NCBI RefSeq assembly: GCF_012027325.1
Contig: NZ_SNUG01000001.1
Span: 62,001 to 126,000, forward strand
DNA from: Thermococcus sp. M39
Lineage (GTDB): Archaea > Methanobacteriota_B > Thermococci > Thermococcales > Thermococcaceae
Length of the DNA stretch: 64,000 bases
Direction of reading: 5' to 3'
Part shown: one piece after another, positions 1 through 64,000 of the stretch
Layout: every line of letters starts with the position of its first letter
Numbering within the stretch: the stretch's first letter is position 1
The notes under the pieces: generated by a model
Seen by the model: only the letters and a program-made list of their open reading frames with translations
Databases searched by the model: none
What the model was told of the DNA's origin: nothing
Made by a program: the position numbers and the translations under genes

Positions 1-2
1 CC

Positions 3-1022
3 TTTAAAGAAGCTAACTTTTCTTCCTTGGTGATTATAATAAACGGAACTGGGATGGTTTACCTTGATAACTTCACCGTTAGTGAGGTCAAGCCGATAGA
101 AAAACCAAAGATAGAGAGCACGACCCAAACTAAAACAGAACCACCAAAAGAAACAGAAACTCCAGCTACTCAAGAAATCAAAAAAGAGACCTTGACAAAT
201 GAAACAGAAAACCCCCAAAAGCTTCTAATTGACGATGAAGACATTAAAATCGAAATCTTTCTAAACAAAACCTATCACCCAGGAGACACAATTAAAGCAG
301 ACTTTTACATAACCAATAAAAAGGGAGTAATAAACGAAATAGATATAAAGCTTGAAGTTTACTACTTCGGAATTAAGGTTTTCTCCTATGAACATCCTTC
401 TTGGCGTGAATACAGCGAAGGAAAGACAATTCATATCTTCCAGGAGTCTAAGCTCCCAATAATAACTCCCCCTGGAAAATACACCTTAAAGTTCTACATA
501 ACACCAGTAGGCAGAGAAACGAAAGAGATAAGCACATCAATAACCGTAAAGCCCAATGCAAAGTGGTTTTTGTTCGTTATAACTGTGATAGCTCTCTTTT
601 CGGGAATAGTGCTTCTAGTTAAAGAATACTGGAAGTGGATAGCTAAAACATACAAAGAATTTTCAATTGGACAAAAATTTGTGTTCTTCGCCATAATAGG
701 GTTAATAATAGCGGCAGTTATCTTAGCGCTTGGGGCTGAAAACTACGCCAATGATGTTGCCATTGCAGTCTATTACCTCCTCGTTATTGGTGTCCTAAAT
801 GAATGGATTGAATATTTAGAGCCCAAATGGGATAGAAACGATGTAAGAGAAGTTGCTAGTATTTACCTGCTCGCCCTTTTGATGTATCTGTCAAAAGACA
901 CCTTTACAGTTTATCCAGCAATAGCAATCTTTGTCCTCGGAACAATTACTGGAATATTAAAACTAAAACCAAAGGGCAAAAATATCAAAGAAAATGAGAA
1001 AACATTGAGGAAATTGAGATAA
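3..1022 (+). CDS. C-terminal part of a membrane-anchored exported protein (5' end outside window)
   Basis: The reading frame is open to the left edge of the window, so the true start lies upstream. The first residues, around G-M-V-Y-L-D-N-F-T-V, resemble the last strand of a carbohydrate-binding or lectin-like beta sandwich. A Thr/Glu/Lys-rich linker follows, then a CARDB-like beta domain (about in-window residues 80-185). After that come several hydrophobic segments: one near residue 190, then four more to the end, finishing in a basic tail. I infer an extracellular binding protein anchored in the membrane. It lies next to glycosyltransferase genes, but no enzymatic motif is visible in this part. 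The function is unknown. Confidence 0.6.
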   Translation, partial: FKEANFSSLVIIINGTGMVYLDNFTVSEVKPIEKPKIESTTQTKTEPPKETETPATQEIKKETLTNETENPQKLLIDDEDIKIEIFLNKTYHPGDTIKADFYITNKKGVINEIDIKLEVYYFGIKVFSYEHPSWREYSEGKTIHIFQESKLPIITPPGKYTLKFYITPVGRETKEISTSITVKPNAKWFLFVITVIALFSGIVLLVKEYWKWIAKTYKEFSIGQKFVFFAIIGLIIAAVILALGAENYANDVAIAVYYLLVIGVLNEWIEYLEPKWDRNDVREVASIYLLALLMYLSKDTFTVYPAIAIFVLGTITGILKLKPKGKNIKENEKTLRKLR

Positions 1023-1063
1023 TTTTAAATCTCCTGAGAGTTCAATGACTACTGGTGGTGAGA

Positions 1064-1255
1064 GTGGAAGAGATTGAATATGTATATGGAAAAAATGGAA
1101 AGATTAAGGCTGTTATGGTTCCTATAGATCTCTGGGAGAAGATCAAAGCAAAGTTTTTTGATCCTTCTGGGTTTAGAGGGATATATAAAGATTTAAAGGT
1201 TGACTTTGAGAGGGAGCTCAGGGAGCTGAGAAAGGAATGGGAAAGGGATATTTAA
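1064..1255 (+). CDS. Probable antitoxin of a type II toxin-antitoxin pair
   Basis: A small acidic protein of about 63 residues, with a beta-hairpin-like N-terminus and a charged helical C-terminus rich in Glu, Arg and Lys. The start is chosen at GTG 1064 because GGTGGTGA lies just upstream; GTG codons at 1055 and 1058 are in frame and also possible. Its last codons overlap the start of a PIN-domain (VapC) reading frame by 19 bases, the usual antitoxin-toxin arrangement. That toxin is truncated, so this antitoxin may be orphaned. A TATA-like TTTTAAAT sits just upstream near 1023. The antitoxin assignment rests mainly on context. Confidence 0.55.
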   Translation: MEEIEYVYGKNGKIKAVMVPIDLWEKIKAKFFDPSGFRGIYKDLKVDFERELRELRKEWERDI

Positions 1256-1353
1256 TCGATACAAACATTCTGATATACTACTTGGCTGATGCTATCCCAG
1301 AGGAAGAAATTAACAAAGTGGAGGAAATTCTTAAAACCCGGGGAAACAAATAA
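1237..1353 (+). pseudogene. vapC: Truncated VapC (PIN-domain) toxin remnant
   Basis: ATG 1237 opens a 38-codon frame that begins with a typical PIN-domain first strand, Y-L-I-D-T-N-I-L-I-Y-Y-L-A-D, including the first catalytic Asp. It continues through the first helix and then stops after T-R-G-N-K at 1351-1353. Intact VapC proteins are about 125-145 residues and need three further acidic residues, all missing here. The next gene starts only 18 bases later, so the rest of the toxin has been deleted. This is too short to be an active nuclease. It was not part of any long reading frame and was read directly from the sequence. Confidence 0.75.
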
Positions 1354-1370
1354 AACAGGGGTAAAACCAA

Positions 1371-2738
1371 ATGGAAGATAAGAATAAATTAATCTTGCTC
1401 TGGCTCACCATGATCTTTGTTCCTCTATTCACCTTAAGACTCTTTCAAGATGAGATGCTGTATCTAAACATGTCCAGAAAAGCCCTCCAATTTGAATTTC
1501 TGCCTAGGTCTTCGCTTGTTTTTATCTTAACCTCTCCATTTATGGCATTTAACAATGTTGATTTCAGAGTTTTCCTCCCAAGGATTGCAACATCATTAAT
1601 AACTCTCTTGGACTTGATTCTGATTTACAACATAGCCAAAAGGTATTATGGAAAAAAAGCGGGATTCTTAAGCTCTCTAATGTTCTTATTCTCATTTGTT
1701 GCTTTAAGGTATGGTGCAAGATACACTTTAGAGCCTTGGGGAACTTTCTTTATTCTCCTAGCAGTTTATTACTTCGATGAAAAGCCCTTATTATCAGCCC
1801 TCTCTATTGGCTTGGCATTTTGTGCAAGGGAAACTTGGCTGACAACGTATCCTTTCTTCTTAGTGTACGCATGGAAAAAGAACAGAAAAGAGTTTTCGAA
1901 GGTTCTAATAGTCTCAGCAGCTCCGGTAATTTTAAATTTCTTGTTCATGGCTTCAATTAGCTTATACAGAAGCCCACTGGGTTACAATACGAGGGACGCT
2001 CTGAATTGGGGATTTGCGAACATCATGCTTAGGTTGTCAAGAGGCTGGCTTGAATTTGTAATTGGTTATGTTTTGATAGTTGTTGGATTTATCTACGGAG
2101 TAAAGAAAGACAAAGCCCATAGAGATGTGCTCTGGCTTATATTGCCATCATTAATAACCCTAAATGGTATAAACGGTTTCATATTAAACGGCCCCTTTGA
2201 GCGCTACACCTTTGGACCGTTGGCTTTGATGAGCATCTTCTCCGGCTATGGAATAATCCAGCTCTACAAAGATGTAAAACCCAAAATTAGGCTTTTAAGC
2301 ATTTTAACAATAGAAAAATGGGTCGCTTTATTTTTAATTGCCCAATTTATCTTTTTCAACGTCGCTGTTCTAAAGCTCAGCGATATAGGAGCAAAAGGAA
2401 TCCAAGACTACGGCTATTGGCACGATAGGGAAGTTTTCAAAATTTTGGAAGAAAATGCTAATCCAAATGAATTTTTCGTAGGAACTCCCCATCCAGCTCT
2501 CCTTGGTTTTAAAAATTGGAAGTGGGCGGATAGAAATATACAAAAAGCCATAGAGCTCAATCCAGACTGGTTGATAACATTCGAAAGCTGGGTGAATTTT
2601 AGAGAAAACCCACACGAGATTGATGAGCTGGAGATCTATTCCATAGGGCCCTACTTAGTAATTCACGCCAAGGAAAAAGGCGCCATAAAAAAGTACGTCG
2701 TTTCAAGTGATTTGAAGCTCTGGAAATTTAGGAAATGA
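1371..2738 (+). CDS. GT-C fold membrane glycosyltransferase (GT39/ArnT-like)
   Basis: A 455-residue polytopic membrane protein with about ten hydrophobic segments. Its first extracytoplasmic loop carries an acidic pair in F-Q-D-E-M-L-Y-L, the DE-type signature of polyprenyl-phosphate-sugar-dependent GT-C enzymes such as ArnT and PMT. The soluble C-terminal part (from about residue 360) contains the segment around P-H-P-A-L-L-G. By family, it would move a sugar from a dolichyl-phosphate donor to a lipid or protein acceptor on the outer face of the membrane. It faces the glycosyltransferase block on the other strand and overlaps its last gene by 11 bases. The substrate is unknown. Confidence 0.7.
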   Translation: MEDKNKLILLWLTMIFVPLFTLRLFQDEMLYLNMSRKALQFEFLPRSSLVFILTSPFMAFNNVDFRVFLPRIATSLITLLDLILIYNIAKRYYGKKAGFLSSLMFLFSFVALRYGARYTLEPWGTFFILLAVYYFDEKPLLSALSIGLAFCARETWLTTYPFFLVYAWKKNRKEFSKVLIVSAAPVILNFLFMASISLYRSPLGYNTRDALNWGFANIMLRLSRGWLEFVIGYVLIVVGFIYGVKKDKAHRDVLWLILPSLITLNGINGFILNGPFERYTFGPLALMSIFSGYGIIQLYKDVKPKIRLLSILTIEKWVALFLIAQFIFFNVAVLKLSDIGAKGIQDYGYWHDREVFKILEENANPNEFFVGTPHPALLGFKNWKWADRNIQKAIELNPDWLITFESWVNFRENPHEIDELEIYSIGPYLVIHAKEKGAIKKYVVSSDLKLWKFRK

Positions 2739-3789
2739 AGCGTTTAATTGTTTTTCTCCCAGTTATCCCCATTTTTCTTCTCGTCTTTTCATCCCTTAGC
2801 AAAAATAAAATCTTTTCTGCTAAGTCTTTTTCGTCCAATTTAGCTGGGAGTCCGCTCTTTTTTTCTTCAACAATTACTGGAAATTCTCCCACTCTACTGA
2901 CTATGACTGGAGTTCCTAAGGCTAAAGCCTCCAAAATAACAATTCCAAAAGCTTCACTTTTGGAGGAAGGCAGGACTAAGATCTTAGCCGTTCTATAGCT
3001 CTCTATTAACTCTTTTTTGCTCACATGTCCAAGGAATTCGACGTTTTTCTCGAGATTTAGGTCTTTGGCCAATCTTTTATAATAATCTTCTAGATCCCCA
3101 CTACCAATTACAATAAGTTTAACGTCAGGAATTTCTCTTTTAACTAAAACTAACGCCTTTAACAATAATTCTAGATTCTTCCACCTGTGGAATTTTCCCA
3201 ATTGTCCTACGAAAAGAATAACATTTCCTTTTCCTTTGAAATCTGGCTCAGCGAGGAGAAAATCTTCACCAACTTTTGGATATTTTACTTTCGAATAAAA
3301 TCCTTTTTTCCACAGAATCCCTTGAACATAGCGGGAAACTGAAATGATTTTGATATTTTTCAGCGTTATCCTTTCAATTGTTCTTTCATAAAGCTCAGCG
3401 AGAAGGTCAACCCAAGAGCCCTTCTTTAGCTCTCCAGTATGATAAACAATTATTATAGGCTTTTTCAAGAGCCTGGCAACTAAGGAAGCTACATCTGCAA
3501 AAAATGGAACTGGGGTGTGGGCAATTATAAGATCAAAATTTTTTCTTTTCATCATTGCTAAAAGCTCAAAAGGCAGGAGAAATCTAATTGGTGTGTTTGA
3601 AAGAATGAAGTTTGGCTTTTTTCTTAAGATTTTAATCTTGCCAATTTTCTCATCTCTGCTTTCTCTCTTTGTTGAGCATATAACAACTACTTCATTCTCT
3701 TTACTCAGCTCTTTTGCCATTTCATAGGCATATCTCTCTAACCCACCTCCTTCTGGATAAAAGTAAGGGGAAACCATTAAAATCCTCAC
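2728..3789 (-). CDS. GT4-family (GT-B fold) glycosyltransferase
   Basis: 353 residues. The N-terminus has the acceptor-side motif Y-F-Y-P-E-G-G-G-L-E-R-Y, and the C-terminal domain has the GT4 E-x7-E signature in E-A-F-G-I-V-I-L-E-A. The start is GTG 3789, preceded by GAGGG at a normal distance and overlapping the stop of the upstream GT2 gene in a GTGA pair. It is the last gene of an apparent four-gene minus-strand operon that starts with the oligosaccharyltransferase. By family it transfers a nucleotide-activated sugar, here probably onto a dolichol-linked oligosaccharide at the cytoplasmic face. Sugar specificity cannot be read from the sequence. Confidence 0.8.
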   Translation of the reverse strand: MRILMVSPYFYPEGGGLERYAYEMAKELSKENEVVVICSTKRESRDEKIGKIKILRKKPNFILSNTPIRFLLPFELLAMMKRKNFDLIIAHTPVPFFADVASLVARLLKKPIIIVYHTGELKKGSWVDLLAELYERTIERITLKNIKIISVSRYVQGILWKKGFYSKVKYPKVGEDFLLAEPDFKGKGNVILFVGQLGKFHRWKNLELLLKALVLVKREIPDVKLIVIGSGDLEDYYKRLAKDLNLEKNVEFLGHVSKKELIESYRTAKILVLPSSKSEAFGIVILEALALGTPVIVSRVGEFPVIVEEKKSGLPAKLDEKDLAEKILFLLRDEKTRRKMGITGRKTIKRFIS

Positions 3790-4907
3790 TCAAAGCCCTC
3801 CTTCAGCATTAGAGAGCTTATGAAGAATGAGAAAAATATCAGCTGAATGCTTAACGCTATCAGCGTCAATACTATTATAGCCGATCTTATTTCAAACAGC
3901 TCCCCATATCCTGCTGCCCTCCACTTCAAGAATATCCTAACACCCAAGACTAAACCCACTATAAACAAAATTCCACCGAGCATAAGCCCCTCCTCTAAAA
4001 TTGAGTACCTCATGAAAAATTTCGTTATTCTGTCTGGTCTATCCAGCCCTTCCTTAACGGCATAAACTTTCCCTGAAATCCCGAAGTTTATTACTTGAAA
4101 GCCCACTATAGTCAAGAGACTCCCCAGAATCATAGTGTGCATTCTTAGAGGATTCGTGTTGTAGGCATAAGCCAAGAGACCAAAGCCAATAATTATTAAA
4201 AATAAACCAGGGAGCAGGAACAGGTATGAGGGTGAATAGAGGAGCATTAGCCTTAAATGCCTCCACCCATCTCTGAACGAGTGAAGCTTTGATTCACCAA
4301 TTCTCGGATAATAAGTTATGGGCACTTCCTTAATTCTCAAACCTGCTTTCGCTGCTTCTATTACCATTTCGCTTGCAAACTCCATTCCACGACATTTCAG
4401 GGGGAGCTTTTGTAGTGCTTCCCTTGTTATTGCTCTGAAACCGCAGTGAGCGTCTGAAATCCCTATTCTGAAAAAGAGGTTTAATGTTTTTGTCAAAAGA
4501 GGATTCCCAATATAGCGATGTAACCAGGGCATTGCTCCAGGCTTAATGTCCCCTTTCAACCTTGTCCCAATGACAAAATCTGCTTCTCCTCTTATTAATG
4601 GCTCCAAAAACTTTGGAATCTCATCTGGACCATAACTCCCATCTGGATCCATCATTACAATATACTTTCCTTTTGCAATATTAAATCCCTCAAGATATGC
4701 ATCACCGTAGCCTTTCCTTTCCTGTTTGATAACCTTTGCGCCTAAGCTCCTTGCGATTTCGGGTGTTTTGTCGCTGCTCTTATCTACTACTATAATCTCA
4801 TAGGAGAGCCTCAGTTGATCCAACGTTTCCTTAATCTGCGGTATAATCTTGGCTATTGCCTCTTCCTCATTCATAGTAGGCAAAATCACTGAAACTTCAA
4901 CACCCAT
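3786..4907 (-). CDS. Dolichyl-phosphate hexose synthase-like GT2 with C-terminal membrane domain
   Basis: 373 residues. The N-terminal GT2 domain (about 1-230) contains V-I-L-P-T-M-N-E-E-E, a D-P-D-G metal/nucleotide site in M-M-D-P-D-G-S-Y-G, and the downstream H-C-G-F-R segment typical of DPM1-like enzymes. The last ~140 residues hold four hydrophobic helices, as in archaeal dolichyl-phosphate mannose or glucose synthases. By family it makes dolichyl-phosphate-hexose from a nucleotide sugar, a donor for GT-C enzymes such as the one at 1371-2738. The gene overlaps the following GT4 gene by 4 bases and the preceding GT4 gene by 11, so they are probably co-transcribed. Confidence 0.82.
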   Translation of the reverse strand: MGVEVSVILPTMNEEEAIAKIIPQIKETLDQLRLSYEIIVVDKSSDKTPEIARSLGAKVIKQERKGYGDAYLEGFNIAKGKYIVMMDPDGSYGPDEIPKFLEPLIRGEADFVIGTRLKGDIKPGAMPWLHRYIGNPLLTKTLNLFFRIGISDAHCGFRAITREALQKLPLKCRGMEFASEMVIEAAKAGLRIKEVPITYYPRIGESKLHSFRDGWRHLRLMLLYSPSYLFLLPGLFLIIIGFGLLAYAYNTNPLRMHTMILGSLLTIVGFQVINFGISGKVYAVKEGLDRPDRITKFFMRYSILEEGLMLGGILFIVGLVLGVRIFLKWRAAGYGELFEIRSAIIVLTLIALSIQLIFFSFFISSLMLKEGFE

Positions 4908-6006
4908 TTAGGACCCTCTCATAGAACTTTTCTGTTAGTTCAGCTATGTTCTCCCAATCGTATCGTTTAGCGTTTTTCACGCAATTTCTTTTAAATTTTT
5001 TTCCGCTAAAGAGCGAAATTTCTATGTATTCTGCTAAAGAGCTTGGGGTAGGCGATGAAATAAACCCGTTATATCCGTGAATTATTAAGTCCTTAGATGC
5101 ATTCATGGGATAATTGAGAGTTATTACGGGAAGTCCAGAGGCGTTCGCCTCTAAAACGACTATCCCAAAGCCTTCACGTTTGGAAGGGAGGACAAAAACT
5201 TTTGAAGATTTTAGATAAGATATGACTTCTTCGTAGTCTCTAAGAAAGCCGAGGAATTTCACATTTTGAGATAGCTTCAGCACTGATGCCAAACTTATCA
5301 GTCTCTCTTTTTCTGGGCCTTCACCAATAATTAAAACTTTCAAATCAGGAACGTTATTTTTTACTATTTCCACAGCTCTTAGAAGCAAATCAACGTTTTT
5401 CTCTTTTATTAACCTTCCAACGAAGATTACGTCATATTCTTCATCTTTTCCACTTACTTTTTGTATTCTCTTGAAATCAATCCCATTCGGAATAAATTCA
5501 CTCGTCACGCCAAGAGAATGCAGTCTCTTCTGAGTTAACCTAGAGACGGAAACATTGTTTTTTGTCAATTTACTTATTACTTCTTCTATTTGGAGCCCAA
5601 ATATTCCTAAGTCTCCTAAGTATTCCTTCCAGTATTCTCTCCAAACTTCATGCCACGTTATTACTAAGGGGGTATTCTTTATGATCGAATGAAACTTGGC
5701 CGAAAAACAAGAGAGGTAAGGAAATTGTTGGCAGTCTATAATATCGTATTCACCTTTAAATTTCAGCAAAAGCTTTGATGCAAAGTAAAGTGCCTCCTTT
5801 ATTGATCTTTTTCCACCCTTATAGAGGTTCTTACCTTTCCCTACTCCATGGAACTTTATATCCCCTAAGTTTCCTTCTCCCCATTGGAGGCCAAACCAGT
5901 GAACCTCATGTTTTTTAGCTAGTCTACTCCCTATTTCATAAATCCTTTTTTCAACTCCTCCTTTGATCCAGGGATAAACAGCATCATAAATATAGGCAAT
6001 TTTCAT
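4897..6006 (-). CDS. GT4-family (GT-B fold) glycosyltransferase
   Basis: 369 residues with an N-terminal Y-P-W-I-K-G-G-V-E-K-R motif and a C-terminal K-R-E-G-F-G-I-V-V-L-E-A signature carrying the E-x7-E pair. The ATG at 6006 has a good GGTGAG-like site upstream inside the end of aglB, which it overlaps by 4 bases. It is the second gene of the oligosaccharyltransferase-led operon. I infer a role in building the lipid-linked glycan that AglB transfers. It is only distantly similar to the other GT4 gene in the operon, so the two probably add different residues. Confidence 0.8.
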   Translation of the reverse strand: MKIAYIYDAVYPWIKGGVEKRIYEIGSRLAKKHEVHWFGLQWGEGNLGDIKFHGVGKGKNLYKGGKRSIKEALYFASKLLLKFKGEYDIIDCQQFPYLSCFSAKFHSIIKNTPLVITWHEVWREYWKEYLGDLGIFGLQIEEVISKLTKNNVSVSRLTQKRLHSLGVTSEFIPNGIDFKRIQKVSGKDEEYDVIFVGRLIKEKNVDLLLRAVEIVKNNVPDLKVLIIGEGPEKERLISLASVLKLSQNVKFLGFLRDYEEVISYLKSSKVFVLPSKREGFGIVVLEANASGLPVITLNYPMNASKDLIIHGYNGFISSPTPSSLAEYIEISLFSGKKFKRNCVKNAKRYDWENIAELTEKFYERVLNGC

Positions 6007-8003
6007 TTCTCACCACTCGAAACTTTGAATATCTTGAGTATGCCTCCATCAGAGTAGACGGGAGTTGACTCATTTGTAAACATGAGCTTAGCTAATGTTG
6101 TGTTAAATGCTTTTTCGTTCATTAGAACGGCATACCCATAGTTCAAATTTATATAGACTATTGCATTTGTCTGCATTACTGATTCTTTGAGCTTAACCTT
6201 TGTTATCTCTTTGCCTCTCTCAATCCACACCTCATTCGGCGTAAAGACTAATCTTGGTGTCGTAACTTTTACTTCCCACCTTTCTCCAGGTTTAGCCAAA
6301 ATGTTATACTCAGCCCTAGAGAATAAGAGTGCCCCAACGGAGCTTTTTAAGGGTAGGAGAATTATGAAATAATCCTCGCTCTTCACATTTGCAGTTTCTA
6401 ATATTGCCCCAAACTTATTAATGAGATCTAAATTGACAATGACATATTTGACATTCCTTTTTTGTAGTTCTTCCTCAGGTAATAGTCCCAAATAGTACTT
6501 CGCCACATACCAAGCGTTCCCCTGCCCGTAAACGCTATCAGAAATTGTTGGTCTCTCTGCATAGTATTGAACAAAGCCTCCATAGTCCCACCAAGTTAAA
6601 ACAACGTCATTTTCGTTTGAATTGTCTTTTAAATAGAGAAGAGCGTTCTCCCAGTATTTATTCATAAAGGGTTTGGTATTTCTAACTGAGTTAAACGACA
6701 AGTATCCCATAGATGAAAAAATCAAGAGAATTAGAAAGAAGGATATGACCTGCTTTTTTGAAGTTTTTTCTTCGATAAGGTTAATTAATTCTGCCAATCC
6801 TAATCCTCCCATAAAAGCCAAAGCTAAGGATGACAAAAACATAAATCTCACTGCATTTGAGAGCAGGTATAGACTTGGTACTATCCAACCTAAGCTTATA
6901 AGAGCAAAATTGTCCTTTTTTTGAAGTTTCAATGCATAAAGTGGAGATATTATTAATGCCAAACTAAAGGCACTCCACAGATCAGAGAACCCAGGTCTTT
7001 GAAGCTCCATGATGGTTCCATAAAGTCCCTCTTTACTTAAATATCCAAAACCCTCCAGAAACACATTAAGCTCTTTTCCAAAAAATTTTGTTCCTACTAT
7101 AATACCAAATAAGCTCAAAAATGAAAGGATAATAACTTTTTGCTTGGAATCTAATTCTAGCTTAAGGAGGAGGAAAAGTGCTAGGACTGCCAAGATCGAT
7201 GGGAAGAGGAAATACTTTAAGAAGATAATTGGAAAATTAGTATAAAATGCACTCCAATGGGGGCCTGAGATTAGCTTGGCTATTACTGAGCCAATTAGAA
7301 TAGAACCCAGGAGAAGTAAAGAAACGATAAAATCTTCTTTTTTCTCAGTTAAGAAACCTTTAATCGCAAGCATAATTGATATCCCCAATGTAAATATAAA
7401 CAACACTGAATAACCCCACCAGAAAAATGCTGCTAATCCTAGAATTAATCCGATTACGAGAGGGTATCCATAGAATTTGCCACTCTTTTCTCTGCTCTTG
7501 AATATAAGAGAAAGCAAAAAGAGGGTAATAGAAAATAGGAACAAGACATAATTGTCGCCCCTATAGTAATTGGCCATTGATCGGTGAATATGACCCCACA
7601 TTAAGGCCAAAAATAAAGCTGAAAAGAATGCTTCTTTTTTTCCATATACATTTAGCACGGTTAGATAGAGGAATAGTACCGTTAAAACTCCAAAAATTAC
7701 AGGAATTATTCTAAATGAATCATATAAAGAAGCTCCAAAAATGCTTGAAAATTTATAGATGGCGATCGGTATATAATAAAGTCCTAGGGGTTCTATTATT
7801 TTTGCACCATAAGGAGCATTAGATAAGGAATAAGTATTATTTTGAATGGTTTCCTTTAGTATTTCTCTTATAACCGAAAGATGAACGTAGGGATCAAATC
7901 CAAAAAGATATTTCTGTATAAAAAATGGATATATTCTGTAGAAGAATCCCAAACTGAGTATTATTGCTAGTCTGTATTTCGGTTTAAAGCTATTAATCTT
8001 CAT
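6003..8003 (-). CDS. aglB: Archaeal oligosaccharyltransferase (STT3/AglB)
   Basis: About 666 residues from ATG 8003. This start is preferred over upstream GTGs at 8018 and 8015 because GGTGA lies 8 bases before the ATG. The N-terminal half has about 12 hydrophobic segments, with the first-loop acidic motif in G-F-D-P-Y-V-H. The soluble part carries the diagnostic W-W-D-Y-G at about residue 469. By family, the enzyme transfers the dolichol-linked glycan to Asn in N-x-S/T sequons on the outer face of the membrane. Its length fits the short AglB type better than the roughly 970-residue long type. It heads the operon with three glycosyltransferases. Confidence 0.9.
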   Translation of the reverse strand: MKINSFKPKYRLAIILSLGFFYRIYPFFIQKYLFGFDPYVHLSVIREILKETIQNNTYSLSNAPYGAKIIEPLGLYYIPIAIYKFSSIFGASLYDSFRIIPVIFGVLTVLFLYLTVLNVYGKKEAFFSALFLALMWGHIHRSMANYYRGDNYVLFLFSITLFLLSLIFKSREKSGKFYGYPLVIGLILGLAAFFWWGYSVLFIFTLGISIMLAIKGFLTEKKEDFIVSLLLLGSILIGSVIAKLISGPHWSAFYTNFPIIFLKYFLFPSILAVLALFLLLKLELDSKQKVIILSFLSLFGIIVGTKFFGKELNVFLEGFGYLSKEGLYGTIMELQRPGFSDLWSAFSLALIISPLYALKLQKKDNFALISLGWIVPSLYLLSNAVRFMFLSSLALAFMGGLGLAELINLIEEKTSKKQVISFFLILLIFSSMGYLSFNSVRNTKPFMNKYWENALLYLKDNSNENDVVLTWWDYGGFVQYYAERPTISDSVYGQGNAWYVAKYYLGLLPEEELQKRNVKYVIVNLDLINKFGAILETANVKSEDYFIILLPLKSSVGALLFSRAEYNILAKPGERWEVKVTTPRLVFTPNEVWIERGKEITKVKLKESVMQTNAIVYINLNYGYAVLMNEKAFNTTLAKLMFTNESTPVYSDGGILKIFKVSSGEK

Positions 8004-8138
8004 TGATTTATTCACCACTTTTCTTTAAGAAATCTTTAGGGATAAAAATTTATTGTTATCCGTCTCCACATCTTTACGAAAGACTTTTATATTTATTTTT
8101 CAATTTTATATTGTAAAATCCATTGGAGGGGAAGTTGT

Positions 8139-8747
8139 ATGGAAAAGCTTCTGCTGGCGATGCTACTGGTTGGTATAATCTTAGGAGCAACAGGAATTCA
8201 AGTCGGAAACGCTCTTTTTAGCGACAGGAGTCTCTCAGAGGGCAATGAAATTTCAACCGGAGAATTTGACATCAGAATAAGCAAAGATGGAAGTAGATTC
8301 TATGATGATGTTAAGCTCTTTGAATTTTCCAATTTAAAACCCGGTGACTCTAGAGAATTCAACTTCTATATAAAGAACAGTGGAGATATAAGTGTCTCAA
8401 CATTAATGCTTTCCTTCAACGTTGAAGATTTGGAAAATGGAAAACCGACAGCTGCTGAATCCCTTGTTGACAACACCACAGATATTGGTGAGCTGAGCAA
8501 GAACATAGTTATAACAAAACTCTCCGTAACAAAAGAAGGCCAAACCTACACATTGGATCAATACATTGGGAAACTACTGAAAGAAATTAACGGTACTTCC
8601 ATTTCTTTACTCAAAGAATCCTTAACTCCAGGAGAGCAGCTTAAAGTTACCATTGGCTTTAAGCTCAAAGAAGATGCCGGAAATGAGTGTCAAACAGATA
8701 CAGCAAGAATAACCTTAAAACATCTACGCCGAGCAGTGAGTTTTTAA
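8139..8747 (+). CDS. TasA/camelysin-like exported protein (SipW-type signal peptide)
   Basis: 202 residues. The N-terminus is a signal peptide (basic residue, then about 18 hydrophobic residues, then G-N-A-L-F-S-D), followed by an acidic segment and S-T-G-E-F-D-I. This is the arrangement seen in TasA/CalY (camelysin, M73-like) proteins. The body is a predicted beta sandwich with L-K-P-G-D-S-R-E-F-N-F and a C-terminal L-T-P-G-E-Q-L-K-V-T-I strand. TasA relatives form extracellular fibres in bacteria, and related pilins form bundling pili in some archaea. The protein has two N-x-T/S sequons and is transcribed divergently from aglB. A TATA-rich promoter lies near 8085-8095 and GGAGGGG precedes the ATG. 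No catalytic site is visible. Confidence 0.7.
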   Translation: MEKLLLAMLLVGIILGATGIQVGNALFSDRSLSEGNEISTGEFDIRISKDGSRFYDDVKLFEFSNLKPGDSREFNFYIKNSGDISVSTLMLSFNVEDLENGKPTAAESLVDNTTDIGELSKNIVITKLSVTKEGQTYTLDQYIGKLLKEINGTSISLLKESLTPGEQLKVTIGFKLKEDAGNECQTDTARITLKHLRRAVSF

Positions 8748-8779
8748 ACTCTCTCCTCCTTTCTCTTTTGGTGTTCATG

Positions 8780-9577
8780 ATGATTGGGATAATATTTGAC
8801 ATGGATGGGGTAATTTATAGGGGAAACACTCTCATCGAAGGAGCAAGAGAAGTTATTGAGTATTTAAAATCAAAGAACGTTCCCTTTGTATTCCTCACTA
8901 ACAATTCCACTAGAAATGCGGAGATGTATAGAGAAAAGCTTCTTAAATTGGGAATTGATGTTGAAGAAGAGCGAATAATTACTTCTGGCTATGCAACTGC
9001 CCGCTATCTGCAGAAGCACTTTAAAAAAGGCAAAGTTTTTGTAATTGGAGGAAAAGGTCTCGTTGAAGAAATAAAGAACATTGGCTGGGAAATAATAAGC
9101 GTTGAAGATGCCAAAGAGAGATGGAGAGAAATAGACTATGTTGTTGTGGGACTTGACACAAAGCTGACTTATGAGAAGTTAAAGTATGGAACTTTGGCAA
9201 TCAGAAATGGTGCAAAGTTCATTGGAACAAATCCAGACACGACTTATCCAAGCGAAGAGGGCCTCTTGCCTGGGGCTGGTTCAATTCTAGCAGCACTAAG
9301 AGCATCAACGGGTGTTGAGCCTTTAGTAATTGGAAAGCCAAATGAGCCTGTTTTTGAAGTGGTTAAAGAAAAACTCACCGCAGATGAAATCTGGGTTGTT
9401 GGGGATAGATTAGACACGGATATAGCATTTGCAAAGAAAATAGGGGCAAAGGCAATAATGGTTTTAACTGGAGTGAGCACTCTAGGAGATATTGAAAAGA
9501 GTGAAATAGAGCCTGATTTGGTTTTGCCGAGCATAAAAGAGCTTTTGGAATATCTGAAAGTCCACATTGGTGATTAA
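8780..9577 (+). CDS. HAD-IIA family phosphatase (NagD-like)
   Basis: About 265 residues from ATG 8780. A longer in-frame start at 8687 runs into the previous gene and is unlikely; GGTG at 8770 supports ATG 8780 (or 8777). Motif I is F-D-M-D-G-V-I-Y-R-G, motif II L-T-N-N-S-T, motif III G-K-P-N-E, and motif IV G-D-R-L-D-T-D-I. The order and spacing match class IIA HAD hydrolases (NagD, p-nitrophenylphosphatase, glycerol-phosphate and phosphoglycolate phosphatases). The physiological substrate is not evident. The next gene begins about 43 bases after the stop. Confidence 0.85.
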   Translation: MIGIIFDMDGVIYRGNTLIEGAREVIEYLKSKNVPFVFLTNNSTRNAEMYREKLLKLGIDVEEERIITSGYATARYLQKHFKKGKVFVIGGKGLVEEIKNIGWEIISVEDAKERWREIDYVVVGLDTKLTYEKLKYGTLAIRNGAKFIGTNPDTTYPSEEGLLPGAGSILAALRASTGVEPLVIGKPNEPVFEVVKEKLTADEIWVVGDRLDTDIAFAKKIGAKAIMVLTGVSTLGDIEKSEIEPDLVLPSIKELLEYLKVHIGD

Positions 9578-9620
9578 GTATTTAACCTTGGCCTTCGAAT
9601 ACATAGTGAGGGAATTCATC

Positions 9621-10184
9621 ATGGAGAGATTTGAAGTTGATAAGGAAGTTGAGGAGAAAGTTAATCAAATTCTACAAAAAGTTACTAAACTTTCCTTTGA
9701 AGACATACTCAGCTATGCACTGAAAAGTGAAGAGGAAGCAATACAGCTTTATAAATTCCTATCCCAAAAGCTTGAAGAGCCACATGCGAAGATGAAGTTT
9801 GAGCAGTTCATTAAGATGGAAAAGGAGCACAAAGAGAGAATTCTGGGAATTTTCAACGAGTTATTCCCAAACAAAAAACCCAGCAAAAGTCCATCTGCAA
9901 CATGGGTTGAGATTTCAACTGAGATTAAGCCAGATATAAAAACTGTCAAAGACTATCTAGAAGTTTTGAAAGTTGCAATTCAAGCTGAAAAGCTTGCAGA
10001 GGACATATACAAATTCATCGCCAAGAATCTTTCTGATGAAGAGTACAAGAACATTTTCCTTGCCCTAGCTGAAGAAGAAAAAGAGCATTATGACTTCCTA
10101 AAGGATCAGTATAGATTCTATAAACGTGCTAAGGCCGAAGAAAGCATGCATGAAATGATGGATAAGCTGCTCAGAAAGGAGTAG
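9621..10184 (+). CDS. Ferritin-like (rubrerythrin-type) diiron protein
   Basis: About 187 residues from ATG 9621, preceded by GTGAGGGA; a longer start at 9567 overlaps the previous gene and lacks a site. Four predicted helices carry paired ExxH-type ligands: S-E-E-E-A-I-Q-L-Y, E-K-E-H-K-E-R, A-E-K-L-A-E-D-I-Y and A-E-E-E-K-E-H-Y. This is the pattern of the rubrerythrin ferritin-like domain. No C-terminal rubredoxin CxxC is present, so it is a domain-only protein. By family it could reduce peroxide or store iron. A second ferritin-like gene follows 6 bases later, suggesting an operon for oxidative stress or iron handling. Confidence 0.75.
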   Translation: MERFEVDKEVEEKVNQILQKVTKLSFEDILSYALKSEEEAIQLYKFLSQKLEEPHAKMKFEQFIKMEKEHKERILGIFNELFPNKKPSKSPSATWVEISTEIKPDIKTVKDYLEVLKVAIQAEKLAEDIYKFIAKNLSDEEYKNIFLALAEEEKEHYDFLKDQYRFYKRAKAEESMHEMMDKLLRKE

Positions 10185-10190
10185 ATACAG

Positions 10191-10631
10191 ATGAAAATCC
10201 AAGAGCTCCTTGAAAAAATCATTTGGCAAGAGAATGAGCTCTACAACTTATACAAGCTCGGCGAGACTTTTGCAGTTTATGAAAATCCTCAATTAGCTGA
10301 GCATTTTAGCTGGTTAGCAAGCGAAGAACTTAGACACAGAAACACTATACAAACCTTTCTTGAAGAAAAAACACTAGAGGATACTAAAGTTATTGACTAT
10401 CTAGATGCACTGAGCATTGAGCCTTACTTCACTGATGAAAGGGTCAAGCCAAAGGATTTAGAAGACTTAATCCTTGAAGGGCTCATTAGAGAAAAGCACA
10501 GCTATGAGCTTTATCAAAAGCTCAGTGAAATTCTAGAAGGGTCTCTCTCCCAAATCTTTAGAATGATGAGTCATGAAGAGCTCAAACATGCTTACAGATT
10601 AAAGATAATGTATGAAGCTGTTCACAAGTGA
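10191..10631 (+). CDS. Second ferritin-like protein
   Basis: 146 residues with four amphipathic helices and acidic/His motifs at matching positions: E-N-E-L-Y, S-E-E-L-R-H-R, R-E-K-H-S-Y-E-L-Y and S-H-E-E-L-K-H-A-Y. This is a compact ferritin-like fold related to the preceding gene but diverged from it. The metal ligands look present on helices 2 and 4 and partly changed on helix 1. AAGGAG lies at the end of the preceding gene. The two products may form a hetero-oligomer, but this is inference only. Confidence 0.65.
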   Translation: MKIQELLEKIIWQENELYNLYKLGETFAVYENPQLAEHFSWLASEELRHRNTIQTFLEEKTLEDTKVIDYLDALSIEPYFTDERVKPKDLEDLILEGLIREKHSYELYQKLSEILEGSLSQIFRMMSHEELKHAYRLKIMYEAVHK

Positions 10632-10706
10632 TGGATAAATTATCCGACATATGCCTTTTTCTATCCCTTCCTTTTACGACAGAGTATCATTATAATATTT
10701 GTCATC

Positions 10707-10718
10707 TTGGCAAGCCAA
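10707..10718. promoter_or_regulatory. Inverted repeat upstream of the RNR promoter
   Basis: TTGGC-AA-GCCAA forms a perfect 5-base inverted repeat with a 2-base spacer in the 186-base gap before nrdJ. It lies 12 bases upstream of a TATA-like element (TATATTTA, 10731-10738), a suitable position for an activator or repressor. No regulator can be named. Confidence 0.35.
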
Positions 10719-10730
10719 ATATGGGCAAGG

Positions 10731-10738
10731 TATATTTA
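10731..10738 (+). promoter_or_regulatory. Putative TATA box of the ribonucleotide reductase gene
   Basis: TATATTTA is preceded by a GC/purine-rich GGGCAAGG that could act as a BRE. Transcription would start near 10760, giving a leader of about 58 bases before the ATG at 10818. A second AT-rich stretch (TATAATATT, about 10691-10699) is an alternative. Confidence 0.4.
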
Positions 10739-10799
10739 CCCCGACTCCCTAATCCATAGCACTGATATTTCTACTAACATGTGCCATAATGATCAATAA

Positions 10800-15941
<5,142 letters not shown>

Positions 15942-16045
15942 ATTTCCTCTTTAATCTTTATTTTCAACCTGTTAAAAAATTTTATTGCTAAATTGATGGA
16001 AAAAATATTTATTCAAGTTATGTTCATATATTATGGGTGGGTAAA

Positions 16046-16780
16046 GTGCCTGTTAAATATGAGCTTAAAGATTTGTTAGACATAGTCGATTGGAATGAAA
16101 ATCTTTCAATAATAGAGCGGGATTCGCGATCTCTAGGCTATGCTTTGGGGCTCAGCATGCTTAAAATACTCATTGAGCGGGAGGAATTTGTATGGCTTGT
16201 TCTTTTTGAGCCACTCTCAGTTCTTCGTACAAACCTTAAGATGGTTGGGTTGCATCTTGAAGAGCTCCTCCAGAGAGAGAACTTCTACATATTCGATATC
16301 TACGGCAGTGTTACCAAAATTAAACGAAATCTTCCCCACATTTATCAAGTGAAGGGTGACATCACTGGAATAAGTTTTGTTGCAAAATACATGGAGATTG
16401 CATCTTCTGCACTCTCAGAAACTTTGAGGAATTTAGGAGTTGAGGAAATCGAACGAGTATGGACACTTGGGTTCTTGGACTCAAGCGTTGGTAGGCTCTT
16501 TGACAATCCTGTTGAAATCTACAAGAGAATGTGGCTTCTCAAATATTCTCCGAGGATAAGACTGCCTATAAAGGATATACGTAGTATAATCATTTACAAC
16601 TCATCAGAATTTCCCAAGCTGGAGAGTTTTATCTACGATGTATCTGATTATGTTTTGGAGAGCTTCGTTGTGGGTGAGAATGAGTTAAAGCATTTAATAG
16701 TGGTCTCAAAGTCTAAGAGGCCGGAGCTTGAAAATTTGGTACTTGAGTATCTCTTTGATGGAGGGGAGGGCGTTGATTAA
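16046..16780 (+). CDS. Degenerate RecA/KaiC-fold protein (DUF257-like)
   Basis: About 244 residues. GTG 16046 is preferred because GGGTGG precedes it by about 5 bases; GTG 16037 is the longer alternative. The layout resembles KaiC-like P-loop ATPases, with the conserved phrase I-E-R-D-S-R-S-L-G in place of a Walker A motif, F-D-I-Y-G-S at the position of a Walker B strand, and H-L-I-V-V-S-K near the end. No GxxxxGK[ST] is present, so ATP hydrolysis is unlikely. The following gene is a paralogue with the same unusual motif. I believe both belong to a Thermococcales-specific family (possibly DUF257). Function is unknown. Confidence 0.6.
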   Translation: MPVKYELKDLLDIVDWNENLSIIERDSRSLGYALGLSMLKILIEREEFVWLVLFEPLSVLRTNLKMVGLHLEELLQRENFYIFDIYGSVTKIKRNLPHIYQVKGDITGISFVAKYMEIASSALSETLRNLGVEEIERVWTLGFLDSSVGRLFDNPVEIYKRMWLLKYSPRIRLPIKDIRSIIIYNSSEFPKLESFIYDVSDYVLESFVVGENELKHLIVVSKSKRPELENLVLEYLFDGGEGVD

Positions 16781-17522
16781 TCTTGGCATTCCTCAGCTCG
16801 ATAAAATTATCGGTGGCATTGAGGATGGCTCTTTGATTGCATTGATTGAAAGAGATCCCCGCTCATTGGGGAGTTTAATCTCTCTTCTAGTTGCAAAGAA
16901 AAAGCTTGAAGAAGGTCATTTGGTTGTTCTCTTCAATAAATCTCTTCCTCTTCCAGTCCTATTGAACAGATTGGAAAGTGTTGGAATTAATGTGGATAGA
17001 TACTTAGGAAATGGCCAGCTTGCAATACTTGATGTTTTTGACAGCTATTATGAGGTCAGGTATGACATTCCGAATGTGTTTTACATCAAGGGTGGAGTTC
17101 AAGAAGGTTCATATCTTCAAAAGTCCGTGAAAGAAGTACTGAGCATCAAAAGGGAGTGGGTGAGGAGAGGCTTGATTGATGAAAACAAAGAACTCTGGGG
17201 AATTAACTACAAGCTTTCGGACTATCTTGACATATTCAGTGAACATGGATTGATAAAAATCATTGAAACTACCTCTGAAATTAGATTTGTCCATGAGGCT
17301 TATACAAAGTATCCAAAAGGAACAAACATCTGGGTATTTTCAGGAAATAATCAAACAATAATTAATTTGCTTTACAGAAGAGCGGACTATGTAATTGAAA
17401 CTAGGAGTATTCTCACTGAGGAAGGCGTAAAAAGAGAATTATACCTAATTAAGATGCCAAAAATGGGAAGAATTAGGAGATTCACATATCAGATTAAGGG
17501 AAATGAGTTCAGGATAGTTTGA
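16773..17522 (+). CDS. Degenerate RecA/KaiC-fold protein, paralogue of the preceding gene
   Basis: About 249 residues if it starts at TTG 16773, which follows GGAGGGGAGGG closely; ATG 16758 is an in-frame alternative. The N-terminus, G-I-P-Q-L-D-K-I-I-G-G-I-E-D-G-S, is the classic KaiC-like opening, but the expected Walker A lysine is missing and I-E-R-D-P-R-S-L-G stands instead. I-L-D-V-F-D-S-Y occupies the Walker B region. It overlaps the upstream paralogue by a few bases, so the two are probably translated together and may form a heterodimer. Function is unknown. Confidence 0.6.
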   Translation: MINLGIPQLDKIIGGIEDGSLIALIERDPRSLGSLISLLVAKKKLEEGHLVVLFNKSLPLPVLLNRLESVGINVDRYLGNGQLAILDVFDSYYEVRYDIPNVFYIKGGVQEGSYLQKSVKEVLSIKREWVRRGLIDENKELWGINYKLSDYLDIFSEHGLIKIIETTSEIRFVHEAYTKYPKGTNIWVFSGNNQTIINLLYRRADYVIETRSILTEEGVKRELYLIKMPKMGRIRRFTYQIKGNEFRIV

Positions 17523-17601
17523 GTTGTTTTTAACAAGAATTTGTAAACGCTGAATTTTTAAATTATTACCCCTATTCTACATTTATCAAGGAGGTGACAA
17601 T

Positions 17602-18063
17602 ATGGACAAGGTTTACCTCACATGGTGGCAGGTTGATAGAGCAATATTCTCATTGGCTGATAAACTGAGAGAGTACAAGCCCGATGTCATTGTTGGAATA
17701 GCGAGGGGCGGCCTAATTCCAGCAGTAAGATTAAGTCATATTTTAGGGGATATAGACCTCAAAGTAATAGATGTGAAGTTCTACACTGATATCAACGAGC
17801 ATACAGAAATGCCAAAGATAGTAATCCCAATATACGGGGATTTAAAAGACAGAAAAGTTGTTATCGTTGACGATGTCAGCGACACAGGGAAGACACTGAA
17901 AGTCGTTATAGAGGAAGTTAAGAGACTTGGTGCAAAGGAGATAAAAGTTGCTTGTTTAGCTATGAAGCCCTGGACTTCAGTCGTGCCAGACTTCTATGTG
18001 TTTAGAACTGACAAGTGGATAGTGTTCCCCTGGGAGGAATTTCCGGTGGTGGTTAGGGGATGA
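17602..18063 (+). CDS. gpt: Purine (hypoxanthine/guanine/xanthine) phosphoribosyltransferase
   Basis: 153 residues. The PRPP-binding loop [13 protein letters not shown] is complete, and [11 protein letters not shown] matches the PPi loop of type I phosphoribosyltransferases. [10 protein letters not shown] at the end is typical of the Gpt-like archaeal family, which salvages guanine, hypoxanthine or xanthine. The ribosome site AAGGAGGTGA is strong. The stop overlaps the next start in an ATGA pair, indicating co-translation with thpR. Confidence 0.85.
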
Positions 18064-18617
18064 GGGCTTTTATTGCTATTGATATCAATGATGAAGTTAG
18101 AAAAAAACTGACTGAAGCACAGGAAAAAATTGCAAGAACTAAAGCTGCTAAAATTAAGTTTGTTGAATCTGAAAATCTTCACATCACTCTAAAATTTTTG
18201 GGTGAGATAACTGAGGAACAAGCTGAGGAAATAAAGGAAATTCTCCAAAAGATAGCGAGTAAGTATAAAAAACATGATGTTAAAGTCAAAGGTATTGGTG
18301 TGTTTCCAAATCCAAACTATATCAGAGTAATTTGGGCTGGTGTTGAAGGGGATGAAATTATAAAGAGCATAGCTAGTGACATTGAGCGTGAACTAGGAAA
18401 ACTTGGCTTTAAAAAGGATAAGGACTTTGTTGCTCATGTAACAATTGGAAGAGTGAAATTCGTTAAGGATAAGCTTGAGCTTGCAATGGCTCTTAAAGAG
18501 CTGGCAAATGAAGATTTTGGAGTTTTTAGAGTGGAAGCAATTGAGTTAAAGAAAAGTACATTGACTCCTAAGGGTCCAATTTACGAAACACTGGCAAGGT
18601 TTGAACTTAAGGATTAG
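18060..18617 (+). CDS. thpR: RNA 2',3'-cyclic phosphodiesterase (LigT/ThpR)
   Basis: 185 residues of the 2H phosphoesterase superfamily. The two catalytic H-x-T motifs are visible: H-I-T-L-K-F-L-G-E (around residue 41) and H-V-T-I-G-R-V-K-F (around 125). The protein opens with M-R-A-F-I-A-I-D-I, typical of the family. The enzyme opens 2',3'-cyclic phosphates in RNA and can act on tRNA halves, which fits its location just upstream of the CCA-adding enzyme. It overlaps the phosphoribosyltransferase gene by 4 bases. Confidence 0.9.
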
Positions 18618-18656
18618 GTTTTTATTCTTCTTTTCTAACTTTATCTTGGTGATTTC

Positions 18657-20021
18657 ATGGAACTTTCAGAACTTTTAAACCAAGTTCTTAAAGAAATCAA
18701 GCCAAGTGAAGAGGAGAGAGAGCTTGTTGAGAAGGTAAAAGGAGAAGTTGAGAGTATTGCAAAAGAAACAATTGCTGCCTTTGGTTATGATGTTGAGCCC
18801 TACTTCGTTGGCTCTTTAGCTAAAGATACCTATCTAGCTGGAGATCACGATATTGACCTCTTTTTAGCATTTCCTCTTGAAATTCCATTGGAAGGGCTGA
18901 GAAAGGAAGGTTTGGAGCTTGCAAAGGCTATTGGGGAAAAGCTTGGGAAATATGAGGTTGCCTATGCCGAGCATCCTTATGTCAGAGCTTTTTATAGAGG
19001 ATTTAAAGTCGATTTGGTGCCGTGTTACAATGTGAGAGACTGGAGAGAAGTGAGAACGGCTGTTGACAGGTCAATTCTTCACATGAAATGGGTCTTGAAG
19101 CATTTAAATAGCAAAAATGACGAAGTTAGGCTTTTGAAGAAGTTCTTCAAGGGGATTAATGTTTATGGCAGCGAGATTTATGTCAAAGGGTTTTCGGGCT
19201 ATCTCACCGAACTCTTGATAATAAAATACGGCTCATTTCTCAAAGTCCTTGAGAATCACGACTTCATGCTTAGGCAGAAGATCATTGATTTGGAAGGCTG
19301 GCTGAAGAAAGAGCCGGAAGTAGCGATGAAAACTGTAAAGAGAGAGGCTGATGCTGACGTTCCGCTGATAGTTATTGACCCTGTTGACCCAAGGAGAAAT
19401 GTTGCTTCAGCTTTAAGCTGGGAAAAATTTGGGATCTTCTACTTTAAAGCTAAGCAGTTCCTAGAAAAGCCTGCAAGAGAGTTTTTCTTCCTGGAGCAGA
19501 AGAAAATTGGGGATTACAAAAAGCTCCTGAGAGAAAAAGGGACAAAGCTTGTAACCCTGCTCTTTGAGAAGCCAGACTTAATAGATGATCTCCTTTTACC
19601 TCAGCTGGAAAAGAGTGCGAAAGGATTTATGAAAGCCCTAGAGCTTCAAGGCTTTAGGGTGTTTGAGGCTCACTGGGGATACAAAGACAAAGCGTTCATA
19701 ATGCTCGAAGTTGACAGAGTTGAAAGGTCAAGAATTGAGATTAAACCTGGTCCAGAGTTCTTTACGGAGAGAGGTCTGAGGTTTTACTCAAAGAATCAGA
19801 AAGTCTGGATTCGCGGAAAGCGTTTGTATTCAGAGAAGGTGGTGAAAGAAAGCATCGTTGATGTCATTAGAGGGCTTTTAGAGAAGAATCAAGTTTCTTT
19901 AGGAAAACAAGTTAAGGAGCACATAATGCAAGCTGACATCCTGATCAACTTCGTTCCCCCAGAGCTTAGCGATGAGGCGTATCTGTTCCTAAGCAGAGAA
20001 AAATGGAATTTAAAAGACTAA
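18657..20021 (+). CDS. cca: Archaeal (class I) CCA tRNA nucleotidyltransferase
   Basis: 454 residues, the usual length for the archaeal enzyme. The nucleotidyltransferase active site is seen in F-V-G-S-L-A-K-D-T-Y-L-A-G-D-H-D-I-D-L-F, with the G-S and D-x-D metal ligands, and a third Asp in K-V-D-L-V-P. The rest matches the tRNA-binding body and tail. It adds or repairs the 3' CCA of tRNA. The start has GGTGATTTC before the ATG. Its end overlaps the convergent GH57 gene by 4 bases. Confidence 0.92.
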   Translation: MELSELLNQVLKEIKPSEEERELVEKVKGEVESIAKETIAAFGYDVEPYFVGSLAKDTYLAGDHDIDLFLAFPLEIPLEGLRKEGLELAKAIGEKLGKYEVAYAEHPYVRAFYRGFKVDLVPCYNVRDWREVRTAVDRSILHMKWVLKHLNSKNDEVRLLKKFFKGINVYGSEIYVKGFSGYLTELLIIKYGSFLKVLENHDFMLRQKIIDLEGWLKKEPEVAMKTVKREADADVPLIVIDPVDPRRNVASALSWEKFGIFYFKAKQFLEKPAREFFFLEQKKIGDYKKLLREKGTKLVTLLFEKPDLIDDLLLPQLEKSAKGFMKALELQGFRVFEAHWGYKDKAFIMLEVDRVERSRIEIKPGPEFFTERGLRFYSKNQKVWIRGKRLYSEKVVKESIVDVIRGLLEKNQVSLGKQVKEHIMQADILINFVPPELSDEAYLFLSREKWNLKD

Positions 20022-21808
20022 ACACTCCTATGCTCACACCATTCCTTGTTTTCCCATTCTCCGTGCCTCTCACCGGAAATGTGTCCTGTATCAGCTACTG
20101 CTTGCTTTAAATCATAGAGGCTTTCTATAGCACTCCTAATATCCTGCGGCAGGTCTTCCTTTCCAACGTATAAAGCCGCTCTTGTGACCACGTTGTACTT
20201 GCTGTTTGGGACTTCACTTTCAAGCGAGGCAAACCATGCATTTTCACTTGTCTCCCACCCTTCCATTCCTTGCATTCTGAACAAATCATAATCATAATAG
20301 AGCTGTGGGAAGGCTAAGAGCTTCATGTATTCGAGCAGTAAAAAGTTCGCTCTTTCGCTGTTCTCTTCCATGTAGATTTCTATCAGCTCAATTAGAGCTT
20401 TGCTTATAGCTGCGACGTTTCCAAATGTTACCCTTGTGTCTATGTGCTCCCAAAACCTTGGGCATGAGTGGTTTGCTAGGAGCATTATGTAGTAAATTCT
20501 GCCAAGCTTTAGACTCAGAGCGGGATCAACATCTTTTATTGGCTCAGTTATGTAATCAACGCTTGTATCTAATTCAAAATATTCGTAGTGCTCCCTGAAG
20601 AATATCCTAGCATATCTGACTAGGAACTCCTTTATGCTGTCATCGTCGGCATTGGAATATTTTTTGATTAAGTCCATAACTCCAAAGCGAACAGCCCGAT
20701 TAAGCTCGCGGAAGAGCTTAGTGAAGGCAAACTTCCAGAGCTGAGAAACCTTTTTTCCTTTATACCAGCGGTGTATTACTTTATTATCTTCCCTTCTCAC
20801 CCCAGTCCATCTCATATCACTAGTCCTTCCATCTATGCTCAAATCGTAGTAGTCGCTCCAGCTCGAGTAGTCTTTAACGTTTATTCTAAATTGCTCGCTG
20901 CATTCTCCTTCTAAACACTTATGCTCTCCACTCAGCTTCTTCCTCACGAATTCAACGGCATTTACTGCCTCGACTCCCTTTTCTTCCAGCCCTTTGACCC
21001 ATTTCAAAAACTTATCAAGTTGCTGCGGATTGCTGAGTAAAGCCTCCAAGTCGCTTGAAAGGAACACTAAGTAGGGAATTTCCTCTTTCTCTTTGAAGAC
21101 ATCCACTCTTCCTTCAGCAACTGCTCTTATGAGCCCCTCAGCGTCCAAGGTATTGAACGCAAAAGCATCGCTCAGCTGGTGGTCTCTACCAAATAGGAAC
21201 GCTGTTTTGCTATCACACTTGTAGGTGTTGCATGAAAACTTAGCCTGGGGTATGTTTAAGCCTATGAACTGTCTCTCATCAAGCAGAAAAACAACTCTCT
21301 TATCAGTCGCTTCAGTGATAATCCCAGCAGTCTTCTTTGTTATTACATTCTCGGGGAGCCAGAAGCCGACAACGCTTTTATCCTTTATAAATGGATCATA
21401 AAAGTCAAAAGAAACTTTAGCTAAAATCTCTTGCTCAAAAATGCTCAAATGTGGCATTATTGGGTGAAAAGGAACTGTTGGAACAGCTTCAACGTAGTTT
21501 TGAAATGTTTCCACGATCTCTCCATAAATTTTGGGTTTGTATCTGAGAACCATATACAATGTGAAAGGCTCAAAATCAACACTTACGCTTCCTTTTTTGA
21601 GCAGCATTAGTGTATCATCAACGTATTCGTAAGCCTTGATAACTGCTCTCGTCCAGTTTCTGCCTTTGACCTCTATATCTCTGATTCTCAGCGAGACTGG
21701 ACTTAATCTTTCAGAGTATTTTATCGGATCCCACCCAGAGCCGTCGTGAATATAAATTATATCCCCCGGCTGATATGCATGAAAATGATACCCAAATTTT
21801 TGGAACAT
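20018..21808 (-). CDS. Glycoside hydrolase family 57-like protein
   Basis: About 596 residues from ATG 21808, chosen because GGTGATACC precedes it; a 17-residue longer start at 21859 lacks a site. The N-terminus Y-H-F-H-A-Y-Q-P-G-D corresponds to the first conserved GH57 region. Other GH57-type segments are P-H-L-S-I-F, G-F-W-L-P-E-N (the glutamate nucleophile region of GH57) and F-G-R-D-H-Q-L-S-D-A-F. GH57 contains alpha-amylases, glucanotransferases, branching enzymes and galactosidases. This protein belongs to an uncharacterised branch, so I do not assign a substrate. It stands alone on the minus strand, downstream of and convergent with cca. Confidence 0.75.
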   Translation of the reverse strand: MFQKFGYHFHAYQPGDIIYIHDGSGWDPIKYSERLSPVSLRIRDIEVKGRNWTRAVIKAYEYVDDTLMLLKKGSVSVDFEPFTLYMVLRYKPKIYGEIVETFQNYVEAVPTVPFHPIMPHLSIFEQEILAKVSFDFYDPFIKDKSVVGFWLPENVITKKTAGIITEATDKRVVFLLDERQFIGLNIPQAKFSCNTYKCDSKTAFLFGRDHQLSDAFAFNTLDAEGLIRAVAEGRVDVFKEKEEIPYLVFLSSDLEALLSNPQQLDKFLKWVKGLEEKGVEAVNAVEFVRKKLSGEHKCLEGECSEQFRINVKDYSSWSDYYDLSIDGRTSDMRWTGVRREDNKVIHRWYKGKKVSQLWKFAFTKLFRELNRAVRFGVMDLIKKYSNADDDSIKEFLVRYARIFFREHYEYFELDTSVDYITEPIKDVDPALSLKLGRIYYIMLLANHSCPRFWEHIDTRVTFGNVAAISKALIELIEIYMEENSERANFLLLEYMKLLAFPQLYYDYDLFRMQGMEGWETSENAWFASLESEVPNSKYNVVTRAALYVGKEDLPQDIRSAIESLYDLKQAVADTGHISGERHGEWENKEWCEHRSV

Positions 21809-21916
21809 GGTATCACCTTGAGTGAATTGGTTTAGCTGGTATAAATTACTTGTGCCCATGTCTTTAACTCGATAACTTAATAAGGGTACCCTAATGGCAT
21901 TAGGTTGGTGGAGTTG

Positions 21917-22204
21917 ATGAATGACCTTGAGCTTAAGAATTATATCACAATGCTGAGAGCTAGAATGAGCTTCGCTGAGAAGCTTTATGGAATTAGGATG
22001 AACTATTTGCCTCTCGTCGTTGAAGATGAGATAATAATCCTTGACAAGAACGACGGTAAAATCAAAAGGCTGAGAGATAAAAAGCCTCTCAGTGAGAGCG
22101 AGCTTAAGGCCTTTTTACCCAAAATTAGGGAGAATATTGAGAAAGGCATTGTAGATTTGTATCTGACGATGAACTTCCAGTGCATTCACGGTCCCGGGGA
22201 GTAG
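21917..22204 (+). CDS. Conserved hypothetical protein
   Basis: 95 residues from ATG 21917 with GGTGGAG 3-10 bases upstream. It is a mixed alpha/beta acidic protein with no signal peptide or membrane segment; the last residues are F-Q-C-I-H-G-P-G-E. I do not recognise the family. Its 3' end overlaps the convergent MoaD-like gene by 19 bases. Confidence 0.5.
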   Translation: MNDLELKNYITMLRARMSFAEKLYGIRMNYLPLVVEDEIIILDKNDGKIKRLRDKKPLSESELKAFLPKIRENIEKGIVDLYLTMNFQCIHGPGE

Positions 22205-22422
22205 CCTCCATAAACCACTGGCAGAAGCTTTACATAATCGTTTTCTTTCAGCTTGTAGTTTTTTTCAACTTTGCGCTCGTTTACGAGTATGTGGTGTTCC
22301 TCTGCACTTATCTTCAGCTTTCTAAGCAGATCCTCAACAGTTGAGCCTTCTTCAATTTCAATATCAAATTCTGGAGAGAATTTTAATGCGAGCTCTCCAT
22401 ACATTCTAATCCTTACCTTCAT
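22186..22422 (-). CDS. MoaD/ThiS-type sulfur-carrier protein with a C-terminal extension
   Basis: 78 residues with a beta-grasp (ubiquitin-like) fold: the M-K-V-R-I-R-M-Y-G-E-L-A opening, the G-S-T-V-E-D-L-L helix start and the L-L-P-V-V-Y-G-G end of MoaD. Functional carriers end exactly in Gly-Gly, where the terminal carboxylate is adenylated and thiolated. Here the Gly-Gly is followed by Y-S-P-G-P before the stop. It is the last gene of the tungsten oxidoreductase operon and could supply sulfur for the tungstopterin, if the tail is removed. Confidence 0.75.
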   Translation of the reverse strand: MKVRIRMYGELALKFSPEFDIEIEEGSTVEDLLRKLKISAEEHHILVNERKVEKNYKLKENDYVKLLPVVYGGYSPGP

Positions 22423-22735
22423 TTCTCAACCCCAGTAAAAAGCGTTCGAGCTTTTCATAAACCTCTTTTGGGGCTTCTCTGATTGGGGACAGCTTTAGCT
22501 TTGGTTTTTCAAGTCCAACTACGAGTTTTTCAAAGAATTCAAGGGCATTCCTCATAGCTTCCTCTTGAGTCATGCCAGGAGGGATGTCATTGTCAAAGTA
22601 GTACCAAGTATCAGCTTTCTTATCATATAATGCCAAGCTGGGCAGATATTCTCCACATTCTCCTCCGATTGTTAGTTCAATGAGTATTTCATCGTTTTCG
22701 AGATAGCCTCTTTTTTCAAGTTCTTCTCTCCACAT
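22406..22735 (-). CDS. Conserved small protein of the tungsten oxidoreductase operon
   Basis: 109 residues, acidic and soluble, with W-R-E-E-L-E-K-R-G-Y at the start and the segments T-I-G-G-E-C-G-E-Y-L-P and D-N-D-I-P-P-G-M-T-Q-E-E-A. No known domain is recognised. It lies 58 bases after the oxidoreductase and overlaps the MoaD-like gene by 17 bases, so it is almost certainly in the same transcript. It may help assembly or maturation of the enzyme. Confidence 0.6.
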   Translation of the reverse strand: MWREELEKRGYLENDEILIELTIGGECGEYLPSLALYDKKADTWYYFDNDIPPGMTQEEAMRNALEFFEKLVVGLEKPKLKLSPIREAPKEVYEKLERFLLGLRNEGKD

Positions 22736-22793
22736 TTATCTCACCGATGGAAAGATAGATGGGAGGAATAAAAAGCCTTTTCTAAACCAAAAG

Positions 22794-24668
22794 TTAAACC
22801 CCCAAGCGCTTCTTGATTCGCTTAACTTCTCTTTTTGCTTCCTCTAAGCCAAGCTCTTCGAGGACTTCTTCCTCAGGAATGCCGTTTTCATCATAGCCAA
22901 TCTCTCCATAGTACTGCCTGAGCTTTTCTCTAATTTCCTCTCTCGTGGGAGCTTTTCCTTTCACTGGTCCGCTTGGCAGAGGCTCATAGAATCTTGGTGG
23001 ATTGTCGTCATCCCTTCTTGGATCCCAGTAAACATCTGGCCCTCCGAGTAAGAGGAGAATTCTCTGGAGGTGAATTATTCTCAGCCCAGTTTCATTGAAC
23101 CACTTATCTGGGGTTAAATCAAAGCCTGTGACTGCATTCCCAAACTCTATTATTTTTTCAAAGCCAGGCTTTGTAACAAACGAGCATATCACAGCTGAGT
23201 CATAGAAAGCGTTAACCAGTTCACCTTCATAGCTTCTCGCTGGAAGACCAGCGGTTGCTGTGTGATCTCCTCCCTGCACAGATGCGGCATAGCTTATATC
23301 TTTGGTATAGTCGAGGTTGCTTCTAATTCCATGTGCACCTATGCCAATACCCTTCACATGAACTGCATACCTAATAGCATCAACTCCTTTCATTGCGCTT
23401 ATCTTTAATGCTGCTCTATAAGTTCCTTCAGCCAAAATTTCTCCTATTCCTTCCTTGTTTACAATCATTTCGAGAAGTTTTGCAAACGCTTTCTCATCTC
23501 CCCACTTAAGCTCAAAGCCTAAGTCATCTTTCGTTAGTATTCCCCTTTGATAAAGCTCAGCGGCAAAGCCTAGAGTATTTCCGGCATTTATCCCATCTAG
23601 CCCATATTCGTCAACCAAATAAGAGAGGTATACAATCTTTTCTGGCTCAAAGATTCCTAAGTTGGTTCCCATGTAAGCCATGAGTTCATAATCGGGAGCA
23701 TCTGTAATTGCACCCTTATAGGGGCCGTACCTTAAATACGAAATTTTCATGCAGTTTACTGGACAGCCATAATCTGCCCAGTACTTCTTTATCCATGCTT
23801 TAAGTTCAAAGTTCACGACGCTGATTTCTTCGTTGTCATGATACTCTTCCTGCCAGTTTCTGACTGGTTGGCTTGAGCGGTCTTTTCCAACGCTGTAACC
23901 GCCAGCCCCAGTTCCCCACTGTCTAAATGTTGTAAGCGTCAAAAGCTCTCTTTGAAATTCCCTCAGCATAGTTTTGAACTTCTCCTTATCATAAACGGGA
24001 GGTAAAGCCTTGCTTCCCTTGACAACAATGGCTTTCAGCATTTTGCTCCCCATTACAGCCCCAAAACCGCCGTAACCAGCGGCATGCATCAGCTTAGTCA
24101 TTATCGCCGCAAAGCGGACTTTATTCTCTCCCCCTTTACCAATGTACATAATCGCAGGCTCTTTTGGAATTCCCCTAAGCTTTTCCTTCTTTTTCAGTTC
24201 TTCATGAACGTCCTTTGTCAGAGTCTTAACGACCTCGACACCGTTCATTCCCCAGTATTTGCTCGCATCTCTAATTTCAATTGTGTCATCATTGACGAAT
24301 AGATAAACCGGTTCTCTAGCTTTTCCCCTAATTATTATCCCATCGTATCCAGAAGCTTTGAGCTCGATTCCTACCTCGCTGCTTAAAACGCTCCCAACAA
24401 CACCGTTGCTCTCTGGGGACTTAGATACGACGGCAGTTTTCATTCCTGGGTAATAGCCTGTTAGAGGTCCTGTTAAAATTAGCAGAAGGTTTTCTTTACC
24501 GAGAGGATCAACATTTTCCCATCTTTCACCAAGCTCCTTCCAGAGGATGTAAGTGCCTAATCCCCTCCCACCATAGAACTTCTTTAATATTTCTTCATCA
24601 ATTTCGACAACCTTTATTTTTTCCTTGCTTAAGTCAACATCAATAAGCTTTCCAGTGTAGCCATACAT
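22794..24668 (-). CDS. Tungsten-containing aldehyde:ferredoxin oxidoreductase family protein (WOR5-like)
   Basis: 624 residues of the AOR family. The N-terminal domain has G-G-R-G-L-G-T-Y and G-P-L-T-G-Y-Y-P-G-M-K, and pterin-binding segments such as G-A-H-G-I-R-S-N-L-D-Y are present. The iron-sulfur ligands at the AOR positions read Asp299-x2-Cys302-x3-Cys306 and Cys495, so the first cysteine is replaced by Asp. The gene follows a polyferredoxin gene by 4 bases. In Pyrococcus furiosus, WOR5 is a heterodimer with such a polyferredoxin, so this is most likely the WOR5 type, oxidising broad aldehyde substrates and reducing ferredoxin. Confidence 0.88.
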   Translation of the reverse strand: MYGYTGKLIDVDLSKEKIKVVEIDEEILKKFYGGRGLGTYILWKELGERWENVDPLGKENLLLILTGPLTGYYPGMKTAVVSKSPESNGVVGSVLSSEVGIELKASGYDGIIIRGKAREPVYLFVNDDTIEIRDASKYWGMNGVEVVKTLTKDVHEELKKKEKLRGIPKEPAIMYIGKGGENKVRFAAIMTKLMHAAGYGGFGAVMGSKMLKAIVVKGSKALPPVYDKEKFKTMLREFQRELLTLTTFRQWGTGAGGYSVGKDRSSQPVRNWQEEYHDNEEISVVNFELKAWIKKYWADYGCPVNCMKISYLRYGPYKGAITDAPDYELMAYMGTNLGIFEPEKIVYLSYLVDEYGLDGINAGNTLGFAAELYQRGILTKDDLGFELKWGDEKAFAKLLEMIVNKEGIGEILAEGTYRAALKISAMKGVDAIRYAVHVKGIGIGAHGIRSNLDYTKDISYAASVQGGDHTATAGLPARSYEGELVNAFYDSAVICSFVTKPGFEKIIEFGNAVTGFDLTPDKWFNETGLRIIHLQRILLLLGGPDVYWDPRRDDDNPPRFYEPLPSGPVKGKAPTREEIREKLRQYYGEIGYDENGIPEEEVLEELGLEEAKREVKRIKKRLGV

Positions 24669-24672
24669 TTTC

Positions 24673-25206
24673 TCACCTCACAAATTCCTCTCCATACATT
24701 TTTCTCGCCAAATTCATGCTCTTCTCCACTGGCTCCTTTGCAAAAGTTCTGTATATTGAGCGGTAGTTGCCCTTAACGAGAATTAGAGCATCATGGCCAG
24801 CCTCATGGCAGACTTCAACACACTTTGGATTCCCACCACATAAATCGCAGATGACAACACTGCCTTTCCCAGTTGGGATTCTGGGAACTCTCCCGGGGCA
24901 GGCTAAAATACAGGCTCCACACTCTGTGCACTTCTCCTCATCAACTAGGACAGCTCCGGTTTTTTCATCAACACTTAGTGCACCAAAATTGCAGGCATTC
25001 ACACAAGGATAATCTGGACACTGGACACAAGTATGGGGAACATTTACACCAGGCAACAGCTCGTAAATCCTTATGCGAGAGGCCTCTGGCCATATTATTC
25101 CCTCATGTTCTAAAGAACAAGCGACTTCACATAATCTGCAACCACTGCACTTATCTGGAGTTACAAGAATCCAAATCCTTTCCTCACTTTTTGTTTCCTC
25201 TCCCAT
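24673..25206 (-). CDS. Polyferredoxin subunit (four [4Fe-4S] clusters) of the WOR5-like enzyme
   Basis: About 177 residues from ATG 25206; GTG 25215 is in frame but lies inside the GGTG ribosome site. Sixteen or so cysteines fall into ferredoxin motifs: C-S-G-C-R-L-C-E-V-A-C, C-V-Q-C-P-D-Y-P-C, C-T-E-C-G-A-C-I-L-A-C-P and C-D-L-C-G-G-N-P-K-C. It resembles the HycB/DmsB-like electron-transfer subunits. It is first in the operon with the tungsten oxidoreductase and should pass electrons to soluble ferredoxin. Confidence 0.88.
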   Translation of the reverse strand: MGEETKSEERIWILVTPDKCSGCRLCEVACSLEHEGIIWPEASRIRIYELLPGVNVPHTCVQCPDYPCVNACNFGALSVDEKTGAVLVDEEKCTECGACILACPGRVPRIPTGKGSVVICDLCGGNPKCVEVCHEAGHDALILVKGNYRSIYRTFAKEPVEKSMNLARKMYGEEFVR

Positions 25207-25240
25207 GGTATACACCTAAAAAGATTTTTATGCTTATGAG

Positions 25241-25250
25241 GTATATATCC
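25241..25250 (-). promoter_or_regulatory. TATA box of the tungsten oxidoreductase operon
   Basis: On the minus strand GGATATATAC lies about 35-44 bases upstream of the polyferredoxin ATG, preceded by an A-rich BRE-like stretch. The divergent DMT transporter gene has its own TTTAAATT and TTTATAAC elements further right. Confidence 0.5.
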
Positions 25251-25321
25251 TTTATGCAAATCAAAGCGTTTAAATTGGAATCTGAAAATACCTTTATAAC
25301 CCAGAGAGCGAGGTCATTTCG

Positions 25322-26155
25322 ATGAAAAAAGCTGAAGCAGTACTTTTAGGCATCACAGCAATATGGGGATTCACTTTTCCAGCAATGAAAGTTAGTCTTG
25401 ATTATATTTCCCCGATTCTTTTCTTAGCGTATCGCTTTGGTATCGCCTCACTCCTGATGCTTTTAATTTTTAGAAACAAAGTTCTGCGAAACGACACACT
25501 TAAAGAGGGCTTTATTTTGGGCATAACTCTGTTTTTTGGACACGGATTCCAAATAACTGGTTTAAAATATACGACAGCCTCAAATTCTGCCTTTATAACA
25601 TCTCTCTATGTGGTATTTACTCCTTTCATAGCTTATTTCATTCTTAAAGATAAACTTGAGCTTAGGGATTTTGTTTCATTAATTATCGCAGTTATAGGGC
25701 TCTATTTAATATCTGGAGCAAGTCTAAAGTTCAACAAAGGCGATCTGCTTACTGTTCTATGTGCACTCTCTTTTGCTTTTCAGATAGTTTTAGTTCAAAA
25801 ATTTGGAGAGAAGGATTACCTTAGCCTCGCATTTTGGCAGATATTCTGGAATTTTGTGTTCTCTTTTACGTATGCTGGAATTGTAGAAGGCTTCAAATTC
25901 CCAACCAATTATCTTCCTTGGGTAGGCATTCTTTACACATCGCTTTTTGCCACGGTCATAGCGTTTACGCTTCAAATTAAGTATCAGAAGGAGACGAAAG
26001 CTCATAAGGCGGCCTTGATTTATTCAGCGGAGCCGATATTTGGGCACATTGCGGCTTTTATAACAATTAGAGAAGTGCTAAGCTTGAAGGGTTACGCTGG
26101 TGCAGGACTAATTTTGGCTGCTATATGGAATGAAATAAGAAATGAGAGGGCTTAA
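25322..26155 (+). CDS. DMT/EamA-family transporter
   Basis: 277 residues with ten hydrophobic segments in two five-helix repeats, as in EamA (RhaT/YdcZ-like) permeases. The opening G-I-T-A-I-W-G-F-T-F-P-A and the fourth-helix Y-T-T-A-S-N-S-A-F-I-T-S are EamA hallmarks. These proteins export or import small metabolites such as amino acids; the substrate is unknown. It is transcribed divergently from the tungsten oxidoreductase operon and converges on the DUF116 gene, overlapping it by 4 bases. Confidence 0.85.
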   Translation: MKKAEAVLLGITAIWGFTFPAMKVSLDYISPILFLAYRFGIASLLMLLIFRNKVLRNDTLKEGFILGITLFFGHGFQITGLKYTTASNSAFITSLYVVFTPFIAYFILKDKLELRDFVSLIIAVIGLYLISGASLKFNKGDLLTVLCALSFAFQIVLVQKFGEKDYLSLAFWQIFWNFVFSFTYAGIVEGFKFPTNYLPWVGILYTSLFATVIAFTLQIKYQKETKAHKAALIYSAEPIFGHIAAFITIREVLSLKGYAGAGLILAAIWNEIRNERA

Positions 26156-26769
26156 ACTGGAGTGGGAGTTCCACTTATATCTGGGGACGCAGAAGATGCC
26201 TTCTTTGGATCTTTGATTCCAATCCGCATTACCTCTTTCACTCTTTCAATGTCAACAATAGTGTTTATGCACCCTGCCTTAAGGAGTGGAACTGCTTGGA
26301 GAGGTATTTTTAGTATAGAAAGCTTTTCTGCAGCTTCAGCTAGTTCAGGCCAGCAGGCAATTCCAATTGCTGCTTTTATCTCGCCCTTCGGAACCTTCTC
26401 CTTGAGAATCTTTTTGACTAAACTTCCTCCTGGAACTATGTAGAACTGCTTGTATCCGAGCTTTTCTCCATACTTAATTATCTCCCCGATTGAGCACTTT
26501 CCGCACTTTGTGCATTTCCATCCATATTCGCCGAATTCTGCTGGACATTCTTTGACATTCCTTAGACATTGTGGTATGAAAACCGCTCTTTTCTCAACTG
26601 GAACTTTTGCAAAATTCTCTTTATATGCCTTATTCTTAAGCTCAACGTAGATTTGATCTGTAAGTTCTTCGTCTTCGCTAATTAATGAAAGTGCTATTCT
26701 CACGGCATTTCTTGTACTCAAATCAGCACCTAATGCAAAGAGTTTGGCTATTGTGTTTTCTAAGCTCAT
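26152..26769 (-). CDS. DUF116 family protein
   Basis: About 205 residues from ATG 26769, supported by GGTGAAAACC; a longer start at 26832 would run into the structured RNA region. A cysteine cluster C-L-R-N-V-K-E-C-P and K-C-T-K-C-G-K-C, then G-I-A-C-W-P-E-L and a later A-G-C, is the DUF116 pattern and suggests a metal or Fe-S site. The family is widespread in archaea and strict anaerobes and has no established function. A TTTATATG promoter lies near 26806-26813 on the minus strand. Confidence 0.8.
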   Translation of the reverse strand: MSLENTIAKLFALGADLSTRNAVRIALSLISEDEELTDQIYVELKNKAYKENFAKVPVEKRAVFIPQCLRNVKECPAEFGEYGWKCTKCGKCSIGEIIKYGEKLGYKQFYIVPGGSLVKKILKEKVPKGEIKAAIGIACWPELAEAAEKLSILKIPLQAVPLLKAGCINTIVDIERVKEVMRIGIKDPKKASSASPDISGTPTPV

Positions 26770-26821
26770 GGTTTTCACCACTGTGAAAAGCCTTAAATTT
26801 CTATGTGCATATAAACCTTTA

Positions 26822-26878
26822 GCCCTCCCCACTCACACCTCCGGGACAAGTGACCGGAGGTCGGTCGGGGAGGGTACA
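26822..26878 (+). ncRNA. H/ACA guide RNA (pseudouridylation)
   Basis: The GC-rich element folds as one hairpin. The lower stem is G-CCCTCCCC (26822-26830) with GGGGAGGG-T (26867-26875), 9 pairs including one G-U, immediately followed by ACA (26876-26878). The internal pocket is ACTCACA (26831-26837) and TCGGTC (26861-26866). The upper stem is CCTCCGG (26838-26844) with CCGGAGG (26854-26860). The apical loop GACAAGTGA has the GA...TGA signature of a kink-loop (L7Ae site). The pocket can pair with GACCG-U-C-GUGAG, which as I recall is part of the conserved archaeal 23S rRNA segment reading UUUAGACCGUCGUGAGAC. That would make the U the target. Confidence 0.78.
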
Positions 26879-27955
26879 CTACTTTAAGAGCCTCTTTAAG
26901 AGTGCCCATTCTTTTTTGCTCCATGCTGAGGGATTTGTTACAAGGAGGAGAGAGCCGTTATATAGGATTATAAAGTCCCTCAACGAGCTCAGGAACTTGA
27001 CTATAGACTCAAAGCTGTTGTACATTATGAGATACTCAAGACAATCAATTACTATAACCCCCTGCTTGTTCACTGCAGCAGTAGCGCGTAGATACCTATT
27101 TGCCAGCTCTGCAATCTTTGCTAAATTAGTTGGGGAGATAGTTTTCACGTCCTTTCCAGTTATGTGGGTTATGAAGTATGCTTCCCACTTCTCTGGGACG
27201 TCTGAGATGTCTCTTAGGAATGCAAGAACTTCAAAATCCCTAAGAGATTCCTTTATTCGTTTGTATGTGTCTTCATCAACGATTAAAACTCCTGTCTCAA
27301 TTTCAATTTTTTGACTTTCTTCTTTTTTAAGCAATTCTTGAAATCTTTCAGTCCTGACGAATTGGATTATTGAATAAGAGGCCATAAAAGTGAAAAGTGC
27401 ACCTAAAACGAATCCAATAGGAGCAAACCACTCTACTGGTCTCAAGAGTGGGTAATCCATGTCGTGAATACCATACAACATTAAAGAAATCGCCAATAGT
27501 GTTGCCTTTTTGCAGTAAATCCTTGAGATAGATACTGTGAGAACACCTGCAAGAAAAATGTAAAAGCCAGAAAGTCCATATGGGATTCCTATGGACATCA
27601 GCCATTCTGAGGTATTTCTAAGATTTGTTATACCGATTAAATACAAAGTCATTACCAATGGTACTGATGCGACATAAGAGAACTCCGTGGGTATTGGACA
27701 AAATGCCTCTTCTTCAATCACTCTTAAAATTCCATAAAACAGGAGAGATGCAAAGAGAGCTTCAAAAATGGAGTTCAGTTCATGAATGCTAACAATGTCA
27801 AAAACAATTGAAACTGTAGCTGAAAGCCATGCTAATGCTAAAATGAGGGTGGATTTTCTGTTTCCACTATGGAAAATGTAAAGTAAATATCCAGCCGCTA
27901 TCAGCTTTATAGATAAGCTTAATCCTCTACCAATATCAAGAAATAACTTGTCCAT
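26879..27955 (-). CDS. DUF835 family membrane protein
   Basis: 358 residues. About seven N-terminal hydrophobic helices (1-210) are followed by a soluble alpha/beta domain (about 225-358). That domain contains V-I-V-I-D-C-L-E-Y-L-I, F-L-S-S-L-R-D-F-I-I and L-L-V-T-N-P-S-A-W, the conserved segments of the DUF835 domain found in many Thermococcales membrane proteins. A sensory or regulatory role is plausible, but the function is not known. The stop codon lies exactly after the H/ACA guide RNA encoded on the other strand. Confidence 0.8.
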   Translation of the reverse strand: MDKLFLDIGRGLSLSIKLIAAGYLLYIFHSGNRKSTLILALAWLSATVSIVFDIVSIHELNSIFEALFASLLFYGILRVIEEEAFCPIPTEFSYVASVPLVMTLYLIGITNLRNTSEWLMSIGIPYGLSGFYIFLAGVLTVSISRIYCKKATLLAISLMLYGIHDMDYPLLRPVEWFAPIGFVLGALFTFMASYSIIQFVRTERFQELLKKEESQKIEIETGVLIVDEDTYKRIKESLRDFEVLAFLRDISDVPEKWEAYFITHITGKDVKTISPTNLAKIAELANRYLRATAAVNKQGVIVIDCLEYLIMYNSFESIVKFLSSLRDFIILYNGSLLLVTNPSAWSKKEWALLKRLLK

Positions 27956-28007
27956 ACTATCACATCATTTACATAGTTACGACTTTAGAGTATTAAACAA
28001 TTTCGGC

Positions 28008-28064
28008 TCATCAGGGCTAGACCTCATCATCTTCTTCAGCTTTTCCGGAGTCCAATCATCGCCC
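28008..28064 (-). ncRNA. Candidate C/D box guide RNA overlapping a stop codon
   Basis: Read on the minus strand: box C-like ATGATTG (28059-28053), D' CTGA (28039-28036), C' ATGATGA (28030-28024, perfect) and D CTGA (28014-28011). The guides are GACTCCGGAAAAG before D' and GGTCTAGCC before D. The D'-C' spacer is 5 bases, within the usual range. The TGA in the box C region doubles as the stop codon of the upstream phosphatase gene, an arrangement common for thermococcal C/D RNAs. Box C deviates at its last two positions from RTGATGA. GGGC before box C can pair with GCC after box D. Confidence 0.55.
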
Positions 28065-28595
28065 AAAATAGAGCTCCTCATTTATCCTCGGTATCATTGC
28101 CATCAAAACTGCCAGTTTGTTCAGCTCTTTTCTTAGTAGCTTTCCTCTTGTTAAAAAACCTATCGCCCCTATGGTCTTCTTTAACTCTCTATCACCGCTG
28201 AGTTCGCTCATTGGGAGTGCAACTTCAACTCCTTCTCTCAAAACTCGCTCAACAGCATAGGGAGGATATTCAAAGCCCGGTCCATGACCTAGGGTTATCT
28301 TCCCTTCTCTATCAACAATTGCACAGAACTGGATGTCCATATATCCTGTTATGCTGTAGGGAACTTTATAAAGACCAGCCTCTATTCCAACGCCTAAGTC
28401 TGCATTACCTTTCTTTAAAGCCTTCTTTGCTCTATTAATTGCTCCTTCAATTGTCTTTTCCAATCCTATTGGTTGGTCTCCAACTTCACTATCAACTTCA
28501 ACTGCTATAACTTCAACATCTCCATAAAACTCTCTCATAATTTCCTCAACAGCCTTGACCTTTGTTGGGTTTGTTGAACCAACTGCCACTCTCAT
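28056..28595 (-). CDS. Inosine/xanthosine triphosphatase (DUF84/YjjX family)
   Basis: About 179 residues from ATG 28595 (GGTGA 5 bases upstream; GTG 28604 lies inside that site). The start [16 protein letters not shown] matches the YjjX/DUF84 family. G-I-E-A-G-L and G-H-G-P-G-F-E-Y-P are also typical of it. The enzyme hydrolyses non-canonical nucleotides such as ITP and XTP. It sits 5 bases downstream of the DUF401 permease gene, probably in the same transcript, and its stop codon is shared with a C/D RNA candidate. Confidence 0.85.
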
Positions 28596-28600
28596 GAGTC

Positions 28601-29791
28601 TCACCTTAGCAAGATAGTGTATATTACTCCCAGAATAAACAAAACGGCTCCAGGAACTAAAAGCTTTCTGTAAACTCTTTCTAATTCTGCTTTATAATAT
28701 TCAGCTGAGAAAACTAGACAAAGATGCACTGGACTAAATAGCATCCCCATGTAACCGCTGAGATATGCGAGAGCGATTTTATCAAAGCTTGTGAAGAAAG
28801 GAAGTAAAAGCGGAAATGCCATTCCAACGTATGCAAAGCTTATCCCCGTCATTAATCCCACAATGAATGGTGTTAGAGTTATCACAAAGGTTACTGGAAG
28901 GTTTAATTGAATTATTGCTTTTGGTAGTGCACTAACGGCTCCCGTTGTTTGGAGAATGTACTTGAAGTACATAACAGCAAGGAGCAAAAATATTATTTTC
29001 GGCTGAGTTCCATGCTTAAGAATCTGCTTTTTATCGAGCTTCTTGAAATGGGGGAGTAGTGTAGATAAAAATCCTACAAGTGCTCCATAGACCATGTCAT
29101 ATCCCAAAACAATTGAAATCAAAATTATCACCAATATTGGATAAGTTGCTTTCAAAAGGAGTTTTGCACCTTCTTTTCTGTTTCCAATTTCAGATGTTTC
29201 ATCGCTTATAGGCTTCAGTAATAGGATGTATCCAATGATTATCATCAAAATAGTCAGCGGGAACATCTTGGTGCTGAACTCTCTAACAGCTATTCCTAAA
29301 ATGGCTGAGGCAATTATGATAGCTTGGTACATTGGCCAAGAAAACTCCCAGACATGCCTAAACCAGTAGTTTACAACAGTTTTTTCTTCAGGCTTTAAGT
29401 TGAGTTTATTGGCAACTTCCTCAATCATCGGGGCTGAAACTAAAGCACCGGCTGGCATTGGCATTAAGCCTATCAGAGCTGGGAGCATTGCAAGTGAATA
29501 TTTAGCTTTGGGAAACAGCTCTTTGATAGCTTTTTCCATGTTTTTGAGATACCCGATTTGGGAGAAAATATTTGTCATTGCCATTATGAATACGATAATC
29601 AAAATCAGCCTTACTGTGCTCCAGGCAGTTGAAGAGTAGTAAAAAGCTTTAATCAGTTCCAATGGCGTCAAACCAAAAAGAATTCCCAGTAAAACTGAGC
29701 CGGCAAAGATTGAAATTCCCACATGGACTTTTAGGCGAATAAGGATTATTACAAAGGCGAATGTTACGAGCAGTTTAAGCACTTCAATCAT
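28601..29791 (-). CDS. DUF401 family permease-like protein
   Basis: 396 residues with about ten hydrophobic segments. [12 protein letters not shown] (around residue 112) and the second-half segment [11 protein letters not shown] are the conserved motifs of DUF401 (TIGR00529-like) proteins, which resemble anion/organic acid permeases. The substrate is unknown. It precedes the nucleotide phosphatase gene. A perfect 7-base inverted repeat and a TATA box lie upstream. Confidence 0.8.
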
Positions 29792-29814
29792 GCATTCCCA
29801 CCGGTGTATTAATG

Positions 29815-29832
29815 TTTAGATGCAAATCTAAA
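29815..29832. promoter_or_regulatory. Palindromic operator candidate of the DUF401 operon
   Basis: TTTAGAT-GCAA-ATCTAAA has perfect 7-base arms and a 4-base spacer. It lies about 10 bases downstream of a minus-strand TATA element (GCTTATAAGG, about 29842-29851), so it would cover the transcription start of the DUF401 gene. This suits a dimeric repressor. Confidence 0.5.
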
Positions 29833-29922
29833 TTGTTCCTTATAAGCTTATCTGAGCCAAATTTTTAACAACAAAAAGTTAATAAATATCTAAATCAAAT
29901 TTTAAGATGGAGGTGGTGAGAA

Positions 29923-30300
29923 ATGGTGCATCAGTATATTAAGGAGAGAACTAAAGAGTTTACAAAAGAAGAGAAGGAAAGGCGGTACAAGTATCTAGGA
30001 AAAGAAGTCATTGACTATGGTGATCCAGGGTTGGACAGCATACCAGAGTTCTATGGTATAGCCAATGCAATCTGGAGGGACTGGAAGGAAGGAGAGATAA
30101 GTACAAAAACTGCTTTGGGAAGGCTAGCCTTGCTTAAACTCCTCACCTACAAGACCAAAAATAAGAAAATCCAAGACATACCAGATGAAGAGCTTGAGGA
30201 AGTTAGAAAGTTCATTGACTATGTGATTCAGGTTATTAAGAATGAGAGCAAGAGAAAGGGAGAGCCAGAAGAAGAGAGGCAGATTGAGGAGAAAACTTAA
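29923..30300 (+). CDS. Conserved hypothetical protein (Thermococcales type)
   Basis: 125 residues, highly charged and helical, without membrane segments. Notable segments are Y-K-Y-L-G-K-E-V-I-D-Y-G-D-P-G-L-D, then F-Y-G-I-A-N-A-I-W-R-D-W-K, and an acidic/basic tail. I recognise no domain. The ribosome site GGAGGTGGTGA is very strong and the upstream region has an AT-rich promoter (AATAAATATCTAAAT), suggesting high expression. It is monocistronic. Confidence 0.6.
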   Translation: MVHQYIKERTKEFTKEEKERRYKYLGKEVIDYGDPGLDSIPEFYGIANAIWRDWKEGEISTKTALGRLALLKLLTYKTKNKKIQDIPDEELEEVRKFIDYVIQVIKNESKRKGEPEEERQIEEKT

Positions 30301-30407
30301 TTTTTAGGCTTCTCTCTATTTTGTTATCTTATGGCGAAAGCTATTTAACTCTGTTCTATTAGATTATTATCTGTAGGTTATGATTATGATCTACCTTGGT
30401 GTTTGAG

Positions 30408-31343
30408 ATGGAATACGTAATTGAGACGAGAGACCTAACAAAATTCTTTGGTAAAAGGAACATAATATACCACCTCAACCTCAAAGTACCAAAAGGAGTG
30501 GTTTACGGCTTTTTGGGACCTAATGGAGCTGGTAAGACTACCACAATAAAAATGTTAACAGCTGCTTTGAGACCTACATATGGTGAGATAAAGATTTTTG
30601 GCTTAGAACTGCCACAAAAGAGAGTTGAAATTATGAAGAATGTTGGCTACATGCCAGAAGTTCCAATAGCTTATGAGGACATGACAATTTTTGACTTTTT
30701 AATTTACATGGGAAGACTCTCTGGTTTGAAAAAAGAAGAAGCAAGAGAGCATGCAAAGGAGCTTATGAGATATGTAGGGGTGGGAAGGTTAGCGTTAAAC
30801 AAGATAAAAGAACTTTCTTCAGGACAAAAACAGAGGGTTTCTTTTGCCGCTGCTTTAATTGGGGACCCAGAGCTTTTGATCCTCGATGAGCCAACAGCTA
30901 ACTTGGATCCCCTCGGTAGAATAGAGTTTATAGGGAGGATTATAGAGTTATCGAAGGAAGGAAAGACGATTTTTGTTAGCTCGCATATCGTGAGTGAAGT
31001 TGAGAAGATGTGCAACTATGTAGGATTAATAAATCAAGGAAGGCTAATAGCTCAAGGAAGAATAAGCGAGCTCACAAAGATAGAAGAGACGGAATATGAC
31101 ATATTAACCTCTGATAATAAGATAGCTATTGAGTTTCTCAAAGAAAAGCCCTATGTAAGAGAAGTTTGGGAGGAAGATGGGATTATACGGGTTGATATTG
31201 ACCCTCGATTTTTAGACGAGTTTTTCTTGCAGTTTCCAAAGTATCTCAGCTTAAACGGGATCAGACTTAAGATGTTTAAACCTCACACAAGTCCTTTGGA
31301 GAGAATTTTGATGGAGAAGTTCAACATAGGTGAGGAGAGTTGA
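30408..31343 (+). CDS. ABC transporter ATP-binding subunit
   Basis: About 311 residues from ATG 30408 (GGTG 6 bases upstream; TTG 30396 is not needed). Walker A is G-P-N-G-A-G-K-T-T, the signature L-S-S-G-Q-K-Q-R, and Walker B L-L-I-L-D-E-P-T-A-N-L-D, with the H-loop in V-S-S-H-I-V. A C-terminal domain of about 80 residues is typical of CcmA/NatA-type exporters (ABC-2). It overlaps the permease gene by 4 bases. Confidence 0.92.
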   Translation: MEYVIETRDLTKFFGKRNIIYHLNLKVPKGVVYGFLGPNGAGKTTTIKMLTAALRPTYGEIKIFGLELPQKRVEIMKNVGYMPEVPIAYEDMTIFDFLIYMGRLSGLKKEEAREHAKELMRYVGVGRLALNKIKELSSGQKQRVSFAAALIGDPELLILDEPTANLDPLGRIEFIGRIIELSKEGKTIFVSSHIVSEVEKMCNYVGLINQGRLIAQGRISELTKIEETEYDILTSDNKIAIEFLKEKPYVREVWEEDGIIRVDIDPRFLDEFFLQFPKYLSLNGIRLKMFKPHTSPLERILMEKFNIGEES

Positions 31344-32128
31344 TTGGCGTACTTTATGAGAATGAGGTTTATAGACTCCTAAAGTCTAGAAGGTTGAAGG
31401 TTATGATTGTTTTAATGCTTCTCCCAGTTGTTGTTTATTTCTTTACCCATGAGGAGATAACAGAGTATTCTGCAAAAGCTTTGAAAATATCCTTTCAAAT
31501 AAATGTTTCGGAGTTTTTGATAAACTTTTGGGGAAGTGTCATAGGTCAGCTAATCGTCATAATACTCATGAGTGAACTGCTGGCGAGTGAGATAGATAAG
31601 GGCACTATGAGACTTCTCCTTGTAAAACCAATAAAAAAGAGCGAGATTGTTTTTGGAAAATTCTTCGCTGGGATGACTGGAATAATACTGATTTTTGGCA
31701 TCCCATACTTTGTCATGCAGATATACATGGTACTCCTGTATAAATCTGGCTTTGATGGATTTAGAGCTACTTTTGGTGATTTCCTTTTTGCCTTGGGGGT
31801 TACTCTTCTAATTCTAGGTAGCTTGGGAGCATTCTCAATGTTTCTCTCGGTAATTCTCTCTCGTCCATTGTATGCTTCCCTAGCAAGTTTCGGTATCATA
31901 TTTACTGCCCAATTCATTCTCCCACAACTGCCATTCTTTGATGATCCAGAGCGCTTTAACCTGAGCTATCAAATAGGGGTTCTTCTTAAGAAGGGCTTCA
32001 CTCTTCACGCTGGTTTAGATGCCTATAAAGGTGATCCCAATATGAGTGCTCTATTTTTCCTGAGTATTATCTTACTGAGCTTGGCTTTTACATTATTAGG
32101 CATTTACAGAAAGGAGTATGAGGGATGA
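31340..32128 (+). CDS. ABC-2 type transporter permease subunit
   Basis: 262 residues with six hydrophobic segments, the first after a basic stretch R-L-L-K-S-R-R-L-K. The sequence D-K-G-T-M-R-L-L-L-V-K-P-I-K-K is the typical coupling-helix region of ABC-2 permeases. TTG 31340 overlaps the stop of the ATPase gene. With the ATPase and the exported protein that follows by 3 bases it forms an exporter operon. The substrate is unknown. Confidence 0.85.
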   Translation: MIGVLYENEVYRLLKSRRLKVMIVLMLLPVVVYFFTHEEITEYSAKALKISFQINVSEFLINFWGSVIGQLIVIILMSELLASEIDKGTMRLLLVKPIKKSEIVFGKFFAGMTGIILIFGIPYFVMQIYMVLLYKSGFDGFRATFGDFLFALGVTLLILGSLGAFSMFLSVILSRPLYASLASFGIIFTAQFILPQLPFFDDPERFNLSYQIGVLLKKGFTLHAGLDAYKGDPNMSALFFLSIILLSLAFTLLGIYRKEYEG

Positions 32129-32131
32129 GGT

Positions 32132-34288
32132 ATGAAGAGAGCCCTTGTGTTGCTTATGCTACTTCTTTTTGCTGGAAATGCCTTGGCTTTATCTGTGAAT
32201 TTGGGCATTGATGAAGTTTTAATAATTGACAATAATTCAGTAGTTACCTTCGAGGTTTCTCAGAAAAATCCGGATTTAATTCTTTTAACTGTTGAAACTC
32301 CCAACGGGAGCTTCTCAAAAATTATGAGCTTTGGTGAGACTCTCAAAGTTAACAGTGTTAATTATACTATTGGGAGGCTTGATCTAGAAAAGCTCATCCT
32401 AACCCTTCATTTGAGCGGAAATTATTCAAGGATTAAAGTCATGAAGAAGAAGGATTTCAGTGTTGAGCTTGTTGAGAGCTTTGATACTTATATAAAGCTT
32501 AAGATAACAAACACAGGCTATTACGCGATAAATGACACTCTAGTTATAAACTCCCAAGATATTATTCTCGCTGAAATCCCGCTGTTTCTTGAGCCGGGTG
32601 AATTTAAGATTCTTAAAGTTAAAGCAAATTCCAATGTTCTCACCTTAATGCTTAAGGAAAGCAAGATTTCAAAGACGACTATAATTCCTTCGTTTAATCC
32701 GCTTGTGACAATAGAAAAAATATGGAAAGATGAAAAGCTTCACGTTCTCATAAAAAATCATGGAGATGCGGTAAATGCTACTTTAAAACTTATTTACAAT
32801 GGATTAACCATTGAAAAGAAAGAAATCCAGCTCAGTGACGGAGAAGAAAAAGATGTGATTTTTGAAAGTAATATCAATCAAGGGACAATTGTTGTTGACT
32901 ATGGTGTTTTAAGGCAGGAAAGCTTCTATTTTGAAAGTCCTCAAGTTTCATTAATTAAAGCAGAGAAAATTGGAGACACACTTAAAGTTTGGCTCAAAAA
33001 TGAAGGAAAAATAATCTTTGTTGGGAAAGTGAGCATCTATCAGAACTCAGTTATAGTGGGGAAGCCATATTATAAAGACATCAAGATCGAGCCAAATAAA
33101 GAAGTGATTGTGGAATTCAAAGTTCCGGAAAATATTCAGTTTTTAACAATAGCTGTAAGCTCAAGAACTTATTCATTGACTTTTCCAATTTCTCTTCAAG
33201 AGGGGGTTGGGGTAAAAGCCCTTAATCCATATGCAAAGGGTTATCTGGGTGGAAAAGCCGTTTATATCTTGAGTTTGAGCGGGAATGGGAAAGTTGAGTT
33301 TGGAGTTGAAGGCTTACCTGACTCAATAAAATATGCCTTCTACTATAATGATGCTCAAATTAAAGAGCTAAATGTTGTTCAGCCTGTCCAAATAAATCTT
33401 ATTCTTCAAATACCAAAGATTCCTCAAGGGTTTACTCTCAATGAGCTAATAAGGTTTAATGTAACTGTCAACAATGCTAAAATCCCTTTAGAGCTTGAAG
33501 TTAGTGGAGAAGGCATTCTCCCGGTTTATGGGGATAATTGGCTGGCTAAGATAAACTACACAAGTGAATATCATCATGTTGGAGTTCCCTACAAGGTAAT
33601 TGGGAACGACATAACTCCTCCCTATCTATTTGAACCTTGGAATGGGAAGAAGATAGCAGTGCTGTATGGGAGATACGTACGGCAAGGAAGGGACTTAAGG
33701 ATACACCTTTTAGATTTTTCCGGGAGGATAATTGCATCCTCAACTCAGGAAAAGGGGAGGAGTGATTGTTTGATCTTTAATCAGAGCGGATTCATGATAA
33801 TGGTCGAAGGAGATGGATATTTTAATTCAGTACTGCTCGTCGCAGATTATCTGGAGCAACCAAGGAACCTGACATTTGAGCTTAGAAAGAGAGATTTTGG
33901 AATCGGACTTAGGACATTCATTCTAAATGCAACCCCTTTGAGAGGCAAAAAGCTTGAGCTGAGCGTTAACTCGACCAAAAGTGTTGAGCTTAGGGTCTAT
34001 TATTTCACTTTAAATCGGGAAAAGGAAGATTTTGACCCTCTCTCAACAGATTTCAAAGGAGTTTTCAGGGGAAGTGGAAAAGAGATTAGAGGAGAAATTG
34101 GAGTTAGAAGTTATGAAGATTTCATAGCAGTTGCCATAGTAGGAGAGGGGAATGTTAGCTTAAAATTCAATGTTAAAGGTTCAGAAATAGGAGTTAAGGA
34201 GCTGAGTTCAAAGGAAGCCTATTTGATAATCCTTGTTCTTCTAGGATTTCTGGTTATGATGATTTACTTAGAAAAGAAGATTGGGTGA
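32132..34288 (+). CDS. Exported, membrane-anchored beta-domain protein of the ABC operon
   Basis: 718 residues: a signal peptide (first ~20 residues ending A-L-A-L), a long extracellular part made of repeated beta domains, and one C-terminal membrane helix (L-I-I-L-V-L-L-G-F-L) with a basic tail K-K-I-G. Several N-T-G-Y and L-E-P-G-E-F-K-I-L-K-V type segments are CARDB-like. Many N-x-S/T sequons suggest glycosylation. It starts 3 bases after the permease stop and is probably part of the same exporter or its substrate-handling module. An insertion sequence lies directly behind its stop codon. Confidence 0.7.
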   Translation: MKRALVLLMLLLFAGNALALSVNLGIDEVLIIDNNSVVTFEVSQKNPDLILLTVETPNGSFSKIMSFGETLKVNSVNYTIGRLDLEKLILTLHLSGNYSRIKVMKKKDFSVELVESFDTYIKLKITNTGYYAINDTLVINSQDIILAEIPLFLEPGEFKILKVKANSNVLTLMLKESKISKTTIIPSFNPLVTIEKIWKDEKLHVLIKNHGDAVNATLKLIYNGLTIEKKEIQLSDGEEKDVIFESNINQGTIVVDYGVLRQESFYFESPQVSLIKAEKIGDTLKVWLKNEGKIIFVGKVSIYQNSVIVGKPYYKDIKIEPNKEVIVEFKVPENIQFLTIAVSSRTYSLTFPISLQEGVGVKALNPYAKGYLGGKAVYILSLSGNGKVEFGVEGLPDSIKYAFYYNDAQIKELNVVQPVQINLILQIPKIPQGFTLNELIRFNVTVNNAKIPLELEVSGEGILPVYGDNWLAKINYTSEYHHVGVPYKVIGNDITPPYLFEPWNGKKIAVLYGRYVRQGRDLRIHLLDFSGRIIASSTQEKGRSDCLIFNQSGFMIMVEGDGYFNSVLLVADYLEQPRNLTFELRKRDFGIGLRTFILNATPLRGKKLELSVNSTKSVELRVYYFTLNREKEDFDPLSTDFKGVFRGSGKEIRGEIGVRSYEDFIAVAIVGEGNVSLKFNVKGSEIGVKELSSKEAYLIILVLLGFLVMMIYLEKKIG

Positions 34289-34292
34289 GCAT
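34277..34292. repeat. Left copy of the target-site duplication of the insertion sequence
   Basis: AAGATTGGGTGAGCAT occurs here and again at 35258-35273. Depending on where the inverted ends are placed, 13-15 bases of it are the duplicated target. The TGA stop of the upstream gene lies inside it, so the gene is left intact. Confidence 0.85.
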
Positions 34293-35258
34293 TGTTGTAT
34301 CCTGAAATTTTTTCGCGGATGTCATACAGCACTCACCCCCCTGAACAACCACCACAACTTCAACCCAACAGGAGCCCCCCTCAAATAAACCCTACCAGGA
34401 AAATCATAACCCAAACCCCTATGCGGCTTACTCCAGTTATACCACCAGACAAACTCCCCAAAATCATCAAACAAACCAGCCTTCTCCCCAACAGTCCTAT
34501 GAAACCGCTCAACCTTCCCCAAAGTCTGAGGATGCCTCACAGCCGCCCTAACATGCTTAACCCCCAAACCAGCCAAAAACTCCTGAAACCTACTCCTACC
34601 ACCTCTCCGCCCAACAAACTGAGCACCATTATCAGTCAAAACAGCCTCAGGCACACCAAACTCAGCAATAGCCTCCGCCAAAACCCTAATAGCATTCTCC
34701 CCAGTCATCTCATCAAACAAACCATAAGCAATAACCATCCTTGAAGCATCATCAAGAATCGTCAGAAGATACTTCCGCTCCCCCTTCCAGTCCAACACTT
34801 TCCAGTCCATCTGCCACAGCTGATTGGGATAATCTGCTTCAAACCTCTGAAGCTTTTTCCTGCGTTTTCTCTCAGTCACGAGGCCTGCCTCCTTCAAAAC
34901 CCGGTAAATCGTGTTGTGTGGGATGTGAATCCCGTAATTCTCTTCAATCCAGCGTTCTAAGTGTACTGGGCCTTGATATTTTGATTCTGAGTGGGCTTTC
35001 AGGATTAGGTTTCTGGTTTCTTCTGGGATTGGTTTTGGTTTTCTGCCTGGTTTTTTGAGTTCTGGGGGTTTTCCAGTTTCTTTGTATTGTTTGATTATCT
35101 GCTGGATTCTTCTTTTGCTGATTTTCACGAGTTTGCTGATTGTTTTTGTTTTGAATTCTGTTTTTTCGTGTAGTACTATTATCAGGTGGATTTTATCCTG
35201 ATCAAGTTTCATGTTCTTGTGCTTAATATGTCTTGCGAAATAATTTTGGGATACAACA
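34293..35258 (-). mobile_element. Complete IS481-like insertion sequence (about 966 bp)
   Basis: The ends are imperfect inverted repeats: the left (34292-34316) reads TTGTTGTATCC..., the reverse complement of the right (35235-35259) reads TTGTTGTATCC..., and they match at 22 of 25 positions. The element is flanked by a 13-15 base direct repeat and contains a single full-length transposase gene on the minus strand. Joining the flanks restores an uninterrupted sequence running from the stop codon of the exported protein to the ileS promoter. The clean duplication suggests recent insertion. Confidence 0.9.
34322..35212 (-). CDS. IS481-like transposase (DDE, rve integrase core)
   Basis: 296 residues. 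The N-terminus is a helix-turn-helix region (about 10-60) followed by a basic K-K-P-G-R-K-P-K linker. The integrase core has the catalytic triad in Q-M-D-W-K-V, L-T-D-N-G-A-Q-F and G-K-V-E-R-F-H-R-T. The C-terminus has the W-W-Y-N-W-S-K-P-H-R-G-L-G-Y motif common to IS481/IS3-type transposases. No stop or frameshift is seen, so it may be active. Its coding strand is unusually G-rich in the 3' half compared with neighbours. Confidence 0.88.
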   Translation of the reverse strand: MKLDQDKIHLIIVLHEKTEFKTKTISKLVKISKRRIQQIIKQYKETGKPPELKKPGRKPKPIPEETRNLILKAHSESKYQGPVHLERWIEENYGIHIPHNTIYRVLKEAGLVTERKRRKKLQRFEADYPNQLWQMDWKVLDWKGERKYLLTILDDASRMVIAYGLFDEMTGENAIRVLAEAIAEFGVPEAVLTDNGAQFVGRRGGRSRFQEFLAGLGVKHVRAAVRHPQTLGKVERFHRTVGEKAGLFDDFGEFVWWYNWSKPHRGLGYDFPGRVYLRGAPVGLKLWWLFRGVSAV

Positions 35259-35273
35259 AGATTGGGTGAGCAT
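35258..35273. repeat. Right copy of the target-site duplication of the insertion sequence
   Basis: AAGATTGGGTGAGCAT repeats the sequence at 34277-34292. It is followed within 10 bases by the ileS TATA element, so the insertion came close to the promoter but did not disrupt it. Confidence 0.85.
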
Positions 35274-35280
35274 CAAAAAA

Positions 35281-35288
35281 CTTATAAG
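35281..35288 (+). promoter_or_regulatory. TATA box and structured leader of ileS
   Basis: CTTATAAG is preceded by AAAAAA; transcription would begin near 35310 and leave a leader of about 110 bases. The leader contains two possible hairpins (GAGG...CCTC at about 35320-35342 and GCCCA...TGGGC near 35356-35373) and ends in AGGAGGT before the ATG. A second TATA-like run (GATTTATTTATC) lies inside the leader. Confidence 0.4.
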
Positions 35289-35419
35289 TAAAGTTCTACA
35301 AAAATGGTGCGATGTCCATGAGGGGGGATTTATTTATCCTCGGCTTTGCATTTTGCCCATGATAACTTGGGCTGTTCTGTTAGCTTAGTCTATTCTACAA
35401 ACTTTAGGAGGTTTTTAAC

Positions 35420-38400
35420 ATGATAAGGGAACCAGAATTTAGAGAATACAATGCCCAGCTATTGGAAGAAAAGATGGAAAAGTTTTGGGCTGAAAACAAC
35501 ATATACGAAAAGGTGAAGCAGAGCAGAGCCAATGGGCCAAAGTACTACTTTTTGGATGGACCACCATATGTTAGCGGTGCAATACACCTTGGTACAGCTT
35601 GGAACAAGATAATCAAGGACATGATAATAAGATTTAGAACCATGCAAGGTTACAACGTAAGGAGACAGCCGGGTTTTGACATGCATGGTCTTCCAATTGA
35701 GGTTAAAGTAGAGCAAGCTTTAGGACTGAAGATAAAGAAAGATATAGAAGAGAAAATTGGCGTTGATAACTTCATAAAGAAGTGTAGAGAATTTGCACTC
35801 AAAAACCTCAAGATAATGACCGAGCAGTTTAAGATGCTCGGCGTTTGGATGGACTGGGACAATCCATATATGACAATAAAGAACGAATACATCGAATCAG
35901 CTTGGTTTACCCTTAAGAGAGCTTGGGAGAAGGGCTTACTTGAGAAAGACATGAGAGTTCTTCACTGGTGTCCAAGGTGTGAGACAGCTTTGGCAGAGCA
36001 TGAAGTCAGAGGAGAGTATAAGATAAGGGAAGACCCAAGCATATATGTCAAATTCCCACTTGAAGACAAAGAAAATGAGTATCTCCTAATCTGGACGACT
36101 ACACCATGGACTCTGCCAGCCAACTTGGCCGTAGTGGCTCACCCAGAGTATGATTACGTTAAAGTTAAGGTCGAGCTTGATGGAAAAGAGGAGTATTGGT
36201 ATCTAGCAAAGGCACTTGTGGATAAAGTTCTTGGAGAGATAGGAGTTAAAGGAGAGATTGTTGAGGAGTTCAAAGGAAAAGACCTTGAAGGACTTAGATA
36301 CGTCCACATACTTCTTGAGGAGTATCCAAGACAGAAGGAGTTTAGAGAGAAGTATGAATGGGCTCACCGCGTAATTCTTGGCGATTTTGTAACACTCGGA
36401 GAAGGTACTGGATTAGTTCACACAGCCCCTGGACACGGTGAGGAGGACTTTGAGGTTGGAAGAAAGTATGGACTGCCAGTGTATTCCCCGCTTGATGATG
36501 AGGGAAGATATGTAGAAGGCAAGTGGAAAGGCGTTTACGTCAAGGATGCAGACCCAGAGATAATAGAGTATCTCAAAGAGAAAGGCCTTCTCGTGAAAGC
36601 TGGAACCATAGAGCACAAGTATCCGCACTGCTGGAGATGTAAGACTCCTCTCATATTCAGAGCAACAGAGCAGTGGTTCCTCAAGGTCAGTAAAGTGAAA
36701 GACCAGATAATCAAGGAAAACGACGAGAAAGTCACGTGGTATCCGGATTGGGTCAAGATAAGGTTTGACAACGGTGTCAGAGACAGTGGAGACTGGGTTA
36801 TTAGCAGACAGAGGTATTGGGGAATACCATTGCCAATATGGCAGAGTGATGATGGTGAGATATACATTGTGGGTAGCTTTAGAGAGCTTGTCGAATTAGC
36901 AGTTGCCCTTGAAGTGAACGGCGAAAGAGTAGAGCTTCCAGAGAGCTATGAAGAAAAGATCAAAGTCATAGAAGAGAAGCTCGGTCCAGAAGACTTGCAC
37001 AGACCTTACGTTGATGCCTTCATAATAAAGGTGAACGGCAAAGAAATGAGGCGTGTAAAAGACGTCCTTGACGTGTGGTTTGACAGTGGAATAGCATCAT
37101 GGGCTTCTCTCGGCTATCCAAGGGAGAAAGAGCTGTTTGAGAAGCTCTGGCCGGCTGACTTCATAGTTGAGGGTGAAGACCAAGTTACAAAGTGGTTCTA
37201 CTCCCAGCAAGCTGCAAGCGTCATAGCATTCGACACAGTTCCCTACAGAAAAGTTGCAATGCACGGCTATGTTTTAGACGAGAAGGGCGACAAGATGAGC
37301 AAGAGCCTTGGAAACATCATAAGGCCAGAGGAAGTTGTGCAGAAAGAGGGGAGAGATGCTTTCCGCTTTTACATGCTCTGGGCAACGACTCCTTGGGAGA
37401 ACTTGAGATTCAGCTGGAAGGGATTAGCTCAAGTCAAGAGGATGCTTAACATACTTTGGAACGTCTACATACTTGCAGCAACTTACATGAGCCTTGACAA
37501 GTTTGAACCAGAGAAGGTTAACCCAGAAGAGCTGCCTTTCAGGGAAGAGGACAAGTGGATTCTAAGCAGGGTGAACAGCTTAGTTGAAACTGTTACAAAC
37601 GGAATAGAGACATTCTATCTTACAAGAGCGACAAGAGGAATCTATGACTTCGTCGTTGAGGACTTAAGCAGATGGTATGTGAGATTGATAAGAAAGAGGC
37701 TCTGGGTTGAGGGAGACGATCCAGATAAATTGGCTGCATACTGGACTCTCTGGAAGGTCTTTGATGTGCTGTTAAGACTTATGGCACCGTTTACACCATA
37801 CATAGCCGAGGCAATCTACCAGAATATGGTTGGCAGAAAGGAGAGCGTTCACCTAGAGGACTGGCCTGTCAAAGAATTCACGGATGAAGAGCTTGAGACG
37901 GAGATGGCAATAGTTAGAAAGATAGTTGAGGCGGGAGCGGCAGCGAGGCAAAAAGCAAAGATAAAGCTCAGATACCCAGTCAGGCAGATACTCATAGAGA
38001 CAGAGGATGAGCTTACAAAGAAAGCTGTGGAAAGATTGAACAGAATTTTGAGAGACCAGCTCAACGCTAAGGAAGTCAAAGTCGCAAAGGTAGAAAGAGA
38101 AATAAAAGTCAAGCCAAACTTCGCAAAGCTCGGTCCGCACTTCAAGGGAGATGCAAAGCTCATAGCCAAGTGGATTGACGAGCAGAACGACAGAGAGCTT
38201 TATGAGAAGCTCATGAAGGGCAAGCTCAAGGTTGAAATTGAAGGCAAAGAATTTACTCTCGAAAGAGACCACATAGTTGTTGAAGAGCATTTGCCAGACT
38301 TTCTCGTTGGTGAAGAGTTCGATTACGGAAAGGTCTTCGTTGACAAGACGCTTACAAGAGAGCTCATGATGGAAGGGCTTGCAAGAGAATTCGTTAGAAG

Positions 38401-38617
38401 AATACAAGAGATGAGAAAGAGGCTTGACTTAGACGTCAACGACAGAATAAAGGTTTACATTGAAACCACAGAAGAGAACAAAGAGCTGCTTAAAGACATG
38501 CTTGACTACATAAAGAGGGAAACGAGAGCAGTTGAAGTGTTCTTCGAGGAGCCAAAAGGCTACGTCGTTGATTGGGAGGACGTGAGTGCAAAGATTGGAA
38601 TTGAGAAGGTTGAGTGA
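35420..38617 (+). CDS. ileS: Isoleucyl-tRNA synthetase
   Basis: 1065 residues, the usual length for archaeal IleRS. The class I signatures are present: P-P-Y-V-S-G-A-I-H-L-G-T (HIGH-like, near residue 48) and K-M-S-K-S (near 628). The editing (CP1) domain has the segment T-T-T-P-W-T-L-P-A-N-L-A. A zinc motif C-P-R-C-E-T-A and the later C-W-R-C-K-T-P are seen. The enzyme charges tRNA-Ile and edits valine. It is monocistronic and preceded by the insertion sequence. Confidence 0.96.
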   Translation: MIREPEFREYNAQLLEEKMEKFWAENNIYEKVKQSRANGPKYYFLDGPPYVSGAIHLGTAWNKIIKDMIIRFRTMQGYNVRRQPGFDMHGLPIEVKVEQALGLKIKKDIEEKIGVDNFIKKCREFALKNLKIMTEQFKMLGVWMDWDNPYMTIKNEYIESAWFTLKRAWEKGLLEKDMRVLHWCPRCETALAEHEVRGEYKIREDPSIYVKFPLEDKENEYLLIWTTTPWTLPANLAVVAHPEYDYVKVKVELDGKEEYWYLAKALVDKVLGEIGVKGEIVEEFKGKDLEGLRYVHILLEEYPRQKEFREKYEWAHRVILGDFVTLGEGTGLVHTAPGHGEEDFEVGRKYGLPVYSPLDDEGRYVEGKWKGVYVKDADPEIIEYLKEKGLLVKAGTIEHKYPHCWRCKTPLIFRATEQWFLKVSKVKDQIIKENDEKVTWYPDWVKIRFDNGVRDSGDWVISRQRYWGIPLPIWQSDDGEIYIVGSFRELVELAVALEVNGERVELPESYEEKIKVIEEKLGPEDLHRPYVDAFIIKVNGKEMRRVKDVLDVWFDSGIASWASLGYPREKELFEKLWPADFIVEGEDQVTKWFYSQQAASVIAFDTVPYRKVAMHGYVLDEKGDKMSKSLGNIIRPEEVVQKEGRDAFRFYMLWATTPWENLRFSWKGLAQVKRMLNILWNVYILAATYMSLDKFEPEKVNPEELPFREEDKWILSRVNSLVETVTNGIETFYLTRATRGIYDFVVEDLSRWYVRLIRKRLWVEGDDPDKLAAYWTLWKVFDVLLRLMAPFTPYIAEAIYQNMVGRKESVHLEDWPVKEFTDEELETEMAIVRKIVEAGAAARQKAKIKLRYPVRQILIETEDELTKKAVERLNRILRDQLNAKEVKVAKVEREIKVKPNFAKLGPHFKGDAKLIAKWIDEQNDRELYEKLMKGKLKVEIEGKEFTLERDHIVVEEHLPDFLVGEEFDYGKVFVDKTLTRELMMEGLAREFVRRIQEMRKRLDLDVNDRIKVYIETTEENKELLKDMLDYIKRETRAVEVFFEEPKGYVVDWEDVSAKIGIEKVE

Positions 38618-38673
38618 GCTTTTGTTTTCTGATTTTCTTCAATTTCTCTTTCCGTTATCATCGTATAGGACAT

Positions 38674-39054
38674 TTACGGATTCTGAGGAATGAGTTCTAG
38701 TTTGAGTCCATATTTCCTGAAAACCTCAAAGTCATTATCACAGGTGAAGAGTATCTTATCATGTGCTATTGCACTTGCCGCTATTAGAAGGTCTTTTGCT
38801 GGTGGCAATTTGCCCTTACGCTTCAGATCGCGGTAGATTTTTCCGGCTATTTTAGCACTTTCTTCTTCAAACTCCAACTTTGGGAGCTTTTCTAGCATTA
38901 GTTCTTCCCTCTCCTTCAACGTTCCGCAGTGAAGTTCAAAGAGCGTTATCGTCGATACTCCATAGATAAGTCCCTTCTTGACTAAAGCATTAAGAACCTT
39001 TTTGTTTCCGCGGAAAATTTCTATTATCACGCTTGTATCAAGGAGTCCATCCAT
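38674..39054 (-). CDS. vapC: VapC toxin (PIN-domain ribonuclease)
   Basis: 126 residues with the acidic PIN residues in place: [12 protein letters not shown] (Asp6), E in T-L-F-E-L-H, D in [11 protein letters not shown] and the final T-C-D-N-D-F. By family it cleaves tRNA or rRNA when released from its antitoxin. It overlaps the vapB end by 28 bases. In contrast to the remnant near 1.2 kb, this copy appears complete. Confidence 0.9.
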
Positions 39055-39248
39055 TCTTCTGCCTCCTTTAATTCATGTTTCAACTCATCGATTTCCTCTT
39101 CACTCCTTGTGCCGAAACCTATCATGAGAACATCAATATTCCCTCTCTTCTTTATTAGCTCCCTTAAGAGCTCTGAGAAGCTTTTCTTGCCCTTCATCCT
39201 CACGAGTTCCCAATACACGTCGTCTGCTATGGTTATCGTCTTGCCCAT
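39027..39248 (-). CDS. vapB: VapB antitoxin
   Basis: 73 residues. The N-terminal half, [13 protein letters not shown] and [12 protein letters not shown], is a ribbon-helix-helix DNA-binding motif of the thermococcal VapB type. The acidic C-terminal half would bind the toxin. A palindrome lies upstream of its start, as expected for autoregulation. Confidence 0.88.
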
Positions 39249-39260
39249 CTTATCACCCTA

Positions 39261-39278
39261 TCATGCATGTATGCATGA
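39261..39278. promoter_or_regulatory. VapB operator palindrome
   Basis: TCATGCA-TGTA-TGCATGA has perfect 7-base arms and lies 13-30 bases upstream of the vapB ATG, between it and a minus-strand TATA-like TTTATTTATC (about 39277-39286). This is where a ribbon-helix-helix repressor would block transcription. A second perfect palindrome, GTTTCGAAAC, lies at 39291-39300. Confidence 0.6.
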
Positions 39279-39347
39279 AGATAAATAAACGTTTCGAAAC
39301 CCTCACAACTACCCAGTTATTTACAGTAGCAACTTTGTATAGCAACG

Positions 39348-40430
39348 CTAATTTATTGGCGTCCTCTCAACCTCAATCCTATCCCATGTTGGATACTCCT
39401 CCACGATATAAAACCCAACATCCCCCTCTATTGCATCAGCCAATTCAAGGGCAACTTCAATCGGCATTTCAATCCTTCTCTTTTTCCTGTTTAAGTAAAG
39501 CCACTCCTCTGGAATTTCAGCATCTTCAACTAAAAGGTTGTAGAGTTCATCCAAATCTTCATATTCCGCTATTGCAAACTTCAGCGTTCCATCCTCAGTT
39601 ATTTCCATGTAAGGCTTTGCAACATTTTTCGCCATTCTCCTCAATCTATTTTTCAGTTGCACTGCATCTTTCAGCTTTGCAGTGCAGAGATGATAGCTAA
39701 GTGAGGTATTCTCTTCTCCCCATTTGAGGATTTCAAGTCCAAGCTCTAGGCTTCCTTTAATTGCTGAACTCTCATCACTTATTGGCTGATACCCTCTGCT
39801 GATGAGTGCTTTCAGATTTGTCTCGCTGAACTCAAGCTCATTTATGTTTAGAAATTTGGCTCCAAGCTTGTCTAAAAGTTCGGCAAACCACTTTATCCTT
39901 TCCCCTTGTCTTGGAACAGCCGGAACTTCTCCGCCAACGTCCCAATCAAAATCAAAAGCGTTCTTTATGTTCTCAATTTCAACTTTGAAAAGCTTCGAGT
40001 TCGGATTGAACAAATCTGGGTGAAAGCGAATCTCATCTAAGCCAGCATCGTAAAGCTTCTCTAAATTTTCCTTTGTTGCTAAAGCCCCAGTAGTGTAGAG
40101 ATGGATGTGGAACTTTTCGCCAAAATTCTCCTTCAAAACTTTGATGTATTCTACTGTTCTATCTAGCCTCGCCAAAGGATCTCCACCTGTAACTCCAGCT
40201 CCTAAAGCTTCTTGGATTTTGGCTTCTTCAATTATGTCCTCAATTTTCTTTACTGGCCTCTCATTAGCATAAACAACGTCTTTTCTACGCCAAGGACTCA
40301 GGGGACAGTAGAAGCAATCTCTTGGACATACACCCGTGGTAAAAAGCACTAACTTGGCTCCTTTAACACAGAGCTTGCATCCTTCGGGCAACTCACCAAC
40401 GACATATGAGTAATACCTGCTCTCTCTCAT
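39348..40430 (-). CDS. Radical SAM protein (PFL-activase-related family)
   Basis: 360 residues. The SAM/4Fe-4S motif is C-P-R-D-C-F-Y-C-P near residue 35, with another cysteine pair C-K-L-C before it. V-T-G-G-D-P-L matches the glycine-rich SAM site. The organisation fits the archaeal family related to pyruvate formate-lyase activating enzymes (COG2108-like), whose reaction is unknown. It is followed at a short distance upstream by the RqcH-linked small gene on the same strand, so it may be in that operon. Confidence 0.85.
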   Translation of the reverse strand: MRESRYYSYVVGELPEGCKLCVKGAKLVLFTTGVCPRDCFYCPLSPWRRKDVVYANERPVKKIEDIIEEAKIQEALGAGVTGGDPLARLDRTVEYIKVLKENFGEKFHIHLYTTGALATKENLEKLYDAGLDEIRFHPDLFNPNSKLFKVEIENIKNAFDFDWDVGGEVPAVPRQGERIKWFAELLDKLGAKFLNINELEFSETNLKALISRGYQPISDESSAIKGSLELGLEILKWGEENTSLSYHLCTAKLKDAVQLKNRLRRMAKNVAKPYMEITEDGTLKFAIAEYEDLDELYNLLVEDAEIPEEWLYLNRKKRRIEMPIEVALELADAIEGDVGFYIVEEYPTWDRIEVERTPIN

Positions 40431-40439
40431 TTTATCACC

Positions 40440-40883
40440 TTATGCAACATCAACTTGCTCATAGTGGGGTAGATCTTTCTTGTGCCTTATGAGCATTTCG
40501 TAGAAAAACTCCTTCATATCAGGGCTCATGTTGTCATCCATCAGCAAATCAGCTTTTCCTTTGTATCCACTCTTCTCTGCCTCTTGTATCAAATTGTTTA
40601 TAACAGGTATAAGTTGCTGAATTAAGGTCCTTACAAGCTCTGGATATGCATCTTCATCAATTTCCTCATCGCTCTCAAGACCGAGGTAAATTATGTATCC
40701 TTTCATCTGTAAAGCTAAGACAAATTCAGTCTCCGTTATCTCAACAAATGAGAAGTTGTAGCTCTTTGAGTCAGTTCTTGCAATCATAACTCCCTTAATT
40801 GAAAGCGTAACAACCTCATCGTCAATTTCAAAGATTAGATCTTTAGCTAAGTCTCTCTGGACTATCGCATAGAGGTTTATCAT
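40440..40883 (-). CDS. Conserved protein linked to RqcH
   Basis: 147 residues, acidic alpha/beta, with segments D-L-I-F-E-I-D-D-E-V-V-T-L, Y-I-I-Y-L-G-L-E-S-D-E-E and D-D-N-M-S-P-D-M-K-E-F-F-Y-E-M-L. No domain is recognised. The start overlaps the stop of the RqcH gene by 4 bases, so translation is probably coupled. A role in ribosome quality control or nascent-chain handling is inferred only from this linkage. Confidence 0.55.
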   Translation of the reverse strand: MINLYAIVQRDLAKDLIFEIDDEVVTLSIKGVMIARTDSKSYNFSFVEITETEFVLALQMKGYIIYLGLESDEEIDEDAYPELVRTLIQQLIPVINNLIQEAEKSGYKGKADLLMDDNMSPDMKEFFYEMLIRHKKDLPHYEQVDVA

Positions 40884-42832
40884 TCCACCACCTCCACTAT
40901 ATCACCCTCTCCCGGTGGCAGAATTGCCATCAAATCTTCTTCAGCAACTTTATATCCCCATCTCTCGAGGATTTTCTTAATCTTCTTCACAAGCTCGCTC
41001 TTCTTCAAGTCACCGGGTCTTATTACGATGTATCTTTTTGTGTGGGCTTTAACAGCATCAACTGGGCCACACATTACCAAATCTTCTCCCTCGTAGTTTA
41101 TTACCCCAACTGCCAGCTTGAGAGGAATTCCATGATACCAGTTTCTCTTTCCATAAATCATAAATGCACCTTTTCCAAGATATTCTCCGCTTGGAGCTTT
41201 TTTAGTAACTTGATTTGGATATGCCCAGTAGGCATCTGCTGAGTAAACGCCTTCGCTCCATGCTTTTGACATTGAAACAGCAAACTGACATGCTTCAAAT
41301 ATAGTCTTTTCACTCGCTTTCTGTCCGTCTTTGATTACAACGTGAGGTGCTCCGTGAACATCAGCGTGACAATACAAGTCATTTTCGTCCATGTGCTTTT
41401 TAACTACCATTTCATTGGTCGTTGCATCTTTTCCTCCTATAACGAGAAATCCTTCGCTGCTTATGAACCATCTGAACTTCTCAAACCACTTCTTCTTTCT
41501 CTTTTCCAGCTTTTTGACTTTGAGTTCCTTTTTCATCTCTTCCTCAATCAGCTTTTCAATTTCTTGAAGTTTCTTCTTGGTGTCTTCATAAGCCTTCTTT
41601 GCTCCTTCTAGCTTGTGCTTGGCTTTTTTAGCTTTCTCATAATAAATCTCGGCATTTTCACCAATGCTTTTGTTGAGATACAGCCTAATTTTCTTGCCAT
41701 CAATCTCAATTGTGATAGCCTTCTCCTTGGGGTCTATTGATTTAACCATTAGAGCTATCTTATTTCCAGCTTTCTTACCTTCCTCTATGCGTTTTTTGAA
41801 TTCTTCCCAGCCGAGTTTTTCAACCGCTTTTGAAAACTCTCTCAAAAGATTATCAATGAAGGTGAAATTCGCATATATTAAATCGCCAAGCTCTTGGTTT
41901 TTCTTCATCTCAGCTTCAAAGCCTTTCATTTGCTCTTCTTGCCTTCTAAGCGTTGCCAATATTTGCCTCTTTTTCTCTTCTAAACGCTTAGTTCTCTCAA
42001 TTTTTGCTTTTTCTACAGTTATCTTTCCAAAGTACTCATCTAGGGCTTCGCTGAATGTTTCAAAGTATTTTTTCTCATAATTTTCATACCATTTGAGCTC
42101 AATTGGGACTACATCAATCATTGTTCCATCTTTATATATGATGTTTGGCTTCTTTGGAGCGTTGAATACCTCTTTCATCTTTTCAAAAATCAGCTTAAGC
42201 TCCTCTTCGCTCAACTCGTTTGCTTTCTTTTTCTTGTCAATTTCAGCTCTCAGAAGAATTTCTTCTGCGTAGAGACCTCCCATGTTCAGCTTTCTTGCAA
42301 GTGCCCTTACAATCTCAACGTCTTCGCTTTTAATTAATTCAAGGAATCTCTCCCAGCTCACTTCTATAGGACTTTCCCTTGCTGGGGGGAGTTTATACTC
42401 ATGCTTTGGCTTTATTGCTCTATCCTTAAATTCTTCATACCTCAAAGCGCCAATGATAATGTTGTTTTCATCAACCAGAACTATGTTTCCTCTCCTAAAG
42501 AGCTCGGCTATGAGAGTATAGTTACCAATCCTAATCTTTACAATTCTGTCAAAGTCATGCTGCTCAATTTCATCAAAAAAGCCGCCGCTTAAGTGTTTGC
42601 GGAGAAGCATCGTGAACGATGAAGGCATCTTTGGAGCTTCTTTTATGTAGCTCGTCAAGTGAATTCTTTTGCCAGCCTCAATGATTAAATCTTTTCTTCC
42701 CTCGCCTGCTTTGTGGAGCTTAATCCTAATCTCGCTTCCATCATGATAAATCTTGTCAATTCTCGCGCCTTTAAGAGACTTAAGCTCTTCAACTATGTAT
42801 TTGATGTCAACGCTGCTCATTTCTTCTTTCAT
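40880..42832 (-). CDS. rqcH: RqcH/NEMF (NFACT) ribosome quality-control protein
   Basis: About 650 residues from ATG 42832 (GGTGAGACTA precedes it; GTG 42841 lies in that site). The NFACT-N domain begins with D-I-K-Y-I-V-E-E-L and includes S-S-F-T-M-L-L-R-K-H-L. A long coiled coil lies in the middle (about 280-440). The NFACT-R domain follows, with G-G-K-D-A-T-T-N-E-M-V-V-K-K-H and D-V-H-G-A-P-H-V-V. Members bind 60S/50S-peptidyl-tRNA complexes and direct C-terminal alanine tailing. Archaeal members were long annotated as fibronectin-binding proteins. Confidence 0.88.
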   Translation of the reverse strand: MKEEMSSVDIKYIVEELKSLKGARIDKIYHDGSEIRIKLHKAGEGRKDLIIEAGKRIHLTSYIKEAPKMPSSFTMLLRKHLSGGFFDEIEQHDFDRIVKIRIGNYTLIAELFRRGNIVLVDENNIIIGALRYEEFKDRAIKPKHEYKLPPARESPIEVSWERFLELIKSEDVEIVRALARKLNMGGLYAEEILLRAEIDKKKKANELSEEELKLIFEKMKEVFNAPKKPNIIYKDGTMIDVVPIELKWYENYEKKYFETFSEALDEYFGKITVEKAKIERTKRLEEKKRQILATLRRQEEQMKGFEAEMKKNQELGDLIYANFTFIDNLLREFSKAVEKLGWEEFKKRIEEGKKAGNKIALMVKSIDPKEKAITIEIDGKKIRLYLNKSIGENAEIYYEKAKKAKHKLEGAKKAYEDTKKKLQEIEKLIEEEMKKELKVKKLEKRKKKWFEKFRWFISSEGFLVIGGKDATTNEMVVKKHMDENDLYCHADVHGAPHVVIKDGQKASEKTIFEACQFAVSMSKAWSEGVYSADAYWAYPNQVTKKAPSGEYLGKGAFMIYGKRNWYHGIPLKLAVGVINYEGEDLVMCGPVDAVKAHTKRYIVIRPGDLKKSELVKKIKKILERWGYKVAEEDLMAILPPGEGDIVEVVE

Positions 42833-42978
42833 TAGTCTCACCTAAGGATGCTTGTCATGATTAGTTTTTAAACTATATCTCTGTTTCAGAGTCTATTTAA
42901 TAGAGTTGTTATACTACAAGTATTAAAAATCGAAAAGTTTAAGCACTCTATGAGAAATTCACATCTAAAGTGGTGAAA

Positions 42979-44448
42979 ATGAGGAAAAAGCCTCTCATTT
43001 TTTGCTTCTTTATGCTCCTCTTTACCCACTTAGCTTATTCTTTGGCCATTAACAACGCTCTAATCGGAAATCCAACAATTTTTAATATTACAAATTCATC
43101 AACTCAACTTTTAGCAGTTTATTTCCCTTCAGAAGATATATTTGAGCTGTTGAACTTGACATCATTTCCATGCAAAATCGATGTTTGCTCTAACTTCACC
43201 ATGATTCCCCTTCACTGCTCTTCTCAAGGATGTCTCTTTTATGGATGTGAAGGCTGCAATAGGCCCTTGCCTGGTAGGGTATATGATCACTATGGCTACC
43301 TTTATCCTAATGGAGAATTTAGGGAATTGCTCAGCTTTCGGAATGATGGAGCAGTAAGCATTTTCTGGAACCAGGATTACTACCTTATACTCCATCCCTT
43401 CTACTGCTTCTCTATGTGGTGCAATTTGGAGCATTTTGATTCCCTTCTCTGGCTGTCCACTATTGAGGATGGACGAGTAAAGGTGGAAAAGTATGGGTAT
43501 TTAACGGGAGATTTCAAAAATGCATCTTCACCTCTGTTGGCTCAAAAAGGCTATCTGTATTTTGTTCGCGATCTTAAGAATGGTGCCTTAGCGATTTTTA
43601 ATCAAAACTTTACCGAAGCTGTAATTCTCATAGATGCGGTTCCAGTGCTAAAAATAACGTCGCGGTCCCCTCTTAGTAATTCCCAGTTAATTTATGACTC
43701 TGAAAGGCTTTATCTGCTCTACAACAAAACCCTTTATATGGTAAAACCTTCGAAAGGCGATTATCACTTTCCAGAAGATTTCAGAAAGGTTGCAAGTTTT
43801 TCGGACAACTTTATCTCCATAGGAGCATATAAGGGAAGGCTCTTTTTAGTTAGCAACAATGGAACATACCTCTATGATGCAAAAAATGCAAGCCTTAGTA
43901 TTGTTGTGAGTTCCAAAGCCCAAATGTCTGGGTTTCACAATGGTGAAGCTTTGCTTTTTGCTAATAGCACGCTCTATGATGTCTCAGACAACATTGTTCG
44001 AGTGGGGAAAATAAATCTCAAAACCTTCAATGCATCTGAATTTCACAAGCTCTTTTACATAACACTTGACTGCCGTAAGGAGCACTTTGAGGAGGGTACT
44101 AATGTTTTCTGGAGTTCTAAGGGTTGGTTGATTTACAATGGTTCTTCCCTTTACTTCTTTAATGGAACTCTTAAGAAGGTCTTGGATAATGTTTCGTGGA
44201 TAAGATGGATTGGTTGGGATGGAAAGGAATTCATCTTGGCAGGCAATAGCACCATCTTAAAATTTGATGGACAAAGAATTGAAAACCTAACTCCAAAGCT
44301 TAAGGAATTTCTGGGAACTACTTCCCCACCTTCAAGTCCAACGCAAGTTTTTAACTTCAGCGAGGGTACTATTTTAATTCTGATAGTTCTATTATTCCTG
44401 TTATTCCTGATGGGGATTTATCTCGTCAGTAGAAAGAGGAAATGGTAG
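42979..44448 (+). CDS. Exported membrane-anchored protein, probably beta-propeller-like
   Basis: About 489 residues from ATG 42979, or 492 from GTG 42970. A signal peptide of about 22 residues is followed by an extracellular domain with repeated hydrophobic/aromatic strands and many N-x-S/T sequons, and a C-terminal helix I-L-I-V-L-L-F-L-L-F before R-K-R-K-W. A cluster of nine cysteines in residues ~60-150 (for example C-L-F-Y-G-C-E-G-C) is unusual for this organism and suggests disulfides. No enzyme motif is visible. Function is unknown. Confidence 0.6.
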   Translation: MRKKPLIFCFFMLLFTHLAYSLAINNALIGNPTIFNITNSSTQLLAVYFPSEDIFELLNLTSFPCKIDVCSNFTMIPLHCSSQGCLFYGCEGCNRPLPGRVYDHYGYLYPNGEFRELLSFRNDGAVSIFWNQDYYLILHPFYCFSMWCNLEHFDSLLWLSTIEDGRVKVEKYGYLTGDFKNASSPLLAQKGYLYFVRDLKNGALAIFNQNFTEAVILIDAVPVLKITSRSPLSNSQLIYDSERLYLLYNKTLYMVKPSKGDYHFPEDFRKVASFSDNFISIGAYKGRLFLVSNNGTYLYDAKNASLSIVVSSKAQMSGFHNGEALLFANSTLYDVSDNIVRVGKINLKTFNASEFHKLFYITLDCRKEHFEEGTNVFWSSKGWLIYNGSSLYFFNGTLKKVLDNVSWIRWIGWDGKEFILAGNSTILKFDGQRIENLTPKLKEFLGTTSPPSSPTQVFNFSEGTILILIVLLFLLFLMGIYLVSRKRKW

Positions 44449-44574
44449 AGCATATGAGAATTATTTCACCATCATGAACCATTTTTGAGCTATAAAAGGT
44501 ATTTCCATTCCGAAATTGTTAAATACTCAAAAATAATTAATGATCAATGGAATTTAAGCTTGGAGGTGTATTTT

Positions 44575-46260
44575 ATGGTGAAGGGATATTTTACGTTTGT
44601 ATTGCACACTCACATTCCTTATGTGAGAAAACACGGCAAATGGCCGTTTGGCGAGGAGTGGATATTTGAAGCAATAGCAGAGAGTTATATCCCTCTTTTA
44701 ATGGAATTTGAGCGCTTAAAAAAGAAAGGCGTTAAGTTTCAGCTGGTCATTGGGATAACCCCGATTTTAGCGGAGCAGCTTGCAGATGAATATGTGAAAG
44801 CTGAGTTTGAGAAATATATGGAGAGAAAGCTCAACGCTATGCGTGAGGATTTGAAGAAGTTTGAAGACGCTAAGTTGAAGAAAGCTGTTGAATACACGCT
44901 CAATTATTTTGAAGAAGTCTTTGAGTATTGGAAGAGCATCAATGGTGACATAATCGGGAAATTCGAGCAGTTCCAAGATGAAGGATACATTGAAATCATA
45001 ACTTCTGCAGCAACTCATGGTTATCTGCCTCTCTTGGGAAGAGACGAGGCGATTGAAGGACAGCTCATAAATGGGATATTAACTTATGAGAAGCACTTTG
45101 GAAGAAAGCCAAATGGCATATGGCTCCCAGAATGTGCCTATCGTCCAGAAGGCTTTTGGCAGAGTCCAAGCAGTGGGGAAATTTTGTGGAGAAAAGGCTT
45201 GGAGAAGTTCTTAGAGAAGTACAACCTTAAGTTCTTCTTTGTTGAGAGTCATCTCATTGATGAAGGGCCTGCAAGCTTTGGTTATGGAAAAATCCTTCCA
45301 GCCAAGACTCCGAAATTAACGTTGAGACCATATTTCATAAAAGGCACAAACATAGCGGTCTTTGCAAGGAACAGAGAGACTGGACTACAAGTTTGGAGTG
45401 CTGATTTTGGATATCCCGGCGATTTTTGGTATAGAGAGTTCCACAAGAAAGCTGAGAAGAGCGGGGGCCAATACTGGCGCGTTACTGGAAAGCACATTGA
45501 TTTAGGTGATAAAGAGCCCTATGTTCCAGAAAAAGCTTTGGAAAGAGTTGAGGATCATGCAAAGCACTTTGTTGGTTTAGTGAAGAGATTACTTGAGAAT
45601 TATGAGAAAGAGACGGGAGAGAAGGGCATAATAGTTGCTCCTTATGACACTGAGCTCTTTGGTCATTGGTGGTTTGAAGGTGTCAAGTGGCTTGGTCGTG
45701 TATTAGAGTTAATGAGTGAGGAGGGAATAGAGACAACTACGATTTCAAGATTCCTTGAAAGTTATAAAGGAGAGAGGTATGAGATAGAACTCCCAGAGGG
45801 TTCATGGGGGATGTATGGGACTCATTATACATGGTGGAATCCTGAAGTTGAATGGATGTGGGGGCATATACACAAAGCTGAGGACAGAATGGTCGCTTTA
45901 GTGAGCAAATACCTCCATGAAGATGAGTTCGGTAATAGGATTTTAGAGCAGCTTGGAAGGGAGCTTTTGCTGATTGAGAGCAGTGATTGGCCGTTTTTAA
46001 TTACAACAGGTCAAGCTAAAGAGTATGGAAAGAGAAGACTTCTCGAGCATGTAAATGCTTTCCACCGCTTGGCAAATGCCTTGGAGGAGTACTTTAAGAA
46101 TGGTGAATTCAAGGGGATGAAATTCCTAGAGGAGATTGAGGAGAAAGACAATCCGTTCCACCCGATAAACATTGAGGTCTACGTCAGCGAAGAACCTCCA
46201 ACTGTTCCCGAGCGTGTAGAACCCCCAGAGGTTCCAGAAGAAAAAGAAAGTTCTAAGTGA
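44575..46260 (+). CDS. GH57 1,4-alpha-glucan branching enzyme (tail-less form)
   Basis: About 561 residues from ATG 44575 (GGAGGTG 6 bases upstream). It opens with H-T-H-I-P-Y-V-R-K-H-G-K-W-P, a GH57 hallmark. G-I-W-L-P-E-C-A-Y carries the glutamate nucleophile, and A-P-Y-D-T-E-L-F-G-H-W-W the catalytic Asp. The closest characterised relative by pattern is the Thermococcus kodakarensis branching enzyme, which ends in helix-hairpin-helix motifs. Here the frame stops before that tail, after a Pro/Glu-rich linker. The catalytic part is intact and is probably sufficient for activity. Confidence 0.85.
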   Translation: MVKGYFTFVLHTHIPYVRKHGKWPFGEEWIFEAIAESYIPLLMEFERLKKKGVKFQLVIGITPILAEQLADEYVKAEFEKYMERKLNAMREDLKKFEDAKLKKAVEYTLNYFEEVFEYWKSINGDIIGKFEQFQDEGYIEIITSAATHGYLPLLGRDEAIEGQLINGILTYEKHFGRKPNGIWLPECAYRPEGFWQSPSSGEILWRKGLEKFLEKYNLKFFFVESHLIDEGPASFGYGKILPAKTPKLTLRPYFIKGTNIAVFARNRETGLQVWSADFGYPGDFWYREFHKKAEKSGGQYWRVTGKHIDLGDKEPYVPEKALERVEDHAKHFVGLVKRLLENYEKETGEKGIIVAPYDTELFGHWWFEGVKWLGRVLELMSEEGIETTTISRFLESYKGERYEIELPEGSWGMYGTHYTWWNPEVEWMWGHIHKAEDRMVALVSKYLHEDEFGNRILEQLGRELLLIESSDWPFLITTGQAKEYGKRRLLEHVNAFHRLANALEEYFKNGEFKGMKFLEEIEEKDNPFHPINIEVYVSEEPPTVPERVEPPEVPEEKESSK

Positions 46261-46542
46261 GGAAAAAATTAGAGTTTATGCATACACAGTAGTCCAGAGG
46301 GCTTATGAAAGAGGAAAGATGAAGCACTTAAGAGATCGCCTAAACCAAAATAAAGAGGGGAGAAAAGCCCAAAGCGAGCTTTTGAAAATAAAAGAGATTA
46401 GCCCGAGGATCCTTAAAAAGCCCGAAAAGTTGGAATAAAGACGGTTGAAGACTTGAAGAGCACTGATTTAGAGGAAGTTACAAGAAGAACAAGAATCTCA
46501 GTAAAGAGATTGAAGAAGTTCGTAGCTCAGATTGAAAGCTGA
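46258..46542 (+). pseudogene. Frameshifted C-terminal helix-hairpin-helix tail of the branching enzyme
   Basis: After the TGA at 46258-46260, the +1 frame reads R-V-Y-A-Y-T-V-V-Q-R-A-Y-E-R-G-K-M and then L-L-K-I-K-E-I-S-P-R-I-L-K-K until a TAA at 46435-46437. A further frame change continues with G-I-K-T-V-E-D-L-K-S-T-D-L-E-E-V and ends at TGA 46540-46542. These are recognisable pieces of the HhH tail of the branching enzyme, separated by two frameshifts. Either the tail is decaying or the assembly contains two indels. Confidence 0.7.
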
Positions 46543-46614
46543 GCTTTTTATGCTTTTGCTTTTTGCAATGTTTTACCTTTCTATAAATCAATGAAAACTT
46601 TTATTTTCTTCTAA

Positions 46615-47681
<1,067 letters not shown>

Positions 47682-47721
47682 AAAATACACCTCCTAAAGT
47701 TAAAAAGGAAAAGAAGAGGCT

Positions 47722-47832
47722 TTAAGCCTTTTGCTGCTGCTCAGCCTTGAGGAGCTTGGTAATGCTCCAGTACATCATGAAAAATATTGAACCCCATGCA
47801 AAGAGCAGGAAAGCCAACGCACTGGCTTTCAT
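47722..47832 (-). CDS. 36-residue membrane microprotein, possible MetS-like NSS transporter small subunit
   Basis: ATG 47832 starts a 36-codon frame preceded by GAGGTGGTGG. The product is one hydrophobic helix (A-L-A-F-L-L-F-A-W-G-S-I-F-F-M-M-Y-W) followed by a basic/Gln-rich tail. It begins 11 bases after the stop of the sodium-dependent transporter gene. Small one-helix subunits (MetS) accompany NSS methionine/alanine transporters in bacteria, so this is a likely counterpart. The frame is too short for routine gene finding. Confidence 0.6.
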   Translation of the reverse strand: MKASALAFLLFAWGSIFFMMYWSITKLLKAEQQQKA

Positions 47833-47843
47833 TTTCCACCACC

Positions 47844-49427
47844 TCACATCTTGATGATGACTTCGTTCTTCTCAAGCTCCTCTCCGTACTTCTTCTTGAT
47901 TGCTAAGTATGCTTCGATGGCACCTATGACAAGGATTATGAGGATCACTATTCTTGCTCTGGTGATGAGGCTGATTATCTCTGGAGTGTAGTCATAGCCG
48001 AGTACTTGGGTTACATAGTACTCTGAAACAGAGAAGGCTCCATTTCTGATGTAATCCAAAGTGTTTCCGCCAAGGAGGAACAGCATAAATATTGGGGCAA
48101 TGTACATTATGATTGGCTTGAACCACTCTGGAACCTTGATGAATGCACCCTTGTGGAGCTCTTCCCAGAAGTTGTCTGGCTTGAAGAGCCATACACCTAC
48201 AATGACGTCGAAGAATCCAAGCAACACTAGGAAGTATGAGCCGACCCACATGTCAAGCTCACTCAGGTAGACTAAGCTGCTGTCCAATGCAACTGGCAGT
48301 CCGAGGAGGAACAGGAATACAAACACTACCCATGTGCCGACTTTTCTGTCAATCTTGAGGTCTTCCTCAAGCATTGCGACTAGATAGTTGTACGTTGCGA
48401 TAGCTGATGTGAATCCTGCAAACCAGAGTAAGAGGAACCACATTGCACCGAATATTCTTCCTCCGGGCATGTGCATGAAAACGTTTGGCAGTGCCATGTA
48501 AGCTAATCCAACACCACCCTTGATTGCTTGCTCAGGTCCTAAGTATGCGAATGCAATTGGAATAGCCAATGAACCACCGAGGATTACTTCAGCAAATTCG
48601 TTGAGTGAGACAGTTGCCAAACCGGAGAGAGCAACATCATCTTCTGGCCCAAGATAGCTGGCATAGTTGTGAATGATACCCATACCCAAACTCAATGTGA
48701 AGAATATCTGTCCCGCAGCGGCTAGACTTATCTTGAAGAAGTTTTGCTTTAATGCCGTGAAGTTGGGTGTCCAGATGTATTCTAAACCTTTGATTGAGCT
48801 CCACTCTGGCTTAACTGGTGAACCAAGTGTTAAAGCTCTGATAACCAGTAAGATAGCGAACACATACAATAGTGGCATCATTACCTTGACCCATCTCTCG
48901 ATACCTTTGCTGACACCCTGCCCAACTGCTATGCCCAAGAGAACCATCGTTATGCCCCAGAAGAATATTACCGCTTTGGTGTTTGCCACATAGTTAAGGA
49001 AGAACTGAACTGTGTCCTTTCCAAAGTATGCCCCAGTTAGGCTGTAGTATGTGTAAGCCGCTGACCAACCGATAACTTGGTAGTAGTATGAGCTGAGCAG
49101 TGATGAAACTGAGAATGCTAACATACCACCGATGATACCGAAAATCAATGCGCTCTTTGGTTTCAGACTCTCTCTTGCCATCAAGTAGAACATTGGTCCC
49201 AATGTACCGTGTCCGTATTTTCCACCGTATCTTCCTGTTGTCCACTCGATCCACATGACTGGGATTCCAAGGAAGAAGAGCGCGAGGAAGTATGGTATCA
49301 TGAATGCACCGCCACCGTTGCTGGCAAGCTGGTATGGGAATCTCCAGAAGTTACCGAGACCAATGGCGTTTCCTGCCATAGCTAAAATCAAACCAAGTTT
49401 GGTTGCCCACCTATCTCTTTGCTCCAT
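47844..49427 (-). CDS. Sodium-dependent NSS (SNF) family amino acid transporter
   Basis: 527 residues with twelve hydrophobic segments. The first helix N-A-I-G-L-G-N-F-W-R-F-P-Y is the NSS signature with unwound Na+/substrate site. Helix 6 has the segment F-F-T-L-S-L-G-M-G. By family it imports amino acids with sodium (LeuT/MhsT/MetP relatives). A one-helix microprotein follows directly. The start ATG 49427 has GGGGTGAAG upstream. Confidence 0.9.
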   Translation of the reverse strand: MEQRDRWATKLGLILAMAGNAIGLGNFWRFPYQLASNGGGAFMIPYFLALFFLGIPVMWIEWTTGRYGGKYGHGTLGPMFYLMARESLKPKSALIFGIIGGMLAFSVSSLLSSYYYQVIGWSAAYTYYSLTGAYFGKDTVQFFLNYVANTKAVIFFWGITMVLLGIAVGQGVSKGIERWVKVMMPLLYVFAILLVIRALTLGSPVKPEWSSIKGLEYIWTPNFTALKQNFFKISLAAAGQIFFTLSLGMGIIHNYASYLGPEDDVALSGLATVSLNEFAEVILGGSLAIPIAFAYLGPEQAIKGGVGLAYMALPNVFMHMPGGRIFGAMWFLLLWFAGFTSAIATYNYLVAMLEEDLKIDRKVGTWVVFVFLFLLGLPVALDSSLVYLSELDMWVGSYFLVLLGFFDVIVGVWLFKPDNFWEELHKGAFIKVPEWFKPIIMYIAPIFMLFLLGGNTLDYIRNGAFSVSEYYVTQVLGYDYTPEIISLITRARIVILIILVIGAIEAYLAIKKKYGEELEKNEVIIKM

Positions 49428-49713
49428 AGTGCTTCACCCCAACCTTTGATATACCAAAACACTACAGCAATGCTCAAATATTTGCAATTACACTATACAC
49501 TTGTACTCATTAATAAAGCTTTCTCTTTTTTGATTTCGGCAAAAGACGATTTACTTGAGCTTAAAAGTAAGTAAACAGCATTTTTGTCATTTTTTCAATA
49601 CCATGAAGAAAAGTAAAAGATTTTTGGTCTTTCCGGTAATATTTCCAATTTGATATCCGTTCAACTACAACGTGCATAAAAACTTTTAACATTTACCCCA
49701 TAATTTCATATCG

Positions 49714-49769
49714 CCCGATGATTGGAACGAGAGTGAGCTGAGCAGTGATGACCGACTTCTCTCTGAGGG
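49714..49769 (+). ncRNA. Candidate C/D box guide RNA upstream of gdhA
   Basis: Box C-like ATGATTG (49718-49724), D' CTGA (49738-49741), C' GTGATGA (49745-49751, perfect) and D CTGA (49763-49766). CCC before box C and GGG after box D can form a terminal stem. The D'-C' spacer is 3 bases. Guides are GAACGAGAGTGAG before D' and CCGACTTCTCT before D. An AT-rich CTTTTAAC about 25-30 bases upstream could be its promoter, and a T-rich tract follows. Box C is imperfect, in the same way as in the C/D candidate near 28.03 kb. Confidence 0.6.
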
Positions 49770-49772
49770 TAT

Positions 49773-49812
49773 CTATTTTGTTATTCTATTTTGTTATTAT
49801 TTTTGTTGTTTG
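49773..49812 (+). terminator. T-rich terminator after the C/D RNA candidate
   Basis: Tandem CTATTTTGTTATT copies followed by ATTTTTGTTGTTT give an almost pure T-rich non-template strand without a stem. This is the form of intrinsic termination signal seen in Thermococcales. Confidence 0.45.
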
Positions 49813-49908
49813 TCAAAAAATTTCATATATTTGAAATTTTAGAGCATTGATAATCTTTCATGTGCATTGATGTATGTAAAATCAGACCCTTGACAACTTC
49901 TTTAAGCC

Positions 49909-49928
49909 GAAAAGTTTTGGAACTTTTC
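49909..49928. promoter_or_regulatory. Inverted repeat upstream of the gdhA promoter
   Basis: GAAAAGTT-TTGG-AACTTTTC has perfect 8-base arms with a 4-base spacer, about 75-95 bases upstream of the gdhA TATA box. An outer CAGAC (49883-49887) / GTCTG (49936-49940) pair encloses it. Possible activator or Lrp-like binding site. Confidence 0.45.
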
Positions 49929-50002
49929 CCGTTTTGTCTGAAATTTCCATACATAATCTTTTGTTTAGAAATAAGAGTTTTCCAAGCTTTTTCAGCGAAA
50001 GG

Positions 50003-50010
50003 TTTATATA
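50003..50010 (+). promoter_or_regulatory. TATA box of gdhA
   Basis: TTTATATA preceded by a purine-rich GCGAAAGG BRE-like element, a near-consensus thermococcal promoter. Transcription should start near 50031-50035, leaving a leader of about 30 bases that includes the GGAGGG ribosome site. This fits the very high expression usual for gdhA. Confidence 0.75.
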
Positions 50011-50060
50011 GGTAATTGTCCAAAAATGTATCGCCAATCACCTAACTTGGAGGGATGAAC

Positions 50061-51323
50061 ATGGTTGAGCAAGACCCATTTGAAATTGCTGTTAAGCAGC
50101 TTGAAAGAGCTGCCCAATATATGGACATAAGTGAAGAGGCTTTGGAGTTTTTAAAGAGGCCTCAAAGAATTCTTGAGGTAACAATTCCCGTTGAGATGGA
50201 CGATGGTTCTGTAAAAGTCTTCACTGGTTTTAGAGTTCAATACAACTGGGCTCGTGGTCCAACAAAGGGTGGAATTAGATGGCACCCCGAGGAGACTTTG
50301 AGCACTGTTAAGGCTCTCGCTGCTTGGATGACCTGGAAGACTGCTGTTATGGACCTCCCATACGGTGGAGGTAAGGGTGGTATAATCTGTAATCCAAAAG
50401 AGCTCTCTGATAGAGAGAAGGAAAGACTTGCAAGAGGTTATATAAGAGCTATTTATGACATTATCAGCCCATACACAGACATTCCAGCTCCAGACGTTTA
50501 CACTAACCCACAAATCATGGCTTGGATGATGGACGAGTATGAGATGATTTCAAGAAGAAAGACCCCAGCCTTTGGTATCATTACAGGTAAGCCACCAAGC
50601 GTTGGTGGTATCATAGCAAGAATGGATGCAACAGCTAGAGGTGCTTCATTCACAGTCAGAGAGGCAGCCAAGGCTCTTGGATGGGACACCCTTAAGGGCA
50701 AGACCATCGCAATCCAAGGTTACGGTAACGCTGGTTACTACATGGCCAAGATCATGAGCGAAGAGTACGGAATGAAGGTTGTTGCCGTTAGCGACAGCAG
50801 AGGCGGTATCTACAACCCAGATGGACTCAACGCTGACGAAGTCCTTGAGTGGAAGAAGAAGACTGGTAGCGTTAAGGACTTCCCAGGAGCAACAAACATC
50901 ACAAACGAAGAGCTCTTAGAGCTTGAAGTTGACGTCCTTGCACCAGCTGCTATTGAGGAGGTCATCACCAAGAAGAACGCTGACAACATCAAGGCTAAGA
51001 TTATCGCTGAGCTTGCCAACGGTCCAACTACACCAGAGGCAGATGAGATACTCTTCGAGAAGGGCATCCTCGTAATCCCAGACTTCCTCTGTAACGCTGG
51101 TGGTGTTACAGTCAGCTACTTCGAGTGGGTGCAGAACATAACTGGCGACTACTGGACAGTTGAAGAGACAAGGGCAAAGCTCGACAAGAAGATGACCAAG
51201 GCATTCTGGGATGTCTACAACACCCACAAGGAGAAGAACATCAACATGAGAGACGCAGCTTACGTCGTTGCCGTCAGCAGAGTCTACCAGGCAATGCTCG
51301 ACAGAGGATGGGTCAAGAAGTGA
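50061..51323 (+). CDS. gdhA: Glutamate dehydrogenase
   Basis: 420 residues from ATG 50061 (6 bases after GGAGGG); ATG 50055 is too close to the site. The sequence is of the thermococcal hexameric enzyme type: M-V-E-Q-D-P-F-E start, P-Y-G-G-G-K-G-G with the catalytic lysine, [10 protein letters not shown] and the nucleotide motif G-Y-G-N-A-G-Y-Y. It interconverts glutamate with 2-oxoglutarate and ammonia using NAD(P). The last third uses a noticeably more C-rich codon set, consistent with high expression. Confidence 0.96.
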
Positions 51324-51409
51324 TTTCCTTCCTCTTTTCTTATTGTTCTCTTCTACGAAAATTAGCTTTTGCTTTTCTGAGAGATTAATTGAAAAATCGA
51401 ATAGAGAAA

Positions 51410-52573
51410 TTAAGCTTTAGCCCAGTACTCCTTCTCCTCCACCATCGCGTTAATCATCTCATCCTCATCTTTAAACATCGTTCTCCTCGATGGATTCTGC
51501 ATGCCATAGAACTCCATGAATGGACTTGGTCTTCTCTTGAATGGATAATACAGATAAATTGCTGCCAATGTTCTGTAAGCTTCTGCCATCTCACTTATAA
51601 CCCCAGCAGAGATCCCTTCAGCATAGTGATAGACAGCTATTGCTTTGCTAACATCAACTAAGTTGAAATCTCTCTCTACTAACTGCCTCCTTAAAATGTT
51701 AGTTGCCTGCTCTATATCTTCCCTATCAAGCTCCTCAACTTCTTCTCCGTCAAAGATGTTCTTAATCTTGATTTTCCTTATCTCTGGATTCCTCTCGACT
51801 TGGTTGTCATACTCCGCAACAATCCACCAGTCATCTAAAGCACCAGGGTCGAGAACTGTGAAATATCTGCTGAGCTTTTCATAGAATCCTCTAACGCGGT
51901 GATAGTATTCCTCTTCATGTCCAGTCATTGGGTAGCTGAGATAAACGAGAGGCTTTTCTTTCTCGTGGAATATTAAGTCTATGAACGTTTGATAGGGATG
52001 TCTTATTCCGAACTGAATGATATAACGAACCTCTATCCCCTCTTTTTTCAGCTCGTGAATGAGGGTTTTAACGTGGTTTATTGCATCCTCACGCCACATA
52101 ACTAAGGTGGTCAGCTTTATGTTATCCTTTTCATTTCCAAATCGCTCGAACCATTCTGGGTCGTTTATAATCCTTCTCCTGACGCTTAGAATGTCGTCAA
52201 GCATTATTACAACCCTATCTGGTTTCAGCAGTTTCAGATTACTCAGTGTGAAGCCTAAAACGCTCCCGCTTCCCCACCTGAAGAGAGAAGGCGTTGAGAC
52301 TAAGTGGAACTTTTTATCACTCTCGTCTATGTCTTTCCTTATTTTCTCAAAAGCTTCATCTCTAATATCGTTCATTAGGTCTGGATGGCTTATTGCAAAG
52401 TCAAGAACGTTCTTCCTTGTAATTTTAACACCTCTTTCTTTTCCTACCTCTTTGAGGTACTCAAAAACGTGATAATAGGCATAGCTCTCTCCTTCAGCAA
52501 GCTTTAGGGCTTCCTCAATGTACTCATCTCTGCCGTTTAATGGCGGCCCGGTTAAGAGAATTACCTCTTTCAT
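51410..52573 (-). CDS. Nucleotide kinase-like / nucleoside deoxyribosyltransferase-like two-domain protein
   Basis: 387 residues. The N-terminus, V-I-L-L-T-G-P-P-L-N-G-R-D, looks like an adenylate-kinase P-loop in which the lysine and Ser/Thr are replaced by Arg and Asp. V-V-I-M-L-D-D-I-L-S-V may be a Walker B-like strand. The C-terminal part (from about residue 210) resembles nucleoside 2-deoxyribosyltransferases: L-V-Y-L-S-Y-P-M-T-G-H, later L-V-D-V-S-K-A-I-A-V-Y and G-I-S-A-G-V-I-S-E-M-A-E-A. I know of no assigned function. The start has GGAGGTGATAAA upstream. It converges on gdhA. Confidence 0.6.
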   Translation of the reverse strand: MKEVILLTGPPLNGRDEYIEEALKLAEGESYAYYHVFEYLKEVGKERGVKITRKNVLDFAISHPDLMNDIRDEAFEKIRKDIDESDKKFHLVSTPSLFRWGSGSVLGFTLSNLKLLKPDRVVIMLDDILSVRRRIINDPEWFERFGNEKDNIKLTTLVMWREDAINHVKTLIHELKKEGIEVRYIIQFGIRHPYQTFIDLIFHEKEKPLVYLSYPMTGHEEEYYHRVRGFYEKLSRYFTVLDPGALDDWWIVAEYDNQVERNPEIRKIKIKNIFDGEEVEELDREDIEQATNILRRQLVERDFNLVDVSKAIAVYHYAEGISAGVISEMAEAYRTLAAIYLYYPFKRRPSPFMEFYGMQNPSRRTMFKDEDEMINAMVEEKEYWAKA

Positions 52574-52644
52574 TTTATCACCTCCATCAAAGTTATTGGA
52601 ATTTTGTTAATTAGGTTTATAAACAAAATCCTAAAATGCGAAAA

Positions 52645-52654
52645 CTTTAAATAG
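52645..52654 (+). promoter_or_regulatory. TATA box of the proteasome beta/aCPSF1 transcript
   Basis: CTTTAAATAG preceded by GCGAAAA, a BRE/TATA pair; transcription is expected near 52677-52680, giving a 40-base leader with a GGGGTG ribosome site. Confidence 0.55.
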
Positions 52655-52719
52655 TATTTGAGGTTAGGGGGTTTTGTAGGAGTTCTATCTGTTCTACCAT
52701 TGCTAAAGGGGTGTTGCAC

Positions 52720-53334
52720 TTGAGTAAATTTAAAGGGACAACGACAGTAGGCATTGTTTGTAAGGGTGGAGTAGTGCTAGCAGCAGATATGAGAGCAGCC
52801 CTTGGAAACATGATTATGGCAAAGAATGTTACAAAAATCTTCCAGATTGATGAGCACTTGGCATTAGCAGGAGCAGGAGATGTTGGAGACATCTTGAGCC
52901 TTGTCAGAATGTTGAGAGCAGAGACAAGGCTTTACAGAGCTAGGGTTGGCAGGGAGATGAGTGTTAAAGCCTTAGCAACATTGACAGCCAATATCCTCAA
53001 TGGAACTAGGTACTTCCCGTACTTTGGTTGGTTCTTAATTGGTGGTTATGAAGAGAAGCCGAGGATTTATTCTGTTGATATGGCTGGAGGAATGACTGAG
53101 GATAAATATGTCTCAGCTGGTTCTGGTATGGAGTTTGCTTATGCCATTTTGGAAAATGAATATAAAGAGAACATGCATGTTGATGAGGGCGTTAAATTAG
53201 CTGTTAAGGCTATAAATACTGCCATTAAGAGAGACGTCTTCACTGGAGATGGAATAATGGTTGCCACGATTACGAAAGAAGGATACAAGGAGCTTAGCAG
53301 AGAAGAAGTTGGTGAGATTCTTAAAAGCCTTTAA
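52720..53334 (+). CDS. psmB: Proteasome beta subunit
   Basis: About 204 residues from TTG 52720, 6 bases after GGGGTG; GTG 52711 and TTG 52714 are in frame but less likely. A short propeptide (M-S-K-F-K-G) precedes the catalytic threonine in T-T-T-V-G-I-V. With that Thr as residue 1, Asp17 and Lys33 are at the catalytic positions. [10 protein letters not shown] and T-G-D-G-I-M-V are typical. Thermococcales carry two beta genes; the neighbouring aCPSF1 and gdhA identify this one as the copy usually called beta1. Confidence 0.92.
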
Positions 53335-53351
53335 GTTCAGAGGTGATTACG

Positions 53352-55298
53352 GTGATAAAGAGGGAAAGTTCTGTAGATGAAATCCTAAGGGAAATGAGAG
53401 AAATCATAAATCAGATGGTTCCTAAGGAAGCGAAGATAACGGATATAGAGTTTGAAGGACCCGAGCTTGTGATTTATGTTAAAAATCCTGAAGCAATAAT
53501 GCAGGATGGAGATTTGATCAAAAACCTTGCTAAGGTTCTTAAAAAGAGAATTAGTGTGAGACCTGACCCTGATGTTCTCCTCCCGCCCGAGAGAGCTGAA
53601 GAATTGATCAAGGAGATTGTTCCAGCTGAAGCTGAAATCACGAACATAAGCTTTGACCCCTCTGTTGGTGAGGTTATTATCGAAGCTAAAAAACCGGGAT
53701 TAGTGATTGGAAAGAACGGTGAGACGTTAAGGAAAATAACCCAAAAAGTTCACTGGGCGCCAAGAGTTGTTAGAACTCCGCCATTGCAGTCTCAGACAAT
53801 CTATTCAATTAGGCAAATACTCCAAACAGAGAGCAAAGATAGAAGAAAGTTTCTCAGAAATGTCGGAAGAAACATCTACAGAAAACCAGAGCTTAAGAGT
53901 GAATGGATCAGAATTACTGGTCTCGGGGGATTTAGAGAGGTTGGGAGGAGTGCTTTGCTCTTGCAGACAAATGAAAGCTTCGTATTGGTTGACTTTGGAA
54001 TAAACGTTGCGGCGCTGAATGATCCTAAAAAAGCATTCCCTCACTTTGATGCTCCTGAATTTAGATATGTGTTACGTGAGGGGCTTTTAGATGCTATAAT
54101 CATCACACACGCTCACTTAGACCACAGCGGATTGCTGCCATACCTCTTCCGCTACAACCTATTTGATGGACCAATTTACACAACACCGCCAACGAGAGAT
54201 TTGATGGTTCTGCTTCAGAAGGATTTCATTGAAATACAGCAGAGCAGTGGCATTGGACCTCTCTACAGACCTAAGGACATCAAGGAGGTTGTAAAGCACA
54301 CGATCACACTTGACTATGGAGAAGTCAGAGACATTTCCCCAGACATGAGGCTTACGTTGCACAATGCTGGACACATCTTAGGTTCCGCCATAGTTCACCT
54401 CCATATAGGAAATGGACTTCACAACATAGCTGTCACTGGAGACTTTAAATTCATTCCAACAAGGCTATTTGAGCCTGCTAATGCAAGATTTCCAAGACTT
54501 GAGACATTAGTCATGGAATCAACGTATGGTGGAAGCAACGATTATCAGATGCCAAGAGAAGAGGCAGAGAAAAAGCTCATCGAGGTAATTCACCAAACAA
54601 TAAAGAGGAAAGGAAAAGTGCTCATTCCAGCAATGGCAGTTGGTAGGTCCCAGGAGATTATGATGGTTCTCGAGGAGTATGCCAGAGTTGGTGGAATTGA
54701 AGTACCGATATACCTAGATGGAATGATCTGGGAAGCAACAGCAATCCACACAGCTTATCCAGAATATCTGAGCAAAAGCTTGAGGGATCAAATATTCCAT
54801 GAGGGATACAATCCATTCCTAAACGAAATATTTAAGCCAGTGGCAAATGCAAGGGAGAGGCAAGATATAATTGACAGCGAAGAGCCAGCAATCATAATAG
54901 CCTCATCTGGTATGCTTGTTGGAGGGCCAAGCGTTGAGTACTTCAAACAGCTAGCGCCAGATCCAAGGAACGCTATAATCTTCGTCAGCTATCAAGCAGA
55001 GGGAACACTCGGCAGACAGGTGCAGAGAGGTCTTAGGGAAATTCCAACAATTGGGGAAGGCGGAAGGACAGAAGTGATAAAGGTAAACATGGAAGTCCAC
55101 ACAATTGATGGATTCTCGGGTCATGCTGACAGAAGGGAGCTCATGAGCTATGTTGCAAAGGTTAGGCCAAGACCTGAAAGGGTAATCACAGTCCACGGTG
55201 AACCACAGAAGTGCCTTGACTTAGCATCTAGCATTCACAAGAAATTTGGACTCTCGACAAGGGCACCCAACAATCTGGATGCAATAAGGTTAAAGTGA
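53352..55298 (+). CDS. aCPSF1/FttA beta-CASP ribonuclease (transcription termination factor)
   Basis: About 648 residues from GTG 53352 (GGTGAT upstream; GTG 53343 lies inside that site). Two N-terminal KH-like domains (about 1-140, with G-L-V-I-G-K-N-G-E-T-L) are followed by a metallo-beta-lactamase domain with T-H-A-H-L-D-H-S-G (near residue 251). The beta-CASP insert then includes S-S-G-M-L-V-G-G-P and the final H in S-G-H-A-D-R-R-E-L. This is the universally conserved archaeal factor that cleaves nascent RNA at U-rich sites and terminates transcription. It follows psmB by 17 bases and is probably co-transcribed. Confidence 0.95.
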   Translation: MIKRESSVDEILREMREIINQMVPKEAKITDIEFEGPELVIYVKNPEAIMQDGDLIKNLAKVLKKRISVRPDPDVLLPPERAEELIKEIVPAEAEITNISFDPSVGEVIIEAKKPGLVIGKNGETLRKITQKVHWAPRVVRTPPLQSQTIYSIRQILQTESKDRRKFLRNVGRNIYRKPELKSEWIRITGLGGFREVGRSALLLQTNESFVLVDFGINVAALNDPKKAFPHFDAPEFRYVLREGLLDAIIITHAHLDHSGLLPYLFRYNLFDGPIYTTPPTRDLMVLLQKDFIEIQQSSGIGPLYRPKDIKEVVKHTITLDYGEVRDISPDMRLTLHNAGHILGSAIVHLHIGNGLHNIAVTGDFKFIPTRLFEPANARFPRLETLVMESTYGGSNDYQMPREEAEKKLIEVIHQTIKRKGKVLIPAMAVGRSQEIMMVLEEYARVGGIEVPIYLDGMIWEATAIHTAYPEYLSKSLRDQIFHEGYNPFLNEIFKPVANARERQDIIDSEEPAIIIASSGMLVGGPSVEYFKQLAPDPRNAIIFVSYQAEGTLGRQVQRGLREIPTIGEGGRTEVIKVNMEVHTIDGFSGHADRRELMSYVAKVRPRPERVITVHGEPQKCLDLASSIHKKFGLSTRAPNNLDAIRLK

Positions 55299-55329
55299 CC
55301 TTTTTCACTATTTATCTTTTGGTGATAGC

Positions 55330-56658
55330 ATGAAATGTCCAAGATGTGGGAGAGAGTGGATTTCTTTTGTTCCCCCTCAATGCTTATGCGGTGAGCTACT
55401 TGAGATAACCTATGATTATTCCAATGTTGATCCCAGAGAGTGGAAAAAACGTGATAGAGGAGTCTGGCGCTATAAGGAGCTTTTACCAAGGGTTAATGAG
55501 ATTATAACTCTTAAGGAGGGGGGAACTCCTTTAGTAAGAGCTAAAATTGGTGAAAAGCTGAATCTCAATGTCTATATAAAAGATGAGACCCGAAACCCTA
55601 CCGGCTCTTTTAGAGATAGGTTTGTAACTGTTGGAGTTTCTTATGGTCTTCCTTATGCTGATAATGGTTTTATAGTTGCAAGTGACGGAAATGCGGCCGC
55701 TTCTTTGGCTGCTTACGCTGCAAGAGCCAACAAGGAGGCTTTTGTTGTAGTGCCGAGAAGGGTTGATAAAGGGAAGCTCATCCAGATGATAGCTTTTGGT
55801 GCAAAGATAATCCGCTATGGAGACAGTGTTGATGAGTGCGTAGATTACGCTAAAGAGCTTGCAAAGCTCAATGGTTTGTATGATATAACTCCAGAAAACA
55901 ACATAATTGGATTAGAGGGGCAAAAAACTGTAGCTTTTGAGCTTTGGGAAGAGATAAACCCAACCCATGTTGTTATCCCAACGGGAAGCGGGAGTAACCT
56001 CTACAGCATTTATAAGGGTTTTAAAGAGCTTTTGGAGATTGGAGCAATAGATGAGCTGCCGAGACTAATAGCTGTTCAAACAGATAGGTGTAATCCAATA
56101 GCAAGTGAAATTTTGGGAATAAAACCAAAGAGGGAGTTTACGAAAGCCTTGGGACTTTATGTTAAAGACCCAGTAAATCGAGAGAGAGCAGTTAAAGCTG
56201 TGAAAGAAAGTGGTGGAACAGCTGTTATAGTAGGGGAAGATGAGCTTGACTTAGGGGAGAGGCTGTTAGCCAAGGAGGGAGTATTTGCTGAATATGCATC
56301 TGCTGTCGTAGTTCCAGCTCTCCTTAAGCTTAATGAGGAGGGGTACTTTGAAAAAGATGACAGAATTGTTCTCATTGTCACTGGCTCTGGGCTCAAGGGC
56401 TATTACATAGAAGAGCGTGAGAAGTTCTCCATTGGTGGAACTAAGCTTAAAATTCTCAAATTGCTGAAAGAAAAGCCTATGTACGGCTATGAAATATGGG
56501 AGAACTTAGAAAAGCCAATGAAGTATCAAGCTGTTTACCAGCACATTAGAGAGCTTGAGAGCTTAGGACTCATAGAAGAGGCGTATAAGAAGGGAAGGAA
56601 AATTTACTACAAATTGACTGAGAAAGGACAGCGCTTGCTAGAGAACTTTGAAGAATAG
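55330..56658 (+). CDS. Threonine synthase-like protein lacking the PLP lysine, fused to a winged-helix domain
   Basis: 442 residues. The N-terminus is a zinc-ribbon-like C-P-R-C-G ... C-L-C-G. The fold-type II PLP domain has N-P-T-G-S-F-R-D-R, S-D-G-N-A-A-A-S-L-A-A-Y-A and I-P-T-G-S-G-S-N-L. The Schiff-base lysine of threonine synthase (N-P-T-G-S-F-K-D-R) is Arg95 here. From about residue 372 a PadR-like winged helix follows (I-L-K-L-L-K-E-K-P-M-Y-G-Y-E-I-W, then Q-H-I-R-E-L-E-S-L-G-L-I). I infer that it is not a normal threonine synthase and may be a ligand-sensing regulator. Confidence 0.75.
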   Translation: MKCPRCGREWISFVPPQCLCGELLEITYDYSNVDPREWKKRDRGVWRYKELLPRVNEIITLKEGGTPLVRAKIGEKLNLNVYIKDETRNPTGSFRDRFVTVGVSYGLPYADNGFIVASDGNAAASLAAYAARANKEAFVVVPRRVDKGKLIQMIAFGAKIIRYGDSVDECVDYAKELAKLNGLYDITPENNIIGLEGQKTVAFELWEEINPTHVVIPTGSGSNLYSIYKGFKELLEIGAIDELPRLIAVQTDRCNPIASEILGIKPKREFTKALGLYVKDPVNRERAVKAVKESGGTAVIVGEDELDLGERLLAKEGVFAEYASAVVVPALLKLNEEGYFEKDDRIVLIVTGSGLKGYYIEEREKFSIGGTKLKILKLLKEKPMYGYEIWENLEKPMKYQAVYQHIRELESLGLIEEAYKKGRKIYYKLTEKGQRLLENFEE

Positions 56659-56705
56659 AAAGAATTTTAAAGACCTTTAAATACTAAGCCTTTTAGGTGG
56701 GAAAC

Positions 56706-57029
56706 GTGAGAGTTGAAAATAAAGTGTCACTTGCCATCTATGTAATGGGAGCTTTGGGCGGAATAATCAGTGGTGTACTCTCTGCTAATGCTAATCTTGG
56801 CTATGTCGCTGGTTTACTTTTGTATTTCCTGACTCCTAAAGTGATTAAAGCTACTATTAAGGACCTACCTGGAGAGCTACAAGATGACAATGTTCTCCTT
56901 AGGAAATCATTTTGGGGCTTCCTGTTGTTCTGGTTCTACTTCACGATACTTGTGTACAACATAGTGCTCCCACAACAGCCTGTGTTCTACTCAAATCAGA
57001 GCTTATTGTATAACGCAACAAAGGGATGA
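56706..57029 (+). CDS. Small membrane protein of unknown function
   Basis: About 107 residues from GTG 56706, preceded by GGTGGG. Three hydrophobic segments; the first has G-A-L-G-G-I-I-S-G-V-L and the last lies in F-W-G-F-L-L-F-W-F-Y-F-T. It lies between the threonine-synthase-like gene and rpiA, 3 bases before the latter, so the pair is probably co-transcribed. No family is recognised. Confidence 0.6.
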   Translation: MRVENKVSLAIYVMGALGGIISGVLSANANLGYVAGLLLYFLTPKVIKATIKDLPGELQDDNVLLRKSFWGFLLFWFYFTILVYNIVLPQQPVFYSNQSLLYNATKG

Positions 57030-57032
57030 GAG

Positions 57033-57722
57033 ATGAACACTGAAGATATGAAAAAGCTGGTTGCAAAGGAGGCTTTGAAATATATTGAGGACGACATGAT
57101 AGTTGGATTAGGTACTGGTTCTACAACAGCGTATTTCATCAAAATGCTTGGTAGAATGATTATGAACGAGGAGCTTTTTGATGTTTATGGACTGCCAACT
57201 TCATATCAAGCGAGAATTTTAGCTCTAGAAAGTGGAGTTCCTGTTGTCAGCTTAGACGAAGTTGATGCAATAGATATAGCCGTTGACGGGGCAGATGAGG
57301 TTGACCCGCATTTGAATCTAATTAAAGGCAGAGGAGCAGCTTTAACAATGGAGAAGATCATTGAGTACAGAGCTGGAACTTTTCTCGTTCTCGTTGATGA
57401 GTCCAAGCTTGTAGAATATCTCGGACAAAAAATGCCTGTTCCAATTGAAGTGGTTCCAGCAGCTTGGAGGGTTATAAAGGAAGAGCTTGAAGTTTTCAAT
57501 GCTACAGCTGAGCTCAGAATGGGCGTTAAGAAAGACGGCCCTGTGGTTACAGACAACGGAAATTTCATACTTGATGCTAAGTTTGAGAGGATTGAAGACC
57601 CTCTGGATTTAGAGATTGAGCTTAACAACATTCCCGGCGTCGTGGAGAATGGGATCTTTGCTGATATAGCTGATATTGTCTTAGTTGGCACTAAAGAGGG
57701 CGTTAAGAAATTAGAACGTTAA
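57033..57722 (+). CDS. rpiA: Ribose-5-phosphate isomerase A
   Basis: 229 residues. V-G-L-G-T-G-S-T-T, D-I-A-V-D-G-A-D-E-V-D and K-G-R-G-A-A-L-T-M-E-K are the RpiA signatures, including the catalytic Asp, Glu and Lys residues. The enzyme interconverts ribose-5-phosphate and ribulose-5-phosphate, which in Thermococcales links to the ribulose monophosphate route for pentose formation. It follows the small membrane protein gene by 3 bases. Confidence 0.94.
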   Translation: MNTEDMKKLVAKEALKYIEDDMIVGLGTGSTTAYFIKMLGRMIMNEELFDVYGLPTSYQARILALESGVPVVSLDEVDAIDIAVDGADEVDPHLNLIKGRGAALTMEKIIEYRAGTFLVLVDESKLVEYLGQKMPVPIEVVPAAWRVIKEELEVFNATAELRMGVKKDGPVVTDNGNFILDAKFERIEDPLDLEIELNNIPGVVENGIFADIADIVLVGTKEGVKKLER

Positions 57723-57783
57723 AAATAAAAAGAGAGCTAAGCTTCAATTATTCTTTGCTTTTCTTTTTACGGGGGCTCAACTA

Positions 57784-58092
57784 TTACACAAAGAATTCAT
57801 CGCCGCTCTTGTTCTCTAATCCTGGATGAATATCAAACCTAACGACACCTACTGGCACTTTGCCTCCTACAGCTTCAGTGACTTTTGCTACCCCAACATG
57901 TCCAAATCCGCCGCAAAGTTCAATAGCAACGATCCCATCTTCAACAAGTTCTTTTGCCACTTCACAAGCTTCGTTATAATTTTTAACTCCAACTACGTGG
58001 AGTTCTACAATCGGCGTTGCAACTACAGCTCTGTGCTTTTTAGGGTCTGCCTCAGGGGCTACAAATATAAAGGCTGCTTTAAGCTCCCCCAT
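57784..58092 (-). CDS. DUF6506-like small protein
   Basis: 102 residues. L-K-A-A-F-I-F-V-A-P-E-A-D-P-K-K-H and I-E-L-C-G-G-F-G-H-V-G-V-A are the conserved segments, with V-V-R-F-D-I-H-P-G-L near the end. I recall a family of such proteins without known function (DUF6506). It lies 38 bases after the membrane protein gene of the dehydrogenase module on the same strand and could be its last gene. Confidence 0.65.
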   Translation of the reverse strand: MGELKAAFIFVAPEADPKKHRAVVATPIVELHVVGVKNYNEACEVAKELVEDGIVAIELCGGFGHVGVAKVTEAVGGKVPVGVVRFDIHPGLENKSGDEFFV

Positions 58093-58130
58093 AGCCTAAT
58101 TCCTCCTTAAGTTTCCACAATTAACTTCAT

Positions 58131-59165
58131 TTACTCTTCCCACGACCAAGAGGGCGGGAATCCAGTTCTCTTTGATGGGAAGCTCAGAGGTATCGCAAAT
58201 CCCCAATGTACTCCAGCATATGCTAATACAAATGCTTGTATTAAATAGTAAGTATCTTCAGGTCCCGTTGGAGGCCATATGGATTTGGTTATTGCAATGC
58301 TTACCAAAACTGCTATGATTTGTATTATGATCACGCCTATGAATCCCACAATAGCACCCAACGTTGGTGGCTTAATTTTCCTCCAGGGCCAGCCCTCAAA
58401 TATTACAAATACGCTCCAGTTAAAGCTACATCCCGCTCCAAACCATATTAGGAAGTATAATGAGTACCCGCCTATTAGTGAAGCATATGGATTCTCTAGA
58501 GAGAAGTTAAAGTATCCGAGTAATGATGCAAATGCTATTATTAGGAACACTACAGCCAGATTTATTGCCCAATATGTGATGCCTCTTTCACCCTCATTCA
58601 TATCCTTAGTCCAGTATGCTATAATGCCTGAACCCAAAAGCCATTGGGTAGGAATGAACCACCATGCAGGCATAAGTCCCGGTTTGGGTAGTACTATTAT
58701 TGTCACTATGACTAGTGAATACCATAGTAAAAGACCCAATACTGCTTTTTTAGGCGGTGCTACTTTACCCCATAGGTTGAATGAAAAGTTCGTCACTACT
58801 ATCCAAAAGAACAATCCTGCTAATATTGGGAAGCCATAAGTTTGCAAGTCAACTATTTTGCTAGCAGTATACCAACACAGCACTCCTAAGATCCAAGCTA
58901 CACTGAGCATTGTAATGCCACGAGCCCACCAATTCTTGATTTTGTTAAATGGCCAGTACCCCCATACCACAAATGCAAAGATCCACCATAGAGGCCATAG
59001 ATATGTTCCAACGATATCAAGCCATTCTAGTCCACATATCGAAACCCTAGTAAATATCATGTGCCCAATCCACCAGTTTAGAACAGAAGCTATAATTACA
59101 GCGAGCATTACGGGCCAATGATACCCCCACTTAGTGCTCTCACTTTTTTCTTTCTCATCAGCCAT
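58131..59165 (-). CDS. Trp-rich polytopic membrane protein of the dehydrogenase module
   Basis: About 344 residues from ATG 59165 (GAGGGGTGG upstream; GTG 59174 is in frame). Nine or ten hydrophobic segments carry an unusually large number of tryptophans (for example L-N-W-W-I-G-H, P-L-W-W-I-F, K-N-W-W-A-R). The last segments contain Y-A-G-V-H-W-G-F-A-I. I do not recognise the family. Its place after the VOC and E1 genes suggests a substrate transporter or membrane partner of the dehydrogenase module. Confidence 0.6.
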   Translation of the reverse strand: MADEKEKSESTKWGYHWPVMLAVIIASVLNWWIGHMIFTRVSICGLEWLDIVGTYLWPLWWIFAFVVWGYWPFNKIKNWWARGITMLSVAWILGVLCWYTASKIVDLQTYGFPILAGLFFWIVVTNFSFNLWGKVAPPKKAVLGLLLWYSLVIVTIIVLPKPGLMPAWWFIPTQWLLGSGIIAYWTKDMNEGERGITYWAINLAVVFLIIAFASLLGYFNFSLENPYASLIGGYSLYFLIWFGAGCSFNWSVFVIFEGWPWRKIKPPTLGAIVGFIGVIIIQIIAVLVSIAITKSIWPPTGPEDTYYLIQAFVLAYAGVHWGFAIPLSFPSKRTGFPPSWSWEE

Positions 59166-59220
59166 ATTTTCCACCCCTCACATTTTGTTAAAGATAAAAA
59201 GAAAGAAAAAATGTCTGAAA

Positions 59221-59733
59221 TCACTCTATCCATGGAATTTTAGCGTCAGTTGGATACACTGCATCTGGTTTTGGCCACTTGAAGTCTTTGGGCGGCTTGT
59301 AGATTTCCGCAATAAACTTCAGGTCATCTTCGGTGGTTAGGTATGTGTAGATAAAACCGTGCCATGTGCCGCCTTGTAGGATTCCATGACCCTTAGAACG
59401 GAAGAACTCCATAGCTTTATCATAATCCTCAACTGCAAACGCCACATGATGGAGACCCTCACCATGGGTGCGTAGAAATTCTGCATAAATGCTCTTGTCA
59501 TCTTTAGGTTCTATTAGCTCCCATTGAACCTTTCCAATGTTACAGAGAGCAATGCGCATGGCATAATCCTCTCTTTTATCTCTGATGATCATGTCTTTTA
59601 CTGTTTCAGGGTTAAAATCGTATATTGCCCATGGACCTATACCATACTCATCAGCATATTTTTTAACCGCTTCATCTACATCTCTCACCACAACAGCCAC
59701 TTGAAGTACATCTGTAAATATTGGCTTCTCCAC
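59221..59733 (-). CDS. VOC-family (glyoxalase / methylmalonyl-CoA epimerase-like) protein
   Basis: About 170 residues from GTG 59733, supported by GGTGAGAATA; the longer frame to 59805 overlaps the previous gene. Two VOC beta-alpha-beta-beta-beta modules are visible: V-L-Q-V-A-V-V-V-R-D-V-D-E-A and G-L-H-H-V-A-F-A-V-E-D-Y-D-K-A-M-E-F-F, with a metal-ligand-like His and Glu (W-E-L-I-E, F-I-A-E-I-Y). Family members include epimerases, lyases and dioxygenases. It follows E1 beta by 43 bases. Confidence 0.8.
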   Translation of the reverse strand: MEKPIFTDVLQVAVVVRDVDEAVKKYADEYGIGPWAIYDFNPETVKDMIIRDKREDYAMRIALCNIGKVQWELIEPKDDKSIYAEFLRTHGEGLHHVAFAVEDYDKAMEFFRSKGHGILQGGTWHGFIYTYLTTEDDLKFIAEIYKPPKDFKWPKPDAVYPTDAKIPWIE

Positions 59734-59776
59734 TATTCTCACCTTCTTCTCAATGTTTAAAAAATAAAAAACAGAA

Positions 59777-60760
59777 TCAAAGAACCTCTCTAACAGCTTT
59801 TTCAATCTTTTCAGAACTTGGTATCCATTCTTTCTCGAGAGCCGGGCTGAATGGAACTGGCGTTGCTGGAGGTGTGATTATCTTAACCGGGGCTTTTAGA
59901 GCATCAAATGCTCTGCTTACAGCTAATGCAGCAATATCGGTTGCAAAGCCACATCTTGGATATCCCTCATCTACAACAACGAGCCTTCCAGTCTTCTTTA
60001 TAGAATTGAGTATTGTGTCAACATCTAAAGGCACCAAAGTCCTTGGATCAACTACTTCAACGCTTATTCCCTCTTCTTCGAGCTTCTTTGCAACTTCCAG
60101 AGACTTGTGAACCATTGCTGCTGTTGCCACGATTGTAACATCTTTTCCCTCTTTCTTAACGTCAGCCTCTCCTAGTGGAATTGAGTATGGTTCTTCTGGA
60201 ACTGGCCCTTTAATCGCATAGAGGCCCTTATGCTCTATGAATACTACTGGGTCGTCGTCTTCTATTGATGAAATTAGCAGCCCTTTTGCGTCGTAGGGTG
60301 TGGATGGCATGACGACTTTAAGACCTGGAACATGTACAAACAAGGCGTGAAGTGATTGTGAGTGCTGTGCTGCTGCCGAGAAGCCTGCTCCACAAGTTGT
60401 TCTGAGAACCATTGGTATTTTCGCCTTTCCACCAAACATGTATCTCATCTTTGCTGCTTGGTTGTAAATTTGATCATATGCAACTCCCAAGAAGTCTATG
60501 AACATCAGCTCAACCACTGGCCTTAAAAGACCTGTTGCCGCGGCACCTACAGAAGTCCCAATGAACCCACTTTCTGCAATTGGCGTGTCTCTAACTCTTT
60601 CGGGTCCATATTTATCATAGAGGCCAGCTGTGACTCCATAGATTCCACCGTATACTCCTACGTCTTCACCCATGACGACTACTTTCTCATCCTTTGCCAT
60701 CTCATAGTCCAAAGCTTCGTTTAAGGCTTGAGCGAATGTGATTTCTCTCACCACTGCCAT
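59777..60760 (-). CDS. 2-oxoacid/acetoin dehydrogenase E1 component, beta subunit
   Basis: About 327 residues from ATG 60760, 5 bases after GGGGGTG; the longer frame to 60823 lies inside the E1 alpha end. V-M-G-E-D-V-G-V-Y-G-G, T-P-I-A-E-S-G-F-I-G-T and M-P-S-T-P-Y-D-A-K-G-L-L are typical of PDHB/AcoB. F-S-A-A-A-Q-H-S-Q-S-L is the helix near the ThDP site. The C-terminal transketolase-like domain has V-V-D-E-G-Y-P-R-C-G. It forms the ThDP-dependent decarboxylase with E1 alpha, whose gene overlaps by 13 bases. Confidence 0.9.
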   Translation of the reverse strand: MAVVREITFAQALNEALDYEMAKDEKVVVMGEDVGVYGGIYGVTAGLYDKYGPERVRDTPIAESGFIGTSVGAAATGLLRPVVELMFIDFLGVAYDQIYNQAAKMRYMFGGKAKIPMVLRTTCGAGFSAAAQHSQSLHALFVHVPGLKVVMPSTPYDAKGLLISSIEDDDPVVFIEHKGLYAIKGPVPEEPYSIPLGEADVKKEGKDVTIVATAAMVHKSLEVAKKLEEEGISVEVVDPRTLVPLDVDTILNSIKKTGRLVVVDEGYPRCGFATDIAALAVSRAFDALKAPVKIITPPATPVPFSPALEKEWIPSSEKIEKAVREVL

Positions 60761-61752
60761 ACTAGCACCCCCTTGGTTGGTGTTGAGAAGACGTCTTCGA
60801 CAACATCCTCCTTGGTTGGCCATGGACTCTCTTCTGCAAACTTAACTGCATCTTCGATCTCTCTCTTTACTTTCTCCCAAATTGCATCAAGCTCCTCTTT
60901 TGTAGCAATGCCCTTGCTCAAGAGTTTTTCTTCAAAAAGCTTTATTGGGTCTTTGTTCTTCTTCCACCACTCAACCTCGTCCTTTGATCTGTAAACCTCA
61001 GGATCGCCCTCAAAGTGTCCTCTGAACCTGTATGTCTTCACTTCTATTAGTGTTGGCCCTTCTCCCCTTCTGGCCCGTTCAATAGCTTCTTTGGCCACCT
61101 CATAAACAGCCAAAACATCTTGTCCATCCACTGCAACACCCGGAATCCCATATGCTTTTCCCCTTTCTGCAACGCTCTTAATTGCCTGTTGCTTTGAGTA
61201 TGGGAGGGATATTTGGTATAAATTATTCTCACAAACAAATACCACTGGAAGCTTCCATATTGATGCTATGTTTATTCCCTCATGGAAGTTCTGCTGGTTT
61301 GAAGCACCTTCGCCAAAGAATGCAACTGCAACACTGTCAAGACCGTTTAGTTTTATTCCCAAGCCTGCACCTACTGCATGTGGAATTCCGCCACCAACGA
61401 TACCATTTGCTCCCAATTCACCAATATCAAGGTCAGCAATGTGCATTGAACCTCCTTTACCTTTACAAATCCCCGTCTTCTTTCCAAAGAGCTCAGCCAT
61501 TGAAGCTTCTATACAACCCCCTTTTGCAATGTAGTGTCCATGTCCTCTGTGGGTGCTTGTAATGAAGTCATCTTTCCTCAAGTTTGCCATCACGCCTACT
61601 GCCACGGCCTCTTCGCCAACATATAGATGGACAAATCCTGGAATTTTTCCTTGTGCAAAGAGTTCTGCCACTTTTTCTTCATGCACTCTAATCTTTACCA
61701 TGGTCTCATACATCCACAACAGGGTTTCTTTTGGAATTTCCTCTACAACCAT
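60748..61752 (-). CDS. 2-oxoacid/acetoin dehydrogenase E1 component, alpha subunit
   Basis: 334 residues. The E1 alpha pattern is complete: H-L-Y-V-G-E-E-A-V-A-V-G, S-T-H-R-G-H-G-H and G-K-G-G-S-M-H-I. The ThDP motif G-E-G-A-S-N-Q-Q-N-F-H-E-G has Glu where G-D-G is usual, and ends in C-E-N-N. Together with AcoX in the same locus, the best guess is the acetoin dehydrogenase type, but pyruvate or branched-chain 2-oxoacids are possible. GGAGGAGACAAA precedes ATG 61752. It is first in a minus-strand operon whose promoter overlaps a long inverted repeat. Confidence 0.9.
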   Translation of the reverse strand: MVVEEIPKETLLWMYETMVKIRVHEEKVAELFAQGKIPGFVHLYVGEEAVAVGVMANLRKDDFITSTHRGHGHYIAKGGCIEASMAELFGKKTGICKGKGGSMHIADLDIGELGANGIVGGGIPHAVGAGLGIKLNGLDSVAVAFFGEGASNQQNFHEGINIASIWKLPVVFVCENNLYQISLPYSKQQAIKSVAERGKAYGIPGVAVDGQDVLAVYEVAKEAIERARRGEGPTLIEVKTYRFRGHFEGDPEVYRSKDEVEWWKKNKDPIKLFEEKLLSKGIATKEELDAIWEKVKREIEDAVKFAEESPWPTKEDVVEDVFSTPTKGVLVWQW

Positions 61753-61783
61753 TTTGTCTCCTCCATAGGTTTTAGATTGTATC

Positions 61784-61828
61784 GACTAAAGTCTGTTCCA
61801 TGAGTTAATCAAGAACAGATTTTTAGTC
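61784..61828. promoter_or_regulatory. Long inverted repeat between the two arms of the dehydrogenase module
   Basis: GACTAAAGTCTGTTC (61784-61798) and GAACAGATTTTTAGTC (61813-61828) are inverted copies matching at 14 positions with one gap, separated by 14 bases. The repeat lies at or just downstream of the predicted E1 alpha transcription start. It is either an operator for a dimeric regulator or a hairpin in the mRNA leader. Confidence 0.6.
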
Positions 61829-61845
61829 CATTAGTAATTTGTAAA

Positions 61846-61855
61846 ACTACTATAT
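61846..61855 (-). promoter_or_regulatory. TATA box of the E1 alpha operon
   Basis: On the minus strand ACATATATAG is preceded by A-rich sequence (GCGAAAA); the start of transcription would fall near 61822-61828, inside the inverted repeat. Confidence 0.45.
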
Positions 61856-61871
61856 ATGTTTTTCGCAAAGA

Positions 61872-61880
61872 TTATATACC
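61872..61880 (+). promoter_or_regulatory. TATA box of the lipoyl/E2/AcoX operon
   Basis: TTATATACC is preceded by GCAAAG; transcription should begin near 61900, about 30 bases before the ATG at 61930, which has GGAGGT upstream. Confidence 0.5.
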
Positions 61881-61929
61881 TATAGCTATTATTAATAGAT
61901 GAGAATATTGTTATACTGGAGGTAGAATT

Positions 61930-62175
61930 ATGCCAAAGATTAATATAATTATGCCAAAATTTGGAATGACTATGCAGAAAGGAACAATAGTGGAGTGGAA
62001 GAAAAAACCGGGTGAAAAAGTGGAGAAAGGGGAAGTTATAGCGATTGTAGAATCGGAAAAAATAACGGGAGAAATAGAAGCCCCAGCATCTGGGATATTA
62101 GCGGAGATTTTGCACGGAGTAGGCGATGAAGTCCCTGTGGGCGAGAAAATAGCCATAATTGAAACAGAAGAGTGA
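61930..62175 (+). CDS. Stand-alone lipoyl-domain protein
   Basis: 81 residues forming one biotinyl/lipoyl domain. The modified lysine is Lys44 in V-E-S-E-K-I-T-G-E-I-E; an acidic residue before it and the absence of M-K-M favour lipoylation over biotinylation. M-P-K-F-G-M-T-M-Q-K-G at the start is typical of E2 lipoyl domains. In most complexes this domain is fused to E2; here it is a separate gene directly before the E2 core. Confidence 0.9.
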   Translation: MPKINIIMPKFGMTMQKGTIVEWKKKPGEKVEKGEVIAIVESEKITGEIEAPASGILAEILHGVGDEVPVGEKIAIIETEE

Positions 62176-62179
62176 TCAC

Positions 62180-62998
62180 ATGGTAAGTGAAGAAGTTAGA
62201 ATGCTGGCCGAGCAATACGATATTGATTTGTCAAAGATAACGGGCTCAGGACCAAATGGGGAAGTTACTCTTCAAGACCTTGAAGCTTACATAAAAGAGC
62301 ACTATTTTCCAAAGGTTAGGCAAGAAGTCAAGATTCTTGGAATTAGAAAGGTTATAGGGGATAGGCTTTCCAAAAGCTACAGAGAAGCAGTTCATGTAAC
62401 ACTTAACATGGAGGTTGAGATGGACAAGATTATTGAAACAAGAGAAAAATTGGCAAAAAAACTTGAGAAGAAGCCATCATATACTGTTTTAATGCTTAAG
62501 TGTGTTGCAAAAGCAATTAGAGACTCCATAGAGATAAATGCAACAATGGAAGGTAATAAGATAATAATCTACGATAGCATAAACATCAACATAGCTGTTG
62601 ATAGTCCAATAGGTCTTATCACACCTGTTATTAGGGATGTGGACAAAAAAAGCTTGGAAGAACTTTTAAGTGATTATCAAGATTTGGTTGAGAGGGCCAA
62701 AAAAGGCATCCTTAAGGAGAAAGACTTTGTTGGAGGAACTTTTACGGTAACGAACCTTGGCATGTTTGGGATTGACTCTTTCACCCCAATAATTAACCCT
62801 CCACAGATAGCAATTTTAGGACTTAATAGGATTGTGAAAAAACCTGTAATAAAAGAGGGGGAGATTAAGATTTGCAACGTCATGAATCTATCTTTAAGTT
62901 TTGACCATAGGGCAATAGATGGTGCTCCAGCGGCTAGATTTCTACAAAAGGTTAAGCACTACCTAGAAAACCCAGAGGAAGTGTTTGAAGTTGAATGA
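62180..62998 (+). CDS. Dihydrolipoyl acyltransferase (E2) core with subunit-binding domain
   Basis: About 272 residues from ATG 62180. A peripheral subunit-binding domain comes first (V-R-M-L-A-E-Q-Y-D-I-D-L-S-K-I-T-G-S-G). The acyltransferase domain follows with F-T-V-T-N-L-G-M-F-G and the catalytic S-F-D-H-R-A-I-D-G-A-P-A-A. No lipoyl domain is present, so the separate protein at 61930 must supply it. By family it transfers an acyl group to CoA and forms the multimeric core of the complex. Confidence 0.9.
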   Translation: MVSEEVRMLAEQYDIDLSKITGSGPNGEVTLQDLEAYIKEHYFPKVRQEVKILGIRKVIGDRLSKSYREAVHVTLNMEVEMDKIIETREKLAKKLEKKPSYTVLMLKCVAKAIRDSIEINATMEGNKIIIYDSININIAVDSPIGLITPVIRDVDKKSLEELLSDYQDLVERAKKGILKEKDFVGGTFTVTNLGMFGIDSFTPIINPPQIAILGLNRIVKKPVIKEGEIKICNVMNLSLSFDHRAIDGAPAARFLQKVKHYLENPEEVFEVE

Positions 62999-63368
62999 AT
63001 GGAAAAGATATGTCATAGAAATTGGTATGGGGATTGATCAGCATGGTCAAGACTCAACAAAGGTAGCTATAAAAGCAGTTAAAGACGCTATAAGTAGGGT
63101 TTGCACCGTTGGATTGCTTGAGTTGTTTGAGCTTGATTTTGAAAGAGATGTAAGAGTCGAAGCTGCTATAGGCGTTCCATATCCAGAAAAAGTCGATGTT
63201 GAAAAAGTCCGTAAAGCTATTCCATTAAAGTGTGAGAAAGTCATTAACGTTGTTAATGGCGGATTAAAAGGCCCAGGGATAGCCCTTGAAGAGTTTGGAG
63301 ATAAAACGAACGAGATATTAATAGCAATAGCATTTATTACGATTTATGTGAGGAGAGAATGCAAATGA
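62985..63368 (+). CDS. Lin0512-family-like protein
   Basis: 127 residues. The phrase G-M-G-I-D-Q-H-G-Q-D-S-T-K-V-A-I-K-A-V is the signature I associate with the Lin0512 family, often found next to aco-type genes, function unknown. TTG 62985 is the likely start (GAGGAAG upstream), overlapping the E2 end by 14 bases. The stop overlaps the acoX start in an ATGA pair, so the genes are tightly coupled. Confidence 0.65.
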   Translation: MKLNEWKRYVIEIGMGIDQHGQDSTKVAIKAVKDAISRVCTVGLLELFELDFERDVRVEAAIGVPYPEKVDVEKVRKAIPLKCEKVINVVNGGLKGPGIALEEFGDKTNEILIAIAFITIYVRRECK

Positions 63369-64000
63369 AAAAAACTACTGTTGGCATCATCGCAAATCCA
63401 GAATCTGGGAGGGATATAAGGCGATTAGTGGCGCATGCAAGTGTTTTTGACAACATGGAAAAAGTCAATATAGTGGAGAGACTTTTACTCATAATGCAAG
63501 AATTAGGAGTTGAAAGAGTTATTGCTATGCCAGAAACTTTTGGAATTGTCCCAGCGGCCCTTTATTCATTAGGAGATCGTCTATCTATGGAAGTTGAGGT
63601 TCTCTCAATGAAAATCTTGGGTGATTGGAGGGACACTTTAGAAGCAACAAAAATAATGAAAGACCAAGTAAGTGCCATAATAGTAATCGGGGGAGATGGA
63701 ACCAATAGAGTAGTTGCAAAAGCTTCTGACAACGTTCCAATAATGCCGATCTCAACCGGAACTAACAACGTTTTCCCATACATGATAGAAGCAACAATAG
63801 CAGCTGAAGCAGTTGCGGCAATAGCTACAGGTATTGTAAAGTCCGAGGAAGGAACTTACAAAGCTAAAAGGGTCGAAATTTTTGAAGATGGTAAACTAAA
63901 AGATATAGCGTTGATAGATGCTGCTGCAACCATGCACTCCTTTGTGGGTTCGAGAGCTGTTTGGAAACCCGAGTACATAAAGGAAATCGTCGTGAGTATA
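63365..64000 (+). CDS. acoX: AcoX-like protein (ATP-NAD kinase superfamily), 3' end outside window
   Basis: 212 codons are visible and the frame is open at the right edge. G-I-I-A-N-P-E-S-G-R-D-I-R-R-L opens the protein as in AcoX of acetoin catabolic clusters. G-G-D-G-T-N-R and S-T-G-T-N-N-V-F-P are the nucleotide-binding motifs of the NAD-kinase/AcoX superfamily. Its role in acetoin breakdown has never been settled. The start ATG 63365 overlaps the previous stop. E3 and lipoylation genes, if present, would lie beyond this window. Confidence 0.85.
   Translation, partial: MKKTTVGIIANPESGRDIRRLVAHASVFDNMEKVNIVERLLLIMQELGVERVIAMPETFGIVPAALYSLGDRLSMEVEVLSMKILGDWRDTLEATKIMKDQVSAIIVIGGDGTNRVVAKASDNVPIMPISTGTNNVFPYMIEATIAAEAVAAIATGIVKSEEGTYKAKRVEIFEDGKLKDIALIDAAATMHSFVGSRAVWKPEYIKEIVVSI

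What the first reader, a model, noticed from the sequence alone, without database searches (positions are those of the whole stretch)
49714..49812. Free-standing C/D guide RNA in the gdhA intergenic region
C, D', C' and D boxes, a terminal CCC/GGG stem, an upstream AT box and a T-rich tail form a complete small transcription unit. It shares the unusual box C GATGATTGGA with the candidate at 28.03 kb, which hints at a common RNA subtype.
Basis: partly seen in the sequence, partly recalled or inferred. Interest (0 to 1): 0.5.

Follow-up and report, generated by a model that had tools for sequence, protein, structure and literature searches.

The report
Archaeal guide RNA aimed at decoding site
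This is a small guide RNA of a family already in the databases (sR58) from a heat-loving archaeon; its two guide stretches fit the two facing strands of the ribosome's decoding centre, which suggests, but does not prove, that it helps fold or methylate that spot.

Summary
Window 49714-49769 (+) is a box C/D guide RNA of the known Rfam family sR58 (78.7 bits, E 9.9e-17), found in 91 of 94 genomes of the window's family. Its terminal stem covaries. It lies upstream of a gdhA-like gene in 87 of 91 loci. The T. kodakarensis counterpart is a published expressed, circularised RNA.

New, as far as my searches go, is the target. The conserved cores of the two guides are exact complements, in this genome, of the two facing strands of 16S helix 44 at the decoding centre; each target stretch occurs once in 16S+23S. 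The N+5 rule points to E. coli C1409 and A1492. The published P. abyssi 30S tables list neither as modified, so methylation is only a prediction; a folding role is as likely.

Box C is unusual: the stem register makes it AUGAUUG (inference). A known kind of RNA; its apparent aim at the decoding site is the interesting part.

The parts
49684..49689 (+). TATA-like box TTTTAA, at -30 to -25 from the RNA start
   Evidence: Sequence. TATA-like hexamer at -38..-21 in 66 of 91 copies, control 6 of 91. PMC4247193 (passages) gives a median TATA-to-start distance of 23 bp in T. kodakarensis.
49714..49769 (+). sR58 box C/D guide RNA (mature ends may lie a few bases further out)
   Evidence: Rfam RF01308 at 49714-49768; 91 of 94 family genomes; alignment of 91 copies
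49714..49716 (+). 5' strand of the terminal stem (CCC)
   Evidence: Covariation with 49767-49769; pairs 1-3 Watson-Crick in 91 of 91
49717..49719 (+). Kink-turn bulge GAU (inferred from the stem register)
   Evidence: With CCC as the bulge instead, the first stem pair forms in only 7 of 91
49718..49724 (+). Box C, divergent: AUGAUUG against consensus RUGAUGA (consensus recalled); register inferred
   Evidence: Sequence; register
49725..49737 (+). D' guide GAACGAGAGTGAG; invariant core GAGTGA at 49731-49736 pairs with 16S UCACUC
   Evidence: Positions 2-7 invariant in 91 of 91, complementary to 16S 1364-1369, the only UCACUC in 16S+23S
49738..49741 (+). Box D' (CTGA)
   Evidence: Sequence; in 91 of 91
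49745..49751 (+). Box C' (GTGATGA)
   Evidence: Sequence; TGATGA or TGACGA in 91 of 91
49752..49762 (+). D guide CCGACTTCTCT; core CGACTTCTC at 49753-49761 pairs with 16S GAGAAGUCG
   Evidence: 8 of 9 core positions invariant in 91 of 91, position 3 T in 84 and C in 7; complement at 16S 1444-1452, its only place in 16S+23S
49763..49766 (+). Box D (CTGA)
   Evidence: Sequence; in 91 of 91
49767..49769 (+). 3' strand of the terminal stem (GGG)
   Evidence: Covariation
49770..49812 (+). T-rich tail, candidate poly-U terminator
   Evidence: Sequence only; not tested
50055..51323 (+). gdhA-like ORF (name taken from the finding; no family search run), downstream neighbour with its own TTTATATA at 50003-50010; not part of the RNA
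   Evidence: ORF; box; similar gene on the same strand in 87 of 91 loci

Best explanation
sR58 is a double-guide box C/D sRNA. Shown by sequence: the boxes, the covarying stem, its conservation in the family, and the fit of both conserved guide cores to facing strands of 16S helix 44 at the decoding centre. Inferred: the RNA assembles with L7Ae, Nop5 and fibrillarin, binds nascent 16S rRNA at UCACUC (E. coli 1406-1411) and GAGAAGUCG (1489-1497), and holds the two strands of upper h44 apart but close together until release lets the helix form. During this it may 2'-O-methylate A1492 (D guide, 9-10 pairs in 84 of 91 genomes) and, less surely, C1409 (D' guide, only 6 pairs in 82 of 91). Confidence is for the h44 target; methylation against folding help is left open among the rivals.
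For: Family membership. D' positions 2-7 are invariant in 91 of 91 while positions 1 and 8 vary; their complement UCACUC is unique in 16S+23S. D positions 2-10 are invariant except position 3, while positions 1 and 11 vary; their complement GAGAAGUCG is unique in 16S+23S. So invariance ends where complementarity ends. The target base is Watson-Crick paired in 91 of 91 for both guides. The two sites face each other in a fold of h44. In four genus-g3 genomes the D' duplex grows to 8 (1 genome) or 9 (3 genomes) pairs at the same 16S site. Both sites are unchanged in 47 of 47 16S genes read. Shuffled D cores match 16S+23S in 3.5% of trials; shuffled D' cores match the facing 28 nt in 1.7%. Best runs around the 30 of 44 tRNAs examined: 5 (D') and 7 (D). 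Fibrillarin and Nop domain genes: (L7Ae not searched). Expression and circularisation in T. kodakarensis: table in PMC9014305.
Against: The P. abyssi 30S tables list no modification at either site; the map was at 3.2 A and only three 2'-O-methyls (250, 373, 1376) are listed in the whole 16S. Six D' pairs are few for methylation (recalled). In 7 of 91 copies, all in genus g3, D position 3 is C, facing A1490, which is unchanged in the 8 of 9 g3 16S genes read; this leaves 7 pairs through the target. A methyl on the A1492 ribose should disturb decoding (recalled). 16S is invariant at the sites, so guide-target covariation could not support the pairing. The shuffle controls are modest one by one, shuffled D' cores match somewhere in 16S+23S in 39%, and I chose the core lengths after seeing the conservation.
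Confidence: 0.75

Rival explanations
1. Ordinary methylation guide: sR58 installs Am1492 and Cm1409 in most ribosomes; any folding role is secondary. (A variant of the best explanation: same target.)
For: Both guides keep the N+5 geometry with a Watson-Crick pair at the target base in 91 of 91. Dennis et al. 2015 (PMC4644070, passages) predict guided methylation close by in h44, at E. coli A1408 in two archaea and G1494 in one.
Against: Not listed in the P. abyssi modification tables. Short D' duplex. Expected clash with decoding (recalled).
Confidence: 0.35
2. Chaperone without methylation: the RNP holds both h44 strands during assembly and leaves no mark. (Also a variant with the same target.)
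For: The two guides fit facing strands, the geometry for which Dennis et al. 2015 propose chaperones in N. equitans helices 28 and 30 (passages). No methyl listed in P. abyssi.
Against: The target base is always correctly paired for catalysis. No functional data.
Confidence: 0.35
3. The real target is another RNA (an mRNA, or a tRNA not examined), and the rRNA match is chance.
For: Shuffled D cores match 16S+23S in 3.5% and shuffled D' cores in 39% of trials. 14 of 44 tRNAs, and mRNAs other than gdhA, were not examined.
Against: Both cores fit one helix on facing strands and invariance ends where pairing ends. No better match at the 30 tRNAs or in gdhA.
Confidence: 0.15
4. A cis-acting leader element of gdhA rather than a trans-acting guide.
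For: Same strand upstream of gdhA in 87 of 91 loci.
Against: gdhA has its own TATA-like box, 234 bases beyond the RNA's end. In 4 of 91 loci no gdhA was found in the held flank. The T. kodakarensis RNA is about 62 nt and circular in part.
Confidence: 0.05

Closest known systems
Rfam RF01308 sR58 (C/D box sRNA)
   Same: Full-length match, 1-55 of 55 positions, 78.7 bits against a cut-off of 55
   Different: Nothing essential: it is a member. The cmscan output gives no target; the h44 target is proposed here.
Rfam RF01121 sR38 (window 28006-28066, minus)
   Same: Shares the box C letters GATGATTGGA in this genome
   Different: Different guides; family consensus UUUGA after GAUGA; its box D seems to read AUGA (last point inferred)
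T. kodakarensis ncRNA02 / TKOcandSno66 (PMC9014305, Table 1 seen as passages)
   Same: 1257020-1257081 with predicted start 1257078; my sR58 hit in G024 is 1257024-1257078, minus
   Different: That paper uses the label sR58 for an RNA elsewhere in the genome, so the names do not agree.
Chaperone-type double guides of N. equitans sR15/sR17 (PMC4644070, passages)
   Different: Those bind helices 28 and 30; here helix 44 at the decoding centre

Membership tests
Rfam sR58 | Covariance model score above the gathering cut-off | tested here: met
   78.7 bits against 55
Archaeal box C/D sRNA | Boxes C, D', C', D in order with guide-length spacers | tested here: met
   Pattern met by 91 of 91; D guide 11 nt; C-D' spacer 16-17 nt counted from GATGA, 13-14 nt if box C is AUGAUUG (inferred)
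Archaeal box C/D sRNA | Canonical box C (RUGAUGA, recalled) | tested here: inconclusive
   CCGATGA or AUGAUUG depending on register; neither is canonical. Stem covariation favours the second; seven copies with C or A in place of the T after GATGA fit it less well
Archaeal box C/D sRNA | Terminal stem closing the C/D motif | tested here: met
   Covarying CCC/GGG
Archaeal box C/D sRNA | Guide complementary to a stable RNA with N+5 geometry | tested here: met
   Both guides to 16S h44; D' by 6 pairs only in this genome
Archaeal box C/D sRNA | 2'-O-methylation of the target | not testable with these tools
   The P. abyssi tables do not list the sites
Archaeal box C/D sRNA | Partner proteins encoded in the same genome | tested here: met
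   Fibrillarin and Nop domain protein; L7Ae not searched
Archaeal box C/D sRNA | Expressed as a small RNA | not testable with these tools
   Not in this species; the T. kodakarensis counterpart has 8,320 aligned and 139 circular small-RNA reads, and 6,342 and 0 in the ligase knockout (paper table)

The most novel reading that the evidence does not exclude
Ribosomes of this archaeal family carry a guided 2'-O-methyl on the decoding nucleotide A1492 (and perhaps C1409), placed by one sRNA whose two guides together open both strands of upper helix 44; either the mature decoding site tolerates a methyl on a ribose used in codon reading, or only some ribosomes are methylated there.
Probability: 0.3. 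Interest if true: 0.75.

Novelty: new member of a known kind. Interest (0 to 1): 0.42.

Why it matters
The RNA belongs to a known family, but its conserved guides point at one of the most constrained parts of the small subunit. If A1492 is methylated, the view that its free 2'-hydroxyl is needed for decoding (recalled) would need a second look in these archaea. If it is not, sR58 is a conserved test case for C/D RNAs acting as rRNA folding helpers. Either outcome can be read out in T. kodakarensis, where gene knockouts are made (PMC9014305).

Tried and rejected
Common subtype with 28.03 kb: rejected; that RNA is sR38, with different guides. GATGATTGG followed by CTGA after 5-30 nt occurs 4 times in the genome; two of these are sR58 and sR38.

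tRNA targets: stretches around 30 of 44 tRNA genes scanned; best runs 5 (D') and 7 (D). The other 14 were not read. gdhA mRNA: best runs 7 (D) and 6 (D'), unremarkable.

sR58 outside the family: 0 of 21 other genomes of the class by guide pattern (90 of 115 in all, the backward control 0), and 0 of 24 over the cut-off by model, the three family genomes that missed included.

Guide-target covariation in genus g3: the 16S does not change where the D guide changes, so that test gave no support.

Naming relatives by GDH: 80 loci with record titles came back; used only to see that the nearest are labelled Thermococcus.

Literature: 10 paper searches ran (one search found nothing). In their listings and in the passages and sections I opened I found no statement of an sR58 target or of methylation at A1492 in archaea. 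Gaspin et al. 2000, a main Pyrococcus list, was not looked up or read. P. furiosus RiboMeth-seq data are said to be deposited (PMC7758197, passages) but cannot be reached here.

Full report
What it is. Window 49714-49769 on the + strand reads CCC-GAT-GATTGGAACGAGAGTGAG-CTGA-GCA-GTGATGA-CCGACTTCTCT-CTGA-GGG. Rfam scores 49714-49768 as sR58, RF01308, 78.7 bits, E 9.9e-17, over all 55 model positions. A search of the 94 genomes of the window's family gives one match over the cut-off in each of 91. The three misses are G080, G083 and G086, all genus g5, 95, 82 and 61% complete; a second search without the strict filter found nothing over the cut-off in these or in the 21 other genomes of the class.

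Structure. I read all 91 copies (30 loci, 60, and the window; alignment). The terminal stem CCC/GGG is Watson-Crick at pairs 1-3 in 91 of 91. Pair 3 occurs as CG 75, TA 11, AT 3 and GC 2, and pair 2 as CG 90 and TA 1. A fourth pair forms in 83 of 91, G-U counted. With this stem the three-base kink-turn bulge should be GAU and box C should be AUGAUUG; the kink-turn rules used here are recalled. The alternative, with CCC as the bulge, pairs at its first position in only 7 of 91. One copy (L091) has AATGA in place of GATGA, which fits this reading. Seven copies have C (L057, L077, L079, L089, L090, L091) or A (L092) in place of the T after GATGA, which fits it less well.

Transcription. TTTTAA lies at 49684-49689, 30 to 25 bases before the RNA. 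A TATA-like hexamer lies at -38..-21 in 66 of 91 copies, against 6 of 91 at -98..-81. The T. kodakarensis counterpart is in PMC9014305 (table seen as passages): ncRNA02, alias TKOcandSno66, 1257020-1257081, predicted start 1257078, 8,320 aligned small-RNA reads and 139 circular ones, and 6,342 and 0 in the RNA ligase knockout. My hit in G024 is 1257024-1257078 on the minus strand. G024's contig has 2,088,737 bases, which I recall as the KOD1 length. That paper's own 'sR58' lies elsewhere.

Surroundings. A gdhA-like gene follows on the same strand in 87 of 91 loci; the exceptions are L076, L082, L084 and L088. The transporter gene upstream (NSS-type by eye) is found in 67 of 91; some loci are cut short by contig ends. 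An open frame of 60 or more codons ends inside the RNA in 15 of 91 loci: in all 9 of genus g3 it is a frame of 425 or more codons whose TGA lies in box C; the other 6 are frames of 69-176 codons and may be chance. In 7 of 91 loci ARAGORN finds a tRNA-Thr (TGT) ending 9 bases (5 loci) or 39 bases (2 loci) before the RNA. So the RNA keeps its place while its mode of transcription seems to change.

Target. Positions are counted from box D' or D. D' positions 2-7 (AGUGAG read outward) are invariant in 91 of 91; positions 1 and 8 vary. Their complement UCACUC occurs once in this genome's 16S+23S, at 16S 1364. D positions 2-10 are invariant except position 3 (T 84, C 7); positions 1 and 11 vary. Their complement GAGAAGUCG occurs once, at 16S 1444. 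D' positions 12 and 14 are also 91 and 87 of 91 alike without pairing to this site; they lie next to box C. The N+5 bases are C1367 and A1447. I number these as E. coli C1409 and A1492 from the sequence context; this agrees with P. abyssi A1461 = E. coli A1492 in PMC13324472 (passages) and C1381 = C1407, U1467 = U1498 in PMC7005279 (section 7 part 1 read), which make C1409 P. abyssi C1383. A fold of h44 puts the two sites opposite each other. The sites are unchanged in 47 of 47 16S genes read (30, 17), out of 61 genomes with a hit; 33 of 94 gave no hit there.

Pair counts. D' forms 6 contiguous pairs from position 2 in 82 genomes, 7 in 5, 8 in 1 and 9 in 3. D forms 9 in 83, 10 in 1 and 7 in 7. 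Seven of the nine g3 genomes have the weaker D guide and all nine have the longer D' guide, as if the two trade strength; this is one lineage and may be one event. Controls: shuffled D cores match 16S+23S in 3.5% of 20,000 trials; shuffled D' cores match the facing 28 nt in 1.7% and any place in 16S+23S in 39%. The cores were chosen after seeing the conservation.

Against methylation. The P. abyssi 30S study lists 44 16S modifications (Tables 2-3); positions 1383 and 1461 are not among them. Mass spectrometry there confirmed kinds of nucleosides, not places of 2'-O-methyls. Only three 2'-O-methyls are listed in the whole 16S (250, 373, 1376) at 3.2 A, so others may have been missed. Dennis et al. 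2015 predict guided sites close by, at E. coli A1408 in S. acidocaldarius and N. equitans and G1494 in M. maripaludis, call predictions in h44 relatively sparse, and propose chaperone roles for guides that bind both strands of a helix (passages). No Thermococcales are among the seven species as listed in PMC7994747 (section 4 part 1).

Judgement. The element is a member of a known family. The target is well supported by sequence. Whether the result is methylation, folding help or both is open. My searches found no earlier statement of this target, but a main Pyrococcus list (Gaspin et al. 2000) was not seen.

Noticed in passing
window 26822-26878 (+): H/ACA guide RNA Pab91 (RF02795), 75.9 bits.
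   Followed up: no
window 28006-28066 (-): C/D RNA sR38 (RF01121), 59.2 bits. Its box D appears to be AUGA, which could pair with the U at position 6 of the same unusual box C (inference).
   Followed up: partly
L003, L005, L008, L010, L014, L021, L022, L025, L063, near base 1506 of the locus turned to the RNA's strand: In genus g3 the box C TGA doubles as the stop codon of a long frame (antiporter-like by eye) that ends in R-stop.
   Followed up: partly
L040, L044, L046, L056, L059, L066, L072: tRNA-Thr (TGT) 9 or 39 bases upstream of sR58, perhaps a shared transcript.
   Followed up: no
G024:C1:1257024-1257078 (L001): Database sR58 and the sR58 of PMC9014305 are different RNAs; the database one matches that paper's ncRNA02.
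   Followed up: partly
window 49725-49762: The two guides of sR58 are partly complementary to each other, as the two strands of h44 are; a plain fold pairs them.
   Followed up: no

Follow-up and report, generated by a model that had tools for sequence, protein, structure and literature searches.

A predicted vitamin B6 repressor in Thermococcales with a threonine-synthase fold and arginine at the Schiff-base lysine position

Bacterial regulators of the PdxR/MocR type combine a GntR winged helix with a fold-type I aminotransferase domain, and PdxR controls pdxST and pdxU (PMC5320631). Archaea are reported to lack MocR proteins (PMC5320631). Regulators were not a subject of a survey of bacterial and archaeal PLP synthesis (PMC9997740), and the main text of a survey of Pyrococcus furiosus transcription factors mentions none of PLP, pyridoxal and threonine (PMC6316755). 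A literature search returned no B6 regulator of Archaea and, among papers (RegPrecise predictions lay outside the search), no description of the fused family NF004170 as a regulator.

The stretch of DNA analysed (the window) comprises 64,000 nucleotides of Thermococcus sp. M39 (contig NZ_SNUG01000001.1, positions 62,001 to 126,000) and carries a gene for a protein in which a threonine-synthase-like domain is fused to a winged helix. Based on its conserved residues and on a candidate operator at two B6 genes, this protein is predicted to be a repressor that senses PLP and controls vitamin B6 synthesis and uptake, that is, an archaeal analogue of bacterial PdxR/MocR on another fold (probability roughly 0.78). 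The gene, its parts and its upstream neighbour are as follows.

53343..55298, + strand: beta-CASP/KH ribonuclease gene (aCPSF1-type), upstream of the regulator gene and separated from it by a gap of 31 bp
55330..56658, + strand: fused pseudo-threonine-synthase/winged-helix gene, ATG start, 442 aa; proposed vitamin B6 repressor
55330..55401, + strand: N-terminal zinc ribbon (Cys3, Cys6, Cys18, Cys20); each Cys invariant in 44/44 homologues
55504..56385, + strand: PALP domain, residues 59-352, threonine-synthase fold (PLP fold type II); Pfam PF00291, E 3e-68, 231 bits
55612..55614, + strand: Arg95 codon AGA at the Schiff-base lysine position; R in 43/44, M in 1/44, K in 0/44
55690..55692, + strand: Asn121 codon; invariant in 44/44
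55984..55992, + strand: G219-S-G221, part of the PLP phosphate-binding loop (TGSGSN); G219 and G221 invariant
56380..56382, + strand: Thr351 (TGSGLK); invariant in 44/44
56392..56433, + strand: flexible linker, residues 355-368; pLDDT <50 in the AlphaFold2 model
56437..56652, + strand: C-terminal PadR-like winged helix, residues 370-441; Pfam PadR and model secondary structure

The 442-aa protein contains a DNA-binding domain, as revealed by PadR/HTH matches and by the helices and wing of the AlphaFold2 model, in agreement with an earlier note on this DNA that had proposed a C-terminal PadR-like domain from the letters alone. The Pfam PadR match covers residues 375-438 (37.8 bits versus a cut-off of 27), the secondary structure of the model places a putative recognition helix at residues 399-411 and a wing at 415-429, and A401, Q404 and H405 of the winged helix are invariant in the alignment of fused homologues. 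The model (mean pLDDT 88) shows a PLP fold, a disordered linker and the winged helix. Its top Foldseek matches are threonine synthases (E 2e-29), as are the nearest solved structures by sequence; moreover, the protein scores 808 bits against NCBIfam NF004170/PRK05638, ‘threonine synthase’ (curated cut-off 421). The zinc ribbon, which is an addition to the earlier description, has cysteines that are common to the Arg protein and to Lys-bearing paralogues of the same genome in the alignment.

The AGA codon of Arg95 falls within ETRNPTGSFRDR, in the protein motif NPTGSFRDR. The earlier note had stated that arginine stands here in place of the PLP lysine while the surrounding PLP-domain motifs are kept, and both observations were borne out by fused homologues, 44 distinct ones in all, drawn from three lineages of Archaea, namely Thermococcales, a second family in their class and a distant archaeal phylum (that of L017, sampled through 29 genomes). 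Position 95 is Arg in 43 of these homologues and Met in one (L067); Lys orthologues were sought and none was found among the 44. The neighbours N89, P90, T91, S93, F94, D96 and R97 are invariant in the fused homologue alignment. As the orthologues encode Arg by AGA, AGG or CGG and Arg is kept over the three lineages, a sequencing error, a private mutation or a pseudogene was rejected as the origin of Arg95. Furthermore, Lys occupies the Schiff-base position in three paralogues of the window's genome, and the fused proteins form in the tree a single clade apart from the Lys-bearing threonine synthases (support 100/99).

The rest of the cofactor pocket is retained: Asn121, which we take to be the ligand of PLP O3′ as expected in threonine synthases, Gly219/Gly221, and Thr351, presumably the contact of the PLP pyridine nitrogen, are all invariant among the 44 homologues. 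The substrate site has changed. Positions 187/189/194, at which Asn/Ser/Arg are presumed from threonine synthase structures to bind the phosphate of phosphohomoserine, read N/S/R in the Lys paralogues L020 and L021 and T/E/G in most regulators, and Asp85 and Arg88 are specific to the regulator family in the alignment. L021 itself (G000:C2:346839-347732) is a second Lys-bearing ThrC-like paralogue, with the motif NPTWSFKD.

A candidate operator was found as the palindrome TTTCAAGTT-N2-AACTTGAAA, with the core CAAG-N6-CTTG. Exactly two sites with at most one mismatch occur in the 2.28-Mb genome of the window, and they lie in the promoters of pdxS and of the gene for an ECF transporter S component. 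The S-component promoter carries a perfect copy, TTTCAAGTT-TT-AACTTGAAA (C3:55324, 0 mismatches), just 3′ of its TATA box, while the other site (C7:50960, 1 mismatch) is 67 bp upstream of the pdxS match. In a search allowing up to three mismatches the other seven sites each have three, and a reversed control pattern yields 11 sites. Among 40 million words simulated with a first-order Markov model none had 0-1 mismatch, so that fewer than about 0.06 such sites are expected per 2.28-Mb genome. The pdxS operator overlaps the TATA box, often with a second copy about 22 bp further downstream, and the palindrome sites that recur in relatives are at the same two genes.

Across Thermococcales the operator follows the regulator. 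An exact CAAG-N6-CTTG was found upstream of pdxS in 42 of 45 genomes with the regulator (at least two copies in 22 of the 42) versus one of 23 without it (Fisher 1.2e-13), and the median number of mismatches between S-component promoters and the full palindrome is 2 with the regulator versus 8 without (Mann-Whitney 1.1e-5), p-values that overstate independence because the 115 genomes are related; the pdxS count leaves aside three genomes whose pdxS start was not found, and the S-component scan nine promoters that were not parsed. Mismatches to the full palindrome were used for S-component promoters because in genus g4 the left half and the TATA box overlap (TTTAAAGTTNNAACTTGAAA), so that an exact count of the core comes out too low. 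The sole regulator-less genome with a pdxS site, G074, is an assembly only 73% complete, so the regulator gene may just have escaped assembly. For S-component promoter sites the exception is G024, which is likewise incomplete, and weak sites (5-8 mismatches) are found at Pyrococcus-type S-component promoters and in G050 and G062. The regulator may have been lost only once or a few times within one genus; a 240-base pdxS tree gave too little resolution for a count of these losses.

The regulator also tracks the transporter gene itself. One PF07155 S component is present in 52 of 52 near-complete Thermococcales genomes with the regulator, and all 11 near-complete genomes without an S component are also without the regulator (Fisher 2.8e-7, again among related genomes). 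All 11 near-complete genomes that lack pdxS have an S component, and none of the near-complete genomes lacks both, though as an anticorrelation of pdxS and S component these counts (53/11/11/0) are not significant (p 0.35). The best PDB relative of the regulated S component is chain S of 4HZU (HmpT/PdxU2; E 1.9e-21), an S component from which pyridoxamine was extracted and which was shown to carry pyridoxamine (PMC4860826). By homology only, the regulated gene is thus predicted to encode a B6-type ECF transporter component. In several Thermococcus-type genomes (L100:3902-5245) the gene immediately 5′ of the B6-type S-component gene is a class III aminotransferase/racemase-like one, whose product is also a PLP enzyme.

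Beyond Thermococcales, three S-component promoters of the second family of the class (L073, L074 and L080) carry TATACAAG-N6-CTTGTATA directly before the start codon, an element that shares the CAAG-N6-CTTG core, and this family also has the regulator. In these three promoters CAAG-N6-CTTT precedes that element, so that the TATA box seems to lie between two tandem operators. In the distant phylum the two genes are neighbours. The regulator is divergent from the S component in L017, where two EcfA-type ATPases and an EcfT-type protein come next, and also in L067, where the start codons are 56 bp apart; in L065 it lies just downstream of the S-component gene, whose promoter has AACTTGAAT half sites that are suggestive only. 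The divergent promoter of L067, the locus with Met for Arg, holds repeated TTTAAGCTA elements (L067:2925-2981) rather than CAAG-N6-CTTG, which suggests a shifted DNA specificity.

The regulator gene has the same upstream neighbour throughout Thermococcales, the aCPSF1-type gene, at a gap of 1-35 bp. Autoregulation was considered and rejected: the regulator gene, which in Thermococcales sits close behind its neighbour, has no palindrome ahead of it. Given the 31-bp gap in the window, the gene is probably cotranscribed with the aCPSF1-type gene and not autoregulated here. As the short gap holds throughout Thermococcales, expression of the B6 regulator is probably tied to this RNA-processing factor.

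These features suggest how the protein could work. In a threonine-synthase domain, Arg95 would have replaced the catalytic lysine and the phosphohomoserine site would have disappeared while the PLP pocket was kept, so that PLP, or another B6 vitamer, would be held reversibly, with no internal aldimine; loss of the lysine would suit a sensor, because PLP would be tightly retained by a covalent aldimine. With ample B6, the dimer carrying its ligand would bind the palindromic operator via its two C-terminal winged helices. In both promoters the operator lies on the TATA box or immediately behind it, so that the bound protein would block transcription of pdxS (PLP synthase) and of the B6-type S-component gene, amounting to end-product repression; operators in such positions point to repression rather than activation. 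We infer that the protein acts as a dimer, binds this operator and represses, and that its ligand is PLP, serving as co-repressor and not as inducer. The earlier note had likened the protein to MocR regulators and had named an amino acid, phosphohomoserine or free PLP as possible ligands. The reading as a MocR-like transcription factor is supported, and the candidate operator at pdxS and the S component would fit it; among the ligands, free PLP or another B6 vitamer is clearly favoured because the candidate operator is found only at pdxS and the B6-type transporter gene, whereas phosphohomoserine is disfavoured because the residues that would bind its phosphate are lost.

Two other readings relate to threonine. 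That the protein is a functional threonine synthase with an added domain, in which Arg95 is tolerated, accords with its fold and with the NF004170 name, yet it is scarcely credible: the catalytic Lys is absent and the phosphohomoserine phosphate residues are replaced. Nor is such an enzyme missing from the window's genome, which, in answer to the question raised before of whether it has another, normal thrC, possesses a Lys-bearing ThrC whose gene adjoins the homoserine kinase gene thrB. The Arg protein is moreover kept in complete genomes without thrB (G033, G028, G052 and G056), of which G033 has no other ThrC-family match, while thrB is present and the Arg protein absent in G040 and G045. 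A tight link to thr genes is contradicted by this phyletic pattern, and the Arg protein is uncoupled from threonine synthesis; its distribution tracks the B6-type transporter instead. (L021-like paralogues seem to be present in genomes without thrB, namely G052 and G056.) It is also most improbable that phosphohomoserine or threonine is the signal by which the protein controls genes for threonine or other amino acids. The ancestry of the domain and the frequency of amino-acid sensing among MocR-type proteins would fit this, but in the window's genome strong palindrome sites are confined to pdxS and the S component, the recurrent sites of relatives are at these two genes too, and the protein has lost the phosphohomoserine residues and outlasts the threonine pathway.

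Two further readings keep the B6 genes as the regulon. CAAG-N6-CTTG could belong to a different B6 regulator, the fused protein being an unrelated passenger with the same phylogenetic distribution, since within Thermococcales the regulator gene is away from the regulated genes and the tie between operator and regulator is one of co-occurrence. This is very unlikely, as the distant phylum has the regulator adjoining or divergent from the S-component gene, the same core is found again in a second family possessing the regulator, and a PLP-pocket protein with a winged helix is the natural candidate for the role. A less remote alternative, though still an unlikely one, is that the same genes are regulated but not by free PLP as co-repressor: another vitamer (pyridoxal, PMP or PNP) or an external aldimine of PLP with an amino acid might be the ligand, or DNA might be bound by the apo form, with PLP as inducer. 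A preformed adduct could fit because Arg95 cannot form an aldimine, the family-specific Asp85 and Arg88 suggest a remodelled site, and characterised bacterial PdxR proteins bind DNA in the apo form, with PLP as an anti-activator (PMC5320631). Against these variants, operators at the TATA boxes of both synthesis and uptake genes are most simply explained by end-product repression by PLP.

The reading as a PLP-sensing repressor supplies a concrete archaeal B6 regulator with an operator and a regulon of two genes, open to test in Thermococcus kodakarensis or Pyrococcus furiosus, and predicts from homology the substrate of a hitherto unassigned archaeal ECF transporter. It would also illustrate how loss of the covalent lysine can turn a PLP enzyme into a sensor of its cofactor. 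Quite probably, the family represents an archaeal sensor class in which a fold-type II PLP enzyme became a repressor via Lys to Arg, with PLP exchanging freely, as a second independent invention besides PdxR/MocR.

Among known proteins, ThrC (PRK08197, TIGR00260) shares with the regulator the fold, the PLP pocket, the NPTGSF(K/R)DR motif and, in archaeal forms, the zinc ribbon; the regulator differs by lacking the Schiff-base Lys and the phosphohomoserine residues, by the extra winged helix and by its separate clade. NF004170/PRK05638 is the regulator's own family. Its name, ‘threonine synthase’, appears to be wrong, since the fused members examined have Arg (one Met), a winged helix and a predicted B6 regulon; the whole family is thus annotated with an activity that is impossible by the known mechanism. 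PadR-family regulators have the winged-helix motif (PF03551) in common with the protein, where it is merely a C-terminal module on a PLP-fold domain. HmpT/PdxU2 (4HZU) is homologous to the regulated S component, which is archaeal and whose substrate is assigned by that homology. The closest functional likeness is to PdxR/MocR, in the fusion of a PLP-enzyme domain to a winged helix and in the predicted regulon of B6 synthesis and transport. However, PdxR/MocR proteins are of fold type I, with a GntR-like, N-terminal winged helix, whereas the archaeal regulator is of fold type II (threonine synthase, PALP), its winged helix is PadR-like and C-terminal, and it has Arg for the lysine, a zinc ribbon, a plain-palindrome operator and apparently the action of a repressor. 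Because fold, domain order and DNA-binding family all differ, the archaeal regulator is not a member of PdxR/MocR, and the relation is one of functional analogy only.
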